A stretch of DNA of 64,000 nucleotides from [Actinomadura] parvosata subsp. kistnae (GTDB taxonomy: Bacteria; Actinomycetota; Actinomycetes; Streptosporangiales; Streptosporangiaceae): positions 930,001 to 994,000 of the forward strand of contig NZ_OOHJ01000022.1 in the NCBI RefSeq assembly GCF_900323885.1. The letters run 5' to 3'. The position numbers and the translations under genes were made by a program. A model generated the notes under the pieces. It had not been told where the DNA came from. It worked only from the letters and a program-made list of their open reading frames with translations, and did not search any database. Shown here piece by piece: positions 1 through 64,000 of this stretch (position 1 is its first letter; every line of letters begins with the position of its first letter).

Positions 1-144
1 CGATCACCGTCTCTGCGCCACCTCGCGCTGATCGCGGCCCTGGCGCTCGGCTCGCCTCTCATCGCAACGGCGGCCTGGACGTCGGGGCAGGCGGGTCGCG
101 GGCTCATGCTGCGCCTGTCCCGCCGCTCCCCCGTCGTGGGGTGA
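1..144 (+). CDS. C-terminal end of an unidentified membrane protein (partial)
   Basis: An open frame enters at base 1 and stops at TGA 142-144, giving 47 residues. It holds one hydrophobic stretch (LIAALALGSPLIATAAW) followed by a basic tail rich in Arg. That fits the last transmembrane helix and cytoplasmic tail of a membrane protein whose body lies outside the window. The family cannot be named from this piece, and a chance open frame is not excluded. It converges with the xylanase gene, whose stop lies 28 bases further on. Confidence 0.4.
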   Translation, partial: RSPSLRHLALIAALALGSPLIATAAWTSGQAGRGLMLRLSRRSPVVG

Positions 145-172
145 GCGGCGGGGCGGGCCGCAGGGGTGTCGG

Positions 173-3100
173 TCAGTGGGTCAGGCGGAGGACGCCCCAG
201 TGGCTGGTGTCGAGGTAGCTGCGGGACGTCGCGTCGTTCCACGTCACCGCACTCGTACGGGCCGCTCCGGTCGCGTCGTTGACCTGGACGTCGAAGCCCA
301 GCAACGTGCCTTCCCCGAGGGTGATGGTGGGCAGGTCGATGGCCGCCTCCACTACGTACCCGCCGGGTGCCGGGGCGGCCGCCGCCCGGATGTGGTCCTT
401 CACGCCGGCCGCGTCGAACGTGCCGCCCACCGTCACGCGGCCGGTGAAGCTCACCCGGTACTGGCCGTCGTCGTCCGAGTAGCCCTTGGTCTTGCCGTTG
501 CCGGGGTCGACGAAGATCTCGACGGAGTCCTGTTCCCATGGGTTGGCGGACTGCTCGCTCAGCGTGGGGTCGGTGACCTGGGCGAGGACGTACAGGGTGG
601 GGCCGGACCACAGGGTGCGGACCCTCGCGGTGGCGCCCGTGGTGCCCTGGATCCAGGTGGCGGTGCGTACCTCGGGGGCGCCGGTCCAGGCGCGGTCCAC
701 GGCGCCGTCCAGGACGGGGGGCGTGGGGCGGTGCGGGGCGGTGGTGTGCTTGACGGCGGGGGCGGGGGTGATCCGGCCGGTCCAGGTGATCTCGGTGCTC
801 CGGTCTCGTACGGTGAGCTGGACGTCGGTGCCGCCGGCGAGCAGGGCCTCGACGCGGTAGCCGGTGGCGGTGGGGCGGACGCCGGGCGAGGTGCGGGTGA
901 GGGTGCGGGAGCGGCCGTCCACGGTGAAGGTGACGCGGTCGTCCTTGTTCACGGTGCGGTCGGTCACCTCCGCGAGCACGTACAAACCGGAGGCTGTGCC
1001 GGGGCGCGCGAGAGAGCTGCTCGTCGTGGCGGCGTGCGCGGGAGAGCTCGTCGTGGCAGCGTGCGGGGGAGAGCTCGTCGTACCGGCGTGCGTGAGAGAG
1101 CTCGTCGTACCGGCGTGCGCGGGAGAGCCGGTCGTGGCCGTGCGGGCCTGGAAGCCGGCTGAGACGTCGCCGACGCGGGCGAGGGGCGTGTCCGGCAGCA
1201 GATCCCATTCGGGGTCGCGCCTGCCGTCGACCTTGATGACGCCGGCGGGCGCCTCCAGCTTGCGGACGAGCGGGTCCAGCTTGGACGGGTCCACGACGCC
1301 CCAGTACGCGGGCTTGGCCTGGAGGTCGTCGTCGAAGAGCAGGGGTGCGTTGAGCCGCGTGATGGGCCAGGAGCGCAGCCAGCTGACGTCGTCCGATTCG
1401 CCCCACACGGTGACGGAGCCGAGCCGGGCGGCCTGCCGCCTGAAGACGTCGAACAGCTCCTTGTAGCGGTACCCCTGCTCCAGGAGCAGCTCGGGCGGGA
1501 TCGTGTCGTAGGTGGAGACGAAGTCGGTGTAGATGCTCACGTCGAGCTCGGTGACCTGCTGCTCGAGGCCGAGGCCGGCGAAGCGCTCGATGGTGGCTTC
1601 GACGTCGGCGGCGGGTGGGTGCTCGATGTTGAGGTGGAGCTGGTGGCCGACGCCGTCGATGGGCACGCCTTCGTCCTTGAGCTGCTTGACGAGCCTGTAG
1701 AGGGCTTCGCGTTTGCGCGGGAGCTCGGTGTTGTAGTCGTTGATGAACAGCTTGGCGGCGGGGTCGGCCTCGTGGGCGACGCGGAAGGCGGTGCGGATGA
1801 AGTCGAGCCCGGCGATCTCGTACCACTTGGAGCGGCGCAGCCCGTCGGGCTGGTTCTCGTCCACGACCTCGTTGACGACGTCCCAGACGGCGATCCTGCC
1901 CTTGTAGCGGGTGACGAGCGTGCGGACGTGCCGTTCGAGGCGTTGCAGCAGCACCTCCTTGGTGGCGTTGTCGAAGACCCAGTCGGGGGTCTGGCTGTGC
2001 CAGGCGAGGGTGTGGCCGCGGATGGTCATGCCGTGCTCGGTGGCCCAGTCGACCAGGTAGTCGCCGTCGGTGAAGGTGAACTCGCCTTCCCGGGGCTCGG
2101 TGGCGTCCCATTTGAGCTCGTTGCCGGGGGTGACGCCGTTGAAGTGCTTGGCGAGGAGCTGGCCGTGGACGCCGAGCGTGTCGGGGCGGGTGAAGGCGGA
2201 GCCCATCGTGAACGGCACCTCGTCCTTGAGCGAGGGCAGCCCGGTCTGGATGGGTTTGGGCTCGACGTAGGTGAGGGTGAAGTCGTCGAGGTGGAAGGGG
2301 AAGGTACCGGTGTCGGACTCGATGTAGACGCTGAGGAAGTCCACGTCGTACGCGAGCGTGTACGTCCCCGATAGCTGTACCCATTGGCCGGCGGGCACGT
2401 CCTTGGGCGCGACGACGCGCTCGTAGCTGGGGGTGCCGCCGGTGTGGCGTTCGATGGACAGGCCGAGCTTGCCGGCGGCGGTGTCGGGGCCGAGCCGGAC
2501 CCAGACGGACAGGGCGTACTTGTCGCCCTTGCCCATGCGGCCGAGGACGTTCAGGGCAGGGCCGTCCCAGGAGGCGGAGCGGCCAGTGACGGTGAGGGCG
2601 CGGGTGCCGGTGTGCGCGGTCGTCCCGGTTTCCAGGACGGCGGCGGCGCGCGATGACCAGTCCTGGGCGGTGCCGTCCTCGAAGTCGCTGGTGATCGGCT
2701 CGCGGGTGGGGTCGCCGAGCGGGGTCACGACGATGTCGTCGAGGTGGTACTGGGAGGTGGCGTCAGAGCTCTCGACGTAGAGCTGCACGCCGGTGGACTC
2801 GGCGGTGAACAGGTAGCTGCCCGACAGCCGCACCCATCCTGCGTCGGTGACGGTGGCCGCCGCGACCCGCTCGTACGTGGTCTCGCCGCCGGTCGGGGTG
2901 CGCTGCACGGTCATCGCGATCGTGCTGGAGGGCTGGCCGGCGGCCAGGCGGGCGTACGCGGTGACGGTGTAGCCGACGCCCCTGGCGAAGGGGGCGGTGA
3001 TGGCGGCGCCGTGCCAGGTGGCGGTCCTGCCGGTGACGGCGAGGCCGCCGCCGCCGGTGCGGGCGGCGTCCGGGGTGACGGTGACGGAGACGCCGTCGCC

Positions 3101-3235
3101 GCGCGGCCCCCACCCCTGCGTGGTGCCGTCCTCGAAGTCATACGAGAGGTCGGACGTGAGGCCGGTCGCGTGGGCTGGAAGCACCGGCACGAGGCATGAC
3201 AAGGCGGCGGCCACCAGGGCTAAGAGGGTGCGCAC
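173..3235 (-). CDS. Secreted multi-domain GH10 endo-beta-1,4-xylanase
   Basis: The 1020-residue protein should hydrolyse internal xylan linkages outside the cell. It starts at GTG 3235, with GGAG five bases upstream. Residues 1-23 are a signal peptide ending in AHA. Two similar beta-sandwich carbohydrate-binding modules of the CBM4/9/22 type follow (about 28-172 and 180-325). The GH10 barrel covers about 333-655; the motif WDVVNEV gives the acid/base Glu456 and VTELDVS gives the nucleophile Glu563. Two CBM9-like modules follow (about 660-810 and 825-1020), the first interrupted by a 9-residue tandem repeat. The protein is much longer than a plain GH10 catalytic domain (about 330 residues). 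It is divergent from the pectinase gene, and a 13-bp palindrome lies just upstream. The family call is firm; fine substrate preference is not visible. Confidence 0.95.
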   Translation of the reverse strand: MRTLLALVAAALSCLVPVLPAHATGLTSDLSYDFEDGTTQGWGPRGDGVSVTVTPDAARTGGGGLAVTGRTATWHGAAITAPFARGVGYTVTAYARLAAGQPSSTIAMTVQRTPTGGETTYERVAAATVTDAGWVRLSGSYLFTAESTGVQLYVESSDATSQYHLDDIVVTPLGDPTREPITSDFEDGTAQDWSSRAAAVLETGTTAHTGTRALTVTGRSASWDGPALNVLGRMGKGDKYALSVWVRLGPDTAAGKLGLSIERHTGGTPSYERVVAPKDVPAGQWVQLSGTYTLAYDVDFLSVYIESDTGTFPFHLDDFTLTYVEPKPIQTGLPSLKDEVPFTMGSAFTRPDTLGVHGQLLAKHFNGVTPGNELKWDATEPREGEFTFTDGDYLVDWATEHGMTIRGHTLAWHSQTPDWVFDNATKEVLLQRLERHVRTLVTRYKGRIAVWDVVNEVVDENQPDGLRRSKWYEIAGLDFIRTAFRVAHEADPAAKLFINDYNTELPRKREALYRLVKQLKDEGVPIDGVGHQLHLNIEHPPAADVEATIERFAGLGLEQQVTELDVSIYTDFVSTYDTIPPELLLEQGYRYKELFDVFRRQAARLGSVTVWGESDDVSWLRSWPITRLNAPLLFDDDLQAKPAYWGVVDPSKLDPLVRKLEAPAGVIKVDGRRDPEWDLLPDTPLARVGDVSAGFQARTATTGSPAHAGTTSSLTHAGTTSSPPHAATTSSPAHAATTSSSLARPGTASGLYVLAEVTDRTVNKDDRVTFTVDGRSRTLTRTSPGVRPTATGYRVEALLAGGTDVQLTVRDRSTEITWTGRITPAPAVKHTTAPHRPTPPVLDGAVDRAWTGAPEVRTATWIQGTTGATARVRTLWSGPTLYVLAQVTDPTLSEQSANPWEQDSVEIFVDPGNGKTKGYSDDDGQYRVSFTGRVTVGGTFDAAGVKDHIRAAAAPAPGGYVVEAAIDLPTITLGEGTLLGFDVQVNDATGAARTSAVTWNDATSRSYLDTSHWGVLRLTH
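1009..1146 (-). repeat. 27-bp in-frame tandem repeat inside the xylanase gene
   Basis: About five imperfect copies of a 27-bp unit encode 9-residue repeats of the form ATTSSPAHA / GTTSSLTHA (protein residues about 697-743). They are Thr/Ser/Ala-rich, like a linker. They do not separate two domains, however: they lie inside the first CBM9-like module, between its N-terminal strand (DGRRDPEWD) and the strand LYVLAEVTD. Copy number could vary by slippage without breaking the frame. Confidence 0.85.
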
Positions 3236-3256
3236 AGTGCTCCTACGGCATCCGGA

Positions 3257-3269
3257 CTGAAAGTTTCAG
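3257..3269. promoter_or_regulatory. Candidate operator of the xylanase gene (13-bp palindrome)
   Basis: CTGAAAGTTTCAG is a perfect inverted repeat centred on G3263, 22-34 bases upstream of the xylanase GTG. GAAA-N-TTTC palindromes have been described at actinomycete xylanase promoters, so an induction/repression site is likely. No regulator gene for it is seen next to the xylanase. Confidence 0.6.
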
Positions 3270-3363
3270 GAAAACGCCGATAAATATCAGGCGGACTGTA
3301 GAGGCGAGGCTCAGGCGGGTCAACAACCTCGAATCAGGCTGCAATCGCTTGTTGCAGGAAAGG

Positions 3364-3378
3364 TGCAGTTTCACTGCA
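3364..3378. promoter_or_regulatory. Candidate operator upstream of the pectinase gene
   Basis: TGCAGT-TTC-ACTGCA is a perfect 6+3+6 inverted repeat, 77-91 bases upstream of the pectinase ATG. Further TGCAGG/TTGCAGG half-site-like words lie around it (about 3351-3380). The position suits regulation of the pectinase gene, of the divergent xylanase gene, or of both. This is a pattern-only call. Confidence 0.4.
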
Positions 3379-3454
3379 GGTCATTGACGAAGTGAGGGGT
3401 TTGGGCGAACGTTTCATGCAACCGATTGCCGCACTCCCCGTCGAGGTTGCGCAG

Positions 3455-5710
3455 ATGCGACTTCTGTTACTCCCCCCAGTCATCGCCCTCGCGGTGGTCG
3501 CGACCATGACCCCGGCCGCCACGGCGGCGACCCGCAGCACGATCGTCGTGGCCGCCGACGGCTCGGGCGACCACGCGACCGTGCAGGACGCGGTGAACGC
3601 CGTGCCCTCCGGCAACACCCGCCCGGTCACCATCCTGGTCCGCAAGGGCACGTACAAGCAGCAGGTGGTCATCCCCGCCGACAAGCCGCACATCACGCTG
3701 GCCGGCGACACCCGCGACCCGCGCGAGGTGGTGCTGACGTTCGACGCCTCGGCGGCCACGCCGAAGCCGGACGGGTCCGGCACCTACGGCACCTCGGGCA
3801 GCGCCTCGTACGTGATCAGCGCCCCCGACTTCACCGCCCGCAACCTCACGTTCGAGAACTCCTACGACGAGGCCGCGCACGGCAACAGCCAGGCCGTCGC
3901 GGTCCGGACGACCGGCGACCGGCAGGTGTACGACAACGTCAGGTTCCTCGGCAACCAGGACACCCTGTACGCCAACACCGGCTCCGCCACCACCTTCGCC
4001 CGCCAGTACTTTCACAACTGCTACGTCGAGGGCGACGTGGACTTCATCTTCGGCCGCGCCACGGCTGTGTTCGACCGCTGCGTGATCAAGGCGCTGAACC
4101 GGGGCAGCGCGGACAACAACGGCTACGTCACCGCCGCCAGCACCGAGATCACGAACCCGTACGGCTTCCTGATCTACCGCAGCCACCTCGTCAGCGACGC
4201 GCCCGCCCGCACATTCCACCTGGGCCGCCCGTGGCCGGCCGGCGGCTCCGCGACGGCGCGCGGCCAGGTGCTGGTGCGGGAGTCGTGGCTGGGCCAGCAG
4301 GTCAAGGACGCGCCCTGGACCGACATGTCGGGCCTGAACTGGCGCGAGGCCCGCCTGTCGGAATACCGCAACCACGGCCCCGGCGCGACCGTCAACGACG
4401 ACCGCCCGCAGCTCACCGCGGAGCAGGCCAGGGCGTACACGCCGGAGAGGTACCTGGCGGGCAGCGACGGCTGGAACCCGCTGCGCCGTCCCTCTCCCAC
4501 CAGGCCCGAGCCGGGCCGACAGGTGCTGCCGCGCGACGACGGCTGGGCGGCCGCCACGACCGGCACCACCGGGGGCTCGGCCGCCCGCCCCGAGAACGTG
4601 CACGTCGTCTCCACGAGGGCGGAGCTGCTGGCCGCGCTGGGCGACCCGGCCGACAACACCCCGCGGATCATCTACGTCAAGGGCGCCGTCGACGCCGACA
4701 CCGACGCCTCCGGCAACCCGCTGACCTGCGACGACTACGCCGTCAACGGCTACAGCCTGCCCGCCTACCTGGCCGCCTACGACCCGGCCGTCTGGGGCAG
4801 GACGAGCGTCCCCTCAGGGCCGCTGGAGGAGGCGCGCAAGGCGTCGTACGCGAAGATGGCCGAGCACGTGACGGTCACCATCGGCTCCAACGTCACGCTC
4901 ATGGGCCTCGGCGGGGACGCCGCGCTGAAGAGCTTCGGCCTGCGCATCAGCAACGCCGACAACGTCATCGTGCGCAACCTGACCATCACCGACACCTCCG
5001 ACTGCTTCCCGCAGTGGGACCCGACGGACGGCGCCGAGGGCAACTGGAACGCCTCCTTCGACAACATGGAGGTCTCCGGCTCCACCCACGTGTGGCTGGA
5101 CCACAACACGCTCAACGACGGCGACAACCCCGACTCTGGCCAGCCGCTCTACTTCGGCCGCCCGTACCAGGTGCACGACGGGCTGCTCGACGTCGTGCGC
5201 GGCTCGAACTACGTGACGCTCTCCTGGAACCACCTCAGCGGCCACGACAAGGTGACGCTCATCGGCAACACCGACAACCCGGCCCGGTACGGCGAGCAGG
5301 ACAAGCTCAAGGTCACCCTGCACCACAACTACTTCGAGGCGCTCGGCCAGCGCGCGCCGCGGGTGCGCTTCGGGCAGGTGCACGTCTACAACAACTACTA
5401 CCGGGGCGGCGACGGGCACGGCTACAGCATCGGGGTCGGCGTCGGCTCCAAGGTGTACGCCGAGAGCAACGCCTTCGACGGGATCGACGCGGCCAAGGTG
5501 CTGACGGTGTTCGGCGGCAAGGCGATCACGGCCGAGGACAACCTCGTGGACGGGGTGGTCACCGACGTGGTGGCCGCGTACAACGAGGCCAACGGCACGA
5601 CGCTCGGCACGGACGCGGGCTGGACGCCCACGCTGGTGCCCCGCGTGCATCCGGCCAAGGCGCTGAAGCACCTCGTCCCGGCGGGCGCGGGCGCGGGCCG
5701 CCTGCGCTGA
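3455..5710 (+). CDS. Secreted pectinesterase (CE8) - pectate lyase (PL1) fusion
   Basis: The 751-residue secreted protein joins two steps of pectin breakdown: a methylesterase removes methyl groups from homogalacturonan, and a pectate lyase then cleaves the de-esterified chain. The start is ATG 3455 (GAGG 8 bases upstream, and a signal peptide MRLLLLPPVIALAVVA begins there). An upstream in-frame GTG at 3392 would put 21 non-signal residues in front. The CE8 half (about 25-350) shows GSGDHATVQDAV, GNQDTLY, VDFIFGRA and LGRPW. After a Pro/Gly-rich linker, the PL1 half (about 380-745) shows the family signatures VWLDHN and RAPRVRFG and a repetitive parallel beta-helix pattern. Both catalytic motif sets look intact. 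Expression is probably controlled with the divergent xylanase. Confidence 0.93.
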   Translation: MRLLLLPPVIALAVVATMTPAATAATRSTIVVAADGSGDHATVQDAVNAVPSGNTRPVTILVRKGTYKQQVVIPADKPHITLAGDTRDPREVVLTFDASAATPKPDGSGTYGTSGSASYVISAPDFTARNLTFENSYDEAAHGNSQAVAVRTTGDRQVYDNVRFLGNQDTLYANTGSATTFARQYFHNCYVEGDVDFIFGRATAVFDRCVIKALNRGSADNNGYVTAASTEITNPYGFLIYRSHLVSDAPARTFHLGRPWPAGGSATARGQVLVRESWLGQQVKDAPWTDMSGLNWREARLSEYRNHGPGATVNDDRPQLTAEQARAYTPERYLAGSDGWNPLRRPSPTRPEPGRQVLPRDDGWAAATTGTTGGSAARPENVHVVSTRAELLAALGDPADNTPRIIYVKGAVDADTDASGNPLTCDDYAVNGYSLPAYLAAYDPAVWGRTSVPSGPLEEARKASYAKMAEHVTVTIGSNVTLMGLGGDAALKSFGLRISNADNVIVRNLTITDTSDCFPQWDPTDGAEGNWNASFDNMEVSGSTHVWLDHNTLNDGDNPDSGQPLYFGRPYQVHDGLLDVVRGSNYVTLSWNHLSGHDKVTLIGNTDNPARYGEQDKLKVTLHHNYFEALGQRAPRVRFGQVHVYNNYYRGGDGHGYSIGVGVGSKVYAESNAFDGIDAAKVLTVFGGKAITAEDNLVDGVVTDVVAAYNEANGTTLGTDAGWTPTLVPRVHPAKALKHLVPAGAGAGRLR

Positions 5711-5810
5711 ACCGACCCGGTCGTGCGTGAGACGACCGCGATGACCCCGGCGGCGGGCGGTCCGCGCGCCGGCGGCCCCCACCCGGGCCGCCCGCCCCGG
5801 TCAACGCCGC

Positions 5811-5827
5811 GGCCCGGCATCCGGGCC
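5811..5827. terminator. Candidate bidirectional terminator
   Basis: GGCCCGG-CAT-CCGGGCC forms a 7-bp GC-only stem between the convergent stops of the pectinase gene (5710) and the small membrane protein gene (5835). There is no T-tract, as is usual for GC-rich actinomycete hairpins. Confidence 0.4.
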
Positions 5828-5834
5828 CGGCTCT

Positions 5835-6002
5835 TCAGATGACGAACCCGTCGTGGTTGACGATGTAGAGCACGCCTCCCGTGACCATCAGCACCGCGCC
5901 GACCACGATGGCGGCCCAGCCGCCCACCCACGCCGCGATCATCAGCCCTACGCAGGCAATGACAATCCCGGCAAGCCTATAGATTTGGGCATTTCTACTC
6001 AC
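5835..6002 (-). CDS. Small two-helix membrane protein (55 aa)
   Basis: A 55-residue frame starts at GTG 6000-6002 and reads SRNAQIYRLAG, then two hydrophobic helices (about 11-30 and 30-48), and ends HDGFVI. Actinomycete genomes carry many such two-helix proteins of unknown function. The Shine-Dalgarno is weak (AAAG), so the start is uncertain. A longer open frame runs upstream through the neighbouring gene on the other strand and is judged a shadow. It is divergent from the XRE regulator gene and convergent with the pectinase gene. Confidence 0.5.
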   Translation of the reverse strand: MSRNAQIYRLAGIVIACVGLMIAAWVGGWAAIVVGAVLMVTGGVLYIVNHDGFVI

Positions 6003-6089
6003 ATAAAGAGCTTTGCCGTCTGAAGGTGGGTGTATCCCACCCAGCTTGGGCACTCTTTTCTGACCCCGTCCTCGCCTAGCCTCGAAGGC

Positions 6090-6908
6090 ATGGACACCGA
6101 CAACCTGCTCGGCCAGTTCCTGCGGGCCCGCCGCGAGCGGCTCCAGCCGGAGGACCTCGGCATGCCCGCCGGCACCCGCCGGCGCGTGCGGGGCCTGCGC
6201 CGCGAGGAGGTCGCCCGGCTCGCCGGAGTCAGCACGGACTACTACGTCCGCCTGGAGCAGGGCCGCGAGCGGCACCCGTCGGCCCAGGTGGTCGACGCGC
6301 TGGCCCGCGCGCTGGAGCTGGAGGAGGACGCCGCCACGCACCTGCACCAGCTCTCCCGCCCCGCCCCCGCCAGGCGGCGCCCGCGCCCCCGGCGCGAGCA
6401 GGTCGGCCCCGGCCTGGTCCGCCTGATGGCGGCCTGGCCGCACACCCCCGCCATCGTCCTCGGCCGGTGCCTGACCGTGCTGGCCGCCAACCCGCTCGGC
6501 AAGGCGCTCTACGACGGCCACACCTACAGCGACGACCTGGTCAGGCTGGTGTTCCTCGACCCCGACGCCCGCGACTTCTTCCCCGACTGGGACCGGGTGG
6601 CCGTCAACACCGTCGGCGGGCTGCGCTCGGCCGCCGGCGACGACTACGACGACCCCCGGCTCGTCGAGGTCGTCGGCGAGCTGTCGCTCAAGAGCGAGCC
6701 TTTCCGCCGGCTGTGGGCCCGCCACGACGTCCGCCAGAAGACCCACGAGACCAAGCGCTTCCACCACCCGCTGGTGGGCCCGCTGACCCTGCACTACGAG
6801 TCGCTGACCGTGAACGGCGCACCCGGCCAGCAGCTCGTCGTCTACCAGGCCGACCCCGGCAGCCCGTCGGAAGAGGCCCTGTCCCTGCTGGGCAGCCTCA
6901 CGGCCTGA
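6090..6908 (+). CDS. XRE-family regulator with MmyB-like ligand-binding domain
   Basis: The 272-residue DNA-binding regulator has an N-terminal helix-turn-helix (about 8-80, core RREEVARLAGVSTDYYVRLE) and a C-terminal PAS-like MmyB domain (about 105-268). The ATG at 6090 matches the usual family start. An upstream ATG at 6030 adds an unlikely extension. TAGCCT lies 7 bases before the ATG, so the gene may be transcribed as a leaderless mRNA. Family members usually sit beside a short-chain dehydrogenase and control it; here that gene follows on the same strand after 123 bases. The ligand is unknown. Confidence 0.9.
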   Translation: MDTDNLLGQFLRARRERLQPEDLGMPAGTRRRVRGLRREEVARLAGVSTDYYVRLEQGRERHPSAQVVDALARALELEEDAATHLHQLSRPAPARRRPRPRREQVGPGLVRLMAAWPHTPAIVLGRCLTVLAANPLGKALYDGHTYSDDLVRLVFLDPDARDFFPDWDRVAVNTVGGLRSAAGDDYDDPRLVEVVGELSLKSEPFRRLWARHDVRQKTHETKRFHHPLVGPLTLHYESLTVNGAPGQQLVVYQADPGSPSEEALSLLGSLTA

Positions 6909-7031
6909 CCCCACCCGTTCACCAGGCGCGGAGCACACCGCGCCATCCCGGCATGCCCGAACCCGGAATCCGGAATCCGAATCCGGAAGGACCGGGCTGC
7001 GTCGACCACCCCGTCTGAGGAGCAGAACACC

Positions 7032-7757
7032 ATGGAACAGAAAGTCGTCCTGATCACCGGCGCGAGCAGCGGCATCGGCCGGGCCACCGCGCTGCGCCTG
7101 GCCCGTGAGGGCCATCAGGTGGTGCTCGGCGCCCGCCGCGAGGACCGCCTCGCCGAGACCGCCGCGGCCATCGAGGCCGCCGGCGGCAAGGCCGACGCCC
7201 GGCGGCTCGACGTGACCGACCGCGCGGACGTGGCCGCGTTCGTGGACGGCGCCGCCGAGCGGCACGGCCGCGTGGACGTCCTCGTCGGCAACGCGGGCGT
7301 GATGCCGCTGTCGCGGCTGGACGCGCTGCTGGTCGAGGAGTGGGACCGGATGATCGACGTGAACGTGCGCGGCCTGCTGTACGGGATCGCCGCCGCCCTG
7401 CCGCACTTCCAGCGGCAGGGCGCGGGGCACTTCGTCACCGTGGCCTCCATCGCCGCCTACCGGGTCTCGCCGGCGGCGGCGGTCTACTGCGGCACGAAGT
7501 ACGCCGCCTGGGCGATCACCGAGGGGCTGCGCCAGGAGCTCGACCCGAGCATCCGCGTCACCACCGTCTCCCCCGGCGTCGTGGAGTCGGAGCTGGCCGA
7601 GAGCATCACCGACCCGGGCGCGCGGGAGGCGATGCGGACGTACCGGGCGGAGTCGATCCCGGCCGACAGCATCGCGCAGGCGATCTCGTACGCGATCGGC
7701 CAGCCGGCCGACGTGGACGTGAACGAGCTGGTCATCCGCCCGGCCCGGCAGCGGTAG
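7032..7757 (+). CDS. Short-chain dehydrogenase/reductase (SDR)
   Basis: The 241-residue classical SDR is a cytoplasmic NAD(P)-dependent oxidoreductase. It shows the cofactor motif TGASSGIG (about 10-17), the NAG motif in VGNAGVMP, a Ser of the catalytic set in VASIAAY, and the YxxxK pair in YCGTKYA. GAGGAGC lies about 9 bases before ATG 7032. ARR after the second beta strand (LGARRED) suggests NADPH preference, an inference from the basic residues. It probably forms a unit with the XRE regulator upstream. Its stop is three bases from the stop of the convergent ATPase gene. The substrate cannot be read from sequence. Confidence 0.92.
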   Translation: MEQKVVLITGASSGIGRATALRLAREGHQVVLGARREDRLAETAAAIEAAGGKADARRLDVTDRADVAAFVDGAAERHGRVDVLVGNAGVMPLSRLDALLVEEWDRMIDVNVRGLLYGIAAALPHFQRQGAGHFVTVASIAAYRVSPAAAVYCGTKYAAWAITEGLRQELDPSIRVTTVSPGVVESELAESITDPGAREAMRTYRAESIPADSIAQAISYAIGQPADVDVNELVIRPARQR

Positions 7758-7760
7758 GGC

Positions 7761-9866
7761 TCAGCCGAGCCCGTTGTGCAGGCCCTCGCCCTCCGGTTCG
7801 AGCGCGTAGTTGATGCCCGCGTCGATGTCGCTGTCGAACCCGGTGCGGAAGGCGACCTCGTAGGCGTTGTCGCCGAGCAGGTCGCGGGCCTGCTTCTCGC
7901 AGGTGCGCCGGGCCGTCACCAGGGCGGGCACGCCGGCCTGCGCCTGGCCGTGGGTGCTCCAGATGCGCTGCGCCAGGCCGAGCAGCCGGGCCGCGCGGTG
8001 TGCCCGCCCGGCCGCGCCCGCCGCGAGGGCGAGCAGGTCGACGGTGCGGCCCATGCCGAAGCTGTCGTGCAGCCGCCGCTTGGTGCGCAGGGCCGCCTGC
8101 CCGTAGGCGACGGCCAGGTCGAGGCGTCCGGCGCTCAGCTCGGCCTGGCCGCGCAGGAAGTCACCGTGGGAGCGCATCGACAGCTCGCCGCACCGCTCGC
8201 ACAGGGCGCGGGCGTCCTCCAGCACGGCGACGGCCTCGTCGATGCGGCCGTCGGCGGTCAGGGCGTGCGCGCGGCAGTAGAGGCCGGTCAGCTTGGCGAT
8301 GGTGAGCGGCTCGTCGTCGAAGCGGCTCTGGTAGGCGGTCTCGGACTCGGCCATGGCCTGGACCAGGTTGCCGCGGATCACCCCGGCCATCGCGCGCAGC
8401 GCGCCAGCGCAGCTCGCCGCGTAGGGGTCGCCGGGCTCGGCGGCCAGTTCGATCTGGGCGGCCCTGATCTCGGCGGCGCCGGCGTCGCCCTGCGTGGCCG
8501 CCAGGTGCCCGTCGGCCCACAGGGCCTGCACGAGCTCGGGGCCGGGCCGGGTGTCGAGGTCGAGGGCCTGCTGGAGGTAGTGGCGGCCCTCCTTGGCGTA
8601 GCCGCAGCCGTACCAGAAGAAGGCGAGCAGGCCGGCCAGGCGCAGTGCGGGCAGGCGGTCCTTGGCGGCGAGCGAGACCTCCAGGGCGGCGCGGAGGTTG
8701 TCGTGCTCGCCGATCATGCGGTCGTACCAGGAGATCTGGCCGGGGCCGAGCCAGCCGGCGGCGCCGCGGACGGCCAGGGACAGGAAGTGGTCGCGGTGGC
8801 GGCGCCGGAAGCGCTCCGCCTCGCCGAGGTGGCGCAGCCGGTCCGCGCCGTACTCGCGCAGCGTGTCGAGCATGCGGTAGCGCTCGCCGGCGCCGGTCGG
8901 CAGCCAGGTCAAGATGGACCCGCCGGCCAGCGCGTCGAGCAGCAGCCCGATGTCGGCCTCCGGCAGCCGCTCGTCGGCGCACACCTCGCGGACCGCCTCG
9001 GCGTCGAAGTCGCCGGCGAACACCGACAGCCGCGCCCAGAGCAGCCGCTCGGCGGGCTCGCACAGCTCGTGGCTCCATCCGATGGCGGTCCGCAGCGCCT
9101 GGTGCCACGGTGGGCCGGAGACACCCTCCGGATCGCCGTCCGGCGCGGAGAAGCGGTCGTCGAGCCGGTCGGCCAGCTCGGGCACGGACAGCTCGCGCAG
9201 CCGCGCCCCCGCCAATTCGATGGCCAGCGGGATGCCCTCCAGCCGCCGGCACAGCCGGCTGACCGCCTCCTGGTCCTGGTCGGCGAGGTCGAAGCCGGGC
9301 ACGGCCTCGGCGGCGCGCTCGGCCAGCAGCGCCACCGCGTCGCCGCAGGCGGGCCCCGCGGCTCCGGCGGCCGGCACCGGCAGCGGGTCGACCAGGTACA
9401 CCAGCTCGCCCGGCACCTCCAGCGGGCGGCGGCTGGTGGCCAGCACGCGCAGCCCCGGCACGGCTTCGAGGAGCGTGATGACCATACGTGAGCAGGCGCC
9501 CGTCAGGTGCTCGCAGGCGTCGAGGACGAGCAGCACCTCGCGGCCGGAGAGGTGCTCGGCCAGCACCTCGACCATGGGGCGGGCGGTCTGGTCGGTGAGC
9601 CGGAGCGAGGCGGCGATCGCGTGCGGCAGCAGGGGGCCGTCGACCGGCGGCGACAGCTCCACCAGCCAGGCGCCCCCGCCGAACTCGGGCCGCAGGGCGG
9701 CGGCGGCACGCAGGGCCAGGCGGGACTTGCCGACGCCGCCCACGCCGGTGAGGGTCACCAGCCTGGACCGGCGGCAGGCGCGGCGGATCTGGTCGAGCTC
9801 GCCACGACGGCCGACGAGGCTGGTCGGCTCCGCCGGGAGGTTTCCCGCCTGCCACTTACCTGCCAT
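7761..9866 (-). CDS. STAND/LAL-type ATPase regulator lacking the C-terminal LuxR helix-turn-helix
   Basis: The 701-residue protein has an NB-ARC-type ATPase at its N terminus (LVGRRGEL at 17-24, P-loop GVGGVGKS at 41-48, Walker B VLLVLDACEHL). An arm domain (SVFAGDFDAEAVREVC) and TPR-like helical repeats follow to the C terminus. Many actinomycete relatives add a LuxR-type helix-turn-helix at the C terminus or a SARP domain at the N terminus. This protein has neither, as it ends about 20 residues after the last helix (NALE-PEGEGLHNGLG region). It may act through protein partners. ATG 9866 is chosen over GTG 9878; neither has a strong ribosome-binding site. Confidence 0.85.
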   Translation of the reverse strand: MAGKWQAGNLPAEPTSLVGRRGELDQIRRACRRSRLVTLTGVGGVGKSRLALRAAAALRPEFGGGAWLVELSPPVDGPLLPHAIAASLRLTDQTARPMVEVLAEHLSGREVLLVLDACEHLTGACSRMVITLLEAVPGLRVLATSRRPLEVPGELVYLVDPLPVPAAGAAGPACGDAVALLAERAAEAVPGFDLADQDQEAVSRLCRRLEGIPLAIELAGARLRELSVPELADRLDDRFSAPDGDPEGVSGPPWHQALRTAIGWSHELCEPAERLLWARLSVFAGDFDAEAVREVCADERLPEADIGLLLDALAGGSILTWLPTGAGERYRMLDTLREYGADRLRHLGEAERFRRRHRDHFLSLAVRGAAGWLGPGQISWYDRMIGEHDNLRAALEVSLAAKDRLPALRLAGLLAFFWYGCGYAKEGRHYLQQALDLDTRPGPELVQALWADGHLAATQGDAGAAEIRAAQIELAAEPGDPYAASCAGALRAMAGVIRGNLVQAMAESETAYQSRFDDEPLTIAKLTGLYCRAHALTADGRIDEAVAVLEDARALCERCGELSMRSHGDFLRGQAELSAGRLDLAVAYGQAALRTKRRLHDSFGMGRTVDLLALAAGAAGRAHRAARLLGLAQRIWSTHGQAQAGVPALVTARRTCEKQARDLLGDNAYEVAFRTGFDSDIDAGINYALEPEGEGLHNGLG

Positions 9867-10007
9867 CGCGATCGCCACCCATCGGCTTCAGTTGTGACAG
9901 CAGCTTGCCTGATTCCACCGCGCTCCGTCACTAAAAGTAAGAAAGTAACTACGCCTGATGCACGTGATGGTGCTCCCGTGGAGAGGGTGACGTCAAGGTG
10001 CCGGTCA

Positions 10008-10033
10008 GGGCGCGCCCGTGCCCGGGCGCGCCC
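10008..10033. terminator. Terminator of the arabinan-type glycosidase operon
   Basis: Two copies of the self-complementary decamer GGGCGCGCCC (10008-10017 and 10024-10033) are separated by six bases, so a 10-bp stem with a 6-base loop can form 10 bases after the stop of the large glycosidase gene (10043). Confidence 0.6.
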
Positions 10034-10042
10034 CTTTCCGGC

Positions 10043-13000
10043 TCAGCCGCCGTAGGCCTTGACCTCCAGCAGGCCCACTGAGCTGGTGCCGGTCCCGGTG
10101 AGCAGCACCCGCAGGCGGGTGGTGCTGGTGGCGGTGAAGGTGACGGAGTTGTAGGCGTTCTTGTTCAGCGTGTACGCCGACGCGCCGGGCACGTCCACGT
10201 ACGCGCTGCCGTTCCAGTACTGCAGCTTCCACGACGCCGGCATGTCGATGCCCTCGTCGTCGTCGAAGAAGTACACCTCGGCTTTGCCGAGCGTGCGGGC
10301 CGACGGCCAGGTCAGGTCCACCCACTGCTGCCCGGTCTCCGGCCAGCAGCCCCAGCGGGGGTTGACGGTGTCGTTGGAGGAGGGCGGGTCGATGCCGTCG
10401 TTGACGGCGGCCACGCTCTCCCAGGAGGAGGTGTAGGACGCGGTGGCCGTCGCCGACGTCGCCAGGTTCGACGGCGGCTGGACGCCGCCCCGGTTGTGCA
10501 CCTTGATCTCGGTCAGGCCGGTCCTGGCGCCGGAGGCGGCCGTGGCCAGCACCCGCACCCGCTGGGCGGTGACGGCGGGGAACTGCACCACGTTGTAGTT
10601 GGCGCGCGGCGTGGCCGGGGTCTTGGCCTGGGAGGGCACGCTGACCCAGGCGCTGCCGTTGTGGTACTGGACGTCGTAGGAGGCGGGGGCCCGGTAGGTG
10701 GTGCTCGCCGGGCGGCTGTCCTTGAAGTAGAGCCGCACCTCGTTGAGGGTGCGGGCGGCGCCGAAGTTCAGCTCGTACCAGTCCTGCCCGGCGGTGGTGC
10801 CGCCCCAGAACGGCTCGTTGACGGGGTAGCCGTCCACGGCGCCGGCCGTGGAGCTGCCGGAGGCGGTGGTGGAGGCCGTGGCGGTGGCGCCGGCGGCGAG
10901 GTTGGTGAGGGTGGCGGTCAGGTCCACGCCGGCCTTGGCTAGCATGTCCACCATCCGGGCGCTGTTCTGGACGACCTGGGTGGGCGCCTGCATGCCGGGG
11001 ACGGCGACGTGGTGGGTGACGGTGCCGGAGGTGGTGACGGCGCCGGTGGCCGGGTCCCACGTGAACGGCACCAGCGACGACACGGTGGCGGCGCGGCTGC
11101 CGTTGACGAAGATGGAGTAGCCCTCGGGCACGCCGGGGTAGCGCACCACGCCGTCGGCGGGGTCGTCCCAGACGATGGTCAGGTCGGCGTTGCGGTAACG
11201 CAGGTTGTTGACCGTGAAGTGGCTCCAGCCGATGGTGATCGGCGACAGCTCCACCTTGGCGTCGTTGCGCGGCCGCAGCCCGGCGACGTCCTCGATGACG
11301 GTCCAGTTGCTGGAGCCCAGGATGTTGTGGTGGATCCAGGAGCGGTAGGTGATCGAGGAGCCGTTCCAGTCGGCCCAGAACTCGTTGGCGTCGGGCCACT
11401 GCGTGTTGCCGTCGATGTACTGCGCCCAGGCGTTCCAGTACAGCAGCTTCTTGTACCAGGTGGCGTCGATCCACTCGTTCGGGTAGTTGCGCAGCACCGA
11501 CGACAGCAGGCGGAACTGCACGGTGGAGTTGATCGTGGAGAAGTTGTTGCTGCCGGTGCCGGAGGCCGCCTTGTCGGCCTGGTTGGCGGTGTAGAAGGGG
11601 AAGATCGGGTACTGGGCCGGGTCGTCGAACAGGCGCAGCGCCTGCTTGTACGTGGCGGTGTTCGGCACCGCGCCGACCGCGAACGGGTAGTAGTTGTTGA
11701 TCTCCTTCCACGGCACCCACTCGTTGGTGGACTTCAGCCGGTGCTCGAAGAGCTGCCTGCCCGGGTTCCACAGCACGCCGACGATGGCGTTGCCGATCTG
11801 GGTGGCCAGGGTGCGCAGCTCGGTGGCCTTGGCCTGGTTGCCGACGGCCTCGTACGCCTGCGCGGCGGCCAGCGCGCCGCTGTACTGGTAGGCGGCCTCG
11901 GCCCGGTCCATGCGGCCCGGCTTCCAGTGGAAGGACACGGCGTCGGCGTCGTTGCCGGTCAGGGCGCCCCAGTCGTACTCGATGAGCTTGTTGTTGTCGG
12001 TGTCGTAATAGGCGAGCTGGCCCTTGACGTCCTGCTCGGCGTAGCGGGCCAGGTTCGCGGCGATGGCCGGCTGGCCGCCGTGGATCTGGTAGCTCTTCCA
12101 GGCCGCCTCGCCGATGTACTGGGTGTAGCTGTTCGACCAGTTCTCCGGGTCGCCCGGGTTGTCGAGGAAGCGGCCGTTCTTGGAGGTCTGGCCGACGCTC
12201 AGCCAGTCGCCGTAGGCGTAGATCGGGTTGCGCAGGTACTTCAGGTCGTCGATGTGCATGGGCTGGGTCAGCGCGATCGCGTTGTTGTAGCCGAGCGCGC
12301 CCTCGACGGAGGTGGGGAACTGGAAGGTCTGCCCCGGGATGTCGGCGTCGAGGTGGTTGAAGCGCATCAGCCACCAGCGGTAGTAGATGTTCTTCTTGAT
12401 CGCCGGCTCGGGCACGTCGATGTACGGCACGTTCTCGGCCCACCAGCGGTTGTACGCCCGCACGTGCGTGGCGAACGCGGTGGCGGCCGAGTAGCCGGCG
12501 TAGGCGTCGTACTCGGTGCGGGAGGCCGGCAGCTCGTTGGTGACGAAGCCCATGACGACCTTGACCGTCACCGTGGCGCCGGCGGCGATGGTGAGCGAGC
12601 GGTTGAGGCCGCCGCTGGAGACCGCGCAGCCGTCGCAGGTGAGCCTGGGGTAGAGGGTGGTGAGGTTGTTGTAGGCGTTGACCTGGCCGGTCAGCTCGCT
12701 GCCGCTGCCGCTGGTCGCGTACGGCGAGGTGGCCCGCAGGGTCAGCGTGGTGGAAGCGGAGCCGCCGTTGGTGATGGCCAGGTTGGCCACGGCCACGTTG
12801 TTGTCGGTGATGAACTTCGTCTGGTCGACGGTGATCGAGCCGCTGGTGTGGCGGCTCTTCCAGTGGCTGGGCACCTGCCGCCGCGAGGCGACCTGTTCGG
12901 TGAACGTGCCGGGGCTGAGGGAGACGGTGAAGGCGTTGTTGTTGCTGATGCTCTCCCAGTACGCGACCTGCCCGGCGAAGCCGAGCGTGCCCGGGGTGTG

Positions 13001-13276
13001 CGTCTTCATGAACAGCGCCCGGCCGCGCGTCATGAGCCAGGTGCCCGCCGGGTCGTTGCCGGTGCGGGCCAGCAGGCGGTCCATCCAGAAGTCGGTGCCG
13101 GAGCTCTCGGCGTCGTACATGGCCTGCATGTAGTTGCCGGTCGTGTACGTCCCCGGCGGGGCGGGCACGGCCGGGCCGGTGAAGGTGGGGTAGCCGATGG
13201 TCTGGTCGGCGTGGGCGGCGGCCGGCACCGACACCAGGCCCAGGACGAGTAACAGGGCTGACAGTGCGCGCCTCAT
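10043..13276 (-). CDS. Secreted large glycoside hydrolase with two C-terminal discoidin (F5/8 type C, CBM32-like) domains
   Basis: The 1077-residue protein starts at ATG 13276 (GGAGGG seven bases upstream). That ATG overlaps the stop of the GH43 gene as ATGA, so translation is probably coupled. Residues 1-23 are a signal peptide. Residues about 24-230 are beta-rich. The central part (about 240-780) is a helical region with Trp-rich motifs (YYRWWLMRFNHLD, WADWNGSSITYRSWIHHN) of the (alpha/alpha)6 hairpin-glycosidase kind; I cannot name the GH family. Two discoidin-like domains close the protein (about 800-935 and 940-1077). The last is very similar to the C-terminal domain of the GH43 neighbour (both contain YWNGSAYV and VPGAS). 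An exo- or debranching role on arabinan or arabinoxylan is inferred from the partner gene. Confidence 0.8.
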   Translation of the reverse strand: MRRALSALLLVLGLVSVPAAAHADQTIGYPTFTGPAVPAPPGTYTTGNYMQAMYDAESSGTDFWMDRLLARTGNDPAGTWLMTRGRALFMKTHTPGTLGFAGQVAYWESISNNNAFTVSLSPGTFTEQVASRRQVPSHWKSRHTSGSITVDQTKFITDNNVAVANLAITNGGSASTTLTLRATSPYATSGSGSELTGQVNAYNNLTTLYPRLTCDGCAVSSGGLNRSLTIAAGATVTVKVVMGFVTNELPASRTEYDAYAGYSAATAFATHVRAYNRWWAENVPYIDVPEPAIKKNIYYRWWLMRFNHLDADIPGQTFQFPTSVEGALGYNNAIALTQPMHIDDLKYLRNPIYAYGDWLSVGQTSKNGRFLDNPGDPENWSNSYTQYIGEAAWKSYQIHGGQPAIAANLARYAEQDVKGQLAYYDTDNNKLIEYDWGALTGNDADAVSFHWKPGRMDRAEAAYQYSGALAAAQAYEAVGNQAKATELRTLATQIGNAIVGVLWNPGRQLFEHRLKSTNEWVPWKEINNYYPFAVGAVPNTATYKQALRLFDDPAQYPIFPFYTANQADKAASGTGSNNFSTINSTVQFRLLSSVLRNYPNEWIDATWYKKLLYWNAWAQYIDGNTQWPDANEFWADWNGSSITYRSWIHHNILGSSNWTVIEDVAGLRPRNDAKVELSPITIGWSHFTVNNLRYRNADLTIVWDDPADGVVRYPGVPEGYSIFVNGSRAATVSSLVPFTWDPATGAVTTSGTVTHHVAVPGMQAPTQVVQNSARMVDMLAKAGVDLTATLTNLAAGATATASTTASGSSTAGAVDGYPVNEPFWGGTTAGQDWYELNFGAARTLNEVRLYFKDSRPASTTYRAPASYDVQYHNGSAWVSVPSQAKTPATPRANYNVVQFPAVTAQRVRVLATAASGARTGLTEIKVHNRGGVQPPSNLATSATATASYTSSWESVAAVNDGIDPPSSNDTVNPRWGCWPETGQQWVDLTWPSARTLGKAEVYFFDDDEGIDMPASWKLQYWNGSAYVDVPGASAYTLNKNAYNSVTFTATSTTRLRVLLTGTGTSSVGLLEVKAYGG

Positions 13277-14661
13277 GCGAAGGCCCTCCATTCGAGCACG
13301 CCGGTCGAGTAGCCGGATCGAGAGGTGATGTTCAGGCGCAGGCGGGTGGTGCTGACGGGGGTGAACGTGGTGGCGTTGAAGGCGTTGGCGGCCACGCCGC
13401 AGCCGGAGGCGCCGGGCACGTTGACGTAGGCGCTGCCGTTCCAGTACTGGAGCTGGCAGGAGGCCGGCAGGTCGATGCCCTGGTCGTCGTCGAACCAGTA
13501 CACCTCGGACCTGGAGATCGTCTGGGCGGTCGGCCACTGGTACTCGATCCACTCGGTGCCCTGGTGGTTCCAGTTGCCGTAGGCGCCGTGGCTGTGGTCC
13601 TGCGAGTTCGCCGGGGTGTGGCCGTCCTTGATCGCGCCGAGGGTCTCCCACGGCGAGACGTACGAGGTGGCGGGCGTGGCGCTCGCGGCCAGGTTGCCGG
13701 GGGTCGTGGGGCCGCCGGTCTGCACGACCTTCCGCATGGTGCCGTCGGCGTTGAAGTACAGCTTGTCGATGGTCACCGAGCGGCGGAAGTTCCCGCCGCC
13801 GGGGCTGGAGGCGTTGTGGTAGACCATGTACCACTGGCCCTTGAACTCGATGATCGCCGGATGGTTCGTGGTCGAGGTCACCTGGTCGAGCACGACGCCG
13901 CGGTGCGTCCACGGGCCGAGCGGGTTGCTCGCGGTGGCGTAGCGGATACAGGCGTAGCCGGGCGCCGAGCAGGCCGAGTCGTTGGCCGCGTACGCGAGGT
14001 AGTAGACGCCGTTCCGCTTGAACATCCAGGGCGCCTCCCAGAAGTTCGACACGCCACTCGGGGTGATGACCGAGCCGTTGATCGAGGTCATGTTCGGGTT
14101 GAGGCGGGCCGCGCGCAGGCCGTAGTAGGAGCCCCAGTACATGTAGACCTGGCCGTCGTCGTCGGTGAAGACGGTGGGGTCGATGTTCAGCGGCGAGGAG
14201 TTGGGCGTGCTGTCACTGACCAGCGGGCCGCCCTTGGCGTCGGTGAACGGGCCGAGCGGGCTGTCGCCGACGGCCACGCCGATGTCCATCCAGCCGGCGC
14301 CGTTGCCGTTGACCGGGACGTACCAGTAGTAGCGGCCGTCGGCGCCGCGCTCGACCTCGCCGGCCCAGGCGTCCGCGCCCGCCCAGGAGAAGTTCGAGAT
14401 CGACAGCTTGGCGCCCTGGTCGGTGAACGTGGCGGCGTCGGTGGAGGTGAAGACGTGCCAGTCGCGCATGACGAAGTTGGTGCCGCCGGGCGGGGCCTCG
14501 TCGTGGCCCGTGTAGAGGTACAGGGTGTCGCCCACGACCAGCGCGGCCGGGTCGGCCGTGTAGATCGCGGTGGTGATCGGCGCGCCCGCGAGCGCGGGCC
14601 GGGCCTGGGTGAGGAGGAGCAGGAGTGCCGCGGCGACGGCCGCCGCCCATCGTCGTCTCAT
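13273..14661 (-). CDS. Secreted GH43 glycosidase with C-terminal discoidin-like domain
   Basis: The 462-residue exported enzyme is of the GH43 five-bladed propeller family (alpha-L-arabinofuranosidase, arabinanase or beta-xylosidase activities). The signal peptide is residues 1-25. The general base is probably Asp37 in YTADPAA. The propeller continues with DWHVFTSTD, WAGADAWAGEVE, NIDPTVFTDDDG (transition-state Asp region) and FWEAPWMFKRNG (candidate acid Glu). A CBM32/F5-8C-like domain covers about 325-462. ATG 14661 has AGGGG about nine bases upstream, and a LacI-type operator overlaps the leader. It is the first gene of a two-gene operon with the large glycosidase, overlapping it by 4 bases. 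GH43 is secure; the sugar is not decided. Confidence 0.92.
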   Translation of the reverse strand: MRRRWAAAVAAALLLLLTQARPALAGAPITTAIYTADPAALVVGDTLYLYTGHDEAPPGGTNFVMRDWHVFTSTDAATFTDQGAKLSISNFSWAGADAWAGEVERGADGRYYWYVPVNGNGAGWMDIGVAVGDSPLGPFTDAKGGPLVSDSTPNSSPLNIDPTVFTDDDGQVYMYWGSYYGLRAARLNPNMTSINGSVITPSGVSNFWEAPWMFKRNGVYYLAYAANDSACSAPGYACIRYATASNPLGPWTHRGVVLDQVTSTTNHPAIIEFKGQWYMVYHNASSPGGGNFRRSVTIDKLYFNADGTMRKVVQTGGPTTPGNLAASATPATSYVSPWETLGAIKDGHTPANSQDHSHGAYGNWNHQGTEWIEYQWPTAQTISRSEVYWFDDDQGIDLPASCQLQYWNGSAYVNVPGASGCGVAANAFNATTFTPVSTTRLRLNITSRSGYSTGVLEWRAFA

Positions 14662-14680
14662 GTGTCGGGCCCCTAAATGA

Positions 14681-14694
14681 TGTGAGCGCTAACA
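14681..14694. promoter_or_regulatory. LacI-family operator upstream of the GH43 operon
   Basis: TGTGAGCGCTAACA (read on the plus strand) is a near-perfect palindrome around the GCGC centre, matching the TGTTAGCGCTAACA type bound by many LacI-family sugar repressors. It lies 20-33 bases upstream of the GH43 ATG, where binding would block transcription. No lacI-type gene is in the window, so the repressor is encoded elsewhere. Confidence 0.7.
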
Positions 14695-14995
14695 GTGAGG
14701 GATCGAGACCGCCTAAAAGGTTTTCGGGAAGGTAGACCGGCCCGATGAGGGCTGTCAATCGTTGACTGCAATCCCCTGCATGCGCCTTGACATGGCGAGA
14801 TGCCGGATCCTGGCGACTGATCAGCAAGCGAGCATTCGGTCACGGTTTCATATCAACCGAAAAGGATTTCGGGACACAGGGTTACGAGACCGTCATTGCG
14901 GTGAGTGGCCCGTTTCCCATGAATTGCCGCCGCGTCATGCCCGCGGAACGACCGGACGACATCCTCCTTGCACCGCACGGAAGGAGACAGGCAGG

Positions 14996-15364
14996 ATGAC
15001 GTCCATTTTCGACCAGGTCGGCGGCGCGAGCGCAGTCTCGGCGGTGGTCGACGAGTTCTACACGCGAGTCCTCGCCGACCCCTCGCTCCAGGGCTACTTC
15101 ACCGGTACCGACGTCGGCAGGCTGAAGGCGCACCAGCGCAGCTTCGTGGCGGCCGCGCTGGGCGGGCCCCAGCAGTATCGCGGGAAGAGCATGGCCGAGG
15201 CGCACGCCGGCATGGGCATCACCGGGGCCGACTTCGACGCGGTGGTCGGCCATCTGGCCGGCTCGCTGGCGCACTGCGGCGTGCCCGGCGAGACCATCGC
15301 CACCATCGCCGGCGCGCTCGCCCCGCTGAAGGACCAGATCGTATCCGCCCAGGTCAGGGCCTAG
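14996..15364 (+). CDS. glbN: Truncated haemoglobin, group I (TrHbN-like)
   Basis: The 122-residue haem protein has the 2-on-2 globin fold. Visible are the FDQVGG start, the B-helix Phe/Tyr pair (EFYTRVL), the DPSLQGYF CD region, KAHQRSF, and the proximal His in AEAHAGMGI. Start ATG 14996 has AAGGAG nine bases upstream; longer in-frame starts lack a site. Group I members typically bind oxygen and convert nitric oxide to nitrate. That is notable because a nitric oxide synthase lies 25 kb away in this window, though a functional link is only inference. It is divergent from the GH43 operon; 334 bases separate the starts. Confidence 0.93.
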   Translation: MTSIFDQVGGASAVSAVVDEFYTRVLADPSLQGYFTGTDVGRLKAHQRSFVAAALGGPQQYRGKSMAEAHAGMGITGADFDAVVGHLAGSLAHCGVPGETIATIAGALAPLKDQIVSAQVRA

Positions 15365-15445
15365 ACACGCGCTCCAGCCTGCGGGAAAAATCCCCCTGAT
15401 CGTGAGATGTTCCGAGAAGTAGCTCCTGACCGTTGAGGAACTTCC

Positions 15446-16252
15446 GTGGGACACGATCACGAGGGCCGGCGGGTCAGCCGGCGGAAACTGATCACCGGGA
15501 TCGGCTCGATCGGCCTCGGTGGCCTGCTCACCGCCGGCGATCCTGGCGTCCAGGCCACCGTGGCCGACGCCTTCTCCGACCCCGACACGTACGCGAAGGC
15601 CGACGCGCTGTTCGCCGAGGCCCGGACGTGCCGGATGACGTCCAGCACCAAGCAGGGCCCCTACTACTTCGAGACCGAGGCGCTGCGCAGCGACATCCGC
15701 GAGGACCGGGAGGGCGTGCGGCTCCGCCTGGCGCTCAAGGTGCAGGACGGCGGGAACTGCCGGCCCCTCGACAACGCCGTGGTCGAGATCTGGCACTGCG
15801 ACGCCGCCGGGATCTACTCCGGCGCCGAGACGCAGTCGCGCGAGGTGCTGAGCAAGGGCGGCAAGGTCAAGGTCAGGCCCGGGACGAAGTTCACCGACCT
15901 GAAGCCCTCCGACGGCCGGCGCTACCTGCGCGGCGCCCAGGTGACCGACCCCGACGGCATCGTCCGGTTCACCACCATCTGGCCCGGCTGGTACCCGGGC
16001 CGCACCGTGCACATCCACGTGATGGTGGTCGTGAACGGCGACCGGGCCCTGTGCACGGAGCTGATGTTCGACGAGGCGCTGAACCGGCGGGTGCTGGCGC
16101 TGCCGCCGTACCAGGGGCACGAGCAGCCGCGCGACACGTTCAACGGCAACGACCCCATCTACAAGGAGGGCATGCTCACGCACGTCACGACGGACGGCGA
16201 CGGCTACCTCGGCGTGATCGTCCTGTCGGCCGGCCCCGACGAGCGGCGCTAG
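15446..16252 (+). CDS. Tat-exported intradiol ring-cleavage dioxygenase (protocatechuate 3,4-dioxygenase-like)
   Basis: The 268-residue enzyme is of the Fe(III) intradiol dioxygenase fold, which opens catechol-type rings between the two hydroxyls. The N terminus has a twin-arginine signal (SRRKLITGIGSIGLGG), so export of a folded metalloenzyme is expected. The catalytic part shows TKQGPYYF (metal-ligand Tyr), VVEIWHCDAAGIYSG, then WPGWYPGRTVHIHV with the second Tyr and the HxH ligands. GTG 15446 has GAGGA seven bases upstream. A paralogue follows 109 bases downstream. Unlike that one, it has no lipobox and would be released or soluble outside. Extracellular intradiol enzymes are known in actinomycetes; the substrate is unknown. 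Confidence 0.9.
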   Translation: MGHDHEGRRVSRRKLITGIGSIGLGGLLTAGDPGVQATVADAFSDPDTYAKADALFAEARTCRMTSSTKQGPYYFETEALRSDIREDREGVRLRLALKVQDGGNCRPLDNAVVEIWHCDAAGIYSGAETQSREVLSKGGKVKVRPGTKFTDLKPSDGRRYLRGAQVTDPDGIVRFTTIWPGWYPGRTVHIHVMVVVNGDRALCTELMFDEALNRRVLALPPYQGHEQPRDTFNGNDPIYKEGMLTHVTTDGDGYLGVIVLSAGPDERR

Positions 16253-16361
16253 AGCGATCCTCTGTTCCTCATGAGAACTTCATCCTCGGCAAAGGCACGG
16301 GTAAGAGGCCGCGGCCTACGGTGTGGTCCCCAGCAATTCGGGACACACCGGAGGATTCTCT

Positions 16362-17231
16362 GTGGCACACGACCACGAAGGCCAGCGGGTCAGCCGCCGG
16401 CGCCTGTTCGCGGGCATCAGCTCGATCGGCCTCGGCACCCTGGTGGCGGCCTGCTCCGGCTCGGACACCTCGGCCGTCACCACCTCGACCGGCACCACCG
16501 TGACGCCGCAGGCCACCACGGCCACGACCGGTGACCTGGCCGCCCTGTTCGAGGGCGCCGGCACGTGCCGGCTGACCGCCACCACCACGCAGGGCCCGTA
16601 CTACTTCGACGCCGACAAGGTCCGCGGCGACATCCGCGAGGACCGGCAGGGCGTGCGGCTGCGCGTCGCGATCAAGCTGCAGGACAGCGAGACGTGCGAG
16701 CCGCTGAAGAACGCGGTGGTCGAGATCTGGCACTGTGACGCGGCCGGGCTCTACTCCGGGGCGGAGTCGCTGTCGAAGAGCGGGGGCGGCAACCCGCCAG
16801 GCCGGCCCACCGGCGCCCCGCCGAGCGGCGGGCCCGGCGGCGGCGATGGTGGTGGTGAGGATGGCGGGTCGATGGACCTGAAGCCCACCGACGACCAGCG
16901 GTACCTGCGCGGCGCGCAGGTCACCAACGCCGAGGGCATCGTCGAGTTCACCACCATCTGGCCGGGCTGGTACCGGGGGCGCACGATCCACATCCACGCC
17001 ATGGTGCACGTCAGCAACGAGCGCGTGCTGACCACGCAGCTGATGTTCGACGAGAAGCTCAACAGCGTGGTCATGGCCAGGGCGCCCTATTCGGCGCACA
17101 CCGGGCGCGACACGTTCAACGACGGCGACAGCATCTACCAGGACGGCATGCTGATGAAGGTCAGTGAGGACGGTGACGGGTACGTGGGTGCCATTGTCTT
17201 CTCCGCCGACTCTGACAAGGACGGCCGTTAG
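16362..17231 (+). CDS. Tat-exported intradiol dioxygenase, probable lipoprotein
   Basis: The 289-residue paralogue of the preceding gene starts at GTG 16362 with GGAGG seven bases upstream. The twin-arginine signal SRRRLFAGISSIGLG is followed by LVAACSG, a lipobox with a candidate lipidated Cys, so the enzyme is probably tethered to the membrane. The iron-site motifs are the same (TTQGPYYF, VVEIWHCDAAGLYSG, WPGWYRGRTIHIHA). Between the two halves of the active site is a Gly/Pro-rich insert (about residues 145-170, e.g. GGPGGGDGGGEDGG) absent from the upstream copy. The pair looks like a tandem duplication that diverged in localisation. Its stop overlaps the convergent stop of the tetracycline-resistance-like gene by 3 bases. 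Confidence 0.9.
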   Translation: MAHDHEGQRVSRRRLFAGISSIGLGTLVAACSGSDTSAVTTSTGTTVTPQATTATTGDLAALFEGAGTCRLTATTTQGPYYFDADKVRGDIREDRQGVRLRVAIKLQDSETCEPLKNAVVEIWHCDAAGLYSGAESLSKSGGGNPPGRPTGAPPSGGPGGGDGGGEDGGSMDLKPTDDQRYLRGAQVTNAEGIVEFTTIWPGWYRGRTIHIHAMVHVSNERVLTTQLMFDEKLNSVVMARAPYSAHTGRDTFNDGDSIYQDGMLMKVSEDGDGYVGAIVFSADSDKDGR

Positions 17232-19204
17232 ACCCTGCGGACCACGTGCAGGAGGTACTCCTTCCTGTCGAGCGGGTTGTGGTCGGTGCGCGGGCGCTCC
17301 GGGATCGGGCCGCGTACGGGCTCGTACCGGTCGAAAGCGCACTCCAGCACGCCCTCGCCCCGCGTCAGCCCGGGCAGCCGCTGCTCCAGCTCGTGCACCC
17401 TGGCCGCCGGGATCCGCCCTTCCACCACCGACGAGTGGCGGGTGCGCGGGATCGCGCCGAGCCCGGACAGGACGGGCAGCACCGCGCCCAGCGTGTCGGG
17501 CGGCAGCTCCAGGCGGAAGCGGTGCAGCGGCTCGTACACGATCGTGCCCGCCCGCCGCAGCGCGGTCATCAGCACCAGCGGGACCAGGTTGCGGAAGTCG
17601 CCCGCCGTGCTCGACATGCTCTTGTCGAACGTGCCGTGCGCGTGGCTCTGCCTGGCCCAGTAGCCCGAGCGGGTCAGCGTGACCACGCAGTCGTGCACCT
17701 CCCAGCCGTGCAGGCCCTGCTTCAGCGTCTCGTGCACGGTCTCCTCGATCGTGCGCATGAACGCGTACGGCAGCGAGCCCATCTCCACCTCCAGCCCGAA
17801 CCGCACCCCGCTGCCGGGCGGGCCCGGCTCGACCCGGAGGCCGACGGTGGCGAGGAACGGGTTGGGGTCGACGGCGATCACCTCGGCGGCCTCGCCGGTG
17901 CCGGCGGGGCGCTCGACGCAGATCGTGGTGGTCTCGCGGAAGGTGACGTCGAGGCCGTAGTCGGTGGCGAGGGTGGCCTCGATGACCTCCTTCTGGACCT
18001 CGCCGTACAGGGAGACCGACACCTCCTGGCGCAGGTCGTCCTGCCGGAGGTCGATGAGCGGGTCCTGCTCGGCGAGCTGGGTGAGCACGAGCAGCAGCGC
18101 GCCCCTGTCGGCCGGGCGGCGCGGGACGACGACGGTCTCCAGGGTGGGCGGCGCGAACTGCGGCTCCGCCCTGGGGGACGGGCTGCCGGCCGTACCGCGG
18201 TCGAGCGGGTCGCCGATACGTACGTCGGCCAGGCCCCACAGGCGGGCGATGCGGCCCGCCGGCACCTCCTGGGCGCGCACCGACGTGCCGGCGTCGAAGA
18301 CGCTGATGGCCGTGACCTTGCCCGCCCGGCCGGGCCCGAAGCTCAGCCGGTCGCGGACGCGCAGCGTGCCGCCGAACACGCGCGCGTACGCCGCCTTCTC
18401 CCCCGCCGGCCCCCGCTCGACCTTGAAGACGGTGCCCGACAGCGGCCCCTCCGGGTCGCCCTGGGCGGCGGGCAGCAGCTCCTCGACGCCCGCCATCAGC
18501 GCCTCCACCCCGGCGCCCGTGATGGCCGAGCCGAAGAACACCGGATGGGCCACCGCCCGCCCCGTCTGGGCGGCCAGTTCGGCGCGCAGCCGCGGGTAGG
18601 TGAGCGACGCCTCGTCGGCCACGTACGCGGCCAGCAGCCGGTCGTCGTGGGAGGCGAGCACGTCCAGCAGGCTCACGGCGAACTCGGGCCGGTCGCCGAA
18701 CGGCGTGAAGGTGGCGGCGGGCGTGCCCAGGCCGTCGACGTCGCCCATGGCGATCACTCCGGGCGACAGCTTGGCCGCGAGCTCCCGCAGCACCCCGTCG
18801 TATCGGGCGCCCCGGCGGTCGATCTTGTTGACGAAGATCAGCGTGGGCAGGCCGAGCCGGCGCAGCGTGCGCATGAGCACGCGGGTCTGGGCCTGCACCC
18901 CCTCCACGGCGGAGACCACCAGGACGGCCCCGTCGAGCACGTGCAGCACCCGCTCGACCTCGGCGATGAAGTCGGGGTGGCCGGGCGTGTCGATCAGGTT
19001 GACCGTGGTGCCGCCGATCGGGAAGGAGACGACGGCGGATTTGATCGTGATGCCGCGCCGGCGTTCGAGCGCGAGCGTGTCGGTGCGGGTGGTGCCCGCG
19101 TCGACGCTGCCGACCTCGTCGATCACTCCGGCCGCGTGCAGCAGCCGCTCGGTCAGGCTGGTCTTGCCGGCGTCCACATGGGCCAAAATTCCCAGGTTGA
19201 GCAT
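17228..19204 (-). CDS. OtrA/TetM-like ribosomal protection GTPase (elongation factor G family)
   Basis: The 658-residue translational GTPase shows G1 [15 protein letters not shown], switch [10 protein letters not shown], and [12 protein letters not shown] as the G4 region. The rest has the EF-G-like domain order and a family-typical end ([16 protein letters not shown]). Length and sequence style match Streptomyces OtrA, which frees ribosomes from tetracyclines. A housekeeping EF-G is unlikely given the 'TetM' [17 protein letters not shown] switch I and the absence of ribosomal genes nearby. ATG 19204 is preferred over TTG 19210; no ribosome-binding site is well placed for either, so the start is uncertain. 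It is divergent from the permease gene. Confidence 0.88.
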
Positions 19205-19392
19205 GCGCAACTGACGTCATGTCCTCTGATCGGTCCGACTCCTTCTGTCTTGTGGGACACGACAGTTGCCCGCATCTTCCGCTCCTCCCGCTCGTATGGA
19301 CCGGGGGTCAGAACACCAGAGCGGCTCCCGGCGCAGCAACCCATTTACGCGCCGCTAAGGTGATACACCGTTCACGACGAGAGGGAGATCCG

Positions 19393-21375
19393 GTGAACGG
19401 TAGCGGTGGACCAGCCGTCCCCGAAGTGGTGGAGACCCCTGGCCGGACGGCGCCGCCGGCCAACGGCGTGCTGCGGTGGCTGCTGAAGCACCGGGTGCAG
19501 CCCGTCGGCCCCGAGACGGCCGAGGGGCACGCCCCGCCCCAGGCGTGGTGGAAGGTCATGTGCCTGACCGGCGTCGACTACTTCTCCACCCTCGCCTACC
19601 TGCCCGCCATCGCCGCGACGGCGGCCGGGGCGCTGTCGCCGCTGGCGACGATGCTGATCGTGGCGCTGACGCTGCTGGGCATGCTGCCGATGTACCGGCG
19701 GGTGGCCAAGGAGTCGCCGCACGGGCAGGGGTCGGTGGCGATGCTGGAGCGGCTGCTGCCGTTCTGGCGGGGCAAGCTGTTCGTGCTGGTGCTGCTCGGG
19801 TTCGTGGCCACGTCGTGGATCATCACGATCACGCTGTCGGCGGCCGACGCCTCCGTGCACGTCGTGGAGAACCCGTTCTTCCCGGCCTTCCTGCACGGCC
19901 ACGAGGTCATCCTGACCGTGATCCTGCTGCTGGTGCTCGGCGGGGTGTTCCTGCTCGGCTTCACCGAGGCGGTCGGCGTGGCCATCCCGCTGGTGGCGAT
20001 CTTCCTCGGGCTGAACGCCGTGGTCGTCGCCGTGGGGCTCACCGACGTCTTCTCCTCCCCCGGCGCGCTCAGCGCGTGGACGGACGCCCTGGTCGAGGGG
20101 CGTGGCGGCCTCGGCGGCGTCATCGGGCCGGCGATCCTCGCCTTCCCGCTGCTCGTGCTCGGCCTGTCCGGGTTCGAGACGGGCGTCAGCATGATGCCGC
20201 TGGTCGAGGCCAGGGGCGCGACCGCGGAGGAACGGCTCGGCGCCCGCATCCGCAACACGCGCAAGCTCCTCACCTCGGCCGCGCTCATCATGAGCGTCTA
20301 CCTGATCGCCACCAGCTTCGTGACGACCGTGCTCATCCCGGCCGCCGAGTTCCGGCCCGGCGGGCAGGCGAACGGCAGGGCGCTGGCGTACCTGGCGCAC
20401 GAGCGGCTCGGCGAGGCGTTCGGCACCGTCTACGACATCAGCACCATCCTCATCCTGTGGTTCGCCGGCGCCTCCGCGATGGCCGGGCTGATCAACATCG
20501 TGCCCCGCTACCTGCCCGGCTACGGCATGGCGCCCGACTGGGGCCGCGCCGTGCGCCCCGTGGTGATGGTCTACACGCTCGTCTGCGTCGCCCTGACGAT
20601 CGCGTTCGACGCCGACGTGGACGCCCAGGCCGGCGCGTACGCCACCGGCATCCTGGCGATGATGGTCTCCGGCGCGGTCGCAGTGACGATCTCCGCCGTC
20701 CGCAAGCGGCAGCGCGGGGCGATCGCCGGGTTCACCGTGCTGACGCTCGTCCTGCTGTACGCGCTGGTCGAGAACATCAGGGAGAAGCCCGACGGCATCG
20801 CCATCTCCGCCCTGTTCATCCTCGGCATCATCGTCATCTCGCTGATCTCCCGGGTCACCCGGACGACGGAGCTGCGGGCCGACCGGATCGAGTTCGACGA
20901 GGCCGCGCGGCGGTTCGTGGCCGACTCCCTCGCCTACGACGGCCAGCTCAACCTCATCGCCAACCGCCGCCAGCGCGGCGACAAGGCCGAGTACGAGGCC
21001 AAGGAGGCCGAGCAGCGCGGCATGAACCCGGTGCCGGGCCGCGCCGACGTGCTGTTCCTGGAGATCGACGTCATCGACCCGTCGGAGTTCAGCAACGTGC
21101 TGCGGGTGCACGGCGTGGAGGTGGACGGGCACCGCGTGCTGCGCGCGGAGAGCCCCGCCGCGCCGAACGCCATCGCCGCCATCCTGCTCGCCCTGCGCGA
21201 CGCCACCGGGGTGCGGCCGCACTGCTACTTCGAGTGGGCGGAGGGCGCGCCGCTGATGCACATGTTCCGCTACCTCATCCTCGGACGGGGTGACACGGCT
21301 CCGGTCGTACGCGAGATCGTCCGCGCCGCCGAGCCCGACCCGGCCCGCCGCCCCGGCATCCACGTGGGCGGCTGA
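19393..21375 (+). CDS. APC-superfamily amino acid permease with C-terminal soluble domain
   Basis: The 660-residue integral membrane protein has about 12 hydrophobic helices (roughly 55-490), including [18 protein letters not shown] after TM1 entry and a conserved [14 protein letters not shown] core helix. It belongs to the amino acid-polyamine-organocation transporters. About 165 hydrophilic residues after the last helix form a soluble cytoplasmic domain (beginning [12 protein letters not shown]), longer than in plain permeases. GTG 19393 has GAGGGAG five bases upstream and is preferred over the longer frame from 19219, which would add 58 untypical residues. The substrate is not recognisable. 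It converges tail to tail with the Crp regulator gene with no gap. Confidence 0.88.
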
Positions 21376-22092
21376 TCACAACCCTTCGTACGCCCGTCGC
21401 ACGGCGTCGCGGACGACGGCGTAGCAGTCGCAGGCCCGCGCGCGCAGCGCCGCGCGGTCCTGGATCACGATCGTGCCCCGGCTGTAGGAGATGCACCCTT
21501 CGGCCTGCAGCTCGGCCGCGACCTCGCTGACCGAGGCGCGCCGCACGCCCAGCATCTGGGCCAGGAACTCCTGGGTCAGGTCGAAGGTGCCGGCGTGCAT
21601 GCGGTCGGCGGTCATCAGCAGCCACCGGGCGCAGCGCTGGCGGATGTTGTGCATGCGGTTGCACGCGGCGTTGCGAGCGAGCTGCGTGAACATGGCATGC
21701 GTGTAACGCTGCATGGCGAGCTGCAGCCGGCCGTCGAGCACGGACACGTCGTGCCGGAACTGCTCGGCGCTCATCCTCAGCGCCCGCCCGGCGATCTGCA
21801 CGGAGGCCCGCTCGGCGGGCGGGCCCGCCCCGAGGAACACCGGCAGCCCCACCATGCCCTCGTGGCCGACCGTGGCCACCTCCACCACGGTGCCGCCGCC
21901 GAGGTCGGCGACCAGCGACACGACTCCGGCGATGGGGAAGTAGACGTGGTCGATGCTGCCGCCCGGCTCGTAGAGCACCGTCCTGAGCTTCAGGTCGACC
22001 GGGGTCAGGTGCCCGGCGAGCCCGCGCTGCTCCGGTTGGGGGAGCGCGCCGAGGATGAGGTTGCGGCGCATCTCGTCCGCTGTCGGCTCCAT
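21376..22092 (-). CDS. Crp/Fnr-family transcriptional regulator
   Basis: The 238-residue protein has an N-terminal cyclic-nucleotide-binding-like beta barrel (about 18-140; GGSIDHVYFPIAG, VATVGHEGMVGLPVFLG) and a C-terminal winged helix (about 150-225; TQEFLAQMLGVRRASVSEVA is the recognition helix). The barrel lacks an obvious cAMP phosphate-binding Arg motif and has no Cys cluster for an Fnr iron-sulphur centre, so its signal is unknown. It starts at ATG 22092. Its stop abuts that of the permease gene. Confidence 0.9.
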   Translation of the reverse strand: MEPTADEMRRNLILGALPQPEQRGLAGHLTPVDLKLRTVLYEPGGSIDHVYFPIAGVVSLVADLGGGTVVEVATVGHEGMVGLPVFLGAGPPAERASVQIAGRALRMSAEQFRHDVSVLDGRLQLAMQRYTHAMFTQLARNAACNRMHNIRQRCARWLLMTADRMHAGTFDLTQEFLAQMLGVRRASVSEVAAELQAEGCISYSRGTIVIQDRAALRARACDCYAVVRDAVRRAYEGL

Positions 22093-22176
22093 CGGGCCAC
22101 CTCCACGACCATCCTCGCATCCGGCGTCCGCACGTCCGGCTGGCTCACCTCCGGCATCCTCGCATCCGGCGGGCGG

Positions 22177-22851
22177 TCAGCCCGCGTAGGCGGGGCGGGG
22201 TGTCACGACGCGTGCCCATGACGGCAGCGCCACGCGCATCATGCCGGCCGCGCCCGGCACCATCACCAGCGCGGTCAGCGCGTCGGCCAGCACCTCCAGC
22301 GGCAGCACGAAGTCGACGCAACCGGTGGCGATGGCCGCCGCGGGCATCTGGAAGCCCAGCTCGCCGCAGGTGGCCTCGTCCTGGGCGAGCACGCGCCCGC
22401 CCGCGCCCTTGACGTTGCGCACGCCCTTGGCGCCGTCGTCGAGCCGCCCGGTCAGCACGGCCGCGAGCACCCGCGGCCCGAACGCCTTGGCCGCCGAGGC
22501 GAACAGCTCGTCGGCCACCCGGTGCCCCTCTGCCTGCCGCAGCCACGGCTGCCCGCGGTCGTCGAAGACCGCGCGGGTGCGCCCGGGCACGACGTGGACC
22601 GTGCCGGGGCGCAGCGGCCGCCCCGAGGCCAGCGGCACGACGGGCAGCGCGGAGCGCCGCCCGAGCACCGCGACGAACCGGTCCTCGGCGTCGGCCGGCC
22701 GGTGCTGCACCAGCACCACGGGCGCGGGGAACGTGGCGGGCAGGCGGGCGAGCAGCTTCCCGTACGCCTGGACCCCGCCGAGCGAGGCCGCCAGGCACAC
22801 CACGTCGAACGGCCCCCGGGAGGACTGCTCGATATGTACGCCACCGGACAC
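22177..22851 (-). CDS. Stand-alone CheB-type methylesterase domain protein
   Basis: The 224-residue protein is a CheB catalytic domain without the usual receiver domain. The Ser-His-Asp triad appears present: Ser in LAASLGGVQA, His in VLVQHRP, Asp in LTGRLDDGAKG. CheB removes methyl or amide groups from chemoreceptor glutamates, but no receptor, CheR, CheA or CheW gene is in the window, so its target is unclear. The start is uncertain. GTG 22851 is preceded at 6 bases by TATGGT, a leaderless arrangement; TTG 22881 is the alternative. It is divergent from a TetR gene. Confidence 0.8.
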   Translation of the reverse strand: MSGGVHIEQSSRGPFDVVCLAASLGGVQAYGKLLARLPATFPAPVVLVQHRPADAEDRFVAVLGRRSALPVVPLASGRPLRPGTVHVVPGRTRAVFDDRGQPWLRQAEGHRVADELFASAAKAFGPRVLAAVLTGRLDDGAKGVRNVKGAGGRVLAQDEATCGELGFQMPAAAIATGCVDFVLPLEVLADALTALVMVPGAAGMMRVALPSWARVVTPRPAYAG

Positions 22852-22898
22852 AACTCCACCATACGGTACGCCGCCGTACAAAGCCGCGTGCTAAAGTT

Positions 22899-22914
22899 TT
22901 GGACGATCGCCCAA
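22899..22914. promoter_or_regulatory. Candidate TetR operator
   Basis: TTGGACGATCGCCCAA is a 16-bp palindrome with one mismatched pair, located 23 bases upstream of the TetR ATG in the 85-base divergent gap with the CheB gene. Autoregulation by the adjacent TetR protein is the likely use. Confidence 0.55.
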
Positions 22915-22936
22915 GTCGAATGCCCAAGAGGAGAAC

Positions 22937-23515
22937 ATGGCCAACGTCTCCGCCGAACGCGGCAGGTCCACCCGCCAGAGGCTGCTCGACGCGGCCGTCG
23001 CCCTCGTCCCCGAGGTCGGCTGGAGCGGCGTCTCGACCCGGCTCGTCGCCGAGCGGGCCGGGGTGGCGCCCGGCGTGGTGCACTACCACTTCGCCTCGGT
23101 CACGGACCTGCTCGTCGCGGCCGGTCTCGGCGTCACCGAAGCCCTGCTCGGCCGGCTCGCCACGGAGCTGCGCGCGCGGCCCGACATCGGGGAGGCGGTC
23201 GAGTGGCTGCTCGGCGAGCTGTCGCGCTACAGCGGCACCGACCCGGCCTCGCTGCTGCTGGTCGAGATGTTCCTGGCCGCCACGCGGCTGCCGGAGCTGC
23301 GCGAGCGGCTCGGCGAGCAGGTCGGCCGGTTCCGCGCCATGGTGGCGTCCTGGCTGGTCGAGCGCGGTTATCAGGGTGATCCGGCCGTGGCGGCGGCGCT
23401 GCTGGCCGCGTCGATCGACGGGATCATGCTGCACCGCGCCCTCGACCCCGGCCTCGATCCGGCCGCGCTGGGCGGGCCGCTGCGGGCCATGCTCGGGAAG
23501 GGAGCACCATCGTGA
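22937..23515 (+). CDS. TetR-family transcriptional regulator
   Basis: The 192-residue repressor has an N-terminal helix-turn-helix (about 8-55; TRLVAERAGVAPGVVHYHFAS) and a helical ligand-binding C-terminal domain. GAGGAG lies 4 bases before ATG 22937. Its stop overlaps the GTG of the FAD-monooxygenase gene (GTGA), so the two are co-translated, and the repressor probably controls its own operon through the palindrome upstream. The ligand may be a substrate or product of the monooxygenase. Confidence 0.92.
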   Translation: MANVSAERGRSTRQRLLDAAVALVPEVGWSGVSTRLVAERAGVAPGVVHYHFASVTDLLVAAGLGVTEALLGRLATELRARPDIGEAVEWLLGELSRYSGTDPASLLLVEMFLAATRLPELRERLGEQVGRFRAMVASWLVERGYQGDPAVAAALLAASIDGIMLHRALDPGLDPAALGGPLRAMLGKGAPS

Positions 23516-24687
23516 GGACCGTGATCTGCGGCGCCGGCATCGCCGGCCTGACGCTGGCCTGGCACCTCGAACGCGCCGGATGGGAGGTGGAGCTGGTCGA
23601 GCGGGCGCCGGCGTTCCGCGACGGCGGATACATGATCGACTTCTACGGTCCCGGCTACCAGGTCGCCGAGCGCATGGGGCTGCGGCCCCGGCTGCTGCGC
23701 GACCGCTACCGGGTCGGCGAGCTGAGCTACGTCGGCCGCGACGGGCGCCGCACCAGCCGGCTGAAACTGGGCTCCGCGCTGGACGACGTCTACAGCCTGC
23801 TGCGCGGCGACCTCGCGCGGGCCGTGGCCGACGACGTACGCGCCCCCGTCACGTACGGCACCACCGTCGAGGGCTCCGAGCAGCACCCCGGCGGCGTCAC
23901 CGTGCGGCTGAGCGACGGCACCACCCGCGAGGCGGACCTGCTCGTCGGCGCCGACGGAGCCCGCTCCCGGGTGCGGGAGCTGGCCTTCGGCGACGTTCCG
24001 CAGCGCTACCTCGGGCACCAGGCGACGGCCTTCGTCCTGGCGGAGGCGGAGCTGAGCCGCCGGATCGGCGGCAGCGTCCAGATGCTCACCGAGCCCGGCC
24101 TGATGGCCGGCGCCTACGCGCTGCGCGGCGACCGGCTCGCCCTGCTGTTCCTGCGCCGCGAGCCGGACCCCGCCCTGCCCGCCGACCCCGTCGCCGCCCT
24201 GCGCCGCCACTTCGGCGGGCTCGGCTGGATCCTGCCCGAGGTGCTGGAGCGGGCCCCCGGGCCCGGCGGGCTCTACCACGACCTCGTGACCCAGGTGGAG
24301 CTGGAGCGCTGGCACAGCGGCCGGATCGTGCTGCTGGGCGACGCCTGCCAGGCGGTGTCGCTGTTCGCCGGGCACGGGGCGAGCATGGCCATGGCGGCGG
24401 CGTGGGTGCTGGCCGACGAGCTGACCGCCCCCGGCGATCCGGCCGCCGCGTTCGCCCGCTACCAGGCGCGGATGGCGCCGGTGATCGCCGAGGTGCAGGC
24501 GTTCGGGCGGCGGGCCGTACGGTGGATGGCCCCGCCGAACCGGTGGCGCATCCTCACCCGCGACCTGTTCCTCCGCCTGGCCGCCCTGCCCGGCGGCGAG
24601 CGCCTGTTCGTCAACGCGCTCAGCCCGGGCGGCCACGCCCTCATCAGCGCCCGTTCGGACGTGCTGGAAAGCGTCCGCCAGGACTGA
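23512..24687 (+). CDS. FAD-dependent monooxygenase (class A flavoprotein)
   Basis: The 391-residue flavoprotein is of the aromatic hydroxylase type. The N-terminal Rossmann motif is CGAGIAGLTLAWHLERAGW. The middle DG motif DLLVGADGARSRVRE and the C-terminal GD motif RIVLLGDACQAVS follow at the expected spacing. It uses NAD(P)H and oxygen to hydroxylate a small, often aromatic, substrate; TetR-linked members are commonly annotated as drug or polyketide hydroxylases. GTG 23512 overlaps the TetR stop by 4 bases. The substrate is not recognised. Confidence 0.9.
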   Translation: MRTVICGAGIAGLTLAWHLERAGWEVELVERAPAFRDGGYMIDFYGPGYQVAERMGLRPRLLRDRYRVGELSYVGRDGRRTSRLKLGSALDDVYSLLRGDLARAVADDVRAPVTYGTTVEGSEQHPGGVTVRLSDGTTREADLLVGADGARSRVRELAFGDVPQRYLGHQATAFVLAEAELSRRIGGSVQMLTEPGLMAGAYALRGDRLALLFLRREPDPALPADPVAALRRHFGGLGWILPEVLERAPGPGGLYHDLVTQVELERWHSGRIVLLGDACQAVSLFAGHGASMAMAAAWVLADELTAPGDPAAAFARYQARMAPVIAEVQAFGRRAVRWMAPPNRWRILTRDLFLRLAALPGGERLFVNALSPGGHALISARSDVLESVRQD

Positions 24688-24788
24688 CCGGGCAGGCGGG
24701 GGCGCCGTACGAGAAGCCGCCCCGGCGCGGCTACAAGCCCGCACGGCGCCCGGCGGGCGCTACCGGCGACGCCGGCGGCCCGGCCCGC

Positions 24789-24983
24789 TCACGCCGCGGA
24801 GTCCTCCTCTTCCTCGATGTCGTCCCCGCCTTCGCCGTGGTCCAGCGTCTGCTTGGCGGCCCTGAACCGGGCGCAACGCGCCTCCAGCTCCCGTTCGTCT
24901 TCCAGGATCCACTGTTCGATCATGGTCAACGAAGTGATCACAGGCCGCCCGGCGCGCGGGCCGACTTGACGCAGACTTTTCAC
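24789..24983 (-). CDS. Small acidic-tailed protein (64 aa), coupled to the PEP-synthase-like gene
   Basis: The GTG at 24983 overlaps the stop of the upstream gene as GTGA, which supports translation. The 64-residue product has a charged helix (IEQWILEDERELEARCARFRAA cut here to IEQWILEDERELEAR) and an acidic end (DIEEEEDSAA). Third codon positions are GC-rich from about residue 20 onward, so ATG at residue 21 is an alternative start. The family is not recognised. Confidence 0.5.
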   Translation of the reverse strand: MKSLRQVGPRAGRPVITSLTMIEQWILEDERELEARCARFRAAKQTLDHGEGGDDIEEEEDSAA

Positions 24984-27468
24984 CCCAGCAACTCGACCGT
25001 GCCCCGCTCGCCGTCCACCCTGATCCGGTCGCCGTCACGGAGCCGCATGGTCGCGTTGCCGGTGCCGACGACGGCGGGGATGCCCAGCTCGCGGGCCACG
25101 ATGGAGGCGTGCGAGAGGGGCGCCCCCATGTCGGTCACGACGGCGGCGGCGCGCGGGAACATCGGGGTCCAGCCCACGTTCGTGAGCGTGGTGACGAGGA
25201 TCTCGCCCGGCTTGAGCCGCTCGCCCTCCTCGGGCCCCGCGATCACCCGGGCGACGCCCTCCACCACGCCGGGGGCGCCGGGGAAGCCGGTGACGGTGTC
25301 GCTCACCGGCGCGGTGGCGCCGCGCGCGTCGTACAGGTCGGCCCGCCGGTCGGGGTCGGCGGCCCAGCGCACCGGGTCGAAGCGGCCGACGATCAGCGCC
25401 GGGTAGGGCGGCAGCGCGGCGTAGTGCTCGTAGGTGGCCCGCCGCACCGGCGCCTTCTCCAGCACCGACCGGTCGCCGCGCAGGAGCGCGAGCAGCTCGG
25501 GCAGGTGGAGGAAGAACACGTCGGCACCGGCCCCGGTCAGCTCCCCGGCCCGCACGGTGAACGCGCGCAGCACCCAGAACGCCCGGATGTTCTCCGATCG
25601 GGCGCTCTCCCGGTCGCGCACGACGGCGTTCCACCGCCGCACCCGCTCGCGCATCGCGGCCTCCTTGCCGGGGTAGCGCTGCGCGAAGCGCGCCCACGCC
25701 TCCTCCCTGGCCTTGGCCTGCCGCTCCAGCAGCTCCTCGGTGCCGGCCCGCAGGTCGCGCAGCCCGGCGAGCTGGGCGTCGATCCACGCCGGGTCCTCCC
25801 CCGGCCGGGCGATCGACACCTCGAACTCGTGCGGGCCGCGATGCCCGTACCGGCGGGCGAACTCCTCGCGGGTGATCTCGCCCCTGGCCAGCCTGGACAG
25901 GCCCATCACCGGCCCCATGCTGGCCAGCTCGCCGTCGGCGTTGACGCCGGTCAGCATCGCCTCGGCAGCCACCTCGCCCATCATCTTGCGCAGCCGGTCG
26001 CGGGTGAAGACGAGCGTGGCGCCCCCTGGCGGCCGGCGGCCTCCAGCATCTGGGAGGAGGTGACCAGGTGCGGCGCGATCTCCCGTTCCCACAGCTCGGC
26101 CAGCGCGGCGGGCGTCGCGGTCGCGGCGACGCGCTCGCGCAGCTCCTCGCACCGCCTTGGGGAGTCGGCCAGGAACGCGTGCATGTGCTTGAGGTGGCGG
26201 GCGACGCGGCGGCGCAGGCGGATCGCCATGGGGACCGCCTTCCTGATCAACTCCCACCGCGACACCGGCACCAGCGGCACCTCCAGGCCGGGCGGTATCT
26301 TGCCGAAGACCTGGTCGACCACGCCGAGCCGGCTCTTCATGCCCATCGCGGCGGCGATGGAGTGCAGGACGCTCAGGTTCATGTAGAAGCGCCCGCCGAT
26401 GTTGCCCACCAGGTCGAGGCCGGGCAGCGTCGAGGCGGACATGGCCTCCTGGATGAAGATCCGCACGTACGACCACGTGATCGGGGTCATCACGTCGGGG
26501 ATGGCCTCGCCCAGGTTGCCGCCGGTCCACAGGTAGTCGCCCTTGAGGCTGTCGTTCCACTCCTCCAGGCGCGGCTTGAGGCCGGTGATCGGGCGCGCCT
26601 GCACAATGGCGAACGTGCCCGCGCGCCTGGTCCACTCCACGTCCATCGGCGTGCCGTACAGGGCCTGGACGCGGGCGCCGAGCGCGGCCAGCTCCAGGGC
26701 CTGGGCGTCGTCGAGCACGGGTGCGGCGCGCAGCTCGGCGGGCACCGGCCGTTCCTCGGTGCCGCCGTCGACGCGCACGGTCATGACGGCCTTGTCGCCG
26801 GTGCGCGTCTCGATCACCTTGCCGCCGGACACCTTGATCGTGTCGGGGGTGACCTGGCCGCCGACGACCGACTCGCCGAGGCCCCACGAGGCGTTGATGA
26901 CGGTCTGGTCGCGGTCGCCGGTCAGCGGATCGGCGGTGAACATGACGCCCGCCGCGTCGGCGTCGACCAGCTCCTGCACGACCACGGCCAGCGCGACGTC
27001 GTCGTGCGGCACGCCGTTCTGGTCGCGGTAGGCGATCGCGCGCGGGTTCCACAGCGAGGCCCAGCAGCGCCTGACGGCGTCGAGCAGGGCGTCGCCCCTG
27101 ATGTTGAGGTAGGTGTCCTGCTGCCCGGCGAACGACATGTCGGGCAGGTCCTCGGCGGTGGCGGACGAGCGCACCGCCACGGGCACGTCGTCGCCGAGCG
27201 CCGCGTACGCCCGCAGGATCTCCTCCGCCAGGCCGGCCGGCAGCTCGCGGGCGGCGAACAGCGGCGGGATCCGGGCGGGATCCTCGGCGGCGGCGCGCAG
27301 GATCTCGTCGTGGCAGCCGGCCACGAACGCGCGATAGGCCCCGGTCGTGACGTGGAACCCGCCGGGCACGGGCAGCCCGGCCCTGGCCATCCTGGCCAGG
27401 GAGGCGCCCTTGCCGCCCACGGTCGCGAGGTCGGCCGCATTGTCGTCGAGAGGAAGTACGGCCCTCAC
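24980..27468 (-). pseudogene. PEP-utilising enzyme, rifampin-phosphotransferase-like, split by a frameshift
   Basis: Two frames together encode one protein of about 829 residues. The 5' frame (GTG 27468, AAGGAG eight bases upstream) gives the ATP-grasp part (VGGKGASLARM, VAVRSSATAEDLPDMSFAGQ, GVMFTADPLTGD, VEWTRRAG). The 3' frame resumes at GATLVFTRDRL and runs through the middle domain to the swivelling phosphohistidine domain (GAPLSHASIVARELGIPAV). The junction is a run of five C on the plus strand (26022-26026). One more base there would restore the reading AAGRQGGATLVF. Domain order and length fit rifampin phosphotransferase Rph better than housekeeping PEP synthase, but substrate specificity is inferred. 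It lies 12 bases after a TetR gene on the same strand. A sequencing error in a G-run is as likely as a real mutation. Confidence 0.85.
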
Positions 27469-27480
27469 TGCACACGCTCC

Positions 27481-28188
27481 TTAGAGCCCTAGGGAGGTCT
27501 CCAGCTTGCGCCGGGCGATCTCCACAGAGGCGTCGAGAAATTCGAGGGTGGCCCGCGCGGCCGCCTCGGCGTCGGCCGGAGGCAGCGGGCGGCCCGTGGC
27601 CAGGGTGCGCTCGATGGTGTCGGCGACCAGCTCCGCGACGCGCTCGTCGGACGGCCTGGTGTCGTCGGGCAGCGACTCCCGCAGGAACAGGAACCCGTAG
27701 ACGATCGAGCCGACCGTGACCAGGTGGTCGCCGGGGTCGTCGCGGACGGCGCCGCGCTTGACCAGCTCGGCCACGTACGGCTCGAAGGCCGCCTCCGTCA
27801 GCGCCCAGCGCGTGCTGGTGCGCCTCTGGCGGGTCAGCTTGCCCAGCACCTGGGAGTCGCCCGTGAGCACCGCCTGGAGCAGCGGGCGCCGCAGCAGCGC
27901 CCGCGCGAACTCGCCGAACAGCTGGCTCAGCGTGGCCGGCGCCCGGTCGCGGACCTCGGTCATCATGAGCAGCCGCTCGCGGCGCAGCAACGCGGCGAAG
28001 ATGTCGTCGCGCGTCTTCCAGTGCAGGTAGATCGTGCCCTTGGCGACGCCGGCGCGCTGGGCGATGTCGTCGATCGTGGTCTTGTCGTAGCCCCAGCGCA
28101 GCACCAGCTCGGCGACGGCGTCGAGGATGCGGTGCGCCCGCTCGATCTGGCGTGCCGGATCCCGTGGCGGCCGTCCTGCCCTGGCCAT
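27481..28188 (-). CDS. TetR-family regulator of the PEP-utilising enzyme operon
   Basis: The 235-residue repressor has an N-terminal helix-turn-helix (about 22-65; TTIDDIAQRAGVAKGTIYLHWKT) and an all-helical sensor domain. ATG 28188 has GGTGAG four bases upstream; GTG 28197 would add three residues. It is the first gene of a unit with the rifampin-phosphotransferase-like gene (12-base gap) and the small acidic protein. A 26-bp palindrome 19 bases upstream is its probable operator, so the operon is likely autoregulated and induced by a small molecule, possibly the drug the enzyme modifies. Confidence 0.9.
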   Translation of the reverse strand: MARAGRPPRDPARQIERAHRILDAVAELVLRWGYDKTTIDDIAQRAGVAKGTIYLHWKTRDDIFAALLRRERLLMMTEVRDRAPATLSQLFGEFARALLRRPLLQAVLTGDSQVLGKLTRQRRTSTRWALTEAAFEPYVAELVKRGAVRDDPGDHLVTVGSIVYGFLFLRESLPDDTRPSDERVAELVADTIERTLATGRPLPPADAEAAARATLEFLDASVEIARRKLETSLGL

Positions 28189-28206
28189 GCGTCTCACCCC
28201 ATTTGT

Positions 28207-28232
28207 TTGACCCGATGAGATTATCTGGTCAA
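28207..28232. promoter_or_regulatory. TetR operator (26-bp imperfect palindrome)
   Basis: The arms TTGACCCGAT and ATCTGGTCAA are separated by six bases, with one mismatched pair. The site lies 19-44 bases upstream of the TetR ATG, which suits binding by a TetR dimer and autoregulation of the operon. Confidence 0.7.
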
Positions 28233-28246
28233 TTTATTAACCGCAA

Positions 28247-28268
28247 GTTCACCCCGAAGAGGGTGAAC
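28247..28268. terminator. Terminator of the giant TPR gene
   Basis: GTTCACCC-CGAAGA-GGGTGAAC is a perfect 8-bp stem with a six-base loop (TCTTCG on the transcribed strand), 8 bases past the stop of the 1688-residue gene and before the next promoter. Confidence 0.65.
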
Positions 28269-28276
28269 CCGCTGTT

Positions 28277-31200
28277 TCAGGCGATCTTGGCCAGCAGCGT
28301 CTCGGCCTCCGGGGCGAACGCCGGATCGCCCGTCCCGGCGGCCGTCGCCAGCAACCGGCGGGCCAGCTCCAGGTCGCCGCGCTCGTACCGGATCTCGCCG
28401 AGCCTGAACGCGGCCTCGGCCACCAGCTCCGGCCGCTCCGTCAGCTCCAGCATCAGCTCGTAGTACCGCAGCGCCCCGTCGCGGTCGCCCAGCCAGTAGC
28501 ACAGCTCGCCGAGATGCGCCGCCGCCATGCCCGACTCCGGGTCGCCCGCGTCGATCACGCGCTGGTACCAGGTGAGCGCCTCCGGGAAGTTCCTGTCCTG
28601 CTTGGCCAGCGCGCCCAGGTACATCGCGGCCAGCGCGCCGACGTGCCCCTCGCCCTCCTCGACCGCCCTGCGGTACCAGGCGCGCGCCCGCTCCGCGTCC
28701 TCCTCGTGGTACGTCTGCCCCAGCGCGATCATGGCCCGGGCCGCGAGATCGCCGTCGTCCGCCTCCAGCACCCGCAGGTACACCTGCCGGCCCTCCTCCA
28801 CGTGACCGGCGCCCACGAGCGTCTGCGCGTACACGCTGAGCGTCGTCGGCTCGCCGCTCTCGGCCGCCGCCCGCAGCGTGCGCAGCGACGTCTCCGTGTC
28901 GCCCTGGCGCTCCTGCAGCATGCCCAGCAGGCCGCCGAACACGCCCGGCACCGGGCTGTCCGCGTCGCCCGCGCGCCGCTCCGCCAGGTCGTAGAACGCC
29001 TCGGCGTCACCCGCCGAGTCCAGCAGCTCCAGCAGCCTGCCGCCCGCGACGAAGCGCACGTCGGCGTCCTCGTGCTCGTTCAGCCGCTCGTACGTGGCCC
29101 GCGCCGCCGCCGTCTCCCCCAGCTCCGCCAGCCGCCCGGCCGCCTCGATCTCGGTGTACGGGTCGGACCCGGCCAGCTCGAAGTACCGCCGCACCGCGTC
29201 CGGGTCCGTGCACCGGGCGCCGAGGTCGCGCGCCTGGGCGGCGGCGTGCTCGCCCATCAGCCCCAGCACCTCCAGCGCCGGCCCGTGCTCGCCCCGGTCG
29301 CACAGCTCCTGCGCGATGCCGTGCAGGGCGTCCAGCGCGGTCCCGGCCATGCCGGTGCCGAGCGCGGCGGCGAACGACCGGGCCGCGGCCAGCGGCCGGC
29401 CGTCCTCGTACCGCCAGACGCCGAGCTGCACGCTCGCCTTCGCCGCCACCCACGCCACGCCCGAGCCCGCCGCCAGGTCCAGCTCCCGCTCGGCGCCCGC
29501 CGCGTCGCCCAGCTCGCGCAGGGCCGCCGCCAGATCCAGTCGCAGGGACGCCGACAGCTCGCGATGCCCGGCCTCGATCCCCTTGGCGTACATGCCGGCC
29601 GCCTCCCGCAGGTCACCCCGCGCGGCCAGGGCGCCGCCCCACGCCCAGTAGCCCACCGCCACGGTCTCCGGGTCGCCGCTGCCCACCGCGCGCTCCGCCT
29701 CCTCGATCGCGGCGGCGTGGTCCTTCTCGCCCAGCAGATGGACGAGGAGGCGGCGCAGGCATTCGAGGTCGCCCGCCGCGGCCGACTCGGCCAGCAGCCG
29801 CCGCGCCTCGGCGGCGTCGCCGCGCTCGGCGAGCAGGTCGGCGGCGAGCACGGCCGTCGTCGGCAGCCCGGCCCTGGCCGCCTCCACCGCCCCATCGAGG
29901 TCGCCGCGGCGGTGCCGGACCACCGCGATGTTGCGCCAGGCCGCGCCCGCCGTCGCCGGGTGGCCGATGGCGAGCAGGAAGCACAGCTCCGAGCGGCAGT
30001 TGTCGCCGTCCTCCGCCAGGCGCGCGCCGAGGTCGATCGCCGCCCCGGCGGCCGGCTCCGGGTCGCCCTCCTCGATGACCAGGCGGTAGAACTCGCTCGC
30101 CTTGGGGGCACCGGCCAGGATCTCGTCCAGCGCCCGCGCCCGCTCGTCCTGACCGAGGGCGGGCAGCAGGCGGCGCACCTCCCGCCCGTCCTCGTCGTGC
30201 AGCGCGAGCAGCAGCGCGGCCAGCGGCTCCGACCCCGTCCGGCCGGTCAGTGCCGCCAGCGCGCCCGGCCGGTCGCCCTCCGCCAGCAGCACCCACGGCA
30301 GCTCCTCGGGGGTGGCGCGGCCGAGCAGGTGGCGGGCCACGGCGGCGGCGTGCTCGTCGTCCTCCTGCGCGGCGGCCCGCTCCAGCGCGAAGTGGCCGGT
30401 CTCGGTGTCGCCGGCCGCCAGCAGGCAGCGGCCCGCCTCCAGCATGATCGCCGGCTCCCCGTCCGGGTCGAGCGCGGCGGCCCGCTCGTACGCCGCCCGC
30501 GCGCCCTCCAGGTCGCCGGTCTCGGCCAACAGGCTGCCGAGCAGGCACTCCGACGCCCCGGACACCTCACCCCGCGCCTCCCGCAGGACCGCCAGCGCGG
30601 CCTCGGAGTCCCCGTGCTCGCGCAACATCCGCGCCAGGTGCCACGCGCCCTCGCCGCCCGGAACCGCGCCCGCGCCGTCCGGCACCACATCCGGGCCGCC
30701 CGCGCGCTCGTGGGCGGCCGCGCGCCCGTCGGGGTCCGCCGCGCCGAAGGCCGCGGTCAGGCGCTCGGCGGCCTCTGTCACGCGGCCGCACGCCACCAGC
30801 GAGCCGGCCATCATCAGCGCCACCTTGTCGTCGGGGTCGGGCACCTGTTCCAGCGCCTGCACCGCCTGCGCGTGCTCGCCGAGCTCGCGCAGGATCTCGG
30901 CGGCCGAGCGCAGCGCCACCCCGTTCAGGTCGTCGTCCTCGCCCAGCGCCCCCAGGAACGCCTCGACCGCCCCGCGCCGGTCGCCCGCGTCGCCGCGCAG
31001 CGCGCCGAGCAGGCAGCCGGCCTGCTGGCGCTGGGCGGGATGGCCGGCGGCGGCCACCAGCGCGAGCGCCCCGTCGGCGGCCTCGACCACGCCGGTGTGC
31101 TGCCAGGCGTTCGCGCACTCGATGGCGAGCAGCCCGGCCATCGCCCGCGCCTCCCCCTCGGGGAACGCCCGCGCCGCCGCCTCGAAGTCGCGGTCGAGCA

Positions 31201-33343
31201 CCAGCCGCCCGAACGCGCACAGCTCGTCGGTGCCCAGCTCGAACGCGGCCCGCGCCCCCGCGACGTCGTCCAGCCTGATCCGGTTGAACGCCAGCGGCAG
31301 CGCGGCCCGCTCCGGCTCCCCGTCGGCGATCACCCGTTCGTGCAGGCGGCAGGCGGCGAGCAGGTCGCCCTGCCGCTCGTACACGCCGGTCAGCCCGGCC
31401 GCCGCCTCGAACCGCAGCCCCCGGTGCCCGGCCGCGAACGCCGCCTCGTACGCGGCCCGCGCCTCCCCCGGGTCCTCCTCGGCGACCAGCTCGCCCAGCG
31501 CCCACCCCACCCAGGGGGCCAGCCCCGGATGACCGTCGGCCAGGGCGTCCCGCAGCAGCCCGGCCGCGCGGGCCCGGTCGGGCAGGACGTCCTTGCAGAT
31601 CATCGCCGTGTACGACAGCGCCAGCGGGTCTCCGCTGCCCGCCGCCGACAGGAACATCTCGGAGACGTCGGACAGGTCGTACCCGATGGAGGCCAGCACC
31701 TGCGCGAACACGGCGGTGCCGATGGCGGACACGGCCGGGTCGGGGTGCCGCGCGGCCTCCTGGTAGCGGGCCAGCCCCTCCTCCCTGCCGAGCCGCTGGT
31801 GGTCGAGCATCGCGGCGAGCACGGGGTGCGGCTCGTCGCCGGGGGCGCGCAGCAGGTGCAGCAGGAACGCCGCGTTGAAGCCCTGGAGCACGTCGTCGCC
31901 CTCGGCCACGTACGACAGCAGCTCGTCGGCCTGCTCCCGGTCCCCTTCGCCCAGCTCCAGCTTGGCCAGCACGACCATGGCGCGCAGCGACTGGGCGGGC
32001 GCGCCGGAGTCGGCGGCCCTGCGCAGCAGGCGCCTGGCGGTGGCCAGCTCGCCGGCCCGCAGCGCCTCCATGCCGTCGTCGGTGTCCTGGAGCGCCTGCT
32101 CCTCGACGGGGTCGGCCAGGGGCTGCTGCCTGGCGGCGTGGTCGAGCAGGAGGGTGGCCTTGAACGCGGTGTCCTGATCGTCGTGGCCGGCGGCGGCCCG
32201 CAGCAGCTCGACGATCTCGGCACGGATCTCTGCGCTGGTCTCGGGGCTGGTCTCGGGGCTGGTCCCCGCACTGGTCCCCGCACTGGTCTCCGCGCCGGCC
32301 TCAGGGCTGGTCTCGGGGTGCTGGTCGAGCAGCAGGCCGAGCAGGGTGACGCAGGCGGAGGACCACGTGTCGTCGCCGGACTCCAGCACGGCGCGCGCCG
32401 ACGCCAGCGCCTCGGCGGCCTCGCCGGCCTCGGCGTGCATCTGGGCGAGGCAGGCGTGGGCCTGGGCGGCGTACTCGCGGTGGCCGCTGGCGATCACGCG
32501 GTGGAAGATGGCCTTGGTCTCCTCGTCGTCGCCGAGCTGCGCGGTCACCTTGGCCAGCTCGACGAGCGAGGGCAGCCGGATGTCCGGCCTGGGGTCCTCG
32601 GCGGCCACCCGGTACGCGGCGGCGGACTCGGCGTACTCGCCCAGGTCCACCAGCACCGCGCCGAGCAGCTTGTGCGCCATGGCCCGGTGCTCGGGCGAGC
32701 CGACGGCGATGGCGTGCTCGCACGCCTCGCGGGCGGCGTCGAAGTCGCCCTCCTCGGCGTGGATCTGGTAGAGCCGGAACGCCGACAGCGCCACGATCTC
32801 CGGGTCGCCGCAGGTCAGCAGCGCGCGGTAGTCGTCCTCGTCCTCCGCCTCGGCATAGAGGTCGCGGGCGGAGGCCGGGTCCTGGTGGAACTCGGGCAGC
32901 TCCAGCCGGGCGGCCAGCTCGGCGACGGCGGGGCTGTGGCACCGACGGGCCCGCTCCAGCGACTCCTGCGCGCCCTGGGCGTCGCCGAGCTGGGTCAGCA
33001 CCAGCACGAGCGCCGTGTCGGCGAGCGCGGCCACCTCGAAGTCGGCGCCGTCGGAGGCGATCATCAGCACCCGGTGCGCCGCCGCCCATTCCTCGGCGGT
33101 GACCAGCATCATCCCCATGGCGATGGCCGAGCGCTGCCCGAACACCGGGTCGCCCGACTGGATCACCGACCGGTGCGCCGCCTCGGCGCCCTCCAGGTCG
33201 CCCTGCTCGTGCAGCAGCCCGGCCAGCAGGTGGGAGGCCTCAGGGTCTCCCGTGGCCGCGATCTGCCTGAACAGCGCGGCGGCCCGGTCCAGGTCTCCCG
33301 CTTTCCAATGGTCCATGGCCGCGTCGAGCTGTTCGGACGCCAT
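28277..33343 (-). CDS. Giant tetratricopeptide-repeat solenoid protein (1688 aa)
   Basis: Essentially the whole protein is made of helical repeats about 34-36 residues long. They have a recurring turn GDPE/GDPD followed by helices of the LLAGLLHEQGDLEGA type. There is no signal peptide, transmembrane helix or catalytic domain. It starts at ATG 33343 with GGGGTGAG upstream. Residues about 343-371 are a low-complexity Thr/Ser/Glu repeat between two TPR blocks. Charge is strongly acidic. Such solenoids act as protein-binding scaffolds; no partner is indicated by the neighbours, as genes on both sides have separate promoters. Acidic TPR proteins of this style recur in actinomycete genomes, but no function can be named. 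Confidence 0.85.
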   Translation of the reverse strand: MASEQLDAAMDHWKAGDLDRAAALFRQIAATGDPEASHLLAGLLHEQGDLEGAEAAHRSVIQSGDPVFGQRSAIAMGMMLVTAEEWAAAHRVLMIASDGADFEVAALADTALVLVLTQLGDAQGAQESLERARRCHSPAVAELAARLELPEFHQDPASARDLYAEAEDEDDYRALLTCGDPEIVALSAFRLYQIHAEEGDFDAAREACEHAIAVGSPEHRAMAHKLLGAVLVDLGEYAESAAAYRVAAEDPRPDIRLPSLVELAKVTAQLGDDEETKAIFHRVIASGHREYAAQAHACLAQMHAEAGEAAEALASARAVLESGDDTWSSACVTLLGLLLDQHPETSPEAGAETSAGTSAGTSPETSPETSAEIRAEIVELLRAAAGHDDQDTAFKATLLLDHAARQQPLADPVEEQALQDTDDGMEALRAGELATARRLLRRAADSGAPAQSLRAMVVLAKLELGEGDREQADELLSYVAEGDDVLQGFNAAFLLHLLRAPGDEPHPVLAAMLDHQRLGREEGLARYQEAARHPDPAVSAIGTAVFAQVLASIGYDLSDVSEMFLSAAGSGDPLALSYTAMICKDVLPDRARAAGLLRDALADGHPGLAPWVGWALGELVAEEDPGEARAAYEAAFAAGHRGLRFEAAAGLTGVYERQGDLLAACRLHERVIADGEPERAALPLAFNRIRLDDVAGARAAFELGTDELCAFGRLVLDRDFEAAARAFPEGEARAMAGLLAIECANAWQHTGVVEAADGALALVAAAGHPAQRQQAGCLLGALRGDAGDRRGAVEAFLGALGEDDDLNGVALRSAAEILRELGEHAQAVQALEQVPDPDDKVALMMAGSLVACGRVTEAAERLTAAFGAADPDGRAAAHERAGGPDVVPDGAGAVPGGEGAWHLARMLREHGDSEAALAVLREARGEVSGASECLLGSLLAETGDLEGARAAYERAAALDPDGEPAIMLEAGRCLLAAGDTETGHFALERAAAQEDDEHAAAVARHLLGRATPEELPWVLLAEGDRPGALAALTGRTGSEPLAALLLALHDEDGREVRRLLPALGQDERARALDEILAGAPKASEFYRLVIEEGDPEPAAGAAIDLGARLAEDGDNCRSELCFLLAIGHPATAGAAWRNIAVVRHRRGDLDGAVEAARAGLPTTAVLAADLLAERGDAAEARRLLAESAAAGDLECLRRLLVHLLGEKDHAAAIEEAERAVGSGDPETVAVGYWAWGGALAARGDLREAAGMYAKGIEAGHRELSASLRLDLAAALRELGDAAGAERELDLAAGSGVAWVAAKASVQLGVWRYEDGRPLAAARSFAAALGTGMAGTALDALHGIAQELCDRGEHGPALEVLGLMGEHAAAQARDLGARCTDPDAVRRYFELAGSDPYTEIEAAGRLAELGETAAARATYERLNEHEDADVRFVAGGRLLELLDSAGDAEAFYDLAERRAGDADSPVPGVFGGLLGMLQERQGDTETSLRTLRAAAESGEPTTLSVYAQTLVGAGHVEEGRQVYLRVLEADDGDLAARAMIALGQTYHEEDAERARAWYRRAVEEGEGHVGALAAMYLGALAKQDRNFPEALTWYQRVIDAGDPESGMAAAHLGELCYWLGDRDGALRYYELMLELTERPELVAEAAFRLGEIRYERGDLELARRLLATAAGTGDPAFAPEAETLLAKIA
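32228..32317 (-). repeat. 12-bp tandem repeat in the TPR gene
   Basis: About seven imperfect 12-base units (variants of GGTCTCGGGGCT and GGTCCCCGCACT) encode 4-residue repeats such as ETSP and GTSA at protein residues about 343-371. The period is a multiple of three, so copy-number change keeps the frame. Confidence 0.75.
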
Positions 33344-33467
33344 CGCTCACCCCAATGTCACTCAACAATGTGAAAAAGCTACAGATCTGCCACCCACGTG
33401 ACAGCGCATTCCGAGATCTTGGGGGTCCGGCCGCCCGGAAGCGCCGGAGCGCCGTAGCGTAGAGGCC

Positions 33468-34025
33468 ATGGGCAAGGCGTTCTGGATCGATCAGGAGTTC
33501 GACAGAGACCGTGACGGGCGCTATGCCGTACACGTGCGCAAGAACCTCGACGAGTTCGAGTGGGGCGACATCGCGCCCGTCCGGTTCGCCTGCACGGCGT
33601 GGGAGCTGGCCACGCCGCCGTCGCTGGCCCCCGGCTTCGTCCGGTGGGACCGGCGCATCCTGGAGGCGAGCTGCCACCGCAACACCTGGGACGGCACCCT
33701 CTACGCGCGGGTCAGGATCGTCTCCCCGCTGCCGGAGGAGCTGCGCCGCTCGCGCGCCTGGTGGCGCGACCGCGGCTGGCTGGGCTGGCAGGAGACCTTC
33801 GGCCAGTACGTCGAGCCGACCCAGCAGGACCTCGCCCGGCTGCCGTTCCTGCGGGCCTCGCTGCTCGTGGAGGCGCCGCTGCCGCTCGACGACCTGCCGC
33901 CCGAGCCGGAGGGGCCGCACATGGAGGTCGAGCAGAGCGCGCACCGCGCGGTGACCGTGCTGGCCCGCGAGCTGAACGCGCTGGTGTCACCCGTGCTCGA
34001 CCAGCTCGGCGGCACAGCGGGCTAG
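33468..34025 (+). CDS. Hypothetical protein (185 aa)
   Basis: The 185-residue soluble protein starts MGKAFWIDQEFDRDRDGRYA. It is rich in Trp and Arg in the middle (WWRDRGWLGWQETFGQYV) and has a mostly helical C terminus. No family is recognised. It starts at ATG 33468 with TAGAGG close upstream, 124 bases from the divergent TPR gene. Codon use matches the neighbours, so it is probably a native gene. It converges with the DinB gene after 7 bases. Confidence 0.75.
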   Translation: MGKAFWIDQEFDRDRDGRYAVHVRKNLDEFEWGDIAPVRFACTAWELATPPSLAPGFVRWDRRILEASCHRNTWDGTLYARVRIVSPLPEELRRSRAWWRDRGWLGWQETFGQYVEPTQQDLARLPFLRASLLVEAPLPLDDLPPEPEGPHMEVEQSAHRAVTVLARELNALVSPVLDQLGGTAG

Positions 34026-34032
34026 AGGCGGG

Positions 34033-34536
34033 CTAGAAGCCCTTCGTCCCGTCGATCAGCTCGCGCAGGATGTCGAGGTGGCCGTTGTGGCGGGCGGTCT
34101 CCTCGGTCATGTGGCCGATGACCCACCTCAGCGTGAGGTGGTTGCCCTGGCTGTCGGTGCCCTTGGAACGCTCGTCCAGCGGGATGCCCGCGATGAGCTC
34201 GTCCACCTTGCGGCACTGCGCCTGGTAGTCCTCCAGGACCCGGGCCAGCGGGTCGCCCAGCGTCGCGGTGAAGTCGGCGTCGGGGTCCTCGTCCGTCCAC
34301 GGGGCCCGGTCGGGACCGCCGAGGAACATCACCTCGAACCAGTAGTGCTCGTTCCAGCGCAGATGGCTCACCACGCCGGAGATCGTCATCAGCGGTGAGG
34401 TCGCCAGCGGCGCCCGCCTCGCGTCCTCGTCGCTCAAGCCTTCGCATTTCGCCACGACGGTGGCGCGCGCGTAGTCGTGGAAGGTGGTCAGCGTGCTGCG
34501 CTCGTCCCAGGAGGTGGGGGTGTCGGTTCTCCGCAT
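34033..34536 (-). CDS. DinB/DUF664 family protein
   Basis: The 167-residue protein is of the DinB-like four-helix bundle superfamily. The three metal-ligand His positions are visible in SHLRWNEHYWFE and in GHMTEETARHNGHLD near the C terminus. Bacterial members include bacillithiol- or mycothiol-dependent transferases; which reaction applies here is not decided by sequence. It starts at ATG 34536, 41 bases from the divergent lipoprotein gene. Confidence 0.88.
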   Translation of the reverse strand: MRRTDTPTSWDERSTLTTFHDYARATVVAKCEGLSDEDARRAPLATSPLMTISGVVSHLRWNEHYWFEVMFLGGPDRAPWTDEDPDADFTATLGDPLARVLEDYQAQCRKVDELIAGIPLDERSKGTDSQGNHLTLRWVIGHMTEETARHNGHLDILRELIDGTKGF

Positions 34537-34577
34537 CGGACCAGCATGCCTGATTCTCCTGTGGGTAGCAGGGGCCC

Positions 34578-34958
34578 ATGAGGATGGCGTTCGTCGTGCT
34601 GATGCTGACTCTGACTACTGTCGGTTGCGCCGTGGACACGGCCTCGCCCGCGCGCGCGGCCGAGCGCTTCCACGCCGCGCTCGCCGCGCACCAGGAGGAG
34701 GCGGCGTGCGCGATGCTCGCCCGCAAGACCGCCGACAAGCTGCCCGACCCCGGCCAGAGCTGCGCCGACGCGCTGCGCGAGCTGCGGTTCGGACCGGGCG
34801 GCCAGGTCACGTCCGTGGCCGTGTGGGGCGAGGACGCCCAGGTACGGCTGGCCGGCGACACGCTCTTCCTGCACCGCTTCACCGACGGCTGGCGGATCAG
34901 GGCCGCGGGCTGCGAGCCGATGGGCGACCTGCCGTACGACTGTGAGGTGGACGACTGA
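34578..34958 (+). CDS. Small lipoprotein (126 aa)
   Basis: An N-terminal signal MAFVVLMLTLTTVGC ends in a lipobox (TTVGC), with Cys17 the probable lipid attachment site. The mature part of about 110 residues has three further Cys and a pattern (AAERFHAALAAHQEEAACAML) seen in small actinomycete lipoproteins of unknown role. It forms an operon with a 27-residue membrane peptide and a DUF6766 gene: its stop overlaps the next ATG by one base (TGATG). Confidence 0.75.
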   Translation: MRMAFVVLMLTLTTVGCAVDTASPARAAERFHAALAAHQEEAACAMLARKTADKLPDPGQSCADALRELRFGPGGQVTSVAVWGEDAQVRLAGDTLFLHRFTDGWRIRAAGCEPMGDLPYDCEVDD

Positions 34959-35041
34959 TGCGGGTGATGTTCACGCTGACCATGCTGGTGATCGTGGTCG
35001 GCCTGGCCTGGTTCTTCGCCATGGGGTGGTCGAAACTGTGA
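34958..35041 (+). CDS. 27-aa single-helix membrane micropeptide
   Basis: ATG 34958 overlaps the lipoprotein stop (TGATG), and its own stop TGA 35039-35041 overlaps the following GTG (GTGA). The product is a single hydrophobic helix (TLTMLVIVVGLAWFFAMG) with a short SKL tail. Coupling at both ends argues that it is translated and not a spacer. It would be missed by a 60-residue ORF cutoff. The role may be to stabilise or regulate the adjacent membrane protein; that is inference. Confidence 0.6.
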   Translation: MRVMFTLTMLVIVVGLAWFFAMGWSKL

Positions 35042-35709
35042 GGTGGCTCAAGGAGAACTCGCTGTCACTGGCCTTTCTGATCATGTTCCTGCTGGCGGTG
35101 GGCGGGCAGGCCGTGGCCGGGATGATGCAGTTCAACGACCAGCAGGCGGCCGAGGGCTCCGAGCCGGTCTCACTGCTGCAGTACGTGACCTCGTCGTCGT
35201 TCGCGGTGGACGTGGCGGAGAACTGGCAGTCGGAGTACCTGCAGTTCTTCCTGTTCATCGTGCTCACCGTCTGGCTCGTGCAGAAGGGCTCGCCCGAGTC
35301 GAAGGAGCTGGACAAGGCCGGGGCCGAGTCCGACGAGGACCAGCAGATCGGTCCCTATGCCGACGAGGACTCGCCCGCCTGGGCCAAGGTCAAGGGGATC
35401 AGGCTGTGGCTGTTCAGCAACTCGCTCGGGCTGGTGATGGGGGCGATCTTCCTGCTGTCGTGGCTGGCGCAGTCGGTGGCGGGGCAGGCGGCGTACAACG
35501 CGGAACGGCTCGGCGACCTGCGGGATCCGGTCTCGTGGGGCGCGTACGTCACCTCGCCCGAGTTCTGGAACCGCAGCCTGCAGAACTGGCAGTCGGAGCT
35601 GCTGGCGGTGCTGTCGATGGTGGTGCTGGCGATCTACCTGCGCCAGCGGGGCTCACCCGAGTCGAAGCCCGTCGGCGCGGCCCACTCGTCGACGGGGGTC
35701 GAGGGCTGA
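35038..35709 (+). CDS. DUF6766-family membrane protein with internal duplication
   Basis: The 223-residue protein has four transmembrane helices arranged as two similar halves. Each half has a helix with the motif Q(S/A)VAG, an ENWQSE/QNWQSE element, a second helix, and the same end GSPESK (residues about 86-91 and about 209-214). The linker between the halves is acidic. It starts at GTG 35038 with a 4-base overlap with the micropeptide; longer in-frame starts would be out of operon logic. Its 3' end overlaps the convergent PLP-enzyme gene by 57 bases. The function is unknown. Confidence 0.8.
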   Translation: MRWLKENSLSLAFLIMFLLAVGGQAVAGMMQFNDQQAAEGSEPVSLLQYVTSSSFAVDVAENWQSEYLQFFLFIVLTVWLVQKGSPESKELDKAGAESDEDQQIGPYADEDSPAWAKVKGIRLWLFSNSLGLVMGAIFLLSWLAQSVAGQAAYNAERLGDLRDPVSWGAYVTSPEFWNRSLQNWQSELLAVLSMVVLAIYLRQRGSPESKPVGAAHSSTGVEG

Positions 35710-36564
35710 GTCGTCGGCAGCAGGTGGGACGGGCCGGCCCCGGTCGAGGACCGGCTCTCCGGTCGGCGGGAAGGGCCGGCCGGTGACGACCGCGACGACG
35801 CGGGTGCCGGGGGCGAAGGCGCCCCGGCCGGCGAGGTCGAGGATGCCGTGCAGCATCTTCGCCACGTAGATCCGCTCCACGCCGTGCCGGGCGGCGAAGG
35901 CGTCGAGTGCGGGGGTCGTCCTGGCGTACCCGCCGAAGTGGTGGTCGAGGTCGATCGACCAGTTGTCCCACGTCCGCCCGTACGCCTCCCGCTGCAGCCT
36001 GGCCACCTCCCCCTCCAGGAACCCGGCCCCCTTCAGCACCGCGAACCCGAGCGCCCGCTTCCCCGGGGGCAGCCCCGCGGAGATCCCGGCCAGCGTGCCG
36101 CCGGTGCCCACGGGGCAGCAGATGACGTCGTAGTCGTGCCCGATCTCGGCGGGCAGCTCCGCGCAGCCGCGCACGGCCGCCGCGTTGCTGCCGCCCTCGG
36201 GCAGGATCACCACGTCGCTCCCCCAGCGCGCCCGCAGCGACGCCTGCACCTCTTCGGTGTGCTTGCGCCGGTAGGTGGAGCGGTCGAGGTAGGTGAGGGT
36301 CATGCCGCAGGCCGCCGCGCGGGCGAGCGTGGGGTTGAGCGGCAGGTGCTCCTCGCCCCGGATCACGCCGATCGTCTCGATGCCGTGCCGCGCCCCGGCC
36401 TCGGCCACGGCCCTGATGAGGTTGGAGTGGGCGCCGCCGAACGCCAGCACCCGGCGGCCGGCCTGCTCGGGCCCCAGGTTGTACTTGAGCTTGCGCGGCT
36501 TGTTGTCGTCGTGCACCAGGAACACCCGGACCTGACCGAGCCGCGGGTCCAGGAGCTCGTCCAT
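35653..36564 (-). CDS. PLP-dependent D-cysteine desulfhydrase / ACC deaminase family enzyme
   Basis: The 303-residue enzyme is a fold-type II PLP enzyme. The cofactor Lys is in HDDNKPRKLKYNL. The family motif FGGAHSNLIRAVA follows, and PVGTGGTLAGI is the phosphate-binding loop. Relatives deaminate 1-aminocyclopropane-1-carboxylate or D-amino acids such as D-cysteine; the residues here do not settle which. It starts at ATG 36564, 43 bases from the divergent galactokinase gene. The C terminus after VVAVVTGRPFPPTG is variable and low complexity, and it overlaps the end of the DUF6766 gene on the other strand. Confidence 0.88.
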   Translation of the reverse strand: MDELLDPRLGQVRVFLVHDDNKPRKLKYNLGPEQAGRRVLAFGGAHSNLIRAVAEAGARHGIETIGVIRGEEHLPLNPTLARAAACGMTLTYLDRSTYRRKHTEEVQASLRARWGSDVVILPEGGSNAAAVRGCAELPAEIGHDYDVICCPVGTGGTLAGISAGLPPGKRALGFAVLKGAGFLEGEVARLQREAYGRTWDNWSIDLDHHFGGYARTTPALDAFAARHGVERIYVAKMLHGILDLAGRGAFAPGTRVVAVVTGRPFPPTGEPVLDRGRPVPPAADDSALDPRRRVGRADGLRLG

Positions 36565-36607
36565 GGCGCTAGTCTACGGTCGGGCCTTTGTTGAGGAGTG
36601 TTTGGTT

Positions 36608-37723
36608 ATGCGCGTTGTTGAAGCTTTTCGTGCCGCCTATGGCGCGTCCCCGCAGACCGTCTGGCGGGCTCCCGGCAGGGTCAACCTGATCGGCGAGCAC
36701 ACCGACTACAACGACGGCTTCGTCCTGCCGTTCGCGGTGCCGTGGGGCGTCACGGCGGCCCTGACGCCGCGCGACGACGACACGATCCGCCTCCTCTCCC
36801 TCCAGTCCGGCTCCGGCGAGCCGGTCACCATCCCCACGCACGCCGACGCCCAGGGCTGGACCCGCTACGTCGTCGGCGTCCTCGACATGCTCGGCGACAA
36901 GGTGCGCGGCGCCGACATCGCGATCGACGGCGACGTCCCGCAGGGCGCCGGCCTCAGCTCCAGCGCCGCGCTGGAGGTGGCCGTCGCCTCCGCGCTCAAC
37001 GACGTGCACGCCCTCGGCATGACGCCGATGGAGCTGGCCCTGCTCAGCCAGAAGGCCGAGAACGACTTCGTCGGCATGCCCTGCGGCATCATGGACCAGG
37101 CCGCCTCCGCCCTCTGCGAGGAGGGCAAGGCGCTCTTCCTCGACTGCCGCTCCCTCGGCTCCCGTACGATCCCGCTCGACCTGGCCTCCCACGGCCTGAG
37201 CATGCTCATCATCGACACGCAGGTCCACCACGAGCACGCCGGCGGCGAGTACGCCAAGCGCCGCGCCGAGTGCGAGTCCGCGGCCCGCAAGCTCGGCGTC
37301 GCCGCGCTGCGCGACGTCACGGACCTGGCCGGCGCGCTCGCCCAGCTCCAGGGCGACGAGCGCAAGCGCGTGGAGCACATCGTGACGGAGAACCACCGCG
37401 TCGAAGCCCTCGTCGGCCTGCTGCGCGCGGGCGCCGTCACCGAGATCGGCGCCCTGCTCAACGCCTCCCACCTGTCGCTGCGCGACCTGTACGAGGTCTC
37501 CTCGCCCGAGCTCGACCTGGCCGTGGAGGCGAGCATCAGGGGCGGGGCCCGCGGCGCCCGCATGACCGGCGGCGGCTTCGGCGGCTCGGCGATCGCGCTG
37601 GTGCCGCTGGAGCGCCTGGAGAGCGTCAAGGAGTCGGTGTCGAACGCCTACGCCGAGCGCGGCTTCAAGGCCCCCCGCTTCCTGCCCGCCACCCCGGCCC
37701 AGGGCGCCCACCGCCTCGCCTGA
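36608..37723 (+). CDS. galK: Galactokinase
   Basis: The 371-residue GHMP kinase phosphorylates alpha-D-galactose at O1 in the Leloir pathway. The galactokinase signature GRVNLIGEHTDYNDG is at about 25-39, the ATP motif PQGAGLSSSAALEVA is at about 115-130, and the third motif GARMTGGGFGGSAI is near residue 320. ATG 36608 has GAGGAG about ten bases upstream. No galT or galE is adjacent, so the rest of the pathway must lie elsewhere. Galactose could be freed by the plant-polymer enzymes in this window. Confidence 0.97.
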   Translation: MRVVEAFRAAYGASPQTVWRAPGRVNLIGEHTDYNDGFVLPFAVPWGVTAALTPRDDDTIRLLSLQSGSGEPVTIPTHADAQGWTRYVVGVLDMLGDKVRGADIAIDGDVPQGAGLSSSAALEVAVASALNDVHALGMTPMELALLSQKAENDFVGMPCGIMDQAASALCEEGKALFLDCRSLGSRTIPLDLASHGLSMLIIDTQVHHEHAGGEYAKRRAECESAARKLGVAALRDVTDLAGALAQLQGDERKRVEHIVTENHRVEALVGLLRAGAVTEIGALLNASHLSLRDLYEVSSPELDLAVEASIRGGARGARMTGGGFGGSAIALVPLERLESVKESVSNAYAERGFKAPRFLPATPAQGAHRLA

Positions 37724-37728
37724 GGACG

Positions 37729-38508
37729 TCAAGGAAGGGGCGGGAAGTTCGGCGGGCGGCGCTCCAGGAAGCTGGCGACGCCCTCCGCGAAGTCCGGCCG
37801 CCCGAAGGAGGCGAGCATCTCCTGCGTGGCGGCCTTGGCGGCCTCCTCCAGCGTGGCGTCCCAGTCGTGCCACACCTGCCGCTTGATGATCGCCATGGAC
37901 GCCGGCGAGCTGTGGGAGGCCAGCTCGGCGGCGTACTCCTGGGCCTCGCGCAGCAGCGACTCGCCCGGCACCGCCCGGTTGGCCAGCCCCATCTCGTACG
38001 CCTCCCGCCCCGTGAACACCCGCCCCGACAGCAGGACGTCCATGGCCCGCTGCTGGCCCATGACGCGCGGCAGCACCCAGGAGAGCCCGTACTCGGCGAT
38101 CAGCCCGCGGCGCGCGAAGGCGGTGGTCCACTTGGCCTGCTCGGCCGTGAAGACGAGGTCGCAGACGAGCGCGTGCACCATGCCGAGCCCCGCGCAGGCC
38201 CCGTTGACGGCGGCGATGATCGGCTTGCCGATGGTCGTGGGGAAGGTGTTGGGCCGCGGGTCGGGCACCTCGTCGTACGAGCCGGTCTGGAGGGCGTTCA
38301 GCGTCTTGAAGTCGGCCCCCGAGCAGAAGCCCTTGCCCGCGCCCGTGACCACGACGGCCCGCACTGCGGGGTTCTGCTCGGCCTCGGCCAGCAGGTCGAA
38401 GTAGCGCCGCCCCATGGCGCCGGTCCACGCGTTGAGCGTGTCGGGCCGGTTGAAGGTCAGGGTGAGCACGCCCTGGTCGTCGAGCGTCGAGAGTACGAGG
38501 TCCACCAT
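37729..38508 (-). CDS. Enoyl-CoA hydratase/isomerase family protein
   Basis: The 259-residue crotonase-fold enzyme shows the CoA-binding and oxyanion-hole segments GKGFCSGADFKTL and ACAGLGMVHAL. The usual second catalytic Glu region appears as RRGLIAEYGLSWVLP. This is typical of hydratases and isomerases of fatty acid or aromatic-acid degradation. It starts at ATG 38508, divergent from the tyrosine phosphatase gene, and its stop is 5 bases from the galactokinase stop. The exact acyl substrate is open. Confidence 0.9.
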   Translation of the reverse strand: MVDLVLSTLDDQGVLTLTFNRPDTLNAWTGAMGRRYFDLLAEAEQNPAVRAVVVTGAGKGFCSGADFKTLNALQTGSYDEVPDPRPNTFPTTIGKPIIAAVNGACAGLGMVHALVCDLVFTAEQAKWTTAFARRGLIAEYGLSWVLPRVMGQQRAMDVLLSGRVFTGREAYEMGLANRAVPGESLLREAQEYAAELASHSSPASMAIIKRQVWHDWDATLEEAAKAATQEMLASFGRPDFAEGVASFLERRPPNFPPLP

Positions 38509-38555
38509 GCCCCCAACAGAACCATGTTCTAGGCGGGGAAGGCAAGGATGAGGGC

Positions 38556-39311
38556 ATGGAACGGGACCTGTCCTGGGACGGCTGCCACAACGTGCGCGAT
38601 CTCGGCGGCCTGCGCGCCGCCGGCGGGAGGCGGACCCGGTGGGGGGCGGTGGTGCGCTCCGACACGCCCGACCGGCTCACCCCCAAGGGCTGGGAGGCGG
38701 CGGCGGCCCACGGCGTACGGACCATCGTCGACCTGCGCGACCCCGGCGAGCACCACGCGTTGCCCGGCCTGCGCCCGCCCGGCATGACCGTGGTCAGCGT
38801 GCCGCTCGACCGCCGCGGCGGCCCCGACCCGGTCCGCGAGCGGGACGGCGGCACGCCGCTCTACCTGGCCCCGTTCATGGAGAACTGGCCCGACGCCTGC
38901 GTGCTGCCGCTGCGCGCCATCGCGCGGGCCCGGCCCGGCGGCGTGCTCGTGCACTGCGTGGCCGGGCGCGACCGCACGGGCCTGGTCGCCATCCTGCTGC
39001 TCGCGCTGGCCGGGGTGGCGCCCGAGGACATCGTGGCCGACTACGAGCTGTCGGCGACCCGCCTCAGCCCCTTGTACGCCCTGCTGGGCGAGGCCGACGA
39101 CGGCCTGCGCGTGCAGGCCCGCATGACGGCCGCCGGGAAGACCACCGCCGAGGTCGTCACGGCGCTCCTGGCGGGGCTCGACGTGGAGGCGTACCTGACG
39201 GCGGCCGGCCTGACCCCGGCCGAGCTGACCGCCCTGCGCGACCGCCTCACGGAGCCGGACGACGGCACCCCCGGTGAGCCCTTCAGCGGTGGTGGACGAA
39301 GGCCGGGGTGA
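38556..39311 (+). CDS. Tyrosine-protein phosphatase (Tyr_phosphatase_3 type)
   Basis: The 251-residue cytoplasmic protein is of the dual-specificity/tyrosine phosphatase superfamily. The N terminus has RDLGGLRA, typical of the bacterial PtpB-like group. The P-loop HCVAGRDRTG carries the nucleophilic Cys and phosphate-binding Arg. TIVDLRDPGEH provides the general-acid region. It starts at ATG 38556. The last 29 bases overlap the convergent nitric oxide synthase gene. The substrate may be a phosphoprotein or a phosphoinositide; sequence does not decide. Confidence 0.9.
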   Translation: MERDLSWDGCHNVRDLGGLRAAGGRRTRWGAVVRSDTPDRLTPKGWEAAAAHGVRTIVDLRDPGEHHALPGLRPPGMTVVSVPLDRRGGPDPVRERDGGTPLYLAPFMENWPDACVLPLRAIARARPGGVLVHCVAGRDRTGLVAILLLALAGVAPEDIVADYELSATRLSPLYALLGEADDGLRVQARMTAAGKTTAEVVTALLAGLDVEAYLTAAGLTPAELTALRDRLTEPDDGTPGEPFSGGGRRPG

Positions 39312-40413
39312 GCACGCTCGTGTCGTAGTAGCGGTGGAAGACGGGCGTGGCGCTGCCCGACAGCGGCGGCACGATCCACGACCAGTCCGCCGGGCACACC
39401 CGCCCCGCCTTCTCCTCCTTCGACAGGTGGGTCAGGAAGCGCCGCGACTCGGTGTGGTGATCCGTCATCGTGACGCCCGCCCGCTCGAACGAGTACAGCA
39501 CCGCCACGTTCAGCTCCACCAGCGCGTGGTCGCGCCACAGGGTGCGCTCGGTGGAGGTGTCCAGGCCGAGCCGCCGCGCCACCACGGGCAGCTGGTCGTA
39601 CCGGTCGGCGTCGGCGAGGTTGCGGGCGCCGATCTCGGTGCCCATGTACCAGCCGTTGAAGGGCGCGCAGGGGTAGCAGATGCCGCCGATCTCCAGGCAC
39701 ATGTCCGAGATGGCCGGCACGGCGTGCCAGCGCAGCCCCAGCTCCTCGAACCACCCGTAGTCGGGATGCGCCAGCGGCACCTCCAGCACCGCGTCCCCCG
39801 GCACGTGGCACAGGAGCGGGTCGCCGAGGGGCGGCTGGATGATCAGCGGCAGCACGTCGAACCGGCCGCCCCTGCCGCGCCAGCCCAGCGCCCTGGCGGT
39901 CTCCGTGAGCGCGACGTTGCGCGGATCCCCCACGACGCCGTCGGAGGTGCGGTAGCCGGCGTACCGGATGAGCTGGTCGTTCAGCAGCCGGGGCCCGCGC
40001 CGGGCGGGCAGGTCGGGAGGCAGGACGGTGACGGTGGGCCTGATCTTGCCGTTGCCCGTGGCCTCCCGCAGGTGGGCCACGCACTCGAGGGCGACCCCCT
40101 CGGCCGTGCTCACCTGCCTGCGGTCGCGCACCTTCAGCGAGCGCCAGTACAGCCGGCCGATGCACCGGTTGCTGTTGCGCCAGGCCACTCTGGCCCCGAA
40201 CTCCAGCTCCTCGTACGTGTGCGTGTAGGTTCCGTAGCGGGCCACGTCCCTGGAGACGTCGCGCAGGCGGGCGTTGAGGCCGCGCACGGAGGGGTTCTCG
40301 GCGTGGAAGAGCCTGATGAAGCGTTCGGCCTCCCGCAGGTCGGTGGTGCGCTCCAGCACCGCCTGGGCGGCGAGCACGTCGAAGGGGCGAAGGTTCCTGA
40401 TCCAGGTACGCAC
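39283..40413 (-). CDS. nos: Nitric oxide synthase, oxygenase domain only
   Basis: The 376-residue bacterial NOS makes nitric oxide and citrulline from arginine. The haem-thiolate Cys lies in WRNSNRCIGRLYW (about residues 75-87). Substrate-site segments GWYMGTEIGARNL and WSWIVPPLSGSATPVFH, which hold the Arg-binding Glu region and pterin contacts, are also visible. As in other bacteria there is no fused reductase, and none is adjacent, so electrons must come from unrelated flavodoxin or ferredoxin systems. It starts at GTG 40413 without a clear ribosome-binding site. No P450 nitration partner (thaxtomin type) is nearby. A group I truncated haemoglobin, often an NO dioxygenase, is 25 kb upstream. 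Confidence 0.96.
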   Translation of the reverse strand: MRTWIRNLRPFDVLAAQAVLERTTDLREAERFIRLFHAENPSVRGLNARLRDVSRDVARYGTYTHTYEELEFGARVAWRNSNRCIGRLYWRSLKVRDRRQVSTAEGVALECVAHLREATGNGKIRPTVTVLPPDLPARRGPRLLNDQLIRYAGYRTSDGVVGDPRNVALTETARALGWRGRGGRFDVLPLIIQPPLGDPLLCHVPGDAVLEVPLAHPDYGWFEELGLRWHAVPAISDMCLEIGGICYPCAPFNGWYMGTEIGARNLADADRYDQLPVVARRLGLDTSTERTLWRDHALVELNVAVLYSFERAGVTMTDHHTESRRFLTHLSKEEKAGRVCPADWSWIVPPLSGSATPVFHRYYDTSVLTPAFVHHR

Positions 40414-40614
40414 GCGGCAACCAGCACTTCTCCGTCGTCGGATCGCCCCGCCGATTCCGGGTCGGCGGCACGTCCTGGTGGCAGCGCCCTCTCCTCGCCG
40501 CCGACATGACTTCCCGCGGCTCCGGCCCTTCGGACCGGCGTTCCCATTTTCCGTACCCCGGCCCGCTTTGTCCGCCGATCCGGCAAAAGCGTCACCATCG
40601 CGTCACACACGGTC

Positions 40615-40640
40615 GCGCCCCCGGGGAACCCCGGGGGCGC
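40615..40640. terminator. Strong terminator hairpin
   Basis: A perfect 12-bp GC stem (GCGCCCCCGGGG and its complement) with an AA loop lies 12 bases past the stop of the secreted protein gene (40652, minus strand) and upstream of the NOS gene. Confidence 0.7.
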
Positions 40641-40651
40641 GGCCATGACTT

Positions 40652-41068
40652 CTACCTCTCCCAGACGCAGGTGAGGTGGACGACGACCCGGCTGTGATGC
40701 CGGTGCTTGCCCGCGAGCTTCCGCTTCACCACCTCGGGAGGCAGCTTGTCGGCCGGGACGCTGATGGACAGCCGGTCCTCCGGCACGACCGCCACACCGT
40801 CCTCGACGACGGTCTCCTCAGGCTCGATGTACCTCTCGTCGACCAGCTCGGCCACCTTGGCCCTGGACAGCGTCACGGCCTTGCCGTCGCTCATCCAGCA
40901 CGTCAGCCTGCGGCCCTGGAACCCGCCCTCGCCGTGCCCCTTCACCACGACGTCGCCGGACCTCCCGTGCACCCGCACCGGCCCGTCGTCGGCCAGCGCC
41001 GACCCCGCCATGACCCCGAGCCCGAGCACGGCGGACGTGACGACGACCGCGAGGCGTCGCTTCAACAT
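40652..41068 (-). CDS. Secreted protein of unknown function (138 aa)
   Basis: The signal peptide (about 1-26, LAVVVTSAVLGLGVMAGSALA) is followed by a charged, mostly beta mature part. It has one Cys pair (LTCWM and LTCVW) that could form a disulphide, and a His/Lys/Arg-rich stretch (KRKLAGKHRHHSRVV). No family is recognised. ATG 41068 has GGGAGGGAG upstream. A terminator hairpin follows the gene, so it is probably monocistronic. Confidence 0.7.
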   Translation of the reverse strand: MLKRRLAVVVTSAVLGLGVMAGSALADDGPVRVHGRSGDVVVKGHGEGGFQGRRLTCWMSDGKAVTLSRAKVAELVDERYIEPEETVVEDGVAVVPEDRLSISVPADKLPPEVVKRKLAGKHRHHSRVVVHLTCVWER

Positions 41069-41237
41069 GGGAACTCCCTCCCCGAGACGATTCGACAGCC
41101 CCGAGGGTCGCTCCCCACCCCTGAACCCAACCTGAAGAGCGCCGAAGCCTCCTTCAGGTACGCGCCGTCATGCCGTCAGACGCAACGGGCACCGGCGACG
41201 GCGGCCACCAGCAGGGCAGGGGCGCGGCCGATCATGG

Positions 41238-41540
41238 CTAGAGCGTGTCCACCACCTGATACAGCAGGCCGACGCCGACCGCGATCGCTCCCACGACCAA
41301 CCCCGCGAATGACCTGCTCCGGTTGGACACGGTGGAGGTCGTGGGCTTTCCGCGCAGCCCAGGCCATGCCAGCAACATCGCGACGCCCCCGGCAGCCACC
41401 GTCGTCCAGATCGGCGCTTCCAGGGCCATGACGACCGGGTTGCCGACGAATAGGACCAGACATGCAACGACCAGAGACGGGACACCCAAACGATCCGACC
41501 ATCGCGTCATGGTGAGCGAGTGTAGATCGCTCACCTCCAT
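41238..41540 (-). CDS. Small membrane protein (about 100 aa)
   Basis: The frame has three likely transmembrane helices (LVVACLVLFVGNPVVMAL, TTVAAGGVAMLLAW, FAGLVVGAIAVGVGLLY). ATG 41540 is chosen (AGGAA eight bases upstream); GTG 41558 and ATG 41510 are alternatives. No family is recognised. It is the last chromosomal gene before the integrated element; its start is 35 bases from the duplicated terminator. Confidence 0.55.
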   Translation of the reverse strand: MEVSDLHSLTMTRWSDRLGVPSLVVACLVLFVGNPVVMALEAPIWTTVAAGGVAMLLAWPGLRGKPTTSTVSNRSRSFAGLVVGAIAVGVGLLYQVVDTL

Positions 41541-41574
41541 GGACGACTTCCTCGCCACCGATCGACTCCTGGCG

Positions 41575-41623
41575 CCCGGAACGACTCAGGCCCTCCCACC
41601 TGTGATCGGTGAGAGGGCCTGAG
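41575..41623. terminator. Left copy of the tRNA-Asn terminator (chromosomal copy)
   Basis: An 11-bp stem (CTCAGGCCCTC / GAGGGCCTGAG) encloses a 17-base loop. The 49-base segment is identical to 53694-53742 except for two loop bases. Before integration it would have lain directly after the tRNA-Asn 3' end. Confidence 0.75.
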
Positions 41624-41629
41624 CGAGAA

Positions 41630-41652
41630 GCTCCCGCGATAGGACTCGAACC
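41630..41652. other. attL, left attachment site of the AICE
   Basis: This 23-base sequence is identical to 53767-53789 and corresponds to the 3' acceptor and T-arm part of tRNA-Asn. Here it stands alone without the rest of the tRNA, so it is the displaced 3' end left at the far side of the inserted element. Confidence 0.9.
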
Positions 41653-42123
41653 AGGCTCTTGTTGTTCTGGTCGATTCAAAGGGGTTCAGAGGTACTGGTG
41701 GTCGATCAACCGAGTCCAGTCGGGTTCAGACTCGTTCACCCGACATGGCTCCCTACTTGGCTCCCCTGTGGCTCTCGCGCCAATCACGGCTGCTGAGTGG
41801 GAGGGTCCTTGTCGTTGCTGCTGGATGGCAATGCTGGGGGTTCGTGGCGGTGGCGAACCAGGGCGCTGAAGATCTTCCAAGCCGCGTCCAAAGGGGCAGC
41901 GGGATAGCTGCGTAGTGCTGCCTCGGTGTGGGGGTCCCAGTGCCAGGATTGTGGTGGAAGCGGAGGCCGGGCCCTGCTGCCAGCCTGCGAATGGTGTTCC
42001 TCCAGTGCTATCAAGCTCCCGCGATGGGGCTCCGAAATCAGACTGGCGAATGAACCTGTCTGAGCTGTTGGCTCGTGCAAGAATCCGACAGGCATGAGAG
42101 GGGAGCGGAGGAGGTGGCATGGG
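41653..42123. other. 471-base gap inside the left end of the AICE
   Basis: No convincing gene is seen. The first 120 bases contain short repeated words (GGTTCAGA near 41682 and 41723; ATGGCTCCCTACTTGGCTCCC near 41745, closely resembling bases just inside the right end at about 53677), which may be integrase arm sites. A minus-strand frame at 41784-42030 has protein-like composition and could be the remnant of a lost gene. Confidence 0.4.
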
Positions 42124-42918
42124 ATGTTGGATGTGCTGGCTAGCATAGGGGACACGATAAGTGGAGTTGGTGCCATTCTTGCAGTACTGGCAGCACTTTA
42201 CGTCTCCAATAAAACTCGCCAAGACGTTCAAAGAGATAGAGATATACAGATTCTTCCAGTTCTCGCATTTCAGCCTGGAGGGATACCATTACCGTTGCAT
42301 GAGCGCAACTTCGGCCATCGAATCGGCGGAATGAATCCGACCTATGTAGAGAGCGCCTTCCAGCGAATACCTGCGGATGCGAAGATTCTTGACCTAGGAA
42401 AGAAAAAGGGCGACAATAACGTCACGCAAGGCGATTACGGAGAACTATTCAATTACGGCCACGGTCCCGCATTTGATGTGAGGGTCACGTGGCAAGCTGA
42501 GGTGTTAGAAATAAGCACAGACAGTTTCCCCATAACAAAGGAGCAACGCTCTTCCCCGCGATTCGCAGAAGGATCAAATAGATTGCCAAGTGTCTCGCGA
42601 CACATTCCTCCGGGGGCGAAGGGCCAACTCACAAGACTTCCCACCTTCTATATCCTTGACCTGCAAAGGGTCATTGATTCCATAGAATGTAGAGTCGTTA
42701 TTCGCTACAAGGACATGCTTGGACGTCCGCTGGAAACTGTCCAGAACGCACGAATTTCGTCATTTCGCAGCGCCGATGAACCTTACTGTATTGTAACGTT
42801 CAGCGATGTGATTGGCCTTCCCGAACCACTCAATTCAGGAAGACGACCATCCGCATCCGCTGAAAGAATTTCCTGGATTAACAGACTTTTATCAAAGAGG
42901 CAGACAAGTACCGAATAG
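42124..42918 (+). CDS. Hypothetical membrane-anchored protein, AT-rich cargo gene
   Basis: The 264-residue protein has one N-terminal transmembrane helix (SGVGAILAVLAALYV) and a soluble remainder of about 235 residues with no recognised family. ATG 42124 follows GGAGGAGG by about ten bases. Base composition is clearly lower in G+C than everything around it (runs such as AAAGAAAAAGG and GAAATAAGC, codons ATA and AGA), so it was probably acquired recently from another source. It lies alone in the left part of the AICE. Defence or superinfection-type roles are possible for such cargo but nothing in the sequence shows one. Confidence 0.7.
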   Translation: MLDVLASIGDTISGVGAILAVLAALYVSNKTRQDVQRDRDIQILPVLAFQPGGIPLPLHERNFGHRIGGMNPTYVESAFQRIPADAKILDLGKKKGDNNVTQGDYGELFNYGHGPAFDVRVTWQAEVLEISTDSFPITKEQRSSPRFAEGSNRLPSVSRHIPPGAKGQLTRLPTFYILDLQRVIDSIECRVVIRYKDMLGRPLETVQNARISSFRSADEPYCIVTFSDVIGLPEPLNSGRRPSASAERISWINRLLSKRQTSTE

Positions 42919-43408
42919 ATCAGCCAGTCGCCTATGCCCCTCCTGGCCTGCCCGTCTGCCGTCGTCCCACCTGCAGAGGTAGCGGGCCAGCCGCGGGGCT
43001 GCCCCGCCGCGCGCCCGGTGTCAGTGCCCGTGATGGAGCGTAGGCGGCCCCGCGGCTGGTCTGCTAGGGCTTGCTCTGGAACGGCGGCAGGCGGGCAGGC
43101 CCTTTCCAGCCCAGCCCCATACGGCGGCTCGTTTGCGATCTCGGCTGCCCGGAGCCGGAGTGCCCCCGCCGGAGGCATGTTCTAACCCCGGCCCCGTTGC
43201 CGGCGACCGGGTGCGCTGATGAACTCGGCCCCGTAACCGGAGTAGTGCGCTTCCTCTTGCGGCCCTGTCCTTCGTCCGCGCCAGCCGACCGGCGTTGTGC
43301 GGGTCGGGGCATGGGAGCCCAAGCGGGAGTGCCCCGGCCCGTGCCGCGTCGGCGGCGCGTGCGGCCCGGTCAGGGCCGCTTTAAGTATGTGAAGAAAGTT
43401 CTCACATG
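42919..43408. other. 490-base high-GC gap in the AICE, with a long inverted repeat
   Basis: No gene is supported. The base composition jumps back to high GC at about 42930. A perfect 13-bp inverted repeat (CCAGCCGCGGGGC at 42987-42999 and its complement at 43047-43059) encloses 47 bases. It could act as a terminator for the AT-rich gene, as a structured RNA, or as part of an origin. Short frames with Cys-rich words (CPEPECPRR) suggest a decayed gene but are not callable. Confidence 0.4.
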
Positions 43409-44125
43409 TCACACGACTATGTCCATGCTCCGGAGGCAGGAACGGAATGCCGTGCCAAGGTGGTCGAGGACGGCTCGGCCTTTCTCGGCGGTAGCCAGCG
43501 AGGGGCGGCCGATGACACCCGATTTGGTGTAAGCCTCCATACCGACCGTAAGAAGATCCTTGCGATTATCTGCAAGATGGTCAACCGTGGCGTAACCGTC
43601 CAACACCAGCTCAGGATTAGACGCCAGGAGAATGGAAACCTCTAGTTCACCTGCATGCATGTCGTCGTGTGTACTGGTTGCCATGTTGGCCGCAGCTCGT
43701 GCCGTCTTCCAGTCGGTGTTCGTCGGGAAAAGAGCCATGCATCGTTCGGAAACGGTAGCTTCTTGGACAATGTTGGAAAGGACGTAATTGCCGCCATGAG
43801 CATTGAGCAGCACTAGCTTGTTGATGCCTGATGCTCGCAAGGACTCCTGAATATCAACAACGAGCGCGAAGAGGGTTCTAGCCGAGATGCTTACAGTTCC
43901 AGGCCAAGCCTTGTGCTCGTGGGAGCAGGAGATAGTAATTGGTGGCAGATGGCGTACGGGATAGAGCTGAGCGATCTCGCGGGCGATGATCGAAGCGATG
44001 GCCGCGTCAGTGGCTAGGGGAAGATATGGGCCGTGTTGTTCGAAGCTGCCAATGGGCAGGATGGCCACTTGCGCATTGCGCTCATGCTCATCCTTGGTTG
44101 TCTGAGTTGGCAGCAAATGATTCAC
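43409..44125 (-). CDS. Creatininase-family amidohydrolase
   Basis: The 238-residue metal-dependent amidohydrolase shows LPIGSFEQHGPYLPLATDA, NAHGGN and HDDMHAGELE, which carry the Glu, His and Asp ligands of the two-metal site. The family includes creatininase, MftE of the mycofactocin pathway and FAPy deformylases; no mycofactocin genes are present. It follows the XRE/TPR gene on the same strand after 28 bases, so it is probably controlled by that regulator. It is AICE cargo. The substrate is unknown. Confidence 0.88.
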   Translation of the reverse strand: MNHLLPTQTTKDEHERNAQVAILPIGSFEQHGPYLPLATDAAIASIIAREIAQLYPVRHLPPITISCSHEHKAWPGTVSISARTLFALVVDIQESLRASGINKLVLLNAHGGNYVLSNIVQEATVSERCMALFPTNTDWKTARAAANMATSTHDDMHAGELEVSILLASNPELVLDGYATVDHLADNRKDLLTVGMEAYTKSGVIGRPSLATAEKGRAVLDHLGTAFRSCLRSMDIVV

Positions 44126-44153
44126 AGAGTCTCCTTTTGTGGAGTGGTGTCCC

Positions 44154-45347
44154 CTACGTGATGCGGTGTGTGAGCTGGGCTAAGTCCTTCATCAAGTCTC
44201 GCACGGGAGGAAGTTTGGCGACAGGTGCGAGGCGACCAGCTAGGGCTTCGAGCTGTGTTCGGATACGTGAAGAACCGGTTCTCATCGCGATGGAGAGGGC
44301 TTCCGTCCCAGCTTGAAGGGCTCGCTCGATCTCGCCTTGAGCTGCGGCAGCGGTGGCCAGCCGGGCAAGACACAGACCTTTGTCGCGTACTTGGGTCGCT
44401 TCGGGCCACTGCGTAAGGCTGTGTTCGAAGACTGACACGGCTGCGTCCGGGTTGCCGAGAAGCACCCATGACATCCCGGCTTCCATCTCGATGTAGGACG
44501 GAGTGCAGTAGCGGGCTCTGTCTGGTGCGACCTGGTTCAGCCCGTCAGCGGCATGCTGGATGGCTTGAGCTGTGGCGGATTCGAACTCGCGAGGTTCGGC
44601 GAGAAGAGCGTGTGCGTTGGCCAGCTGCCGGAGAGAGACTGCACGAAGCCGTGGTGTCAGGTCGGGTGAGGCGTTGAGCGCGGCGTTGGCCAGACCTAGA
44701 CCTTGCCCGGGTTGGCCGGCCTCGGTGGCGATGTTGCTTTTCCGCATGAGGACGTAGGCCAAGAGTTGCGGGTCGGCGAGTTCCTGGGCGTAGTCGAGTG
44801 CTTGGTTAGTCCAACGCATCGCGCACTCAGGGTCGCCAGAATCCTGGTACAGCCAGCCACAGAATTCGGCGAATTGAGCAGCGATTCTGAGTATCCGATG
44901 GCGATCGGCTCCACGTGTTGACTGTACTAGACGGTCTATCAGCGGAAGTTGGGCTTGAACGGTCGGCACCAAGTAGAGCGGGCCAAGAAGGGCGTCTGCG
45001 CGAGTGTGCTCAGCCAAGATATTTGTCAGGTAGGTGATCACCTCAGGGGAAGCTGCGCCTGGCAGGGCTGGAGGCAGCGTGGTTGGTGCTGCCATGATGA
45101 CTTCGGTTTGTGCAGTGAACCCGAGGTCGGTATCCGAAGCGCGGTAGAGCTCGCAGAATATCTGTCGGTAGCTCTCCGGGACGTCTCGACGGTTGTTCTC
45201 AAACATGGAGAACAAGGTGCGCAAGCTGGAACGGGACGGGATGTCGATCTCCAGCCTGCGGCCAATCTGCTCGAACCGGACGATGGCTTGCTCCTGAGAC
45301 CAGCCATGTTGCTTCCGTGCCTGCTTGAGCAAGTTCGGAATACCCAT
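44154..45347 (-). CDS. XRE-family regulator with TPR-like C-terminal domain
   Basis: The 397-residue protein has an N-terminal helix-turn-helix (about 1-70; NLLKQARKQHGWSQEQAI) followed by helical TPR-like repeats (about 110-390). This architecture is common in actinomycete signal-responsive regulators. ATG 45347 has GAGGTG upstream; GTG 45359 is the alternative. It forms an operon with the creatininase gene. It diverges from the AICE core, so it may repress the core promoter as KorSA does in pSAM2, although its size and domains differ from KorSA. A candidate operator is in the 205-base divergent gap. Confidence 0.85.
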   Translation of the reverse strand: MGIPNLLKQARKQHGWSQEQAIVRFEQIGRRLEIDIPSRSSLRTLFSMFENNRRDVPESYRQIFCELYRASDTDLGFTAQTEVIMAAPTTLPPALPGAASPEVITYLTNILAEHTRADALLGPLYLVPTVQAQLPLIDRLVQSTRGADRHRILRIAAQFAEFCGWLYQDSGDPECAMRWTNQALDYAQELADPQLLAYVLMRKSNIATEAGQPGQGLGLANAALNASPDLTPRLRAVSLRQLANAHALLAEPREFESATAQAIQHAADGLNQVAPDRARYCTPSYIEMEAGMSWVLLGNPDAAVSVFEHSLTQWPEATQVRDKGLCLARLATAAAAQGEIERALQAGTEALSIAMRTGSSRIRTQLEALAGRLAPVAKLPPVRDLMKDLAQLTHRIT

Positions 45348-45431
45348 CGCACCTCGCAATGGTCCGGATTACCGTTGTCAACCCAGTGCACCCATGATGC
45401 CCCATATTTGCGCTGATCGCGCGGGGTTAAC

Positions 45432-45446
45432 AACTTCCGTTAAGTT
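45432..45446. promoter_or_regulatory. Candidate operator in the AICE divergent promoter
   Basis: AACTT-CCGTT-AAGTT is an inverted repeat in an AT-rich patch between the XRE gene (start 45347) and the first core gene (start 45553). The position suits control of both sides. Weak, pattern-only evidence. Confidence 0.35.
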
Positions 45447-45552
45447 ATGTTGGGTTTTGTCAGTCTGTCGGATCCTGATCGATAACAGTTCTATGGAGCT
45501 CACAGGGAGTTCGCACTACAAGGGGTGCGGCCCTCAATTCGGAGGTGAGCTC

Positions 45553-45870
45553 GTGAAGCTCCTCATCGACGTCACCGGCAAGTCGTTCATGGTGACGAAG
45601 GAAGCGGTCGAGAAGGCCGACCAGAACGGGCGTCAGAAGTCCGAGCGGGAGACCGGCCGACCGATGTGGGTCACGCAGGTCATGGCGCTGGACGAGACGG
45701 GCGGCGAGATGATCAACGTCACCACGGCCGGGGAAAGGCCCACGGTGAGCGTTGGTTCCCAGGTCGCCCTGTTCAAGCTGGAGGCTCTGCCTTGGGCGAC
45801 CAACGGTCGCAACGGCGTGGCCTTCCGCGCGGCTGACATCAAGCCCGCTGGTGCTCCGGCCAGCAAGTAG
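45553..45870 (+). CDS. Conserved small AICE protein (105 aa)
   Basis: The 105-residue soluble protein starts at GTG 45553 with GGAGG seven bases upstream (KLLIDVTGKSFMVTKEAVEK). It contains the stretch LEALPWATNGRNGVAFRA near its end, a pattern I recall as conserved in small proteins of actinomycete integrating plasmids, where it is the first gene of the transfer/replication cluster. The function is unknown; a regulatory or single-strand-binding role is speculation. It opens the rightward core operon. Confidence 0.75.
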   Translation: MKLLIDVTGKSFMVTKEAVEKADQNGRQKSERETGRPMWVTQVMALDETGGEMINVTTAGERPTVSVGSQVALFKLEALPWATNGRNGVAFRAADIKPAGAPASK

Positions 45871-46010
45871 ACCGCACTCCTCATCTGCGCCAAGCAATAA
45901 CGGCGTGAATGGTGAGCCCATGCAGGTTTTCACCTGCTGTACAAACGCGATCAACTCCAACACGGTCCACCACAACCCTGTATCTCCGATCAACGATCAG
46001 GGAGGTCGTC

Positions 46011-46154
46011 ATGGGGATCAACATTGCTGGCAAGGACATCGTTTGTCCCGAGTGTCACCAATGGGACAGCTTCCAGATCACGTTCATGGACTCGCGCGGC
46101 GGAGAAGTCACCTGCCTCATCTGCGGTACCGACTTCTACTTCACTCCGAACTAG
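46011..46154 (+). CDS. 47-aa zinc-ribbon protein
   Basis: The 47-residue protein has two CxxC pairs (IVCPECHQW and VTCLICGTD) that would bind one zinc ion. ATG 46011 is preceded by GGAGG at five bases, which decides the start. It is the first of several small zinc-ribbon proteins in this element (others at 48292 and 48513). The function is unknown. Confidence 0.7.
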   Translation: MGINIAGKDIVCPECHQWDSFQITFMDSRGGEVTCLICGTDFYFTPN

Positions 46155-46374
46155 CCGCGCATCACAGGCTCTGCCCATGGCCTGATCACATCGTCATCCG
46201 GAGGGTTTCCACCACCTCTCCGGCCTGATCGCTCAGTCGTCTGAGATCGGCTCTGGCATTCAAGTGAGGGCCGATCTCGACGTCGATCCCTGGGATAACG
46301 CAAGCGGGACCGTATCGCCTACCACAACGCACGGCCCCGCTCCCAACCCCCGCCTCGTCAGGAGGAGGAGAGTC

Positions 46375-47322
46375 ATGCCTCAGCGTACCTTCGGGTCGCC
46401 CAACAAGAACAGAGGCGGCTACGGCCGTCGTGGTAGCGCCGTCACGATCATTCAGACCAACGTGCACTACAGCTACCTGCGCACAGCAAAGATCACCTTC
46501 TATGTGGTGCTGATCGTCGTCGCCCTCGTCACCGCCGTGATCTCGGCGGAGCACCTGCACGGCATCCTCGTCGTGCCGTTCTCCCTCGCCGTCGGTACCG
46601 TCATCGGCGGTCTGGTCGCCTGCGTCATCGCAATCTGGCCTGTCCTGCGTGCCATCTGGTGGTGGCTACCAGAGATCACGTTCGTTCTGCTGCTTGTCGG
46701 CGGCTGGGCGTACCTGCAAGAGCAGACCAGCCCGATCATCACCGGCGTCATCTACGCCAGCATCATCGCCCCCATCAGCCTGATCCCGGTGCTGCGCCGC
46801 AGCACGCTGGCGCTGGCCTGGTGCGTCATCGTCCGGCACCGCCTGCGCGCCTGCTTCATTTCCTTCCTTCCCACTGACCGGCACGGTCACCTACCGTTCA
46901 TCGGTCTGGCCATCCCCACCCCGGTCGGGGAACGCGTCCGCGTCTGGCTCCGCCCCGGACTGTCGGCAGACGAGATCGAGAAGCAGCTCGGCAAGATCGC
47001 CGTAGCCTGCTGGGCCGCCTCCGTCACAGTGACCAAGGCCCGCAAGACCAACGCCGCTTCCATCTACTTGGACATCAAACGGCGTGAAGTCCTTGGCGGC
47101 ATGGTCGGCTCTCCTCTCACCGAGGACCTACCGACCGCCGAAGTGCCGGCCATCACCCCGCCGGTTGCTGCCGTTCCGGCTCAGCTCGATCTGGCTGACG
47201 TGCCGGACATCGACGACACCGACACCACGGAGCGTCCGGCCAAGAAGAACGGCCGATCCCCGGCCGCAGGCGGCACCTTCGCCCCGACGGCCCCGGATAA
47301 CCCCGACCTCGACTGGGTCTGA
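46375..47322 (+). CDS. Membrane subunit of a split TraB/FtsK-like translocase
   Basis: The 315-residue protein has four likely transmembrane helices (about 38-170: ITFYVVLIVVALVTAVI, LAVGTVIGGLVACVIAIW, ITFVLLLVGGWAYL, GVIYASIIAPISLIPVL). A soluble part about 190-260 (VRVWLRPGLSADEIEKQLGKIA, then VTVTKARKTNAASIYLDIKRREVLGG) matches in style the region just before Walker A in AICE TraB proteins. A Pro/Ala-rich tail follows. The ATPase itself is the next gene, 95 bases on. ATG 46375 has GGAGGAGGAG upstream. I infer that the usual single TraB is encoded here in two pieces. Confidence 0.7.
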   Translation: MPQRTFGSPNKNRGGYGRRGSAVTIIQTNVHYSYLRTAKITFYVVLIVVALVTAVISAEHLHGILVVPFSLAVGTVIGGLVACVIAIWPVLRAIWWWLPEITFVLLLVGGWAYLQEQTSPIITGVIYASIIAPISLIPVLRRSTLALAWCVIVRHRLRACFISFLPTDRHGHLPFIGLAIPTPVGERVRVWLRPGLSADEIEKQLGKIAVACWAASVTVTKARKTNAASIYLDIKRREVLGGMVGSPLTEDLPTAEVPAITPPVAAVPAQLDLADVPDIDDTDTTERPAKKNGRSPAAGGTFAPTAPDNPDLDWV

Positions 47323-47417
47323 CGCGCGTCGTCCGCTACCGGGAGAACTCCTGTTCAGCTCTCCCGGTAGCACCTCTCGCATTCGTCTCAGAGACACGTA
47401 AGAGGTGTGACGCTGCC

Positions 47418-48278
47418 ATGAATGTGGCGCTTCCCGAACTCCCGGTCACGATCCCGGTAGCGCCGTCCCTGTCCATGTTCGATCCGGTGTTCATCGGAAT
47501 CGATGAATTCAGCAATCCGGTCTACCTCGACCTGGTGTACCACAACCTCTTGGACGCCGGAGAACCTGGCGGCGGCAAGTCCGTACTGATTCAAAATCTC
47601 GTCGGGCACGCCTTCATGTGCCACGACTTCACCCCGGTCCTGCTGGACCCCAAGTGGGTCGAACTGGGGATGTGGATGGACGCCGCTGAAGCGGCTGGAG
47701 GCGTGTTCGTCGGCCCCGACATCGACAAGGGCCTACGCGTCCTGCGACGCCTGCAAAAAGTGATGGATCGACGCTACGTCTGGCTGCTGGCCAACGGTCG
47801 TCGCAAGTTCCTGCCGCGTGACCACATCAAGGTCATCGGTGTCTTCATCGACGAACTCGCCTACTACACCGCCACCATCGGCACGCCCGAGCAGCAAAAA
47901 GAGTTCATCGCTCTGGTACGTGACCTGGTGGCCCGAGGCCGGGCCTGCGCCATGCCGGTCATCGCCGCCACCCAGCGGCCCAGCGTGGACATCATCCCGA
48001 CGTCGCTGCGCGACCTGTTCGGCTACCGGGCAGCCTTTCGCTGCACCACCCCCAACAGCTCCGACATCATCCTCGGCCACGGCTGGGCCTCGGCCGGATA
48101 CAACGCCCAGGCCATCAGCCCGGACACCCCGGGCGTGTTCTACCTCATCGCCGAAGGCGGCATCCCGCACCTCGCCAAAGCCGCGTACCTCAGCGACGCG
48201 CAGATCCACCAGCTCGTCGAGTACGTCACCTGGATCCGCCGAACCGGCGATCCAGCATCCCTACCCCTGGCTGCCTGA
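47418..48278 (+). CDS. traB: FtsK/SpoIIIE-type ATPase (TraB motor subunit)
   Basis: The 286-residue RecA-like motor has Walker A GEPGGGKSVLIQNL (about 52-59) and Walker B IKVIGVFIDELAYY. An arginine/sensor segment VARGRACAMPVIAATQRPSVDIIP, typical of FtsK, is also present (cited in part: AATQRPSVDIIP). It should pump double-stranded plasmid DNA between hyphae during conjugation. It has no transmembrane helix and no C-terminal winged helix (gamma domain), the part that reads the 8-bp TRS repeats in Streptomyces TraB. It ends shortly after LSDAQIHQLVEYV. The membrane part is the preceding gene. DNA recognition must come from another protein. Confidence 0.85.
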   Translation: MNVALPELPVTIPVAPSLSMFDPVFIGIDEFSNPVYLDLVYHNLLDAGEPGGGKSVLIQNLVGHAFMCHDFTPVLLDPKWVELGMWMDAAEAAGGVFVGPDIDKGLRVLRRLQKVMDRRYVWLLANGRRKFLPRDHIKVIGVFIDELAYYTATIGTPEQQKEFIALVRDLVARGRACAMPVIAATQRPSVDIIPTSLRDLFGYRAAFRCTTPNSSDIILGHGWASAGYNAQAISPDTPGVFYLIAEGGIPHLAKAAYLSDAQIHQLVEYVTWIRRTGDPASLPLAA

Positions 48279-48291
48279 ACGGAGAGCCACC

Positions 48292-48516
48292 ATGTCCCAC
48301 GACCCTGACACGGTCCCGGCCTTGAGTGAGGTGCCCTGGCCCGACCAGCCACCCCACAACCCGGAGGTCCGCGCCGTGTGCTGCCCCGAGTGCGGCAACA
48401 CGGACTTCATCGAAACGTTCATCTCCACCGACCAGGGCTCTGAGAACGCCCTGCAATGCGACCACTGCGGAGAGGTCGTTTCCGTCTCTCACAACCTCCA
48501 CCGGAGGCCACGATGA
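48292..48516 (+). CDS. Zinc-ribbon protein (74 aa)
   Basis: The 74-residue protein has an acidic N terminus followed by CCPECGNTD and LQCDHCGEV, two CxxC pairs for one zinc. ATG 48292 follows GGAGAG; the stop of the translocase gene is 13 bases upstream. Its TGA overlaps the next ATG (ATGA). The function is unknown. Confidence 0.7.
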   Translation: MSHDPDTVPALSEVPWPDQPPHNPEVRAVCCPECGNTDFIETFISTDQGSENALQCDHCGEVVSVSHNLHRRPR

Positions 48517-48884
48517 TCCGCAAGGCATACCACGCCAACGGCAGTCCCGATCTTCGCAACTGGACAGTCCAATGCGACAACAGCTGCCCCAACACCGTCC
48601 CCATCCTCAACGCGACACCGTCCGGCTGGGTCATCGGCAGACGTGAGAACGGCCGGTGTTACTGCCCCGCCTGCGCCTACCTGTTCGCCGCGCGCCTGAT
48701 CTCCTGGGCCCTGGTCTGCCCGGTCTGCGGCTCCCCGCAACTCACCATCGGCACCGACAGCAACGGCACCGCCGAATTCGCCCTGTGCGACGGAGAATGC
48801 CGCACCACCTACCTGGCCGACGACGGCTGGCACTGCACCTGCTGCGGCGACCTGATCATTCCGCCGCCAGACGGCACCAACTGA
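48513..48884 (+). CDS. Multi-zinc-ribbon protein (123 aa)
   Basis: The 123-residue protein contains five Cys clusters (QCDNSC, CYCPAC, VCPVC, LCDGEC, CTCC), enough for two zinc sites. ATG 48513 overlaps the previous stop by 4 bases and has CGGAGG upstream. It belongs to the same translational chain as the preceding zinc-ribbon gene. The family is not recognised; nucleic-acid or protein binding is likely for such ribbons. Confidence 0.7.
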   Translation: MIRKAYHANGSPDLRNWTVQCDNSCPNTVPILNATPSGWVIGRRENGRCYCPACAYLFAARLISWALVCPVCGSPQLTIGTDSNGTAEFALCDGECRTTYLADDGWHCTCCGDLIIPPPDGTN

Positions 48885-48978
48885 ACACACGCGAGGGCCG
48901 GACCAATCCGCCAAGATCCCCGGCCCTCGCCTCAACCCATTCCACTCCTCAGCGATCAAGCAAAGGAGCAGAACCGTC

Positions 48979-49329
48979 ATGCACTCTATCCCCGCTCCGG
49001 CTGCACGCATACCGCAGCTCGACCGGTTGAACGCCACCCCCGGTACCCGAGTGCTCTTCTACGACCCCACCGGCAGCCAGCACACGCTCCCCACCTATCC
49101 GTGGAAGTGGGCGCCCAAGAACCTCAAGACCCGGCGCCAACTCGCCGCCCTCGGCCTGCGCCCCGGCGGACAAACCCCCGTCGCCCAGATCCTCTGGCGC
49201 AACGGCGGACGCGTCGCCTACCTCTACGACGTCACCCGCGCGCTGCCCAAGCGCAAGCCCACCGGCAAGCAGCTGGCCGCGCTCGACAAGGCCATGCGTG
49301 CACGTCGCGCCAAGCGGAGCGCATCATGA
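48979..49329 (+). CDS. RRQRL-motif protein (116 aa)
   Basis: The 116-residue basic protein contains PTYPWKWAPKNLKTRRQL, AALGLRPGGQ, and LWRNGGRVAYLYDV. These match the RRQRL-motif family that recurs in actinomycete integrating elements (from memory). Many relatives continue into a Cys-rich zinc-binding tail; this one ends with a basic tail (ARRAKRSAS) instead. Its stop overlaps the next gene (ATGA). The role is unknown, presumably DNA-linked. Confidence 0.7.
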   Translation: MHSIPAPAARIPQLDRLNATPGTRVLFYDPTGSQHTLPTYPWKWAPKNLKTRRQLAALGLRPGGQTPVAQILWRNGGRVAYLYDVTRALPKRKPTGKQLAALDKAMRARRAKRSAS

Positions 49330-49583
49330 GTCGCCCGGTCGAAAATCCTGACTACGCCGCCTTCCTCAAGCGCATCATCCGCGCCTACAGCAAGCGCATC
49401 GCCGAAGGCGACATCGAAGCCCTCGCGGACTTGTCCGGCATCGTCGCCGAGCTGGACCACGCCATCGCCCAAGCCGTCCTCCAGCTACGTGCGCAGCACG
49501 GCTACTCCTGGGCCGACATCGCCCGGCCTCTCGGCATCACCCGTCAAGCCGCCCAACAACGCTGGGGCGGTGACAGCTCATGA
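49326..49583 (+). CDS. Small helix-turn-helix protein (85 aa)
   Basis: The 85-residue helical protein has a C-terminal helix-turn-helix resembling sigma-factor region 4 (GYSWADIARPLGITRQAAQQR). ATG 49326 overlaps the previous stop, and its own stop overlaps the next ATG, so four genes here are coupled. It is probably a DNA-binding accessory of the element; its target is unknown. Confidence 0.7.
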   Translation: MSRPVENPDYAAFLKRIIRAYSKRIAEGDIEALADLSGIVAELDHAIAQAVLQLRAQHGYSWADIARPLGITRQAAQQRWGGDSS

Positions 49584-50056
49584 CCGTCAGCGGAACCGTC
49601 TACCTGCTGCACTTCGACCGCCCGTACAAACACGCCCGCCACTACATCGGCTGGACCTCCGGAGAGCTCACCCAGCGACTCCGGCAGCACCGCAACGGCA
49701 CCGGCGCCCGACTCCTGCAAGTCATCGCCGCCGAAGGCATCGGATTCGCCGTCGCCCGCCTCTGGGACGGCGGACGCAACCTCGAACGCTCTCTCAAGAA
49801 CCGGGGCGGAGCCTCACGAGCCTGCCCTCTATGCGGAGTGCGGCCGCGCGTCACCGGATGGGAGCCGATGATGCCGGCAGACCTTCCCATGCCGCACGCG
49901 AGCACCTTCATGGACGCCACCTGCGCCTGCAACCGCATCATCACCGTCGCCGCAAACCTGCTCACCACAGCCACGTTCACTTGCCGCGACTGCGGTCAAC
50001 CCGTCGTTCCCCTCACCCAGAACGGCCAAGGAGACCACCATGCCGCAACCGTGTAG
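49580..50056 (+). CDS. GIY-YIG-like nuclease domain plus zinc-finger tail
   Basis: The 158-residue protein begins with a segment like the GIY-YIG fold: VYLLHF, then HYIGWTS, then RLRQHRNGTGARLL (family pattern Y-x-L / YIG / RxxxH). The usual catalytic Arg and Tyr have plausible matches; the late Glu is less clear (LERSLK). The C-terminal half has CxxC pairs (ACPLCG, FTCRDCG) and CACN, probably zinc-binding. A nicking or processing role in transfer or mobility is inferred. It overlaps both neighbours. Confidence 0.65.
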   Translation: MTVSGTVYLLHFDRPYKHARHYIGWTSGELTQRLRQHRNGTGARLLQVIAAEGIGFAVARLWDGGRNLERSLKNRGGASRACPLCGVRPRVTGWEPMMPADLPMPHASTFMDATCACNRIITVAANLLTTATFTCRDCGQPVVPLTQNGQGDHHAATV

Positions 50057-50621
50057 CCGCACCGAACGCATGGAAACAGCCATCCAGCTCGTCATCCTGC
50101 TCCTCGTCGGCCTCATGGCCGGAGCAGCCTCCTTCACCCACGTCCACGACTGGACCATGGCCAACAGCCCCGAAGGAACCAGCGACTGGTTCGGCTGGGC
50201 CAACGCCATCATCTCCGAACTCACCCCCACCGCCTCCGGCCTGGAAGTCCGACGACGCAAGCGCAACGGCCAACCCATCGCCTACCCCATGGCCGTCCTC
50301 ATCGCCTCGGCCCTGCTGTCCGTCGCAGCACAAATCGCCATCGCCCAACCACACCCCACCGGCTGGCTGATCGCCGCCATACCGGCCCTGGCCTTCCTCG
50401 CCCTCACCAAACTCGTGCTCTCACGCACCCCCACCGCTCAGGCGACATCCGAACCAGCCACCGCGCCGGAACCCACCCCGGAAATCCCACCTCAACCTGC
50501 GGAAACGTCCCCCGGCAACGAGCACCAGGACGACATGCCCACCAACCGCGACATCCAAGAGCGCACCCCGGCCTTGCCGGTCCTGCAGCTATCCACCCCC
50601 GCCTTGGAAGGACAGCACTGA
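50040..50621 (+). CDS. DUF2637 (SpdB-like) membrane protein
   Basis: The 193-residue protein has four hydrophobic helices (about 12-30 with the DUF2637 start VILLLVGLMAGAASFTH, then near 50, 80-96 and 103-122) and a long Pro/Thr/Glu-rich cytoplasmic tail. DUF2637 proteins occur in Streptomyces plasmids and AICEs as spread or transfer functions. ATG 50040 lies 17 bases inside the upstream gene, so translation is probably coupled. It directly precedes rep. Confidence 0.8.
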   Translation: MPQPCSRTERMETAIQLVILLLVGLMAGAASFTHVHDWTMANSPEGTSDWFGWANAIISELTPTASGLEVRRRKRNGQPIAYPMAVLIASALLSVAAQIAIAQPHPTGWLIAAIPALAFLALTKLVLSRTPTAQATSEPATAPEPTPEIPPQPAETSPGNEHQDDMPTNRDIQERTPALPVLQLSTPALEGQH

Positions 50622-50624
50622 CCC

Positions 50625-52250
50625 ATGACCCTCCAGCTCGACACCGCTTCGGCGCTGGCTCTCACCCCCGGAACCGCTTCCCCGGTCCCGGGCGTGGGGG
50701 CGAGCACCGAAAGCCTCCCGCACGACCCCTTCCGGCACGAAGTCCGCCAGCACGTCCGCACGGCCCTGGAACGCGCGACGCGTCCCCACTACACCGCTTG
50801 GCTCAGCCATATCGAATCAGCTGCAGCCTGCACGCAACCCGTCCGGCTCCACGGCAACCTGGCCACCGTTGACCTCCGTACCGGCGAAATCCTCACTGTC
50901 CGGCACACGTCCACGCTGCCGGACGGCGTCGTCTACAAAGCCTGCGGCAACCGACGCCACACCGTCTGCCCTGCCTGCGCCAGCACCTACCAACACGACG
51001 CCTACCACCTGATCCGCGCCGGACTGGTCGGAGGCAAGACCGTTCCCGACACCGTCCGCACCCACCCGGCGGTGTTCGCCACCCTCACCGCGCCTTCCTT
51101 CGGCTCCGTCCACACCCGCGACGTACGCCACTGCGCCTGCCGCGACAAAACCCGCTGCACCTGTCGCCCCACCCCCTGCCACGCCCGCCGCGACAACCCG
51201 ACCTGCCCCCACGGAACCCCGCTGGCTTGCTGGCAACGGCACCCCCCGGGCGACGAACAACTCGGCCGGCCTCTCTGCCCCGACTGCTACGACTACGCCC
51301 ACCACGTCGTCTGGAACCACCACGCCGGAGAACTCTGGCGACGCACCAAGCAACACGCCGAACGACAGCTCAACCAGCTCGCCCGGCGACGCGGCCTGCC
51401 CCGCATCCGGCTCGCCCACGGCAAAGCCGCCGAATACCAAGCCCGAGGAGCCGTCCACTTCCACATCCTGCTCCGCCTGGACGGCTACGACCCCGGAATG
51501 CCTGAGGTCATCCTCCCGCCTCCGCACGGCATCACCACCGACGACATCATCACCGCCGTTACCCTGGCCGCTACCACGATCACTTACACCACCCCCGCTC
51601 ACCCCGACCAGCACGGCGGCTGGCACATCACCTGGGGTGAACAACTCGAAGTCCGGCCCATCACCTTGTCCGCCTCCGGAGACGCGCTCGACGACCAAGC
51701 CGTAGCCGCCTACCTCGCCAAGTACTCCACCAAGGGCACCGAAGCCACCGGCCACACCTCCCGGCGGCTCACCACCGACACCATCGGCCTGTACGCCAAC
51801 CCCACCGGCACCCACCCCGAACGACTGATCGCCACCGCATGGAAACTCGGCCACCCTCCCGAATGGAGAGGATTACGCAGGTGGGCGCATATGCTCGGCT
51901 TCGGCGGACACTTCCTCACTAAGGCCCGCCGCTACTCCATCACCTTCGGCGCCATCCGCGAAGAACGAGCCGCCTACAGACGCGTACACGCCCTCAACGA
52001 CCGCCACCCAGGGATAGAGGGACACCCCGGCGCAACGCGATTCCAGCGTCAACCAGACCTTGACACCAAAACCGAGGAAACCACCCTCGTCATCGGATTC
52101 CTCACCTACGCAGGCACCGGCTGGCACACGACCGGTGACCAGCTCCTCGCCAACACGGCAGCGGCCCAAGCCCGCGAACGCACCCGAGCAGGACGCGAAG
52201 AACTCGCCCACCAACAGGCATGCAGTTCGTCCACACCGCTCGCCGCCTGA
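50625..52250 (+). CDS. repSA: Replication initiator protein (RepSA family)
   Basis: The 541-residue protein is of the AICE replication initiator family, thought to start rolling-circle replication of the excised element. Visible landmarks are a Cys/His cluster (CGNRRHTVCPACASTY), a second Cys-rich segment (HCACRDKTRCTCR), the HUH-like motif AVHFHILLRLDGYD, and AAYLAKYSTKGTEATGH with a candidate nucleophilic Tyr. It starts at ATG 50625, 3 bases after the DUF2637 stop. The order rep-xis-int is the classical pSAM2 arrangement. Confidence 0.9.
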   Translation: MTLQLDTASALALTPGTASPVPGVGASTESLPHDPFRHEVRQHVRTALERATRPHYTAWLSHIESAAACTQPVRLHGNLATVDLRTGEILTVRHTSTLPDGVVYKACGNRRHTVCPACASTYQHDAYHLIRAGLVGGKTVPDTVRTHPAVFATLTAPSFGSVHTRDVRHCACRDKTRCTCRPTPCHARRDNPTCPHGTPLACWQRHPPGDEQLGRPLCPDCYDYAHHVVWNHHAGELWRRTKQHAERQLNQLARRRGLPRIRLAHGKAAEYQARGAVHFHILLRLDGYDPGMPEVILPPPHGITTDDIITAVTLAATTITYTTPAHPDQHGGWHITWGEQLEVRPITLSASGDALDDQAVAAYLAKYSTKGTEATGHTSRRLTTDTIGLYANPTGTHPERLIATAWKLGHPPEWRGLRRWAHMLGFGGHFLTKARRYSITFGAIREERAAYRRVHALNDRHPGIEGHPGATRFQRQPDLDTKTEETTLVIGFLTYAGTGWHTTGDQLLANTAAAQARERTRAGREELAHQQACSSSTPLAA

Positions 52251-52282
52251 CCAACCCTCAGAACGCGAACGGAGTCACCACC

Positions 52283-52498
52283 ATGTCCACCTCTGATCAA
52301 CGCCTCACCGGGACGGCGGTCGTGCCGTTGCTCTACAAGCCCGAGGAGGTCGCCGTCCAGCTTCGGATCAGCCGGACGAAGGTCTACGCCTTGCTTCGGA
52401 GCGGAGACCTTCGCTCGGTGAAGATCGACGGCTGCCGTCGCATCCCGGTCGCTGCGCTCTTCGAGTACGTCGCGCACCTCGAAGGACGGGCAGCATGA
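52283..52498 (+). CDS. xis: Excisionase (Xis)
   Basis: The 71-residue MerR/excisionase-type DNA-binding protein has helix-turn-helix core PEEVAVQLRISRTKVYALLR and wing SVKIDGCRRIPV. It should direct the integrase toward excision. ATG 52283 has GGAG upstream. Its TGA overlaps the integrase ATG by 4 bases (ATGA), as expected for a xis-int pair. Confidence 0.9.
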   Translation: MSTSDQRLTGTAVVPLLYKPEEVAVQLRISRTKVYALLRSGDLRSVKIDGCRRIPVAALFEYVAHLEGRAA

Positions 52499-53676
52499 GC
52501 AAGGAGGACCTCGACTACTCGCTCTACTTCGACGCCAGCAAGAACGCCTGGGTCGCCGCCGTGTCTCTCGGTTTCGACGGAGCAGGCCGCCGCGTCCGTC
52601 GCAAGGTGTCTGCGGTGTTACCCCGCAAGTGGCAAGATCGCCCGGTCGACGATCAGCGGGCCCAAGCCGTCAAACTGCTGGCGCCCAAGGTCAAGAAGCT
52701 TCGCGAGGAAGCCGAGAAAGGCATCAAGACCAAAGCCAACTACCGGGTCAGCGACGCCGTGGAAGACTTCCTCGCCCACGGGCTCAAAGGTCGTAGTCTC
52801 GGCACCATCACGCACGCCCGGTCGATGGCAGAGAACCAGATCAAACCGAAGATCGGCAACTACCGGCTCAAGGACCTCCGCGCCGAGCACGTCGATCTCT
52901 GGCTCGACGAACTGGCCGAGATCCTCGCCACCAAAACGATCGTCCAGGTGCACAACCTGCTGACTCGCGCCATCCGCATGGCCGAGAAACGCGAACTCGT
53001 GGGCCGTAACGTCTCGGCCCTGTGCGAGACCCCACACGGCCAACAGGGACGTCCTAGCACCTCTCTCACGCTCGACCAGGCCGTCATGCTGCTCCGGGCT
53101 TGCGAGGGAGAGAAGTTCGGCGCATACGTCATCACGGCGCTTCTCACCGGCATCCGGCCGGAGGAGGCACGCAAGCTCTTGTGGGAGGTTGTAGACCTCA
53201 AGGGGAAGCCGCCGTCCATCTCGGTTCTGCGCGCCGATCGGGTCGGTGGAGACACCAAGACCAAGAAGTCGCGTCGTGCGCTCGCCCTGCCGGCCATCGT
53301 GGTCGAGGAGCTCAAGCGGCATAAAGTCCGCCAGAACGCTCAACGACTGGCGGCCGGTGAGGCATGGCAGGAACACGGCCTCGTCTTCACCCGCGATGAC
53401 GGGACCATGCTCGACCCCATGCGGGTCCTGCGCGGTCTGCGGGTGATCACCAAGAAGGCGGGCATCGGGAACCGCTGGAAGGTACGGGAGCTCCGTCACT
53501 CCTTCGTCTCGATTCTGAGCGACGGGGACGTCTCGGTGGAACGCATCGCCGATCTCGTCGGGCACTCGACGCCAAACACGACGCAGACCGTCTACCGGCA
53601 CCAGATCAGACCCGTGATCGTCCACGGCGCGGAAACCATGGATGCCGTGTTCGGGACCGACAAGCCGACTGAGTGA
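52495..53676 (+). CDS. int: Tyrosine-recombinase integrase
   Basis: The 393-residue integrase has an N-terminal arm-binding domain, a core-binding SAM-like domain (about 75-165; TITHARSMAENQIKPKIG), and a catalytic domain with Arg in LLTGIRPEEARKLLW, the H-x-x-R region VRELRHSFVSIL, His in LVGHSTPNTT, and the nucleophile Tyr in TVYRHQIRPV. It should recombine attP with the tRNA-Asn 3' end. The gene ends 91 bases from attR. It is intact and translationally coupled to xis. Confidence 0.95.
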   Translation: MSKEDLDYSLYFDASKNAWVAAVSLGFDGAGRRVRRKVSAVLPRKWQDRPVDDQRAQAVKLLAPKVKKLREEAEKGIKTKANYRVSDAVEDFLAHGLKGRSLGTITHARSMAENQIKPKIGNYRLKDLRAEHVDLWLDELAEILATKTIVQVHNLLTRAIRMAEKRELVGRNVSALCETPHGQQGRPSTSLTLDQAVMLLRACEGEKFGAYVITALLTGIRPEEARKLLWEVVDLKGKPPSISVLRADRVGGDTKTKKSRRALALPAIVVEELKRHKVRQNAQRLAAGEAWQEHGLVFTRDDGTMLDPMRVLRGLRVITKKAGIGNRWKVRELRHSFVSILSDGDVSVERIADLVGHSTPNTTQTVYRHQIRPVIVHGAETMDAVFGTDKPTE

Positions 53677-53693
53677 TGGCTCCCCTACTGGCT

Positions 53694-53742
53694 CCCGGAA
53701 CGACTCAGGCCCTCCCACCTGTTAGCGGTGAGAGGGCCTGAG
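53694..53742. terminator. Right (element-borne) copy of the tRNA-Asn terminator
   Basis: An 11-bp stem (CTCAGGCCCTC / GAGGGCCTGAG) with a 17-base loop lies between the integrase stop and the tRNA-Asn 3' end. It can end transcription from both sides. It is 47/49 identical to 41575-41623, so the element carries its own terminator for the tRNA it interrupts. Confidence 0.8.
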
Positions 53743-53766
53743 CTGCCAACCTCTTGCTTGAGAGCA

Positions 53767-53789
53767 GCTCCCGCGATAGGACTCGAACC
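53767..53789. other. attR, right attachment site of the AICE
   Basis: This 23-base copy of the attachment sequence is identical to attL at 41630-41652. It forms the 3' acceptor and T-arm part of the intact tRNA-Asn gene, so integration rebuilds a full tRNA. Confidence 0.92.
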
Positions 53790-53839
53790 TATAACCTGCC
53801 GGTTAACAGCCGGCTGCTCTGCCGTTGAGCTACGCGGGA
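53768..53839 (-). tRNA. tRNA-Asn (anticodon GTT)
   Basis: The 72-nt cloverleaf is read on the minus strand. The acceptor stem is TCCCGCG/CGCGGGA, the D arm TAGCTCAACGGCAGAGC, and the anticodon loop CTGTTAA with GTT for asparagine. The T arm is GGTTCGAGTCC, with discriminator G. CCA is not encoded. It is the integration site of the AICE; the 3' 22 bases are supplied by the element's attR. Confidence 0.95.
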
Positions 53840-53967
53840 TCGAACTCGTTTGCCCACTTCGCCGGGGCTCTTCGGCCCCTTCGCTGTGCGCAGGAATAGA
53901 TTAGCGCACTCCTGGAGTGCGTGTCGCATCGCGAGCGGGGTAGGCCCGGAGACAGCGGAGGTGCAAA

Positions 53968-54285
53968 ATGCGTTATCGGATGACATTCGCTGTTGGTCTG
54001 GCTGTTGGTTACGTGCTCGGCAGCCGGGCCGGACGCGAGCGGTACGAGCAGATCAAGCGGACGGCGCAGCGCGTCGCCGACAACCCCCGGGTGCAGGAAG
54101 TGGCCGGGATCGTCGGGGCGCAGGCCTCGAAGGCGGCGGGGATGGCCCGGTCGAAGGTGGGGGGCACGCTGCAGCAGCGGATCCCGTTCCTCAACTCCGA
54201 CGGGCACCAGCCCGAGACCGGCACCGGCTGGCCCGATGAGGAGGTCGCGGACCAGAAGGCCCGGGAGAGCGGTATCCCCTACTGA
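53968..54285 (+). CDS. YtxH-like small protein (105 aa)
   Basis: The 105-residue protein has an N-terminal hydrophobic helix containing the YtxH-type signature GLAVGYVLGSRAGRERYEQI. An amphipathic helical region and an acidic polar tail follow. It is probably membrane-anchored. GGAGG lies six bases before ATG 53968. Such genes are common in actinomycetes and have no defined function. It follows the tRNA-Asn on the opposite strand. Confidence 0.8.
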   Translation: MRYRMTFAVGLAVGYVLGSRAGRERYEQIKRTAQRVADNPRVQEVAGIVGAQASKAAGMARSKVGGTLQQRIPFLNSDGHQPETGTGWPDEEVADQKARESGIPY

Positions 54286-54358
54286 TCGGCGCACGTACGA
54301 GAGCGGCATGGACGTGACCGGCCTCACACCCCCGCACGCACGCCTGGGACCGGTCCGT

Positions 54359-54862
54359 TCATGCCGCTCGCGGCCGTGGTTCACCTGGTTCAGACGCCCA
54401 TGCTCCGCCGCACGCCCTCGAGGGCCTGCTCGGCCTGTGCGCGTATCCCGGGTCGGAGGGGTCGAGGCCGTCGTCGAAGACGAGGGTCCAGCCGAGCACT
54501 TCGCCGCCGGGCCGGCGCCGGGCGACGAGGCGCACCCCGCCCCTGCCGGGCAGGCTGACGTGCTTGTTGACCACGATCGTGGAGTTGACCCGCTCGCGTA
54601 CGGTCTCGGGCAGCATGCGCGGCTCGGAGATGCGCTCGAAGTGGCGGGCGCCCGCGGTGGTGAGCACCCGCACCCCCTCCTCGTCCCACGACGCCTTGTC
54701 GATCTCCTCGTACGGCACGCGGGTGCCGTCGGACAGGTGGAGGGCGAGGTTGGTGGCCACCACGTGGCCGTCGGCGCTCTGGGCGAAGGTCAGCACCCGC
54801 TCCCCCCGCTCGGTGTCGAGGGATTTGCGCACGTCGGCGGGCAGGCGACGGAAGATGCTCAT
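54359..54862 (-). CDS. Unknown protein with probable 3' frameshift
   Basis: The frame as sequenced gives 167 residues. The first about 136 read as a beta-rich domain (VLTFAQSADGHVVATNLALHLSDG, cited in part; EEIDKASWDEEGVRVL). After VFDDGLDPSDPG the read frame turns to Pro/Arg/Gly noise. The -1 frame continues as a helix (RAQAEQALEGVRRSMGV) to a stop at 54390. So one base seems missing near 54445-54453, in a GC-run, by error or mutation. ATG 54862 overlaps the stop of the upstream glycosidase gene (ATGA), so the two are coupled. No family is named. Confidence 0.6.
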   Translation of the reverse strand: MSIFRRLPADVRKSLDTERGERVLTFAQSADGHVVATNLALHLSDGTRVPYEEIDKASWDEEGVRVLTTAGARHFERISEPRMLPETVRERVNSTIVVNKHVSLPGRGGVRLVARRRPGGEVLGWTLVFDDGLDPSDPGYAHRPSRPSRACGGAWASEPGEPRPRAA

Positions 54863-56133
54863 TCCCCTACGTTATCCGCGAGCAGATCCAGGGTGAGCGC
54901 CGCGCTCCAGGAGAAGTCCCGGCATCCCCGCCCGCTCCCGTCGAAGGGGTCGAAGCACTCGCGGAACCCGGCCTGGCGGACCAGGCGCAGGGTGCCGTTG
55001 GTGAGCTGCTGGCCGAGGTGGTCGAGGGAGTGGACGGCGGCGGCGCGGCGCAGCAGCCAGTTGGTGTTGATCCAGGAGGGGCCGCGCCAGTAGCGGGTGC
55101 GGTCGAACTGGGAGGCGCGGATCTCGCAGCTGGGCACGGGATAGCCGGTGGCCCCCATGAACCTGGCCGATTCGAGCAGCTCGACGGCGGCCTGGAGCCG
55201 GTCGGCGGGCAGCCCGGGGTCGAGCAGCGGCCCGAACGAGCCGACCGTGCACACGCGGATGAGCCGCCCGGCCCGCAAATCTCTGGCGTAGAAGCAGCCG
55301 TCCCACAGGCGGTCGAGCATGGCCTGCCTGAGATGCTCGGCGTGCTCGGCGTGCGGTACGGGGTCGGCGCCGGCCAGGGGCGCCAGCTCGGCCATGGCCT
55401 GGCAGGAGGCGAGCCAGATCCCGTTGAACATCGGGTCCTCGATGGCGAACGGGTGCTCGTCGCACAGGTATTCGGGGCTGTAGCCGGCGTCGCGGTAGCG
55501 CATGGCGAGCCAGACGTAGCGGTCGTGGTCGCTGTCGGGGTGCCGCTCCTCCAGGTCGACGTTGCGGTAGCCGTACCTGATGACGGGCAGCGCGTCGAGC
55601 GGGGCGTCCCAGGCGGGGCTGTCGTCCATGCCCGACTCCCAGGGGTGCACAATCGCGGCGAGCCCGGCGCCGCCGAGGTCGCGGGCGGTGGCGAGGTATT
55701 CGTGCTGGGCGGCGAGTGCCGGGTAGGCCTTCCTGACGAACGCGGCGTCGCCGGTGTGCCGGTAGAGCCACCACAGCGCCAGCGCGTGCAGCGGCGGCGC
55801 GGTGAGGCCGGAGGTGAGCACGTGCGGCGCGGCGGCGTTCTCCTGGGAGCGCCACACGGACGGCCCCGGGAAGTACGCCTCGCGCGTGTGGAAGACGATG
55901 TGCGGCACCATCCCGGTGGCCCACTGGCCCCGCAGCAGGCTGAGCAGCTCGTCGCGGGCCCGGTCCGGCCGGTGCCTGGCCAGGCCGATGACGACGAACG
56001 CGGAGTCCCAGCTCCATTGGTGGGGGTAGAGCCCTGGGGCGGGCACGGTGCCGGCGCCCGTCCAGTTGGCTTCGAGCACGGCCAGTGCCTCGCGCCCGAG
56101 CGCGGCATCGTCCACCGCGGGCCGTGCTTCCAT
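54859..56133 (-). CDS. GH63-type glucosylglycerate/mannosylglycerate hydrolase
   Basis: The 424-residue cytoplasmic enzyme is an (alpha/alpha)6 barrel. Characteristic segments are GLYPHQWSWDSAFVVIGLARH near residue 40 (partly cited: YPHQWSWDSAF), WESGMDDSPAWD with the family acid pair, and RYWRGPSWINTNWLL near residue 345. Actinobacterial relatives include the glucosylglycerate hydrolase of Mycobacterium hassiacum, which recycles this compatible solute after nitrogen starvation. That is the best guess, and mannosylglycerate is possible. It starts at ATG 56133 (GTG 56136 alternative). It is translationally coupled to the following small gene. Confidence 0.85.
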   Translation of the reverse strand: MEARPAVDDAALGREALAVLEANWTGAGTVPAPGLYPHQWSWDSAFVVIGLARHRPDRARDELLSLLRGQWATGMVPHIVFHTREAYFPGPSVWRSQENAAAPHVLTSGLTAPPLHALALWWLYRHTGDAAFVRKAYPALAAQHEYLATARDLGGAGLAAIVHPWESGMDDSPAWDAPLDALPVIRYGYRNVDLEERHPDSDHDRYVWLAMRYRDAGYSPEYLCDEHPFAIEDPMFNGIWLASCQAMAELAPLAGADPVPHAEHAEHLRQAMLDRLWDGCFYARDLRAGRLIRVCTVGSFGPLLDPGLPADRLQAAVELLESARFMGATGYPVPSCEIRASQFDRTRYWRGPSWINTNWLLRRAAAVHSLDHLGQQLTNGTLRLVRQAGFRECFDPFDGSGRGCRDFSWSAALTLDLLADNVGE

Positions 56134-56165
56134 CACCCAACTATGACTGGGGATCTGTCAGGAAG

Positions 56166-56324
56166 CTATGTCCTCTTCAGCCACTTCGACAGGAACATGA
56201 CGCCGAGCACGGCGGCGCCGATGACGAGTGCCCATTTGAGCAGCGTGAGGGCGACGCCCACGAGGGGGCCGAGCAGCATGAGCGCGGCGATGACGGCCGC
56301 GACGATCAGAATTATCCGTCCCAT
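56166..56324 (-). CDS. Small membrane protein (52 aa)
   Basis: ATG 56324 to TAG 56166 encodes two adjoining hydrophobic helices (GRIILIVAAVIAALMLLG and LTLLKWALVIGAAVLGVMF) ending in a basic KWLKRT tail. It is too short for a 60-residue cutoff. Composition and charge pattern are strongly membrane-like, though a ribosome-binding site is not clear. It lies in the gap between the GH63 gene and the divergent kinase operon. The function is unknown. Confidence 0.6.
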   Translation of the reverse strand: MGRIILIVAAVIAALMLLGPLVGVALTLLKWALVIGAAVLGVMFLSKWLKRT

Positions 56325-56426
56325 GCATGAAACGCTAAGAGATCGTTAAGCGGTTTGCAGGCGAGCCGGGGTTCAATCAGGGACAAGTCAGGGGTCCCCC
56401 CGAGCCAAAGGAACTAAAGCCCGCGA

Positions 56427-56449
56427 ACCCGCCGTTGGGCGGGTATAAC
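56427..56449 (+). promoter_or_regulatory. Hairpin overlapping a TATAAC -10-like box before the kinase operon
   Basis: ACCCGCC-GTTG-GGCGGGT can pair, and TATAAC (56444-56449) at its 3' edge resembles a sigma-70-type -10 element, 35 bases before the ATG of the first operon gene. No good -35 box is seen. The palindrome may be an operator. Confidence 0.35.
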
Positions 56450-56483
56450 GGGGGCATCGGGGGGCCTCTTCACGGGGAGCGTG

Positions 56484-57671
56484 ATGAGCCTGGGACCACC
56501 AATGAGCAGGGAAGGCGCAGAGCATGCGCTCCGTGCCCGCGCCGACGAGCGTGATCGCATCTCGGGCGACCTGCTCGATCTCGAATCGCACACCACCTAC
56601 CAGGTGGTCAAGGGGGCGTCCTTACGGGGGGCGACCGAGCGCCGCTGGGCCGCCGCCCAGGAGGCGCTGGGCGCGCTGTGGTCGCTGAACGACGCCTATC
56701 GCGCGGTGCTGCGCGAGGCGGAGCAGGTCAGGGCCGAGCGTACGCGGCTGGGCGCCGACCAGCTCGCCCGGCTCACCGAGCTGCTGGGCGGGAAGTCCGT
56801 GGTGCTGCGGGCCGCGGCCAAGCCGGTCGAGCAGCGCTCGCTGCTTCCGCAGGCCGAGGAGCGGCTGACATTGGACGAGGCCGTGACGCGGATGGACACC
56901 GCCTTCCGCGAGGTCACGGCGGCGCTCACCGACATCGACGATGTGTGGGGCTCGGTGCTGCCCCGTCTCGACGCGGCCGACGCCGACCTGCGCAGGATCG
57001 GGGAGCTGGAGCGGGAGCTGGGCGAGCCCGCCGCCCAGGGCGCCGATCACGAGGCCGAGCTGCGGCGGATCCGCGCCTCGGTGGTGGAGGACCCGCTGGG
57101 CCCGTCCGTCGAGCCGGATCTCGACCGGGTGGCCCGCCTGCTGGCCGGCCGCCGCGCGGAGGTCGAGCTGGCGCTGGTGGTCAAGGGCGAGTACGCCAGG
57201 CGGCGCGAGAACCTGGTGGCCGAGCTCGACCGGGTGCGGGCGGCCGAGAGCGAGGCCAGGCTGGCGCATGGCGCGGTCGTCGTGAAGATCGCCCTGCCGC
57301 CGCAGGCGCAGCCGCGCAGCAGGGTGCAGGGGCTGGCTGACGCGCTGGACGCGCTGGACGTCTCCGCCGATTCCTGGGTGCTGCGCGCCAAGCGCCTGGC
57401 GGCCCTGGAGGACAGCGCCCGCCAGGCCGCCGAGCAGTCGCTGGCCACGGCGAAGGCCCTGTACGGGCTGGTGGGCCGGCGCGACGAGCTGCGCGGCCGG
57501 CTCGGCGCCTGCCAGGTGATGGCGGTGCGCAAGGGGCTGGCCGAGGACCCGGCGGCGGTGGAGCTGTACGAGCGGGCCCGCGTTCTGCTGTGGAGCGCGC
57601 CCTGCGACCTGACGAGGGCGGCGGCGGCCGTCGAGACCTACCAGCGCGCGATCTCCGGAGGTAAGCGATGA
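56484..57671 (+). CDS. Coiled-coil protein, first gene of the PknG-type signalling operon
   Basis: The 395-residue soluble protein is almost entirely helical, with long heptad-like Leu/Ala/Glu/Arg stretches (e.g. RAEVELALVVKGEYARRREN). It has no signal peptide, membrane helix or catalytic motif. ATG 56484 follows GGGGAG by four bases; ATG 56502 is the alternative. Its stop overlaps the kinase ATG by 4 bases (ATGA). It may be a scaffold or kinase substrate; it is not recognisably PspA. Conserved position before a PknG homologue would be the test. Confidence 0.8.
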   Translation: MSLGPPMSREGAEHALRARADERDRISGDLLDLESHTTYQVVKGASLRGATERRWAAAQEALGALWSLNDAYRAVLREAEQVRAERTRLGADQLARLTELLGGKSVVLRAAAKPVEQRSLLPQAEERLTLDEAVTRMDTAFREVTAALTDIDDVWGSVLPRLDAADADLRRIGELERELGEPAAQGADHEAELRRIRASVVEDPLGPSVEPDLDRVARLLAGRRAEVELALVVKGEYARRRENLVAELDRVRAAESEARLAHGAVVVKIALPPQAQPRSRVQGLADALDALDVSADSWVLRAKRLAALEDSARQAAEQSLATAKALYGLVGRRDELRGRLGACQVMAVRKGLAEDPAAVELYERARVLLWSAPCDLTRAAAAVETYQRAISGGKR

Positions 57672-59803
57672 CCCGCTGCGCGCAGCCCGGCTGCACGGGA
57701 ACGATCGAGGAGGGCTACTGCGACCTGTGCGGCACGGCGGCGTCCTCGCCGCCCGTGCCGGCCGCTGTGTCGGCGCCGGCTCCCTCCGGGCCGGTGGCGA
57801 CCCAGCCGGTGGGCAGCCGGCCGATGAGCGGCCCGGTGAGCAGCGGCAGGTCGCGGGCCGGCGTGCTGGCGACCGTCGCCGACCTGCCGTCCGTCCCCTA
57901 CCGGGACCCGGCGACCGCCGTCATGGCGAACCCGGAGGTGCCGGAGGAGAAGCGGTTCTGCGCCAACCCGGCGTGCGCGAAGCCGGTGGGGCGTTCGCGT
58001 GACGGGCGTCCCGGGCTGACGGACGGGTTCTGCCCGCACTGCCGCACCCAGTTCTCCTTCACCCCGAAGCTGGACAAGGGCGACCTCGTGGGCGGCCAGT
58101 ACCGCGTGCTGGGCTGCCTGGCGCACGGCGGGCTCGGCTGGATCTACCTGGCCTCCGACGAGAACCTCGACGGCCGCTGGGTGGTGCTGAAGGGCCTGCT
58201 CAACACCATGGACCCGGAGGCGATCGCGGCGGCGGAGGCCGAGCGCAGGTTCCTCACCGAGCTCGACCACCCCAACATCGTCAAGATTCACAACTTCCGG
58301 CGCTCGGGCGGCCACGGCTACATCGTCATGGAGTACGTGGGCGGCCAGTCGCTGCACGAGCTGCGCCGCCAGGGCCCGCTGCCGATCCGCGAGGCCCTCA
58401 TGTACGGCAGGGAGATCCTGCACGCGTTCGCGTACATGCACGAGAACCAGAAGGTCTACTGCGACCTCAAGCCCGCGAACGTGATCAGGGTCGGCAAGCG
58501 GCTCAAGCTCATCGACATGGGTGCGACGCAGCCGTTCGGCTCGCCCGTGGGCTCGTCGTGGGGGACGGTCGGCTACCACGCCCCCGAGCTGGACGTGCTG
58601 CCGGCGTCGGTGAACACCGACCTCTACACCGTGGCCAGGACGATCGCGGCGCTGTCCATCCCCGGGTGGAGCCCGGCCAAGGGCGGCGTGGCCAATCCGC
58701 TGCCGGCGGACTGCGGGCACCCGTCGTTCACCCGGCTGCTGCACCGGGCGGCGGCGGCGAACCCGGCCGACCGGTTCCAGAGCGCCGAGGAGATGGAGGA
58801 GCAGCTCGTCGGCGTGCTGCGTGAGGTCAGCGCGCTGGAGGACGGCGTGCCGTACCCGGCGCTGTCGGGGCTGTTCGGGCCGGAGCGGCGGGCGGTCGGG
58901 ACGGCGCTGGCGGAGTCGGACAGCGAGGTGTTCGGGCCGCTCGACCCGGTGGCGGTGGCGCGGGCGCTGCCGGTGCCGCTGGTGGACCCCGCCGATCCGG
59001 CGGCCGGCGCGCTGGCGGGGCTGCTCGGGCGCGAGGGCCAGGAGCTGATCGACCAGCTCGCCGCGATGCCCGCGACGCCCGAGACCAAGCTCATGCGGGT
59101 CAGGCTGCTGGCCGAGTCGGGCGCGGCGGGGACGCCGACCGCGCTGGACGAGCTGGACCGGGAGCTGCCCGGCGACTGGCGGGTGACCTGGTACCGCGGG
59201 GTGCTGGCGCTGACGACCGGGCGGGCGGAGCAGGCGGCGGAGCGGTTCGACGCGTGCCTGTCGATGCTGCCCGGCGAGACGGCGCCCAAGCTGGCGCTGG
59301 CGTTCGCGCTGGAGTGCGCGGGCAAGCCGGCGGCCTCCTGGTACGACCTGGTGTGGCGGACCGACCGCTCCTACGTCAGCGCGGCGTTCGGGCTGGCCAG
59401 GTCGGGCCGGATGGGCGTGCTGGACCAGGTGCCGGCCGCGTCGGTCCACCGGGTGGCGGCGCAGGTGGCGCTGGCGGCCTCGGTGGTGCGCCGGCCCGAC
59501 CTGGGCGGGCTGGGACCGGCCGAGCTGGCCGGCGCGGTCGACCGGGTGTCGAACCTGACCGACCTCGACCCGCGCCGCCGCGACCTGCTCGTGGCGGAGG
59601 TGCTGGGCGGGGCGCTGACCTGGCTGGAGAGCAATCCACCGCCCAAGGACGTGCGGCTGGGCGGGGCGCCGTTCACCGAGACGGGGCTGCGCAGGCGGCT
59701 GGAGTCCCTCTACCGCAGGCTTGCCGTGGTGGCCGACTCCCGGGCGGAGCGCCACGCGCTCATCGACCGGGCGAACGCCGTACGACCGAGGACGTGGCTG
59801 TGA
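57668..59803 (+). CDS. pknG: PknG-like serine/threonine protein kinase
   Basis: The 711-residue kinase has the PknG layout. It has an N-terminal zinc ribbon (CAQPGC, then YCDLCG) and a rubredoxin-like Cys set (FCANPAC and FCPHC, about 97-127). The kinase domain (about 143-390) has a glycine loop AHGGLGWIYLA, Lys175 in VVLKGL, Asp266 in YCDLKPAN and Asp283 in LIDMGA. A TPR-like C-terminal half follows (about 400-705). In mycobacteria PknG controls glutamate metabolism through FHA protein GarA, in response to the GlnH/GlnX sensors. Homologues of these sensors appear downstream in this same operon. It overlaps both neighbours by 4 bases. Confidence 0.93.
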   Translation: MTRCAQPGCTGTIEEGYCDLCGTAASSPPVPAAVSAPAPSGPVATQPVGSRPMSGPVSSGRSRAGVLATVADLPSVPYRDPATAVMANPEVPEEKRFCANPACAKPVGRSRDGRPGLTDGFCPHCRTQFSFTPKLDKGDLVGGQYRVLGCLAHGGLGWIYLASDENLDGRWVVLKGLLNTMDPEAIAAAEAERRFLTELDHPNIVKIHNFRRSGGHGYIVMEYVGGQSLHELRRQGPLPIREALMYGREILHAFAYMHENQKVYCDLKPANVIRVGKRLKLIDMGATQPFGSPVGSSWGTVGYHAPELDVLPASVNTDLYTVARTIAALSIPGWSPAKGGVANPLPADCGHPSFTRLLHRAAAANPADRFQSAEEMEEQLVGVLREVSALEDGVPYPALSGLFGPERRAVGTALAESDSEVFGPLDPVAVARALPVPLVDPADPAAGALAGLLGREGQELIDQLAAMPATPETKLMRVRLLAESGAAGTPTALDELDRELPGDWRVTWYRGVLALTTGRAEQAAERFDACLSMLPGETAPKLALAFALECAGKPAASWYDLVWRTDRSYVSAAFGLARSGRMGVLDQVPAASVHRVAAQVALAASVVRRPDLGGLGPAELAGAVDRVSNLTDLDPRRRDLLVAEVLGGALTWLESNPPPKDVRLGGAPFTETGLRRRLESLYRRLAVVADSRAERHALIDRANAVRPRTWL

Positions 59804-60642
59804 CGGGGAGCGCGGGCGGGTGCCCGGTGTGCGAGGCGCCGGTGCTGGCCGGAGACAGCTACTGCGAGGCGTGCGGCCACGCCCTGGGCGCGCCGGCCTG
59901 CGCCTCCTGCGGCGCGGCGGCCGTGGACGCGGAGGGGTACTGCGAGCGGTGCGGCGCCCGCCAGCCGACCGGCAGGGACCACGCCGAGATCGTGCTCGAC
60001 CGTTCGGGCGCCGTGGCGGTGACGGACAGGGGGCTGCGGCGCAGCCGCAACGAGGACGCGGTGGCGCTGCTGGAGACGCCCAACGGCGCGGTCGTGACCG
60101 TGGTCTGCGACGGCGTGGGCAGCTCGCCGCGGGCCGACGAGGCGTCCGCCGTGGCCGTCGAGACCGCCTCCGCGGCGCTGGCCAGAGGGGTGCCGCACGA
60201 GGAGGCGTTCGAGCTGGCCGGGCGGGCCGTGGCCAAGCTGGCGACCTCGCTGGACGACGCGCCCGCCTGCACCTACATCGCGGCCATGGCGGGCCCGGAC
60301 GGCGGGGTCACGATCGGCTGGGCCGGCGACACGCGGGCGTACCTGCTGCCGTCGGGCACGCCGCTCACCGAGGACGACGCGGTCGAGACCGGCGAGATCA
60401 CGGCGTGGCTCGGCGCCGACGCCGACGACGCGGACCCGCACGTCCGCACGCTCCCCCCGGGCACGACGGGCCTGCTGCTGATCTGCAGCGACGGCCTGTG
60501 GCGCTACCTGGACGGCTACGACTTCCCCACCAGCGGGACCCCTCTTGAGCTGGCCCGCGAGATGCTGCGCCACGCGCTGAGCAGCGGCGGCCAGGACAAC
60601 GTGACGATCGCCTTGATCCCCCTAGGAGAAGCGCATGGGTGA
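59800..60642 (+). CDS. PP2C-family Ser/Thr phosphatase with N-terminal zinc ribbons
   Basis: The 280-residue protein starts at GTG 59800, overlapping the kinase stop (GTGA). Residues 1-57 hold two double-CxxC ribbons (CPVCEA, YCEACG, ACASCG, YCERCG). The rest is a PP2C domain with the metal Asp motifs RSRNEDAV, VVCDGVGSS, CSDGLW and GGQDNVTI, and with WAGDTRAYL. It should dephosphorylate the targets of the adjacent PknG-like kinase. The repeated ribbons in kinase, phosphatase and FHA proteins suggest a shared docking mode. It overlaps the VWA gene by 8 bases. Confidence 0.93.
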   Translation: MTGSAGGCPVCEAPVLAGDSYCEACGHALGAPACASCGAAAVDAEGYCERCGARQPTGRDHAEIVLDRSGAVAVTDRGLRRSRNEDAVALLETPNGAVVTVVCDGVGSSPRADEASAVAVETASAALARGVPHEEAFELAGRAVAKLATSLDDAPACTYIAAMAGPDGGVTIGWAGDTRAYLLPSGTPLTEDDAVETGEITAWLGADADDADPHVRTLPPGTTGLLLICSDGLWRYLDGYDFPTSGTPLELAREMLRHALSSGGQDNVTIALIPLGEAHG

Positions 60643-61921
60643 CCAGCCCGCTTTCACGCTGACCATCGACCAGAACAAGTACCTCCCTCTTGACGGCCGC
60701 GAGGTGCACGCCATCCTCACGATCGGCTCGGCCGGGGCGCCGGTCGCCCAGGCCGTGCCCGCCGAGGCGGCCGAGGTGATCATCATTGACACGTCGGGCT
60801 CGATGAGCGGCAGCAAGATCCGCGAGGCCCGGCAGGCGGCGGCGACGGCGGTGCGCACGCTGCGCGACGGCGTGCACTTCGCCGTGGTGGCCGGCACCGA
60901 GCGGGCCCAGGTGGTCTACCCGGGCGGCCACGCGAACCTGGTCCGGGCCAGCCCCGCGACCAGGGCGGAGGCCGAGCGGGCGATCGGCCGGTTGAGCGCG
61001 CACGGCGGCACCGCGATCGGCGAGTGGCTCAAGCTGGCCGGGCACCTGCTGACCGCGCACCCGTCGGCGATCCGGCACGCGATCCTCATGACCGACGGCC
61101 AGAACAACGAGCGCCCCGAGGTGTTCGCCTCGGTGCTGGCGGGCTGGAGCGGCAAGTTCGTCTGCGACAGCCTGGGCGTCGGCGACGACTGGGCGCCGGC
61201 CGAGCTGCGCAAGGTGGCCGAGGCGATGCTCGGCACGTTCGACTTCGTCCGCGACCAGGGGGATCTGCCGGAGTTCTTCCGCCGGCTCACGCAGACCTCG
61301 ATGAGCAAGACCGTGGCCGAGCTGTCGCTGCGGGTGTGGGTGCCGCAGACGGCGCGGCTGAAGTTCGTCAAGCAGGTCTCCCCCACGCTGCTCGACCTGA
61401 CCGGCAAGCGCACCGACGTCAACCCGCTGACCGGCGACTACCCGACGGGCTCGTGGGGCGCGGAGGAGCGCGAGTACCACGTCTGCGTCGAGGTGCCGCC
61501 CGGGCAGATCGGGCAGGAGATCAGGGCCGGCTGGGTGAAGCTGGTGCGGCCCGACACCCAGGAGGTCGTGGCCAGCGGCAACGTGCTGGCCCAGTGGACC
61601 GACGACCTGGCGCAGTCCACCCGCATCAACCGGAAGGTCGCCCACTACACGGGCCAGGCCGAGCTGCACGAGCTGATCCAGGACGGGCTCAGCCTGCGCG
61701 CCCAGGGCGACATCGACACCGCCACCGCGCGCCTGGCCAAGGCGCGCAAGCTCGCCGAGGAGTCGGGCCGGGAGGACACGGCCAGGCTGCTGGAGAAGGT
61801 GGTCGAGGTGGACCCGGTCACGGGCACGGCGCGGCTGCGCAGGAACGTGGACAAGGCCGACGAGATCGAGCTGGACACCGGCTCCGTGCGGACGAGCCGG
61901 CTGCGTAAGGAAGGAAGCTGA
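60635..61921 (+). CDS. VWA-domain protein
   Basis: The 428-residue cytoplasmic protein has a von Willebrand factor A domain at about 45-225 with an intact metal site: DTSGSMSGS starting at Asp52, GGTAIGEWL and LMTDGQNNE. A beta-rich middle (about 235-340) and a helical end (about 345-428) follow. VWA domains bind partner proteins through a Mg ion. It lies between the phosphatase and FHA genes, overlapping both, so it is likely a structural member of the same signalling assembly. Confidence 0.9.
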   Translation: MGDQPAFTLTIDQNKYLPLDGREVHAILTIGSAGAPVAQAVPAEAAEVIIIDTSGSMSGSKIREARQAAATAVRTLRDGVHFAVVAGTERAQVVYPGGHANLVRASPATRAEAERAIGRLSAHGGTAIGEWLKLAGHLLTAHPSAIRHAILMTDGQNNERPEVFASVLAGWSGKFVCDSLGVGDDWAPAELRKVAEAMLGTFDFVRDQGDLPEFFRRLTQTSMSKTVAELSLRVWVPQTARLKFVKQVSPTLLDLTGKRTDVNPLTGDYPTGSWGAEEREYHVCVEVPPGQIGQEIRAGWVKLVRPDTQEVVASGNVLAQWTDDLAQSTRINRKVAHYTGQAELHELIQDGLSLRAQGDIDTATARLAKARKLAEESGREDTARLLEKVVEVDPVTGTARLRRNVDKADEIELDTGSVRTSRLRKEGS

Positions 61922-62553
61922 TGGCGACCTGCCCGCAGGGGCACCAGTCGGGCGCCGACGACTACTGCGACGTCTGCGGCACGCAGCTGGCCGCGGTCCC
62001 CCAGGCTCCCGCGCAGCCTGCCGCGCCCGCGGTGGCGCCCGCCGAGGGGTGCCCCGTCTGCCAGACGCCGCGCGCCGGGCAGTTCTGCGAGGTGTGCGGC
62101 CACGACTTCAGCGGCAGCGCCCCCGTGACCGTGGCGCCCGTGACGGGGGCGCGGTGGGAGGCCGTGACCGCCGCCGACCGCACGTACTACGAGAAGGTGA
62201 TCGCCGAGGGCGGTCCGGACGCGGCCGCGATGGCGTTCCCTCCGTACTGCCCCGAGCGCTCGTTTCCGCTGGCCGGCGAGCAGGTACGCATCGGGCGGCG
62301 CAGCCGCGCCAGGAACCTGCAGCCGGAGATCGACCTGACCGGCCCGCCCGAGGACCCGGGCGTCTCGCACCTGCACGCCGTGCTGCTGGCCCAGCCGGAC
62401 GGCACGTGGATGCTGGTGGACCCGGGCTCGTCGAACGGCACGCAGGTCAACGGCAAGACGCTCAAGCTGAACGTGCCGGTCAGGGTAGGCCCCGGCGACC
62501 GGATCCACCTGGGCGCCTGGACCGTCATCACGATCAGGGAGGGCACGCCATGA
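61921..62553 (+). CDS. Zinc-ribbon/FHA-domain protein
   Basis: The 210-residue protein has two N-terminal ribbons (YCDVCG; CPVCQ with FCEVCG) and a C-terminal forkhead-associated domain (about 110-205: RIGRRSRARN, VSHLHAVLL, DPGSSNGTQVNG) that binds phosphothreonine. It is the natural counterpart of GarA, the FHA substrate of mycobacterial PknG. It lacks a GarA-like ETTS/ETVS phosphorylation motif at the N terminus, so it may read phosphorylation instead of being the metabolic switch. ATG 61921 overlaps the VWA stop by one base. Confidence 0.92.
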   Translation: MATCPQGHQSGADDYCDVCGTQLAAVPQAPAQPAAPAVAPAEGCPVCQTPRAGQFCEVCGHDFSGSAPVTVAPVTGARWEAVTAADRTYYEKVIAEGGPDAAAMAFPPYCPERSFPLAGEQVRIGRRSRARNLQPEIDLTGPPEDPGVSHLHAVLLAQPDGTWMLVDPGSSNGTQVNGKTLKLNVPVRVGPGDRIHLGAWTVITIREGTP

Positions 62554-63935
62554 CCATGGTGCGGCCCGCGCCGGGCAACGCCCCGGTGCCGGTCACGGCG
62601 GCGCCGGCGCCGGTCCGGCGCAGCGTGCCCGGCAGGATCCGGGTCATCTCCGGCATCACCGCCGCCTCGCTCGTCCTGCTGTTCGCCGCGCTCGCGGTCG
62701 GCACCATCAGCGCCCGCGAGGGCCTGCGGGTCATCGGCCGCGACGCGGGCCCGCAGGTGGTCGCGACCGCCGGGCTCTACCTGGCGCTGAGCGACATGGA
62801 CGCGCAGGTGGCGAACGTGCTCGTGATGGGGACCGCCTACCCCGACCAGCGCCGCGACGCGCTGGCCAGGTACGAGCGGCAGCGGGCCGAGGCCAACAGG
62901 ACGCTGCTGCAGGCGTTCGAGCTGTCGGGCGACAACCCGGCCGAGCGCAACACCGTGCAGTCAGTGCTCGACGGGCTCGGCCGCTACGAGCAGCTGGCCG
63001 GGCGGGCGCTGCTGCTGAACGAGCAGGCCGCGCACCCGCCGGGCCCGCCCCCGGACAACGTGGTGCGCACCTACCGCGAGGCCACCGACCTGATGCGCGT
63101 GGTGCTGCTGCCGCAGGCCTACAACCTGACGCTGGAGAGCGGCACGATCGTGCGCGCCACCTACGACTCCCAGGGCGTCCTGGCGCCGCTGGCCCGCGCC
63201 GCGGTCGTGCTGGCCGGGCTCGTGGCGCTCGCCTGCCTGGTGTGGCTGCAGGTGTTCCTCGCGCGGCGCTTCCGCCGCGTGTTCGGGCCCGCGCTGCTGG
63301 TCGCGACCGTGACGACGGCGGCGGCGCTGCTCTTCGGGACGAGCGCGCTCGGGCGGGACGAGGCGCACCTGCGCACGGCCAAGGTGGCCGGGTTCGACTC
63401 GGTGCTGACGCTGGCCAAGGCGCGCGCGATCAGCAACAGCATGCAGGGCGACCAGAGCCGCTACCTGCTGGACAAGGAGCGGGCCGACACCTACCAGCAC
63501 ACGTTCCTCGACCGGTCGCTGTCAGTCATGTACACGGAGGCCGGCAGCCTGCCCGAGTACCACACGGCGGTGGCCGGCCACACGACCGGCTACCTCGGCC
63601 TGCTCGGGCCCGAACTGGTCGGCAGGCAGGGCGAAGTGGTGGCCCGCGAGTACCGGCGCTTCCAGGCGGCCGACAAGGCCTTCCGCGACCTCGTCACGAG
63701 CGGCAGCACCAACGAGGCGGTCGCCGAGCGGCTGGGGCCGGTCAAGACGGCGTTCGACGCCTACGACCGGGCGCTGACGGAGCTGGCGGGCACGCACCAG
63801 AAGGTGTTCGAGCGCTCGATCCGCGGCGGCGAGGGCGCCTTGGACAACCTGTGGCGGCTGCTGCCGTTCGCCATCGGCGCGATCGGCGTGCTGATGGTCG
63901 CCGGCGTGTGGCCACGACTGAGGGAGTACCGGTGA
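62550..63935 (+). CDS. GlnX-like membrane sensor of the PknG pathway
   Basis: The 461-residue membrane protein has transmembrane helices near 33-53, 218-236, 248-265 and 435-452. They separate two helical extracytoplasmic domains of about 160 residues each (ISAREGLRV... and GRDEAHLRT...). This topology and length match mycobacterial GlnX (Rv0412c type), which couples the binding protein GlnH to PknG. No kinase or HAMP domain is visible. ATG 62550 overlaps the FHA stop (ATGA), and its stop overlaps the next GTG. The GlnX identity is inferred from topology and synteny. Confidence 0.75.
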   Translation: MTMVRPAPGNAPVPVTAAPAPVRRSVPGRIRVISGITAASLVLLFAALAVGTISAREGLRVIGRDAGPQVVATAGLYLALSDMDAQVANVLVMGTAYPDQRRDALARYERQRAEANRTLLQAFELSGDNPAERNTVQSVLDGLGRYEQLAGRALLLNEQAAHPPGPPPDNVVRTYREATDLMRVVLLPQAYNLTLESGTIVRATYDSQGVLAPLARAAVVLAGLVALACLVWLQVFLARRFRRVFGPALLVATVTTAAALLFGTSALGRDEAHLRTAKVAGFDSVLTLAKARAISNSMQGDQSRYLLDKERADTYQHTFLDRSLSVMYTEAGSLPEYHTAVAGHTTGYLGLLGPELVGRQGEVVAREYRRFQAADKAFRDLVTSGSTNEAVAERLGPVKTAFDAYDRALTELAGTHQKVFERSIRGGEGALDNLWRLLPFAIGAIGVLMVAGVWPRLREYR

Positions 63936-64000
63936 AACGGGTGCTGGCGGCGTTGCTGGTCCTGGCCTCCACGGCGGTCGCGGGCTGCGGGCTCAACCGC
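63932..64000 (+). CDS. Lipoprotein, probably GlnH-like binding protein (partial, cut by window end)
   Basis: GTG 63932 overlaps the preceding stop (GTGA). The 23 visible residues are a lipoprotein signal peptide (KRVLAALLVLASTAVAGCG) with the lipobox AVAGC. The position after the GlnX-like gene suggests a GlnH-type amino-acid-binding lipoprotein, but the domain lies outside the window. Confidence 0.6.
   Translation, partial: MKRVLAALLVLASTAVAGCGLNR

Follow-up and report, generated by a model that had tools for sequence, protein, structure and literature searches.

In the window, by which we mean the whole 64,000-nucleotide stretch of DNA that was analysed, seven overlapping genes run on the forward strand from about position 56,484 to beyond the window end. 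Open frames were read from the DNA and protein families were assigned by Pfam and NCBIfam profiles, giving the following features in 5′ to 3′ order:

56484..57671 (+), P1, predicted all-helical protein (open frame; start at 56481, 56484 or 56502)
57668..59803 (+), PknG-family Ser/Thr kinase with N-terminal zinc ribbon, rubredoxin, kinase and TPR domains (Pfam)
57677..57733 (+), additional zinc ribbon at the kinase N terminus, characteristic of extended operons (from sequence)
59800..60642 (+), PP2C phosphatase, double zinc ribbon at its N terminus (PF13672, 52.4 bits; PF12773, 27.6 bits)
60635..61921 (+), VWA protein with MIDAS motif (VWA_3 and VWA_3_C; PF13768, PF18571)
61921..62553 (+), protein with zinc ribbons and an FHA domain (PF00498, 50.5 bits)
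62550..63935 (+), GlnX-family membrane protein with four predicted TM segments (NF058618, hydropathy)
63932..64738 (+), GlnH-like solute-binding lipoprotein (SBP_bac_3; the window ends at 64000; L009:1932-2738)

The junction offsets between successive genes are −4, −4, −8, −1, −4 and −4 bases, with a second in-frame ATG available at the FHA/GlnX junction that would change its offset to +2. An earlier note on this DNA had described a seven-gene operon overlapping by 1–8 bases at each junction, and the frames are indeed open where it had placed them. Its reading of N-terminal CxxC ribbons on the kinase, the phosphatase and the FHA protein also holds, the ribbon of the FHA protein scoring 18 bits, under the Pfam cut-off, with its cysteines evident in the sequence.

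The first gene, P1, gave no family match in Pfam or NCBIfam, and its relatives (n = 49) returned just scattered, weak coiled-coil matches. Among three candidate starts (GTG 56481, ATG 56484 and ATG 56502), ATG 56502 is favoured because most of the 120 relatives listed are 387–389 amino acids long. An AF2 model with a mean pLDDT of 95.8 confidently predicts an all-helical protein outside known families. P1 is linked to PknG: across 196 genomes, 41 of 46 P1-family places lie on the same strand directly upstream of a PknG TPR match, and PknG is present in 41 of the 42 genomes with a P1 match.

The kinase shows the PknG-family order of rubredoxin, kinase and TPR domains, all three above cut-off (PF16919, 80.7 bits; PF00069, 89.4 bits; PF16918, 269.7 bits), and aligns with PDB 2pzi at 470.5 bits across the catalytic motifs. 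These motifs recur in the 80 named PknG loci (D-L/F-KxxN in 80, DxG in 80, VVLK in 77 and HGGxGxxY in 66). Recruitment of an FHA substrate through an autophosphorylated N-terminal segment is a further trait of the PknG family. The additional N-terminal ribbon separates two types of locus: of 135 loci, 20 were left unscored, and the ribbon motif was found in 90 of 90 scored extended loci versus 2 of 24 scored minimal ones, the latter being the textbook GlnX-GlnH-PknG form.

Relatives of the phosphatase retain the double-ribbon motif throughout (66/66) and the four metal-site motifs in 61, 65, 66 and 65 of 66 cases, while the VWA relatives carry DxSGS in 61/65 and TDG in 65/65. For the operon FHA protein, identity with GarA/OdhI was considered and rejected on the alignment and on the OdhI model NF041660, which it matches at 13.8 bits versus a cut-off of 200; an ETTS-type phosphosite is absent from its sequence. 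An OdhI/GarA-like protein with the motif DTTST is encoded elsewhere in the genome (G000:C27, L121) and scores 177.7 bits on NF041660, just below the cut-off. The operon FHA protein thus does not stand in for the known effector.

The sensor pair completes the operon. The 461-residue protein, which the earlier note had likened to GlnX, belongs to the GlnX family by sequence profile rather than by structure (NF058618, 278.7 bits versus a cut-off of 250, profile positions 2–413 of 413, full length), and hydropathy predicts four TM segments (residues 29–56, 208–239, 243–263 and 433–455) with two large outside loops. By these profile scores it is within the NF058618 subfamily and outside the PknG-activating equivalog NF041460, which it matches at 36.4 bits versus a cut-off of 780. 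The gene after 63932, for which a binding protein had been proposed, does encode one, with an SBP_bac_3 domain (99.7 bits), a lipobox seen by eye and a match of 93.5 bits to the GlnH of PDB 6h1u. In the available part of PMC6069109, the Asp/Glu side chain is contacted by Arg147, Thr162 and Trp232, and the main contacts are Ser164, Arg169 and Asp250. Mapping these positions by motif, we find that the window protein retains Arg147, Thr162 and Arg169 and carries Thr for Ser164, Tyr for Trp232 and Asn for Asp250. The pocket residues, as judged from sequence, differ between operon types, with Trp232 kept in 9/62 upstream-type and 0/26 downstream-type proteins. Since Trp232 is rarely kept, the signal may be something other than Asp or Glu.

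The unit is widespread: all seven genes were found, in either of two orders, in 55 of the 80 named loci and in 32 of 80 class-sampled loci. Among the latter, 28 come from four other lettered families and have the sensor pair upstream, and four come from the window's own family and have it downstream. The five-gene core keeps a single order across all complete loci of both samples, so that the expected conservation of gene order in related genomes is confirmed. The same core occurs in a genome from a different class, with GlnX and GlnH adjoining on the opposite strand. Outside the class, only three genomes in a 197-genome phylum sample have a PknG TPR match above cut-off, two of them weak.

Co-transcription could also serve dosage only, the genes not forming one pathway. 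In favour of this, junctions exceed 30 bases between VWA and FHA in 22/55 loci and between PP2C and VWA in 20/55. Linkage across several families, ribbons shared by kinase, phosphatase and FHA protein, and the joint loss of four genes described below make this the least probable of the explanations weighed here.

A further possibility is that P1, PP2C, VWA and FHA are a TerY-P-like kinase-phosphatase-VWA module of their own that captured PknG as its kinase, in which case GlnX/GlnH-PknG would still act on GarA and the extra genes would serve an unrelated output, e.g. stress or envelope. Three loci of family f68 speak for this, having the P1-kinase-PP2C-VWA-FHA core with a kinase in which no TPR is recognisable and no GlnX/GlnH within the fetched stretch, as does the recurrence of kinase-PP2C-VWA sets elsewhere in actinobacteria in the parts available of PMC7159879 and PMC11090510. 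The f68 core kinase nevertheless still resembles PknG (rubredoxin 26.5 bits, just below the cut-off of 28.5), and the sensor pair stays beside the core in the 55 complete named loci, which leaves a separate module unlikely. The loss of TPR together with GlnX/GlnH in f68 fits docking of the TPR to GlnX. Conversely, in the class sample 11 of the 80 loci (six from f68, three from f3 and two from f4) have PknG on its own, with its TPR, and a TPR is therefore no predictor of a neighbouring GlnX.

Phylogeny bears on which form came first. On the PknG tree the minimal form makes up two clades nested inside the extended form and needs two changes; a single origin appears in 0% of 200 bootstrap trees and is rejected (p-AU 0.00012), with modest support (85/63) for the Pseudonocardiales split. 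The GlnX+GlnH tree requires three changes and likewise rejects a single origin (p-AU 0.00013). The deep branches are extended on both trees, with polarity set either by a single outgroup genome from a different class or by long-branched PknG-like paralogs. The earlier note had taken the four extra genes (P1, PP2C, VWA and FHA) as additions; on these trees they instead look ancestral and lost in mycobacteria. The three-gene mycobacterial/corynebacterial version would then be, as the sequences suggest, a cut-down descendant of a larger system. The reverse history would start from the three-gene form, to which the four extra genes would have been added as a cassette on several occasions; it could draw on solo and three-gene PknG loci in several families and on genomes with more than one PknG. 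Two or more PknG TPR places occur in 10 of 11 checked genomes, and duplication or transfer is therefore mixed with loss. Repeated capture is, however, a less simple history, as it would have to insert genes on either side of pknG in one core order everywhere and add a ribbon; besides the extended deep branches, the minimal loci L068, L093, L164 and L169 retain a ribbon, with L164, a third, young loss of the extra genes, still having the N-terminal one of the kinase. We regard repeated capture as very improbable.

Gene content, order and linkage, active-site motifs in most relatives, the kinase ribbon and the nested minimal form are established directly, and we put the probability that the operon represents the PknG amino-acid-sensing system in its complete, ancestral state at roughly 60%. 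Most likely it encodes a phosphorylation switch that is anchored in the membrane and brings its own kinase, phosphatase and phospho-reader; for this switch we infer the complex, the substrates, the targets of the phosphatase and the ligand. By analogy with the published mycobacterial/corynebacterial model, the GlnH lipoprotein would bind an extracellular amino acid and GlnX would relay the signal through the membrane to the PknG TPR domain. PknG would phosphorylate its partners, the best candidates besides GarA being the operon FHA protein and perhaps the VWA protein and P1; the FHA protein would dock on phosphothreonines, and the operon PP2C would reset the switch. P1, together with the VWA domain and the zinc ribbons that several members share, may hold the parts together. 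Copies of the mycobacterial-type family and of Pseudonocardiales would have shed P1, PP2C, VWA and FHA to leave the textbook form. A fuller version, which we hold tentatively and at somewhat less than even odds, makes the three-gene pathway a stripped relic of a seven-protein membrane unit (writer, eraser, phospho-reader, VWA protein and helical-rod scaffold among its parts) assembled via zinc ribbons on three members. In many actinomycetes its ligand would be something besides Asp/Glu, and the kinase, its partners lost, would later drop the ribbon that bound them.

PknG is important in mycobacterial virulence and amino-acid production (PMC6069109, in part), and the phosphatase that resets OdhI in C. 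glutamicum is Ppp (PMC9769921, in part). In the available passages of the open-licence literature (including PMC6069109, PMC9769921, PMC12321487, PMC11090510, PMC7159879 and PMC3224232) we found no description of the seven-gene unit, though the STRING neighbourhoods in Fig. 2B of PMC6069109 may show some of its genes; the passages on PknG operons describe no phosphatase, phospho-reader or scaffold within them. New here are the apparently ancestral extra genes, the kinase ribbon, an FHA protein distinct from GarA/OdhI, the GlnH pocket and P1. As the operon, with its candidate phosphatase, phospho-reader and scaffold, is also present in the tractable Streptomyces, dedicated PknG partners become directly testable, and the evolutionary reading of the PknG model system would shift from complete to reduced.

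Several known systems share parts of this architecture. In the type VI secretion switch, PpkA phosphorylates Fha1 and PppA reverses this (PMC3224232, in part), which likewise combines a kinase, an antagonist phosphatase and an FHA protein and involves a VWA domain; PpkA, however, is transmembrane and itself carries the VWA, the output is secretion, and a PknG-type sensor pair is missing. In actinobacterial GAP1-N2 GTPase systems, the kinase-PP2C-VWA genes are accompanied by those for GTPase and GAP1 (PMC7159879, in part), whereas Pfam and NCBIfam scans found none of that type among the seven genes of the window operon. The TerY-P triad consists of VWA, PP2C and a kinase with a C-terminal zinc ribbon (PMC11090510, in part). 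Adjacent VWA, PP2C and Ser/Thr kinase genes and zinc ribbons are common to both, but the window ribbons are N-terminal, the kinase ends in the PknG TPR rather than a C-terminal ribbon, the VWA protein is of the VWA_3/VWA_3_C type, and FHA, P1 and a sensor pair are also present. With the PknG-GlnX-GlnH-GarA/OdhI system of Mycobacterium and Corynebacterium, the window shares a TPR kinase, a GlnX-family protein and a GlnH-like lipoprotein in one operon, a kinase rubredoxin (in the known system, in mycobacteria) and a GarA-like FHA protein encoded elsewhere in the genome; it differs in having four more genes (P1, PP2C, VWA and a second FHA), an extra kinase ribbon, another GlnH pocket and a GlnX far from NF041460.

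The window corresponds to G000:C35:930001-994000, within a genome of 13.6 Mb, and its operon comprises the following genes in order (domains from Pfam and NCBIfam):

56484..57671, + strand: P1, no domain
second gene, + strand: PknG, with rubredoxin, kinase and TPR domains
third gene, + strand: PP2C phosphatase with a double zinc ribbon
fourth gene, + strand: VWA protein with VWA_3 and VWA_3_C
fifth gene, + strand: FHA protein, with an FHA domain and zinc-ribbon cysteines
sixth gene, + strand: GlnX family
63932..64738, + strand: lipoprotein with an SBP_bac_3 domain, read in the genome past the window end

Close relatives are Nonomuraea (the VWA protein is 92.3% identical to that of N. gerenzanensis), and P1 shows 98% identity in [Actinomadura] parvosata. 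The binding domain that the earlier note proposed to look for past position 64000 is present, in a lipoprotein that scores 93.5 bits against the solved GlnH structure of M. tuberculosis, with two other binding proteins outscoring GlnH. At locus L009, a primary-type sigma factor gene was recognized by eye just downstream of the operon and convergent with it (L009:2815-3963, − strand), with a DnaG-like gene next.

The seven-gene operon is real and conserved. Gene content was assigned with profiles built iteratively from each of the seven proteins in the best 80 of 585 relatives from a PknG-alignment scan of genome contigs, a set biased towards window-like kinases. The order GlnX-GlnH-P1-PknG-PP2C-VWA-FHA was observed in 34 loci and the window order in 21, giving 55 complete loci in two orders; ten loci have GlnX-GlnH-PknG only and 15 have other arrangements, several of them cut by contig ends. 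One locus, L042, comes from a contig of 3.3 kb that bears the label Nocardia aurea and is possibly a contaminant, and its kinase is 70% identical to the window PknG, nearer than other Nocardia. Overlap at every junction, also claimed in the earlier note, holds in the window (offsets of -4, -4, -8, -1, -4 or possibly +2, and -4, in gene order). Taking the start nearest the upstream stop in the 55 complete loci (34 sensor-upstream, 21 window-order), overlaps were counted at P1-PknG (46/55), PknG-PP2C (24/55), PP2C-VWA (32/55), VWA-FHA (17/55), GlnX-GlnH (43/55), FHA-GlnX (11/21) and GlnH-P1 (1/34), so the group as a whole does not share overlap at all junctions.

In a class sample of 196 genomes, which is not independent of the named loci because at least some genomes are probably in both, a PknG TPR match was found in 67 genomes (65 over the cut-off) and a P1 match in 42, of which 41 also have PknG. 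When 46 P1 places (53 rows minus 7 second pieces of a gene) were compared with 84 TPR places over the cut-off, 41 of them proved to be followed on the same strand, after 160-2242 bases, by a TPR region. The remaining five comprise two close to contig ends, whose genomes have PknG on a different contig, two ahead of the TPR-less kinases at loci L213 and L214, and one weak match from a genome that lacks PknG. Among 80 of the 84 TPR places, fetched from 64 genomes, 32 have all seven genes (sensor pair upstream in 28, downstream in four), 18 have GlnX-GlnH-PknG alone, 11 have PknG alone and 19 are partial. Sixteen of the 18 belong to family f4, whose kinases are of the mycobacterial type (1405 bits against PDB 2pzi for L010, a locus of f4 genome G093). 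In a phylum sample of 197 genomes, the only strong PknG TPR match outside the class is in the genome of L212, from another class, where GlnX and GlnH adjoin P1-PknG-PP2C-VWA-FHA on the opposite strand.

The main surprise is that the textbook three-gene version of the PknG locus looks reduced, with the window system a variant of the known pathway. Two kinase trees, a quick one with 83 sequences and a careful one with 53 (30 rows, comprising long branches, solo or partial loci and near duplicates, were dropped beforehand), each need two changes between the three-gene and extended forms, where the label 'seven' includes loci with one to three genes not found (e.g. L054, L055, L061, L062, L078, L087, L105, L145, L146 and L151). 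The mycobacterial three-gene clade has extended copies from Nocardia and Mycobacterium as its sister group (support 100/100), and the other three-gene clade, in Pseudonocardiales, adjoins extended Kibdelosporangium and Saccharothrix with support of only 85/63. A single origin of the three-gene form appears in 0% of 200 bootstrap kinase trees and is rejected by the AU test (p 0.00012); the GlnX+GlnH tree of 50 rows needs three changes and likewise rejects one origin (p 0.00013). A further locus with nothing but PknG-GlnX-GlnH, L164, belongs to the window's family, and the 83-row tree places it within the extended clade. The number of changes is independent of the root, and their direction depends on it (L212 as outgroup, or long-branched PknG-like kinases). 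At least two PknG TPR places occur in 10 of the 11 genomes behind the named Nocardia, Mycobacterium and Pseudonocardiaceae loci, nine of the 11 hold one above 400 bits, and Saccharothrix has one place; thus the history includes differential loss after duplication, or transfer. Three Mycobacterium sp. loci (L094, L100, L089) have a seven-gene PknG operon with a second, higher-scoring PknG TPR in the same genomes. Second PknG-like kinases of family f3 (L170, L171, L210, L211) score 319-365 bits, and L171, which combines an N-terminal ribbon with a weak match to P1 and a neighbouring VWA gene, is perhaps a sister system.

The zinc ribbons noticed earlier on kinase, phosphatase and FHA protein recur: an extra ribbon (C-x(2-5)-C...C-x-x-C) precedes the rubredoxin domain in 90/90 scored extended-locus kinases ('extended' meaning at least one extra gene; 20/135 loci unscored) versus 2/24 scored minimal ones (L068 and L093), the PP2C double-ribbon motif is found in 66/66, and the start of the second FHA-protein ribbon in 59/60. 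By eye, three further loci without extra genes show a ribbon in L164 and L169 and none in L204; among kinases of family f68, changes in the last knuckle are common. The shared ribbons hint that kinase, phosphatase and reader may assemble through them. Active-site motifs were counted with regular expressions, dropping rows under set scores. PknG retains D-L/F-KxxN (80/80), DxG (80), VVLK (77) and HGGxGxxY (66), the four PP2C motifs are found in 61, 65, 66 and 65 of 66, VWA has DxSGS (61/65) and TDG (65/65), and FHA has GR/K (60/60), S/GxxH (60) and NGT (57); by these motifs, most sets appear competent for catalysis and ligand binding.

GlnH pocket residues differ between arrangements. According to PMC6069109, the side chain of the ligand is contacted by GlnH residues Arg147, Thr162 and Trp232. 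Pocket residues were mapped by motif onto L152 and counted in 114 GlnH proteins, which cover three types of arrangement (some genomes maybe counted twice); Arg147 is kept in all 114. Trp232 is kept in 26/26 minimal, 9/62 upstream-type and 0/26 downstream-type proteins (all Tyr), and residue 161 is Lys/Arg in 26/26, 51/62 and 0/26 (Ala 25, Gly 1), respectively. The GlnH ligand may be different in the window operon type. The window-type pair has a long branch in the GlnX+GlnH tree, but grouping it as in the kinase tree is not rejected, so the branch does not establish a sensor swap.

PMC6069109 also reports that TPR-deleted PknG did not rescue growth of pknG-deficient M. smegmatis. In three f68 loci no TPR is recognisable in the PknG-like kinase, as judged by Pfam for L213 (where the rubredoxin match also falls just short of its cut-off) and by sequence and a low profile score for L214 and L219; no GlnX or GlnH was found in their fetched stretches. 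L213 and L214 have the P1-kinase-PP2C-VWA-FHA module; in L219, P1 was not seen and VWA is weak. These loci would fit a TPR that serves GlnX, although 11 of the 80 class-sample loci keep the TPR with no nearby GlnX, which counts against it. Loci L215, L216, L220 and L222 have, of the operon set, PP2C and FHA only.

The known FHA effector of PknG has a candidate elsewhere in the genome:

L121:1459-1968, − strand (G000:C27 near 474 kb): GarA/OdhI-like protein with DTTST instead of ETTS and its own N-terminal zinc ribbon

With the OdhI model it reaches 177.7 bits, a little below the cut-off (200), versus 13.8 bits for the operon FHA protein, to which it is 25% identical; thus the GarA-type effector branch is probably retained. 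No literal ETTS-type pattern was found in 12 FHA loci searched, and FHA-family matches (E up to 1e-15) occur in 50/196 class genomes. The operon FHA protein is probably a second reader or substrate.

P1 has no sequence match in Pfam, NCBIfam or PDB, and 49 members gave only weak scattered matches, many to coiled-coil families. Scoring 8000 candidates gave 257 relatives; none of the 120 listed has a Pfam domain, and the majority are annotated as hypothetical. The AF2 model is confident and almost all-helical (pLDDT 95.8, pTM 0.81), and its structure matches to EzrA and Atg17 do not exceed what unrelated helical rods give. Five of ten invariant columns fall at residues 329-367, a possible docking surface.

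TerY-P triads and GAP1-N2 systems bring together kinase, PP2C and VWA, and the type VI switch brings together kinase, phosphatase and FHA. The window system follows a similar logic, but differs in that its kinase is PknG by family.
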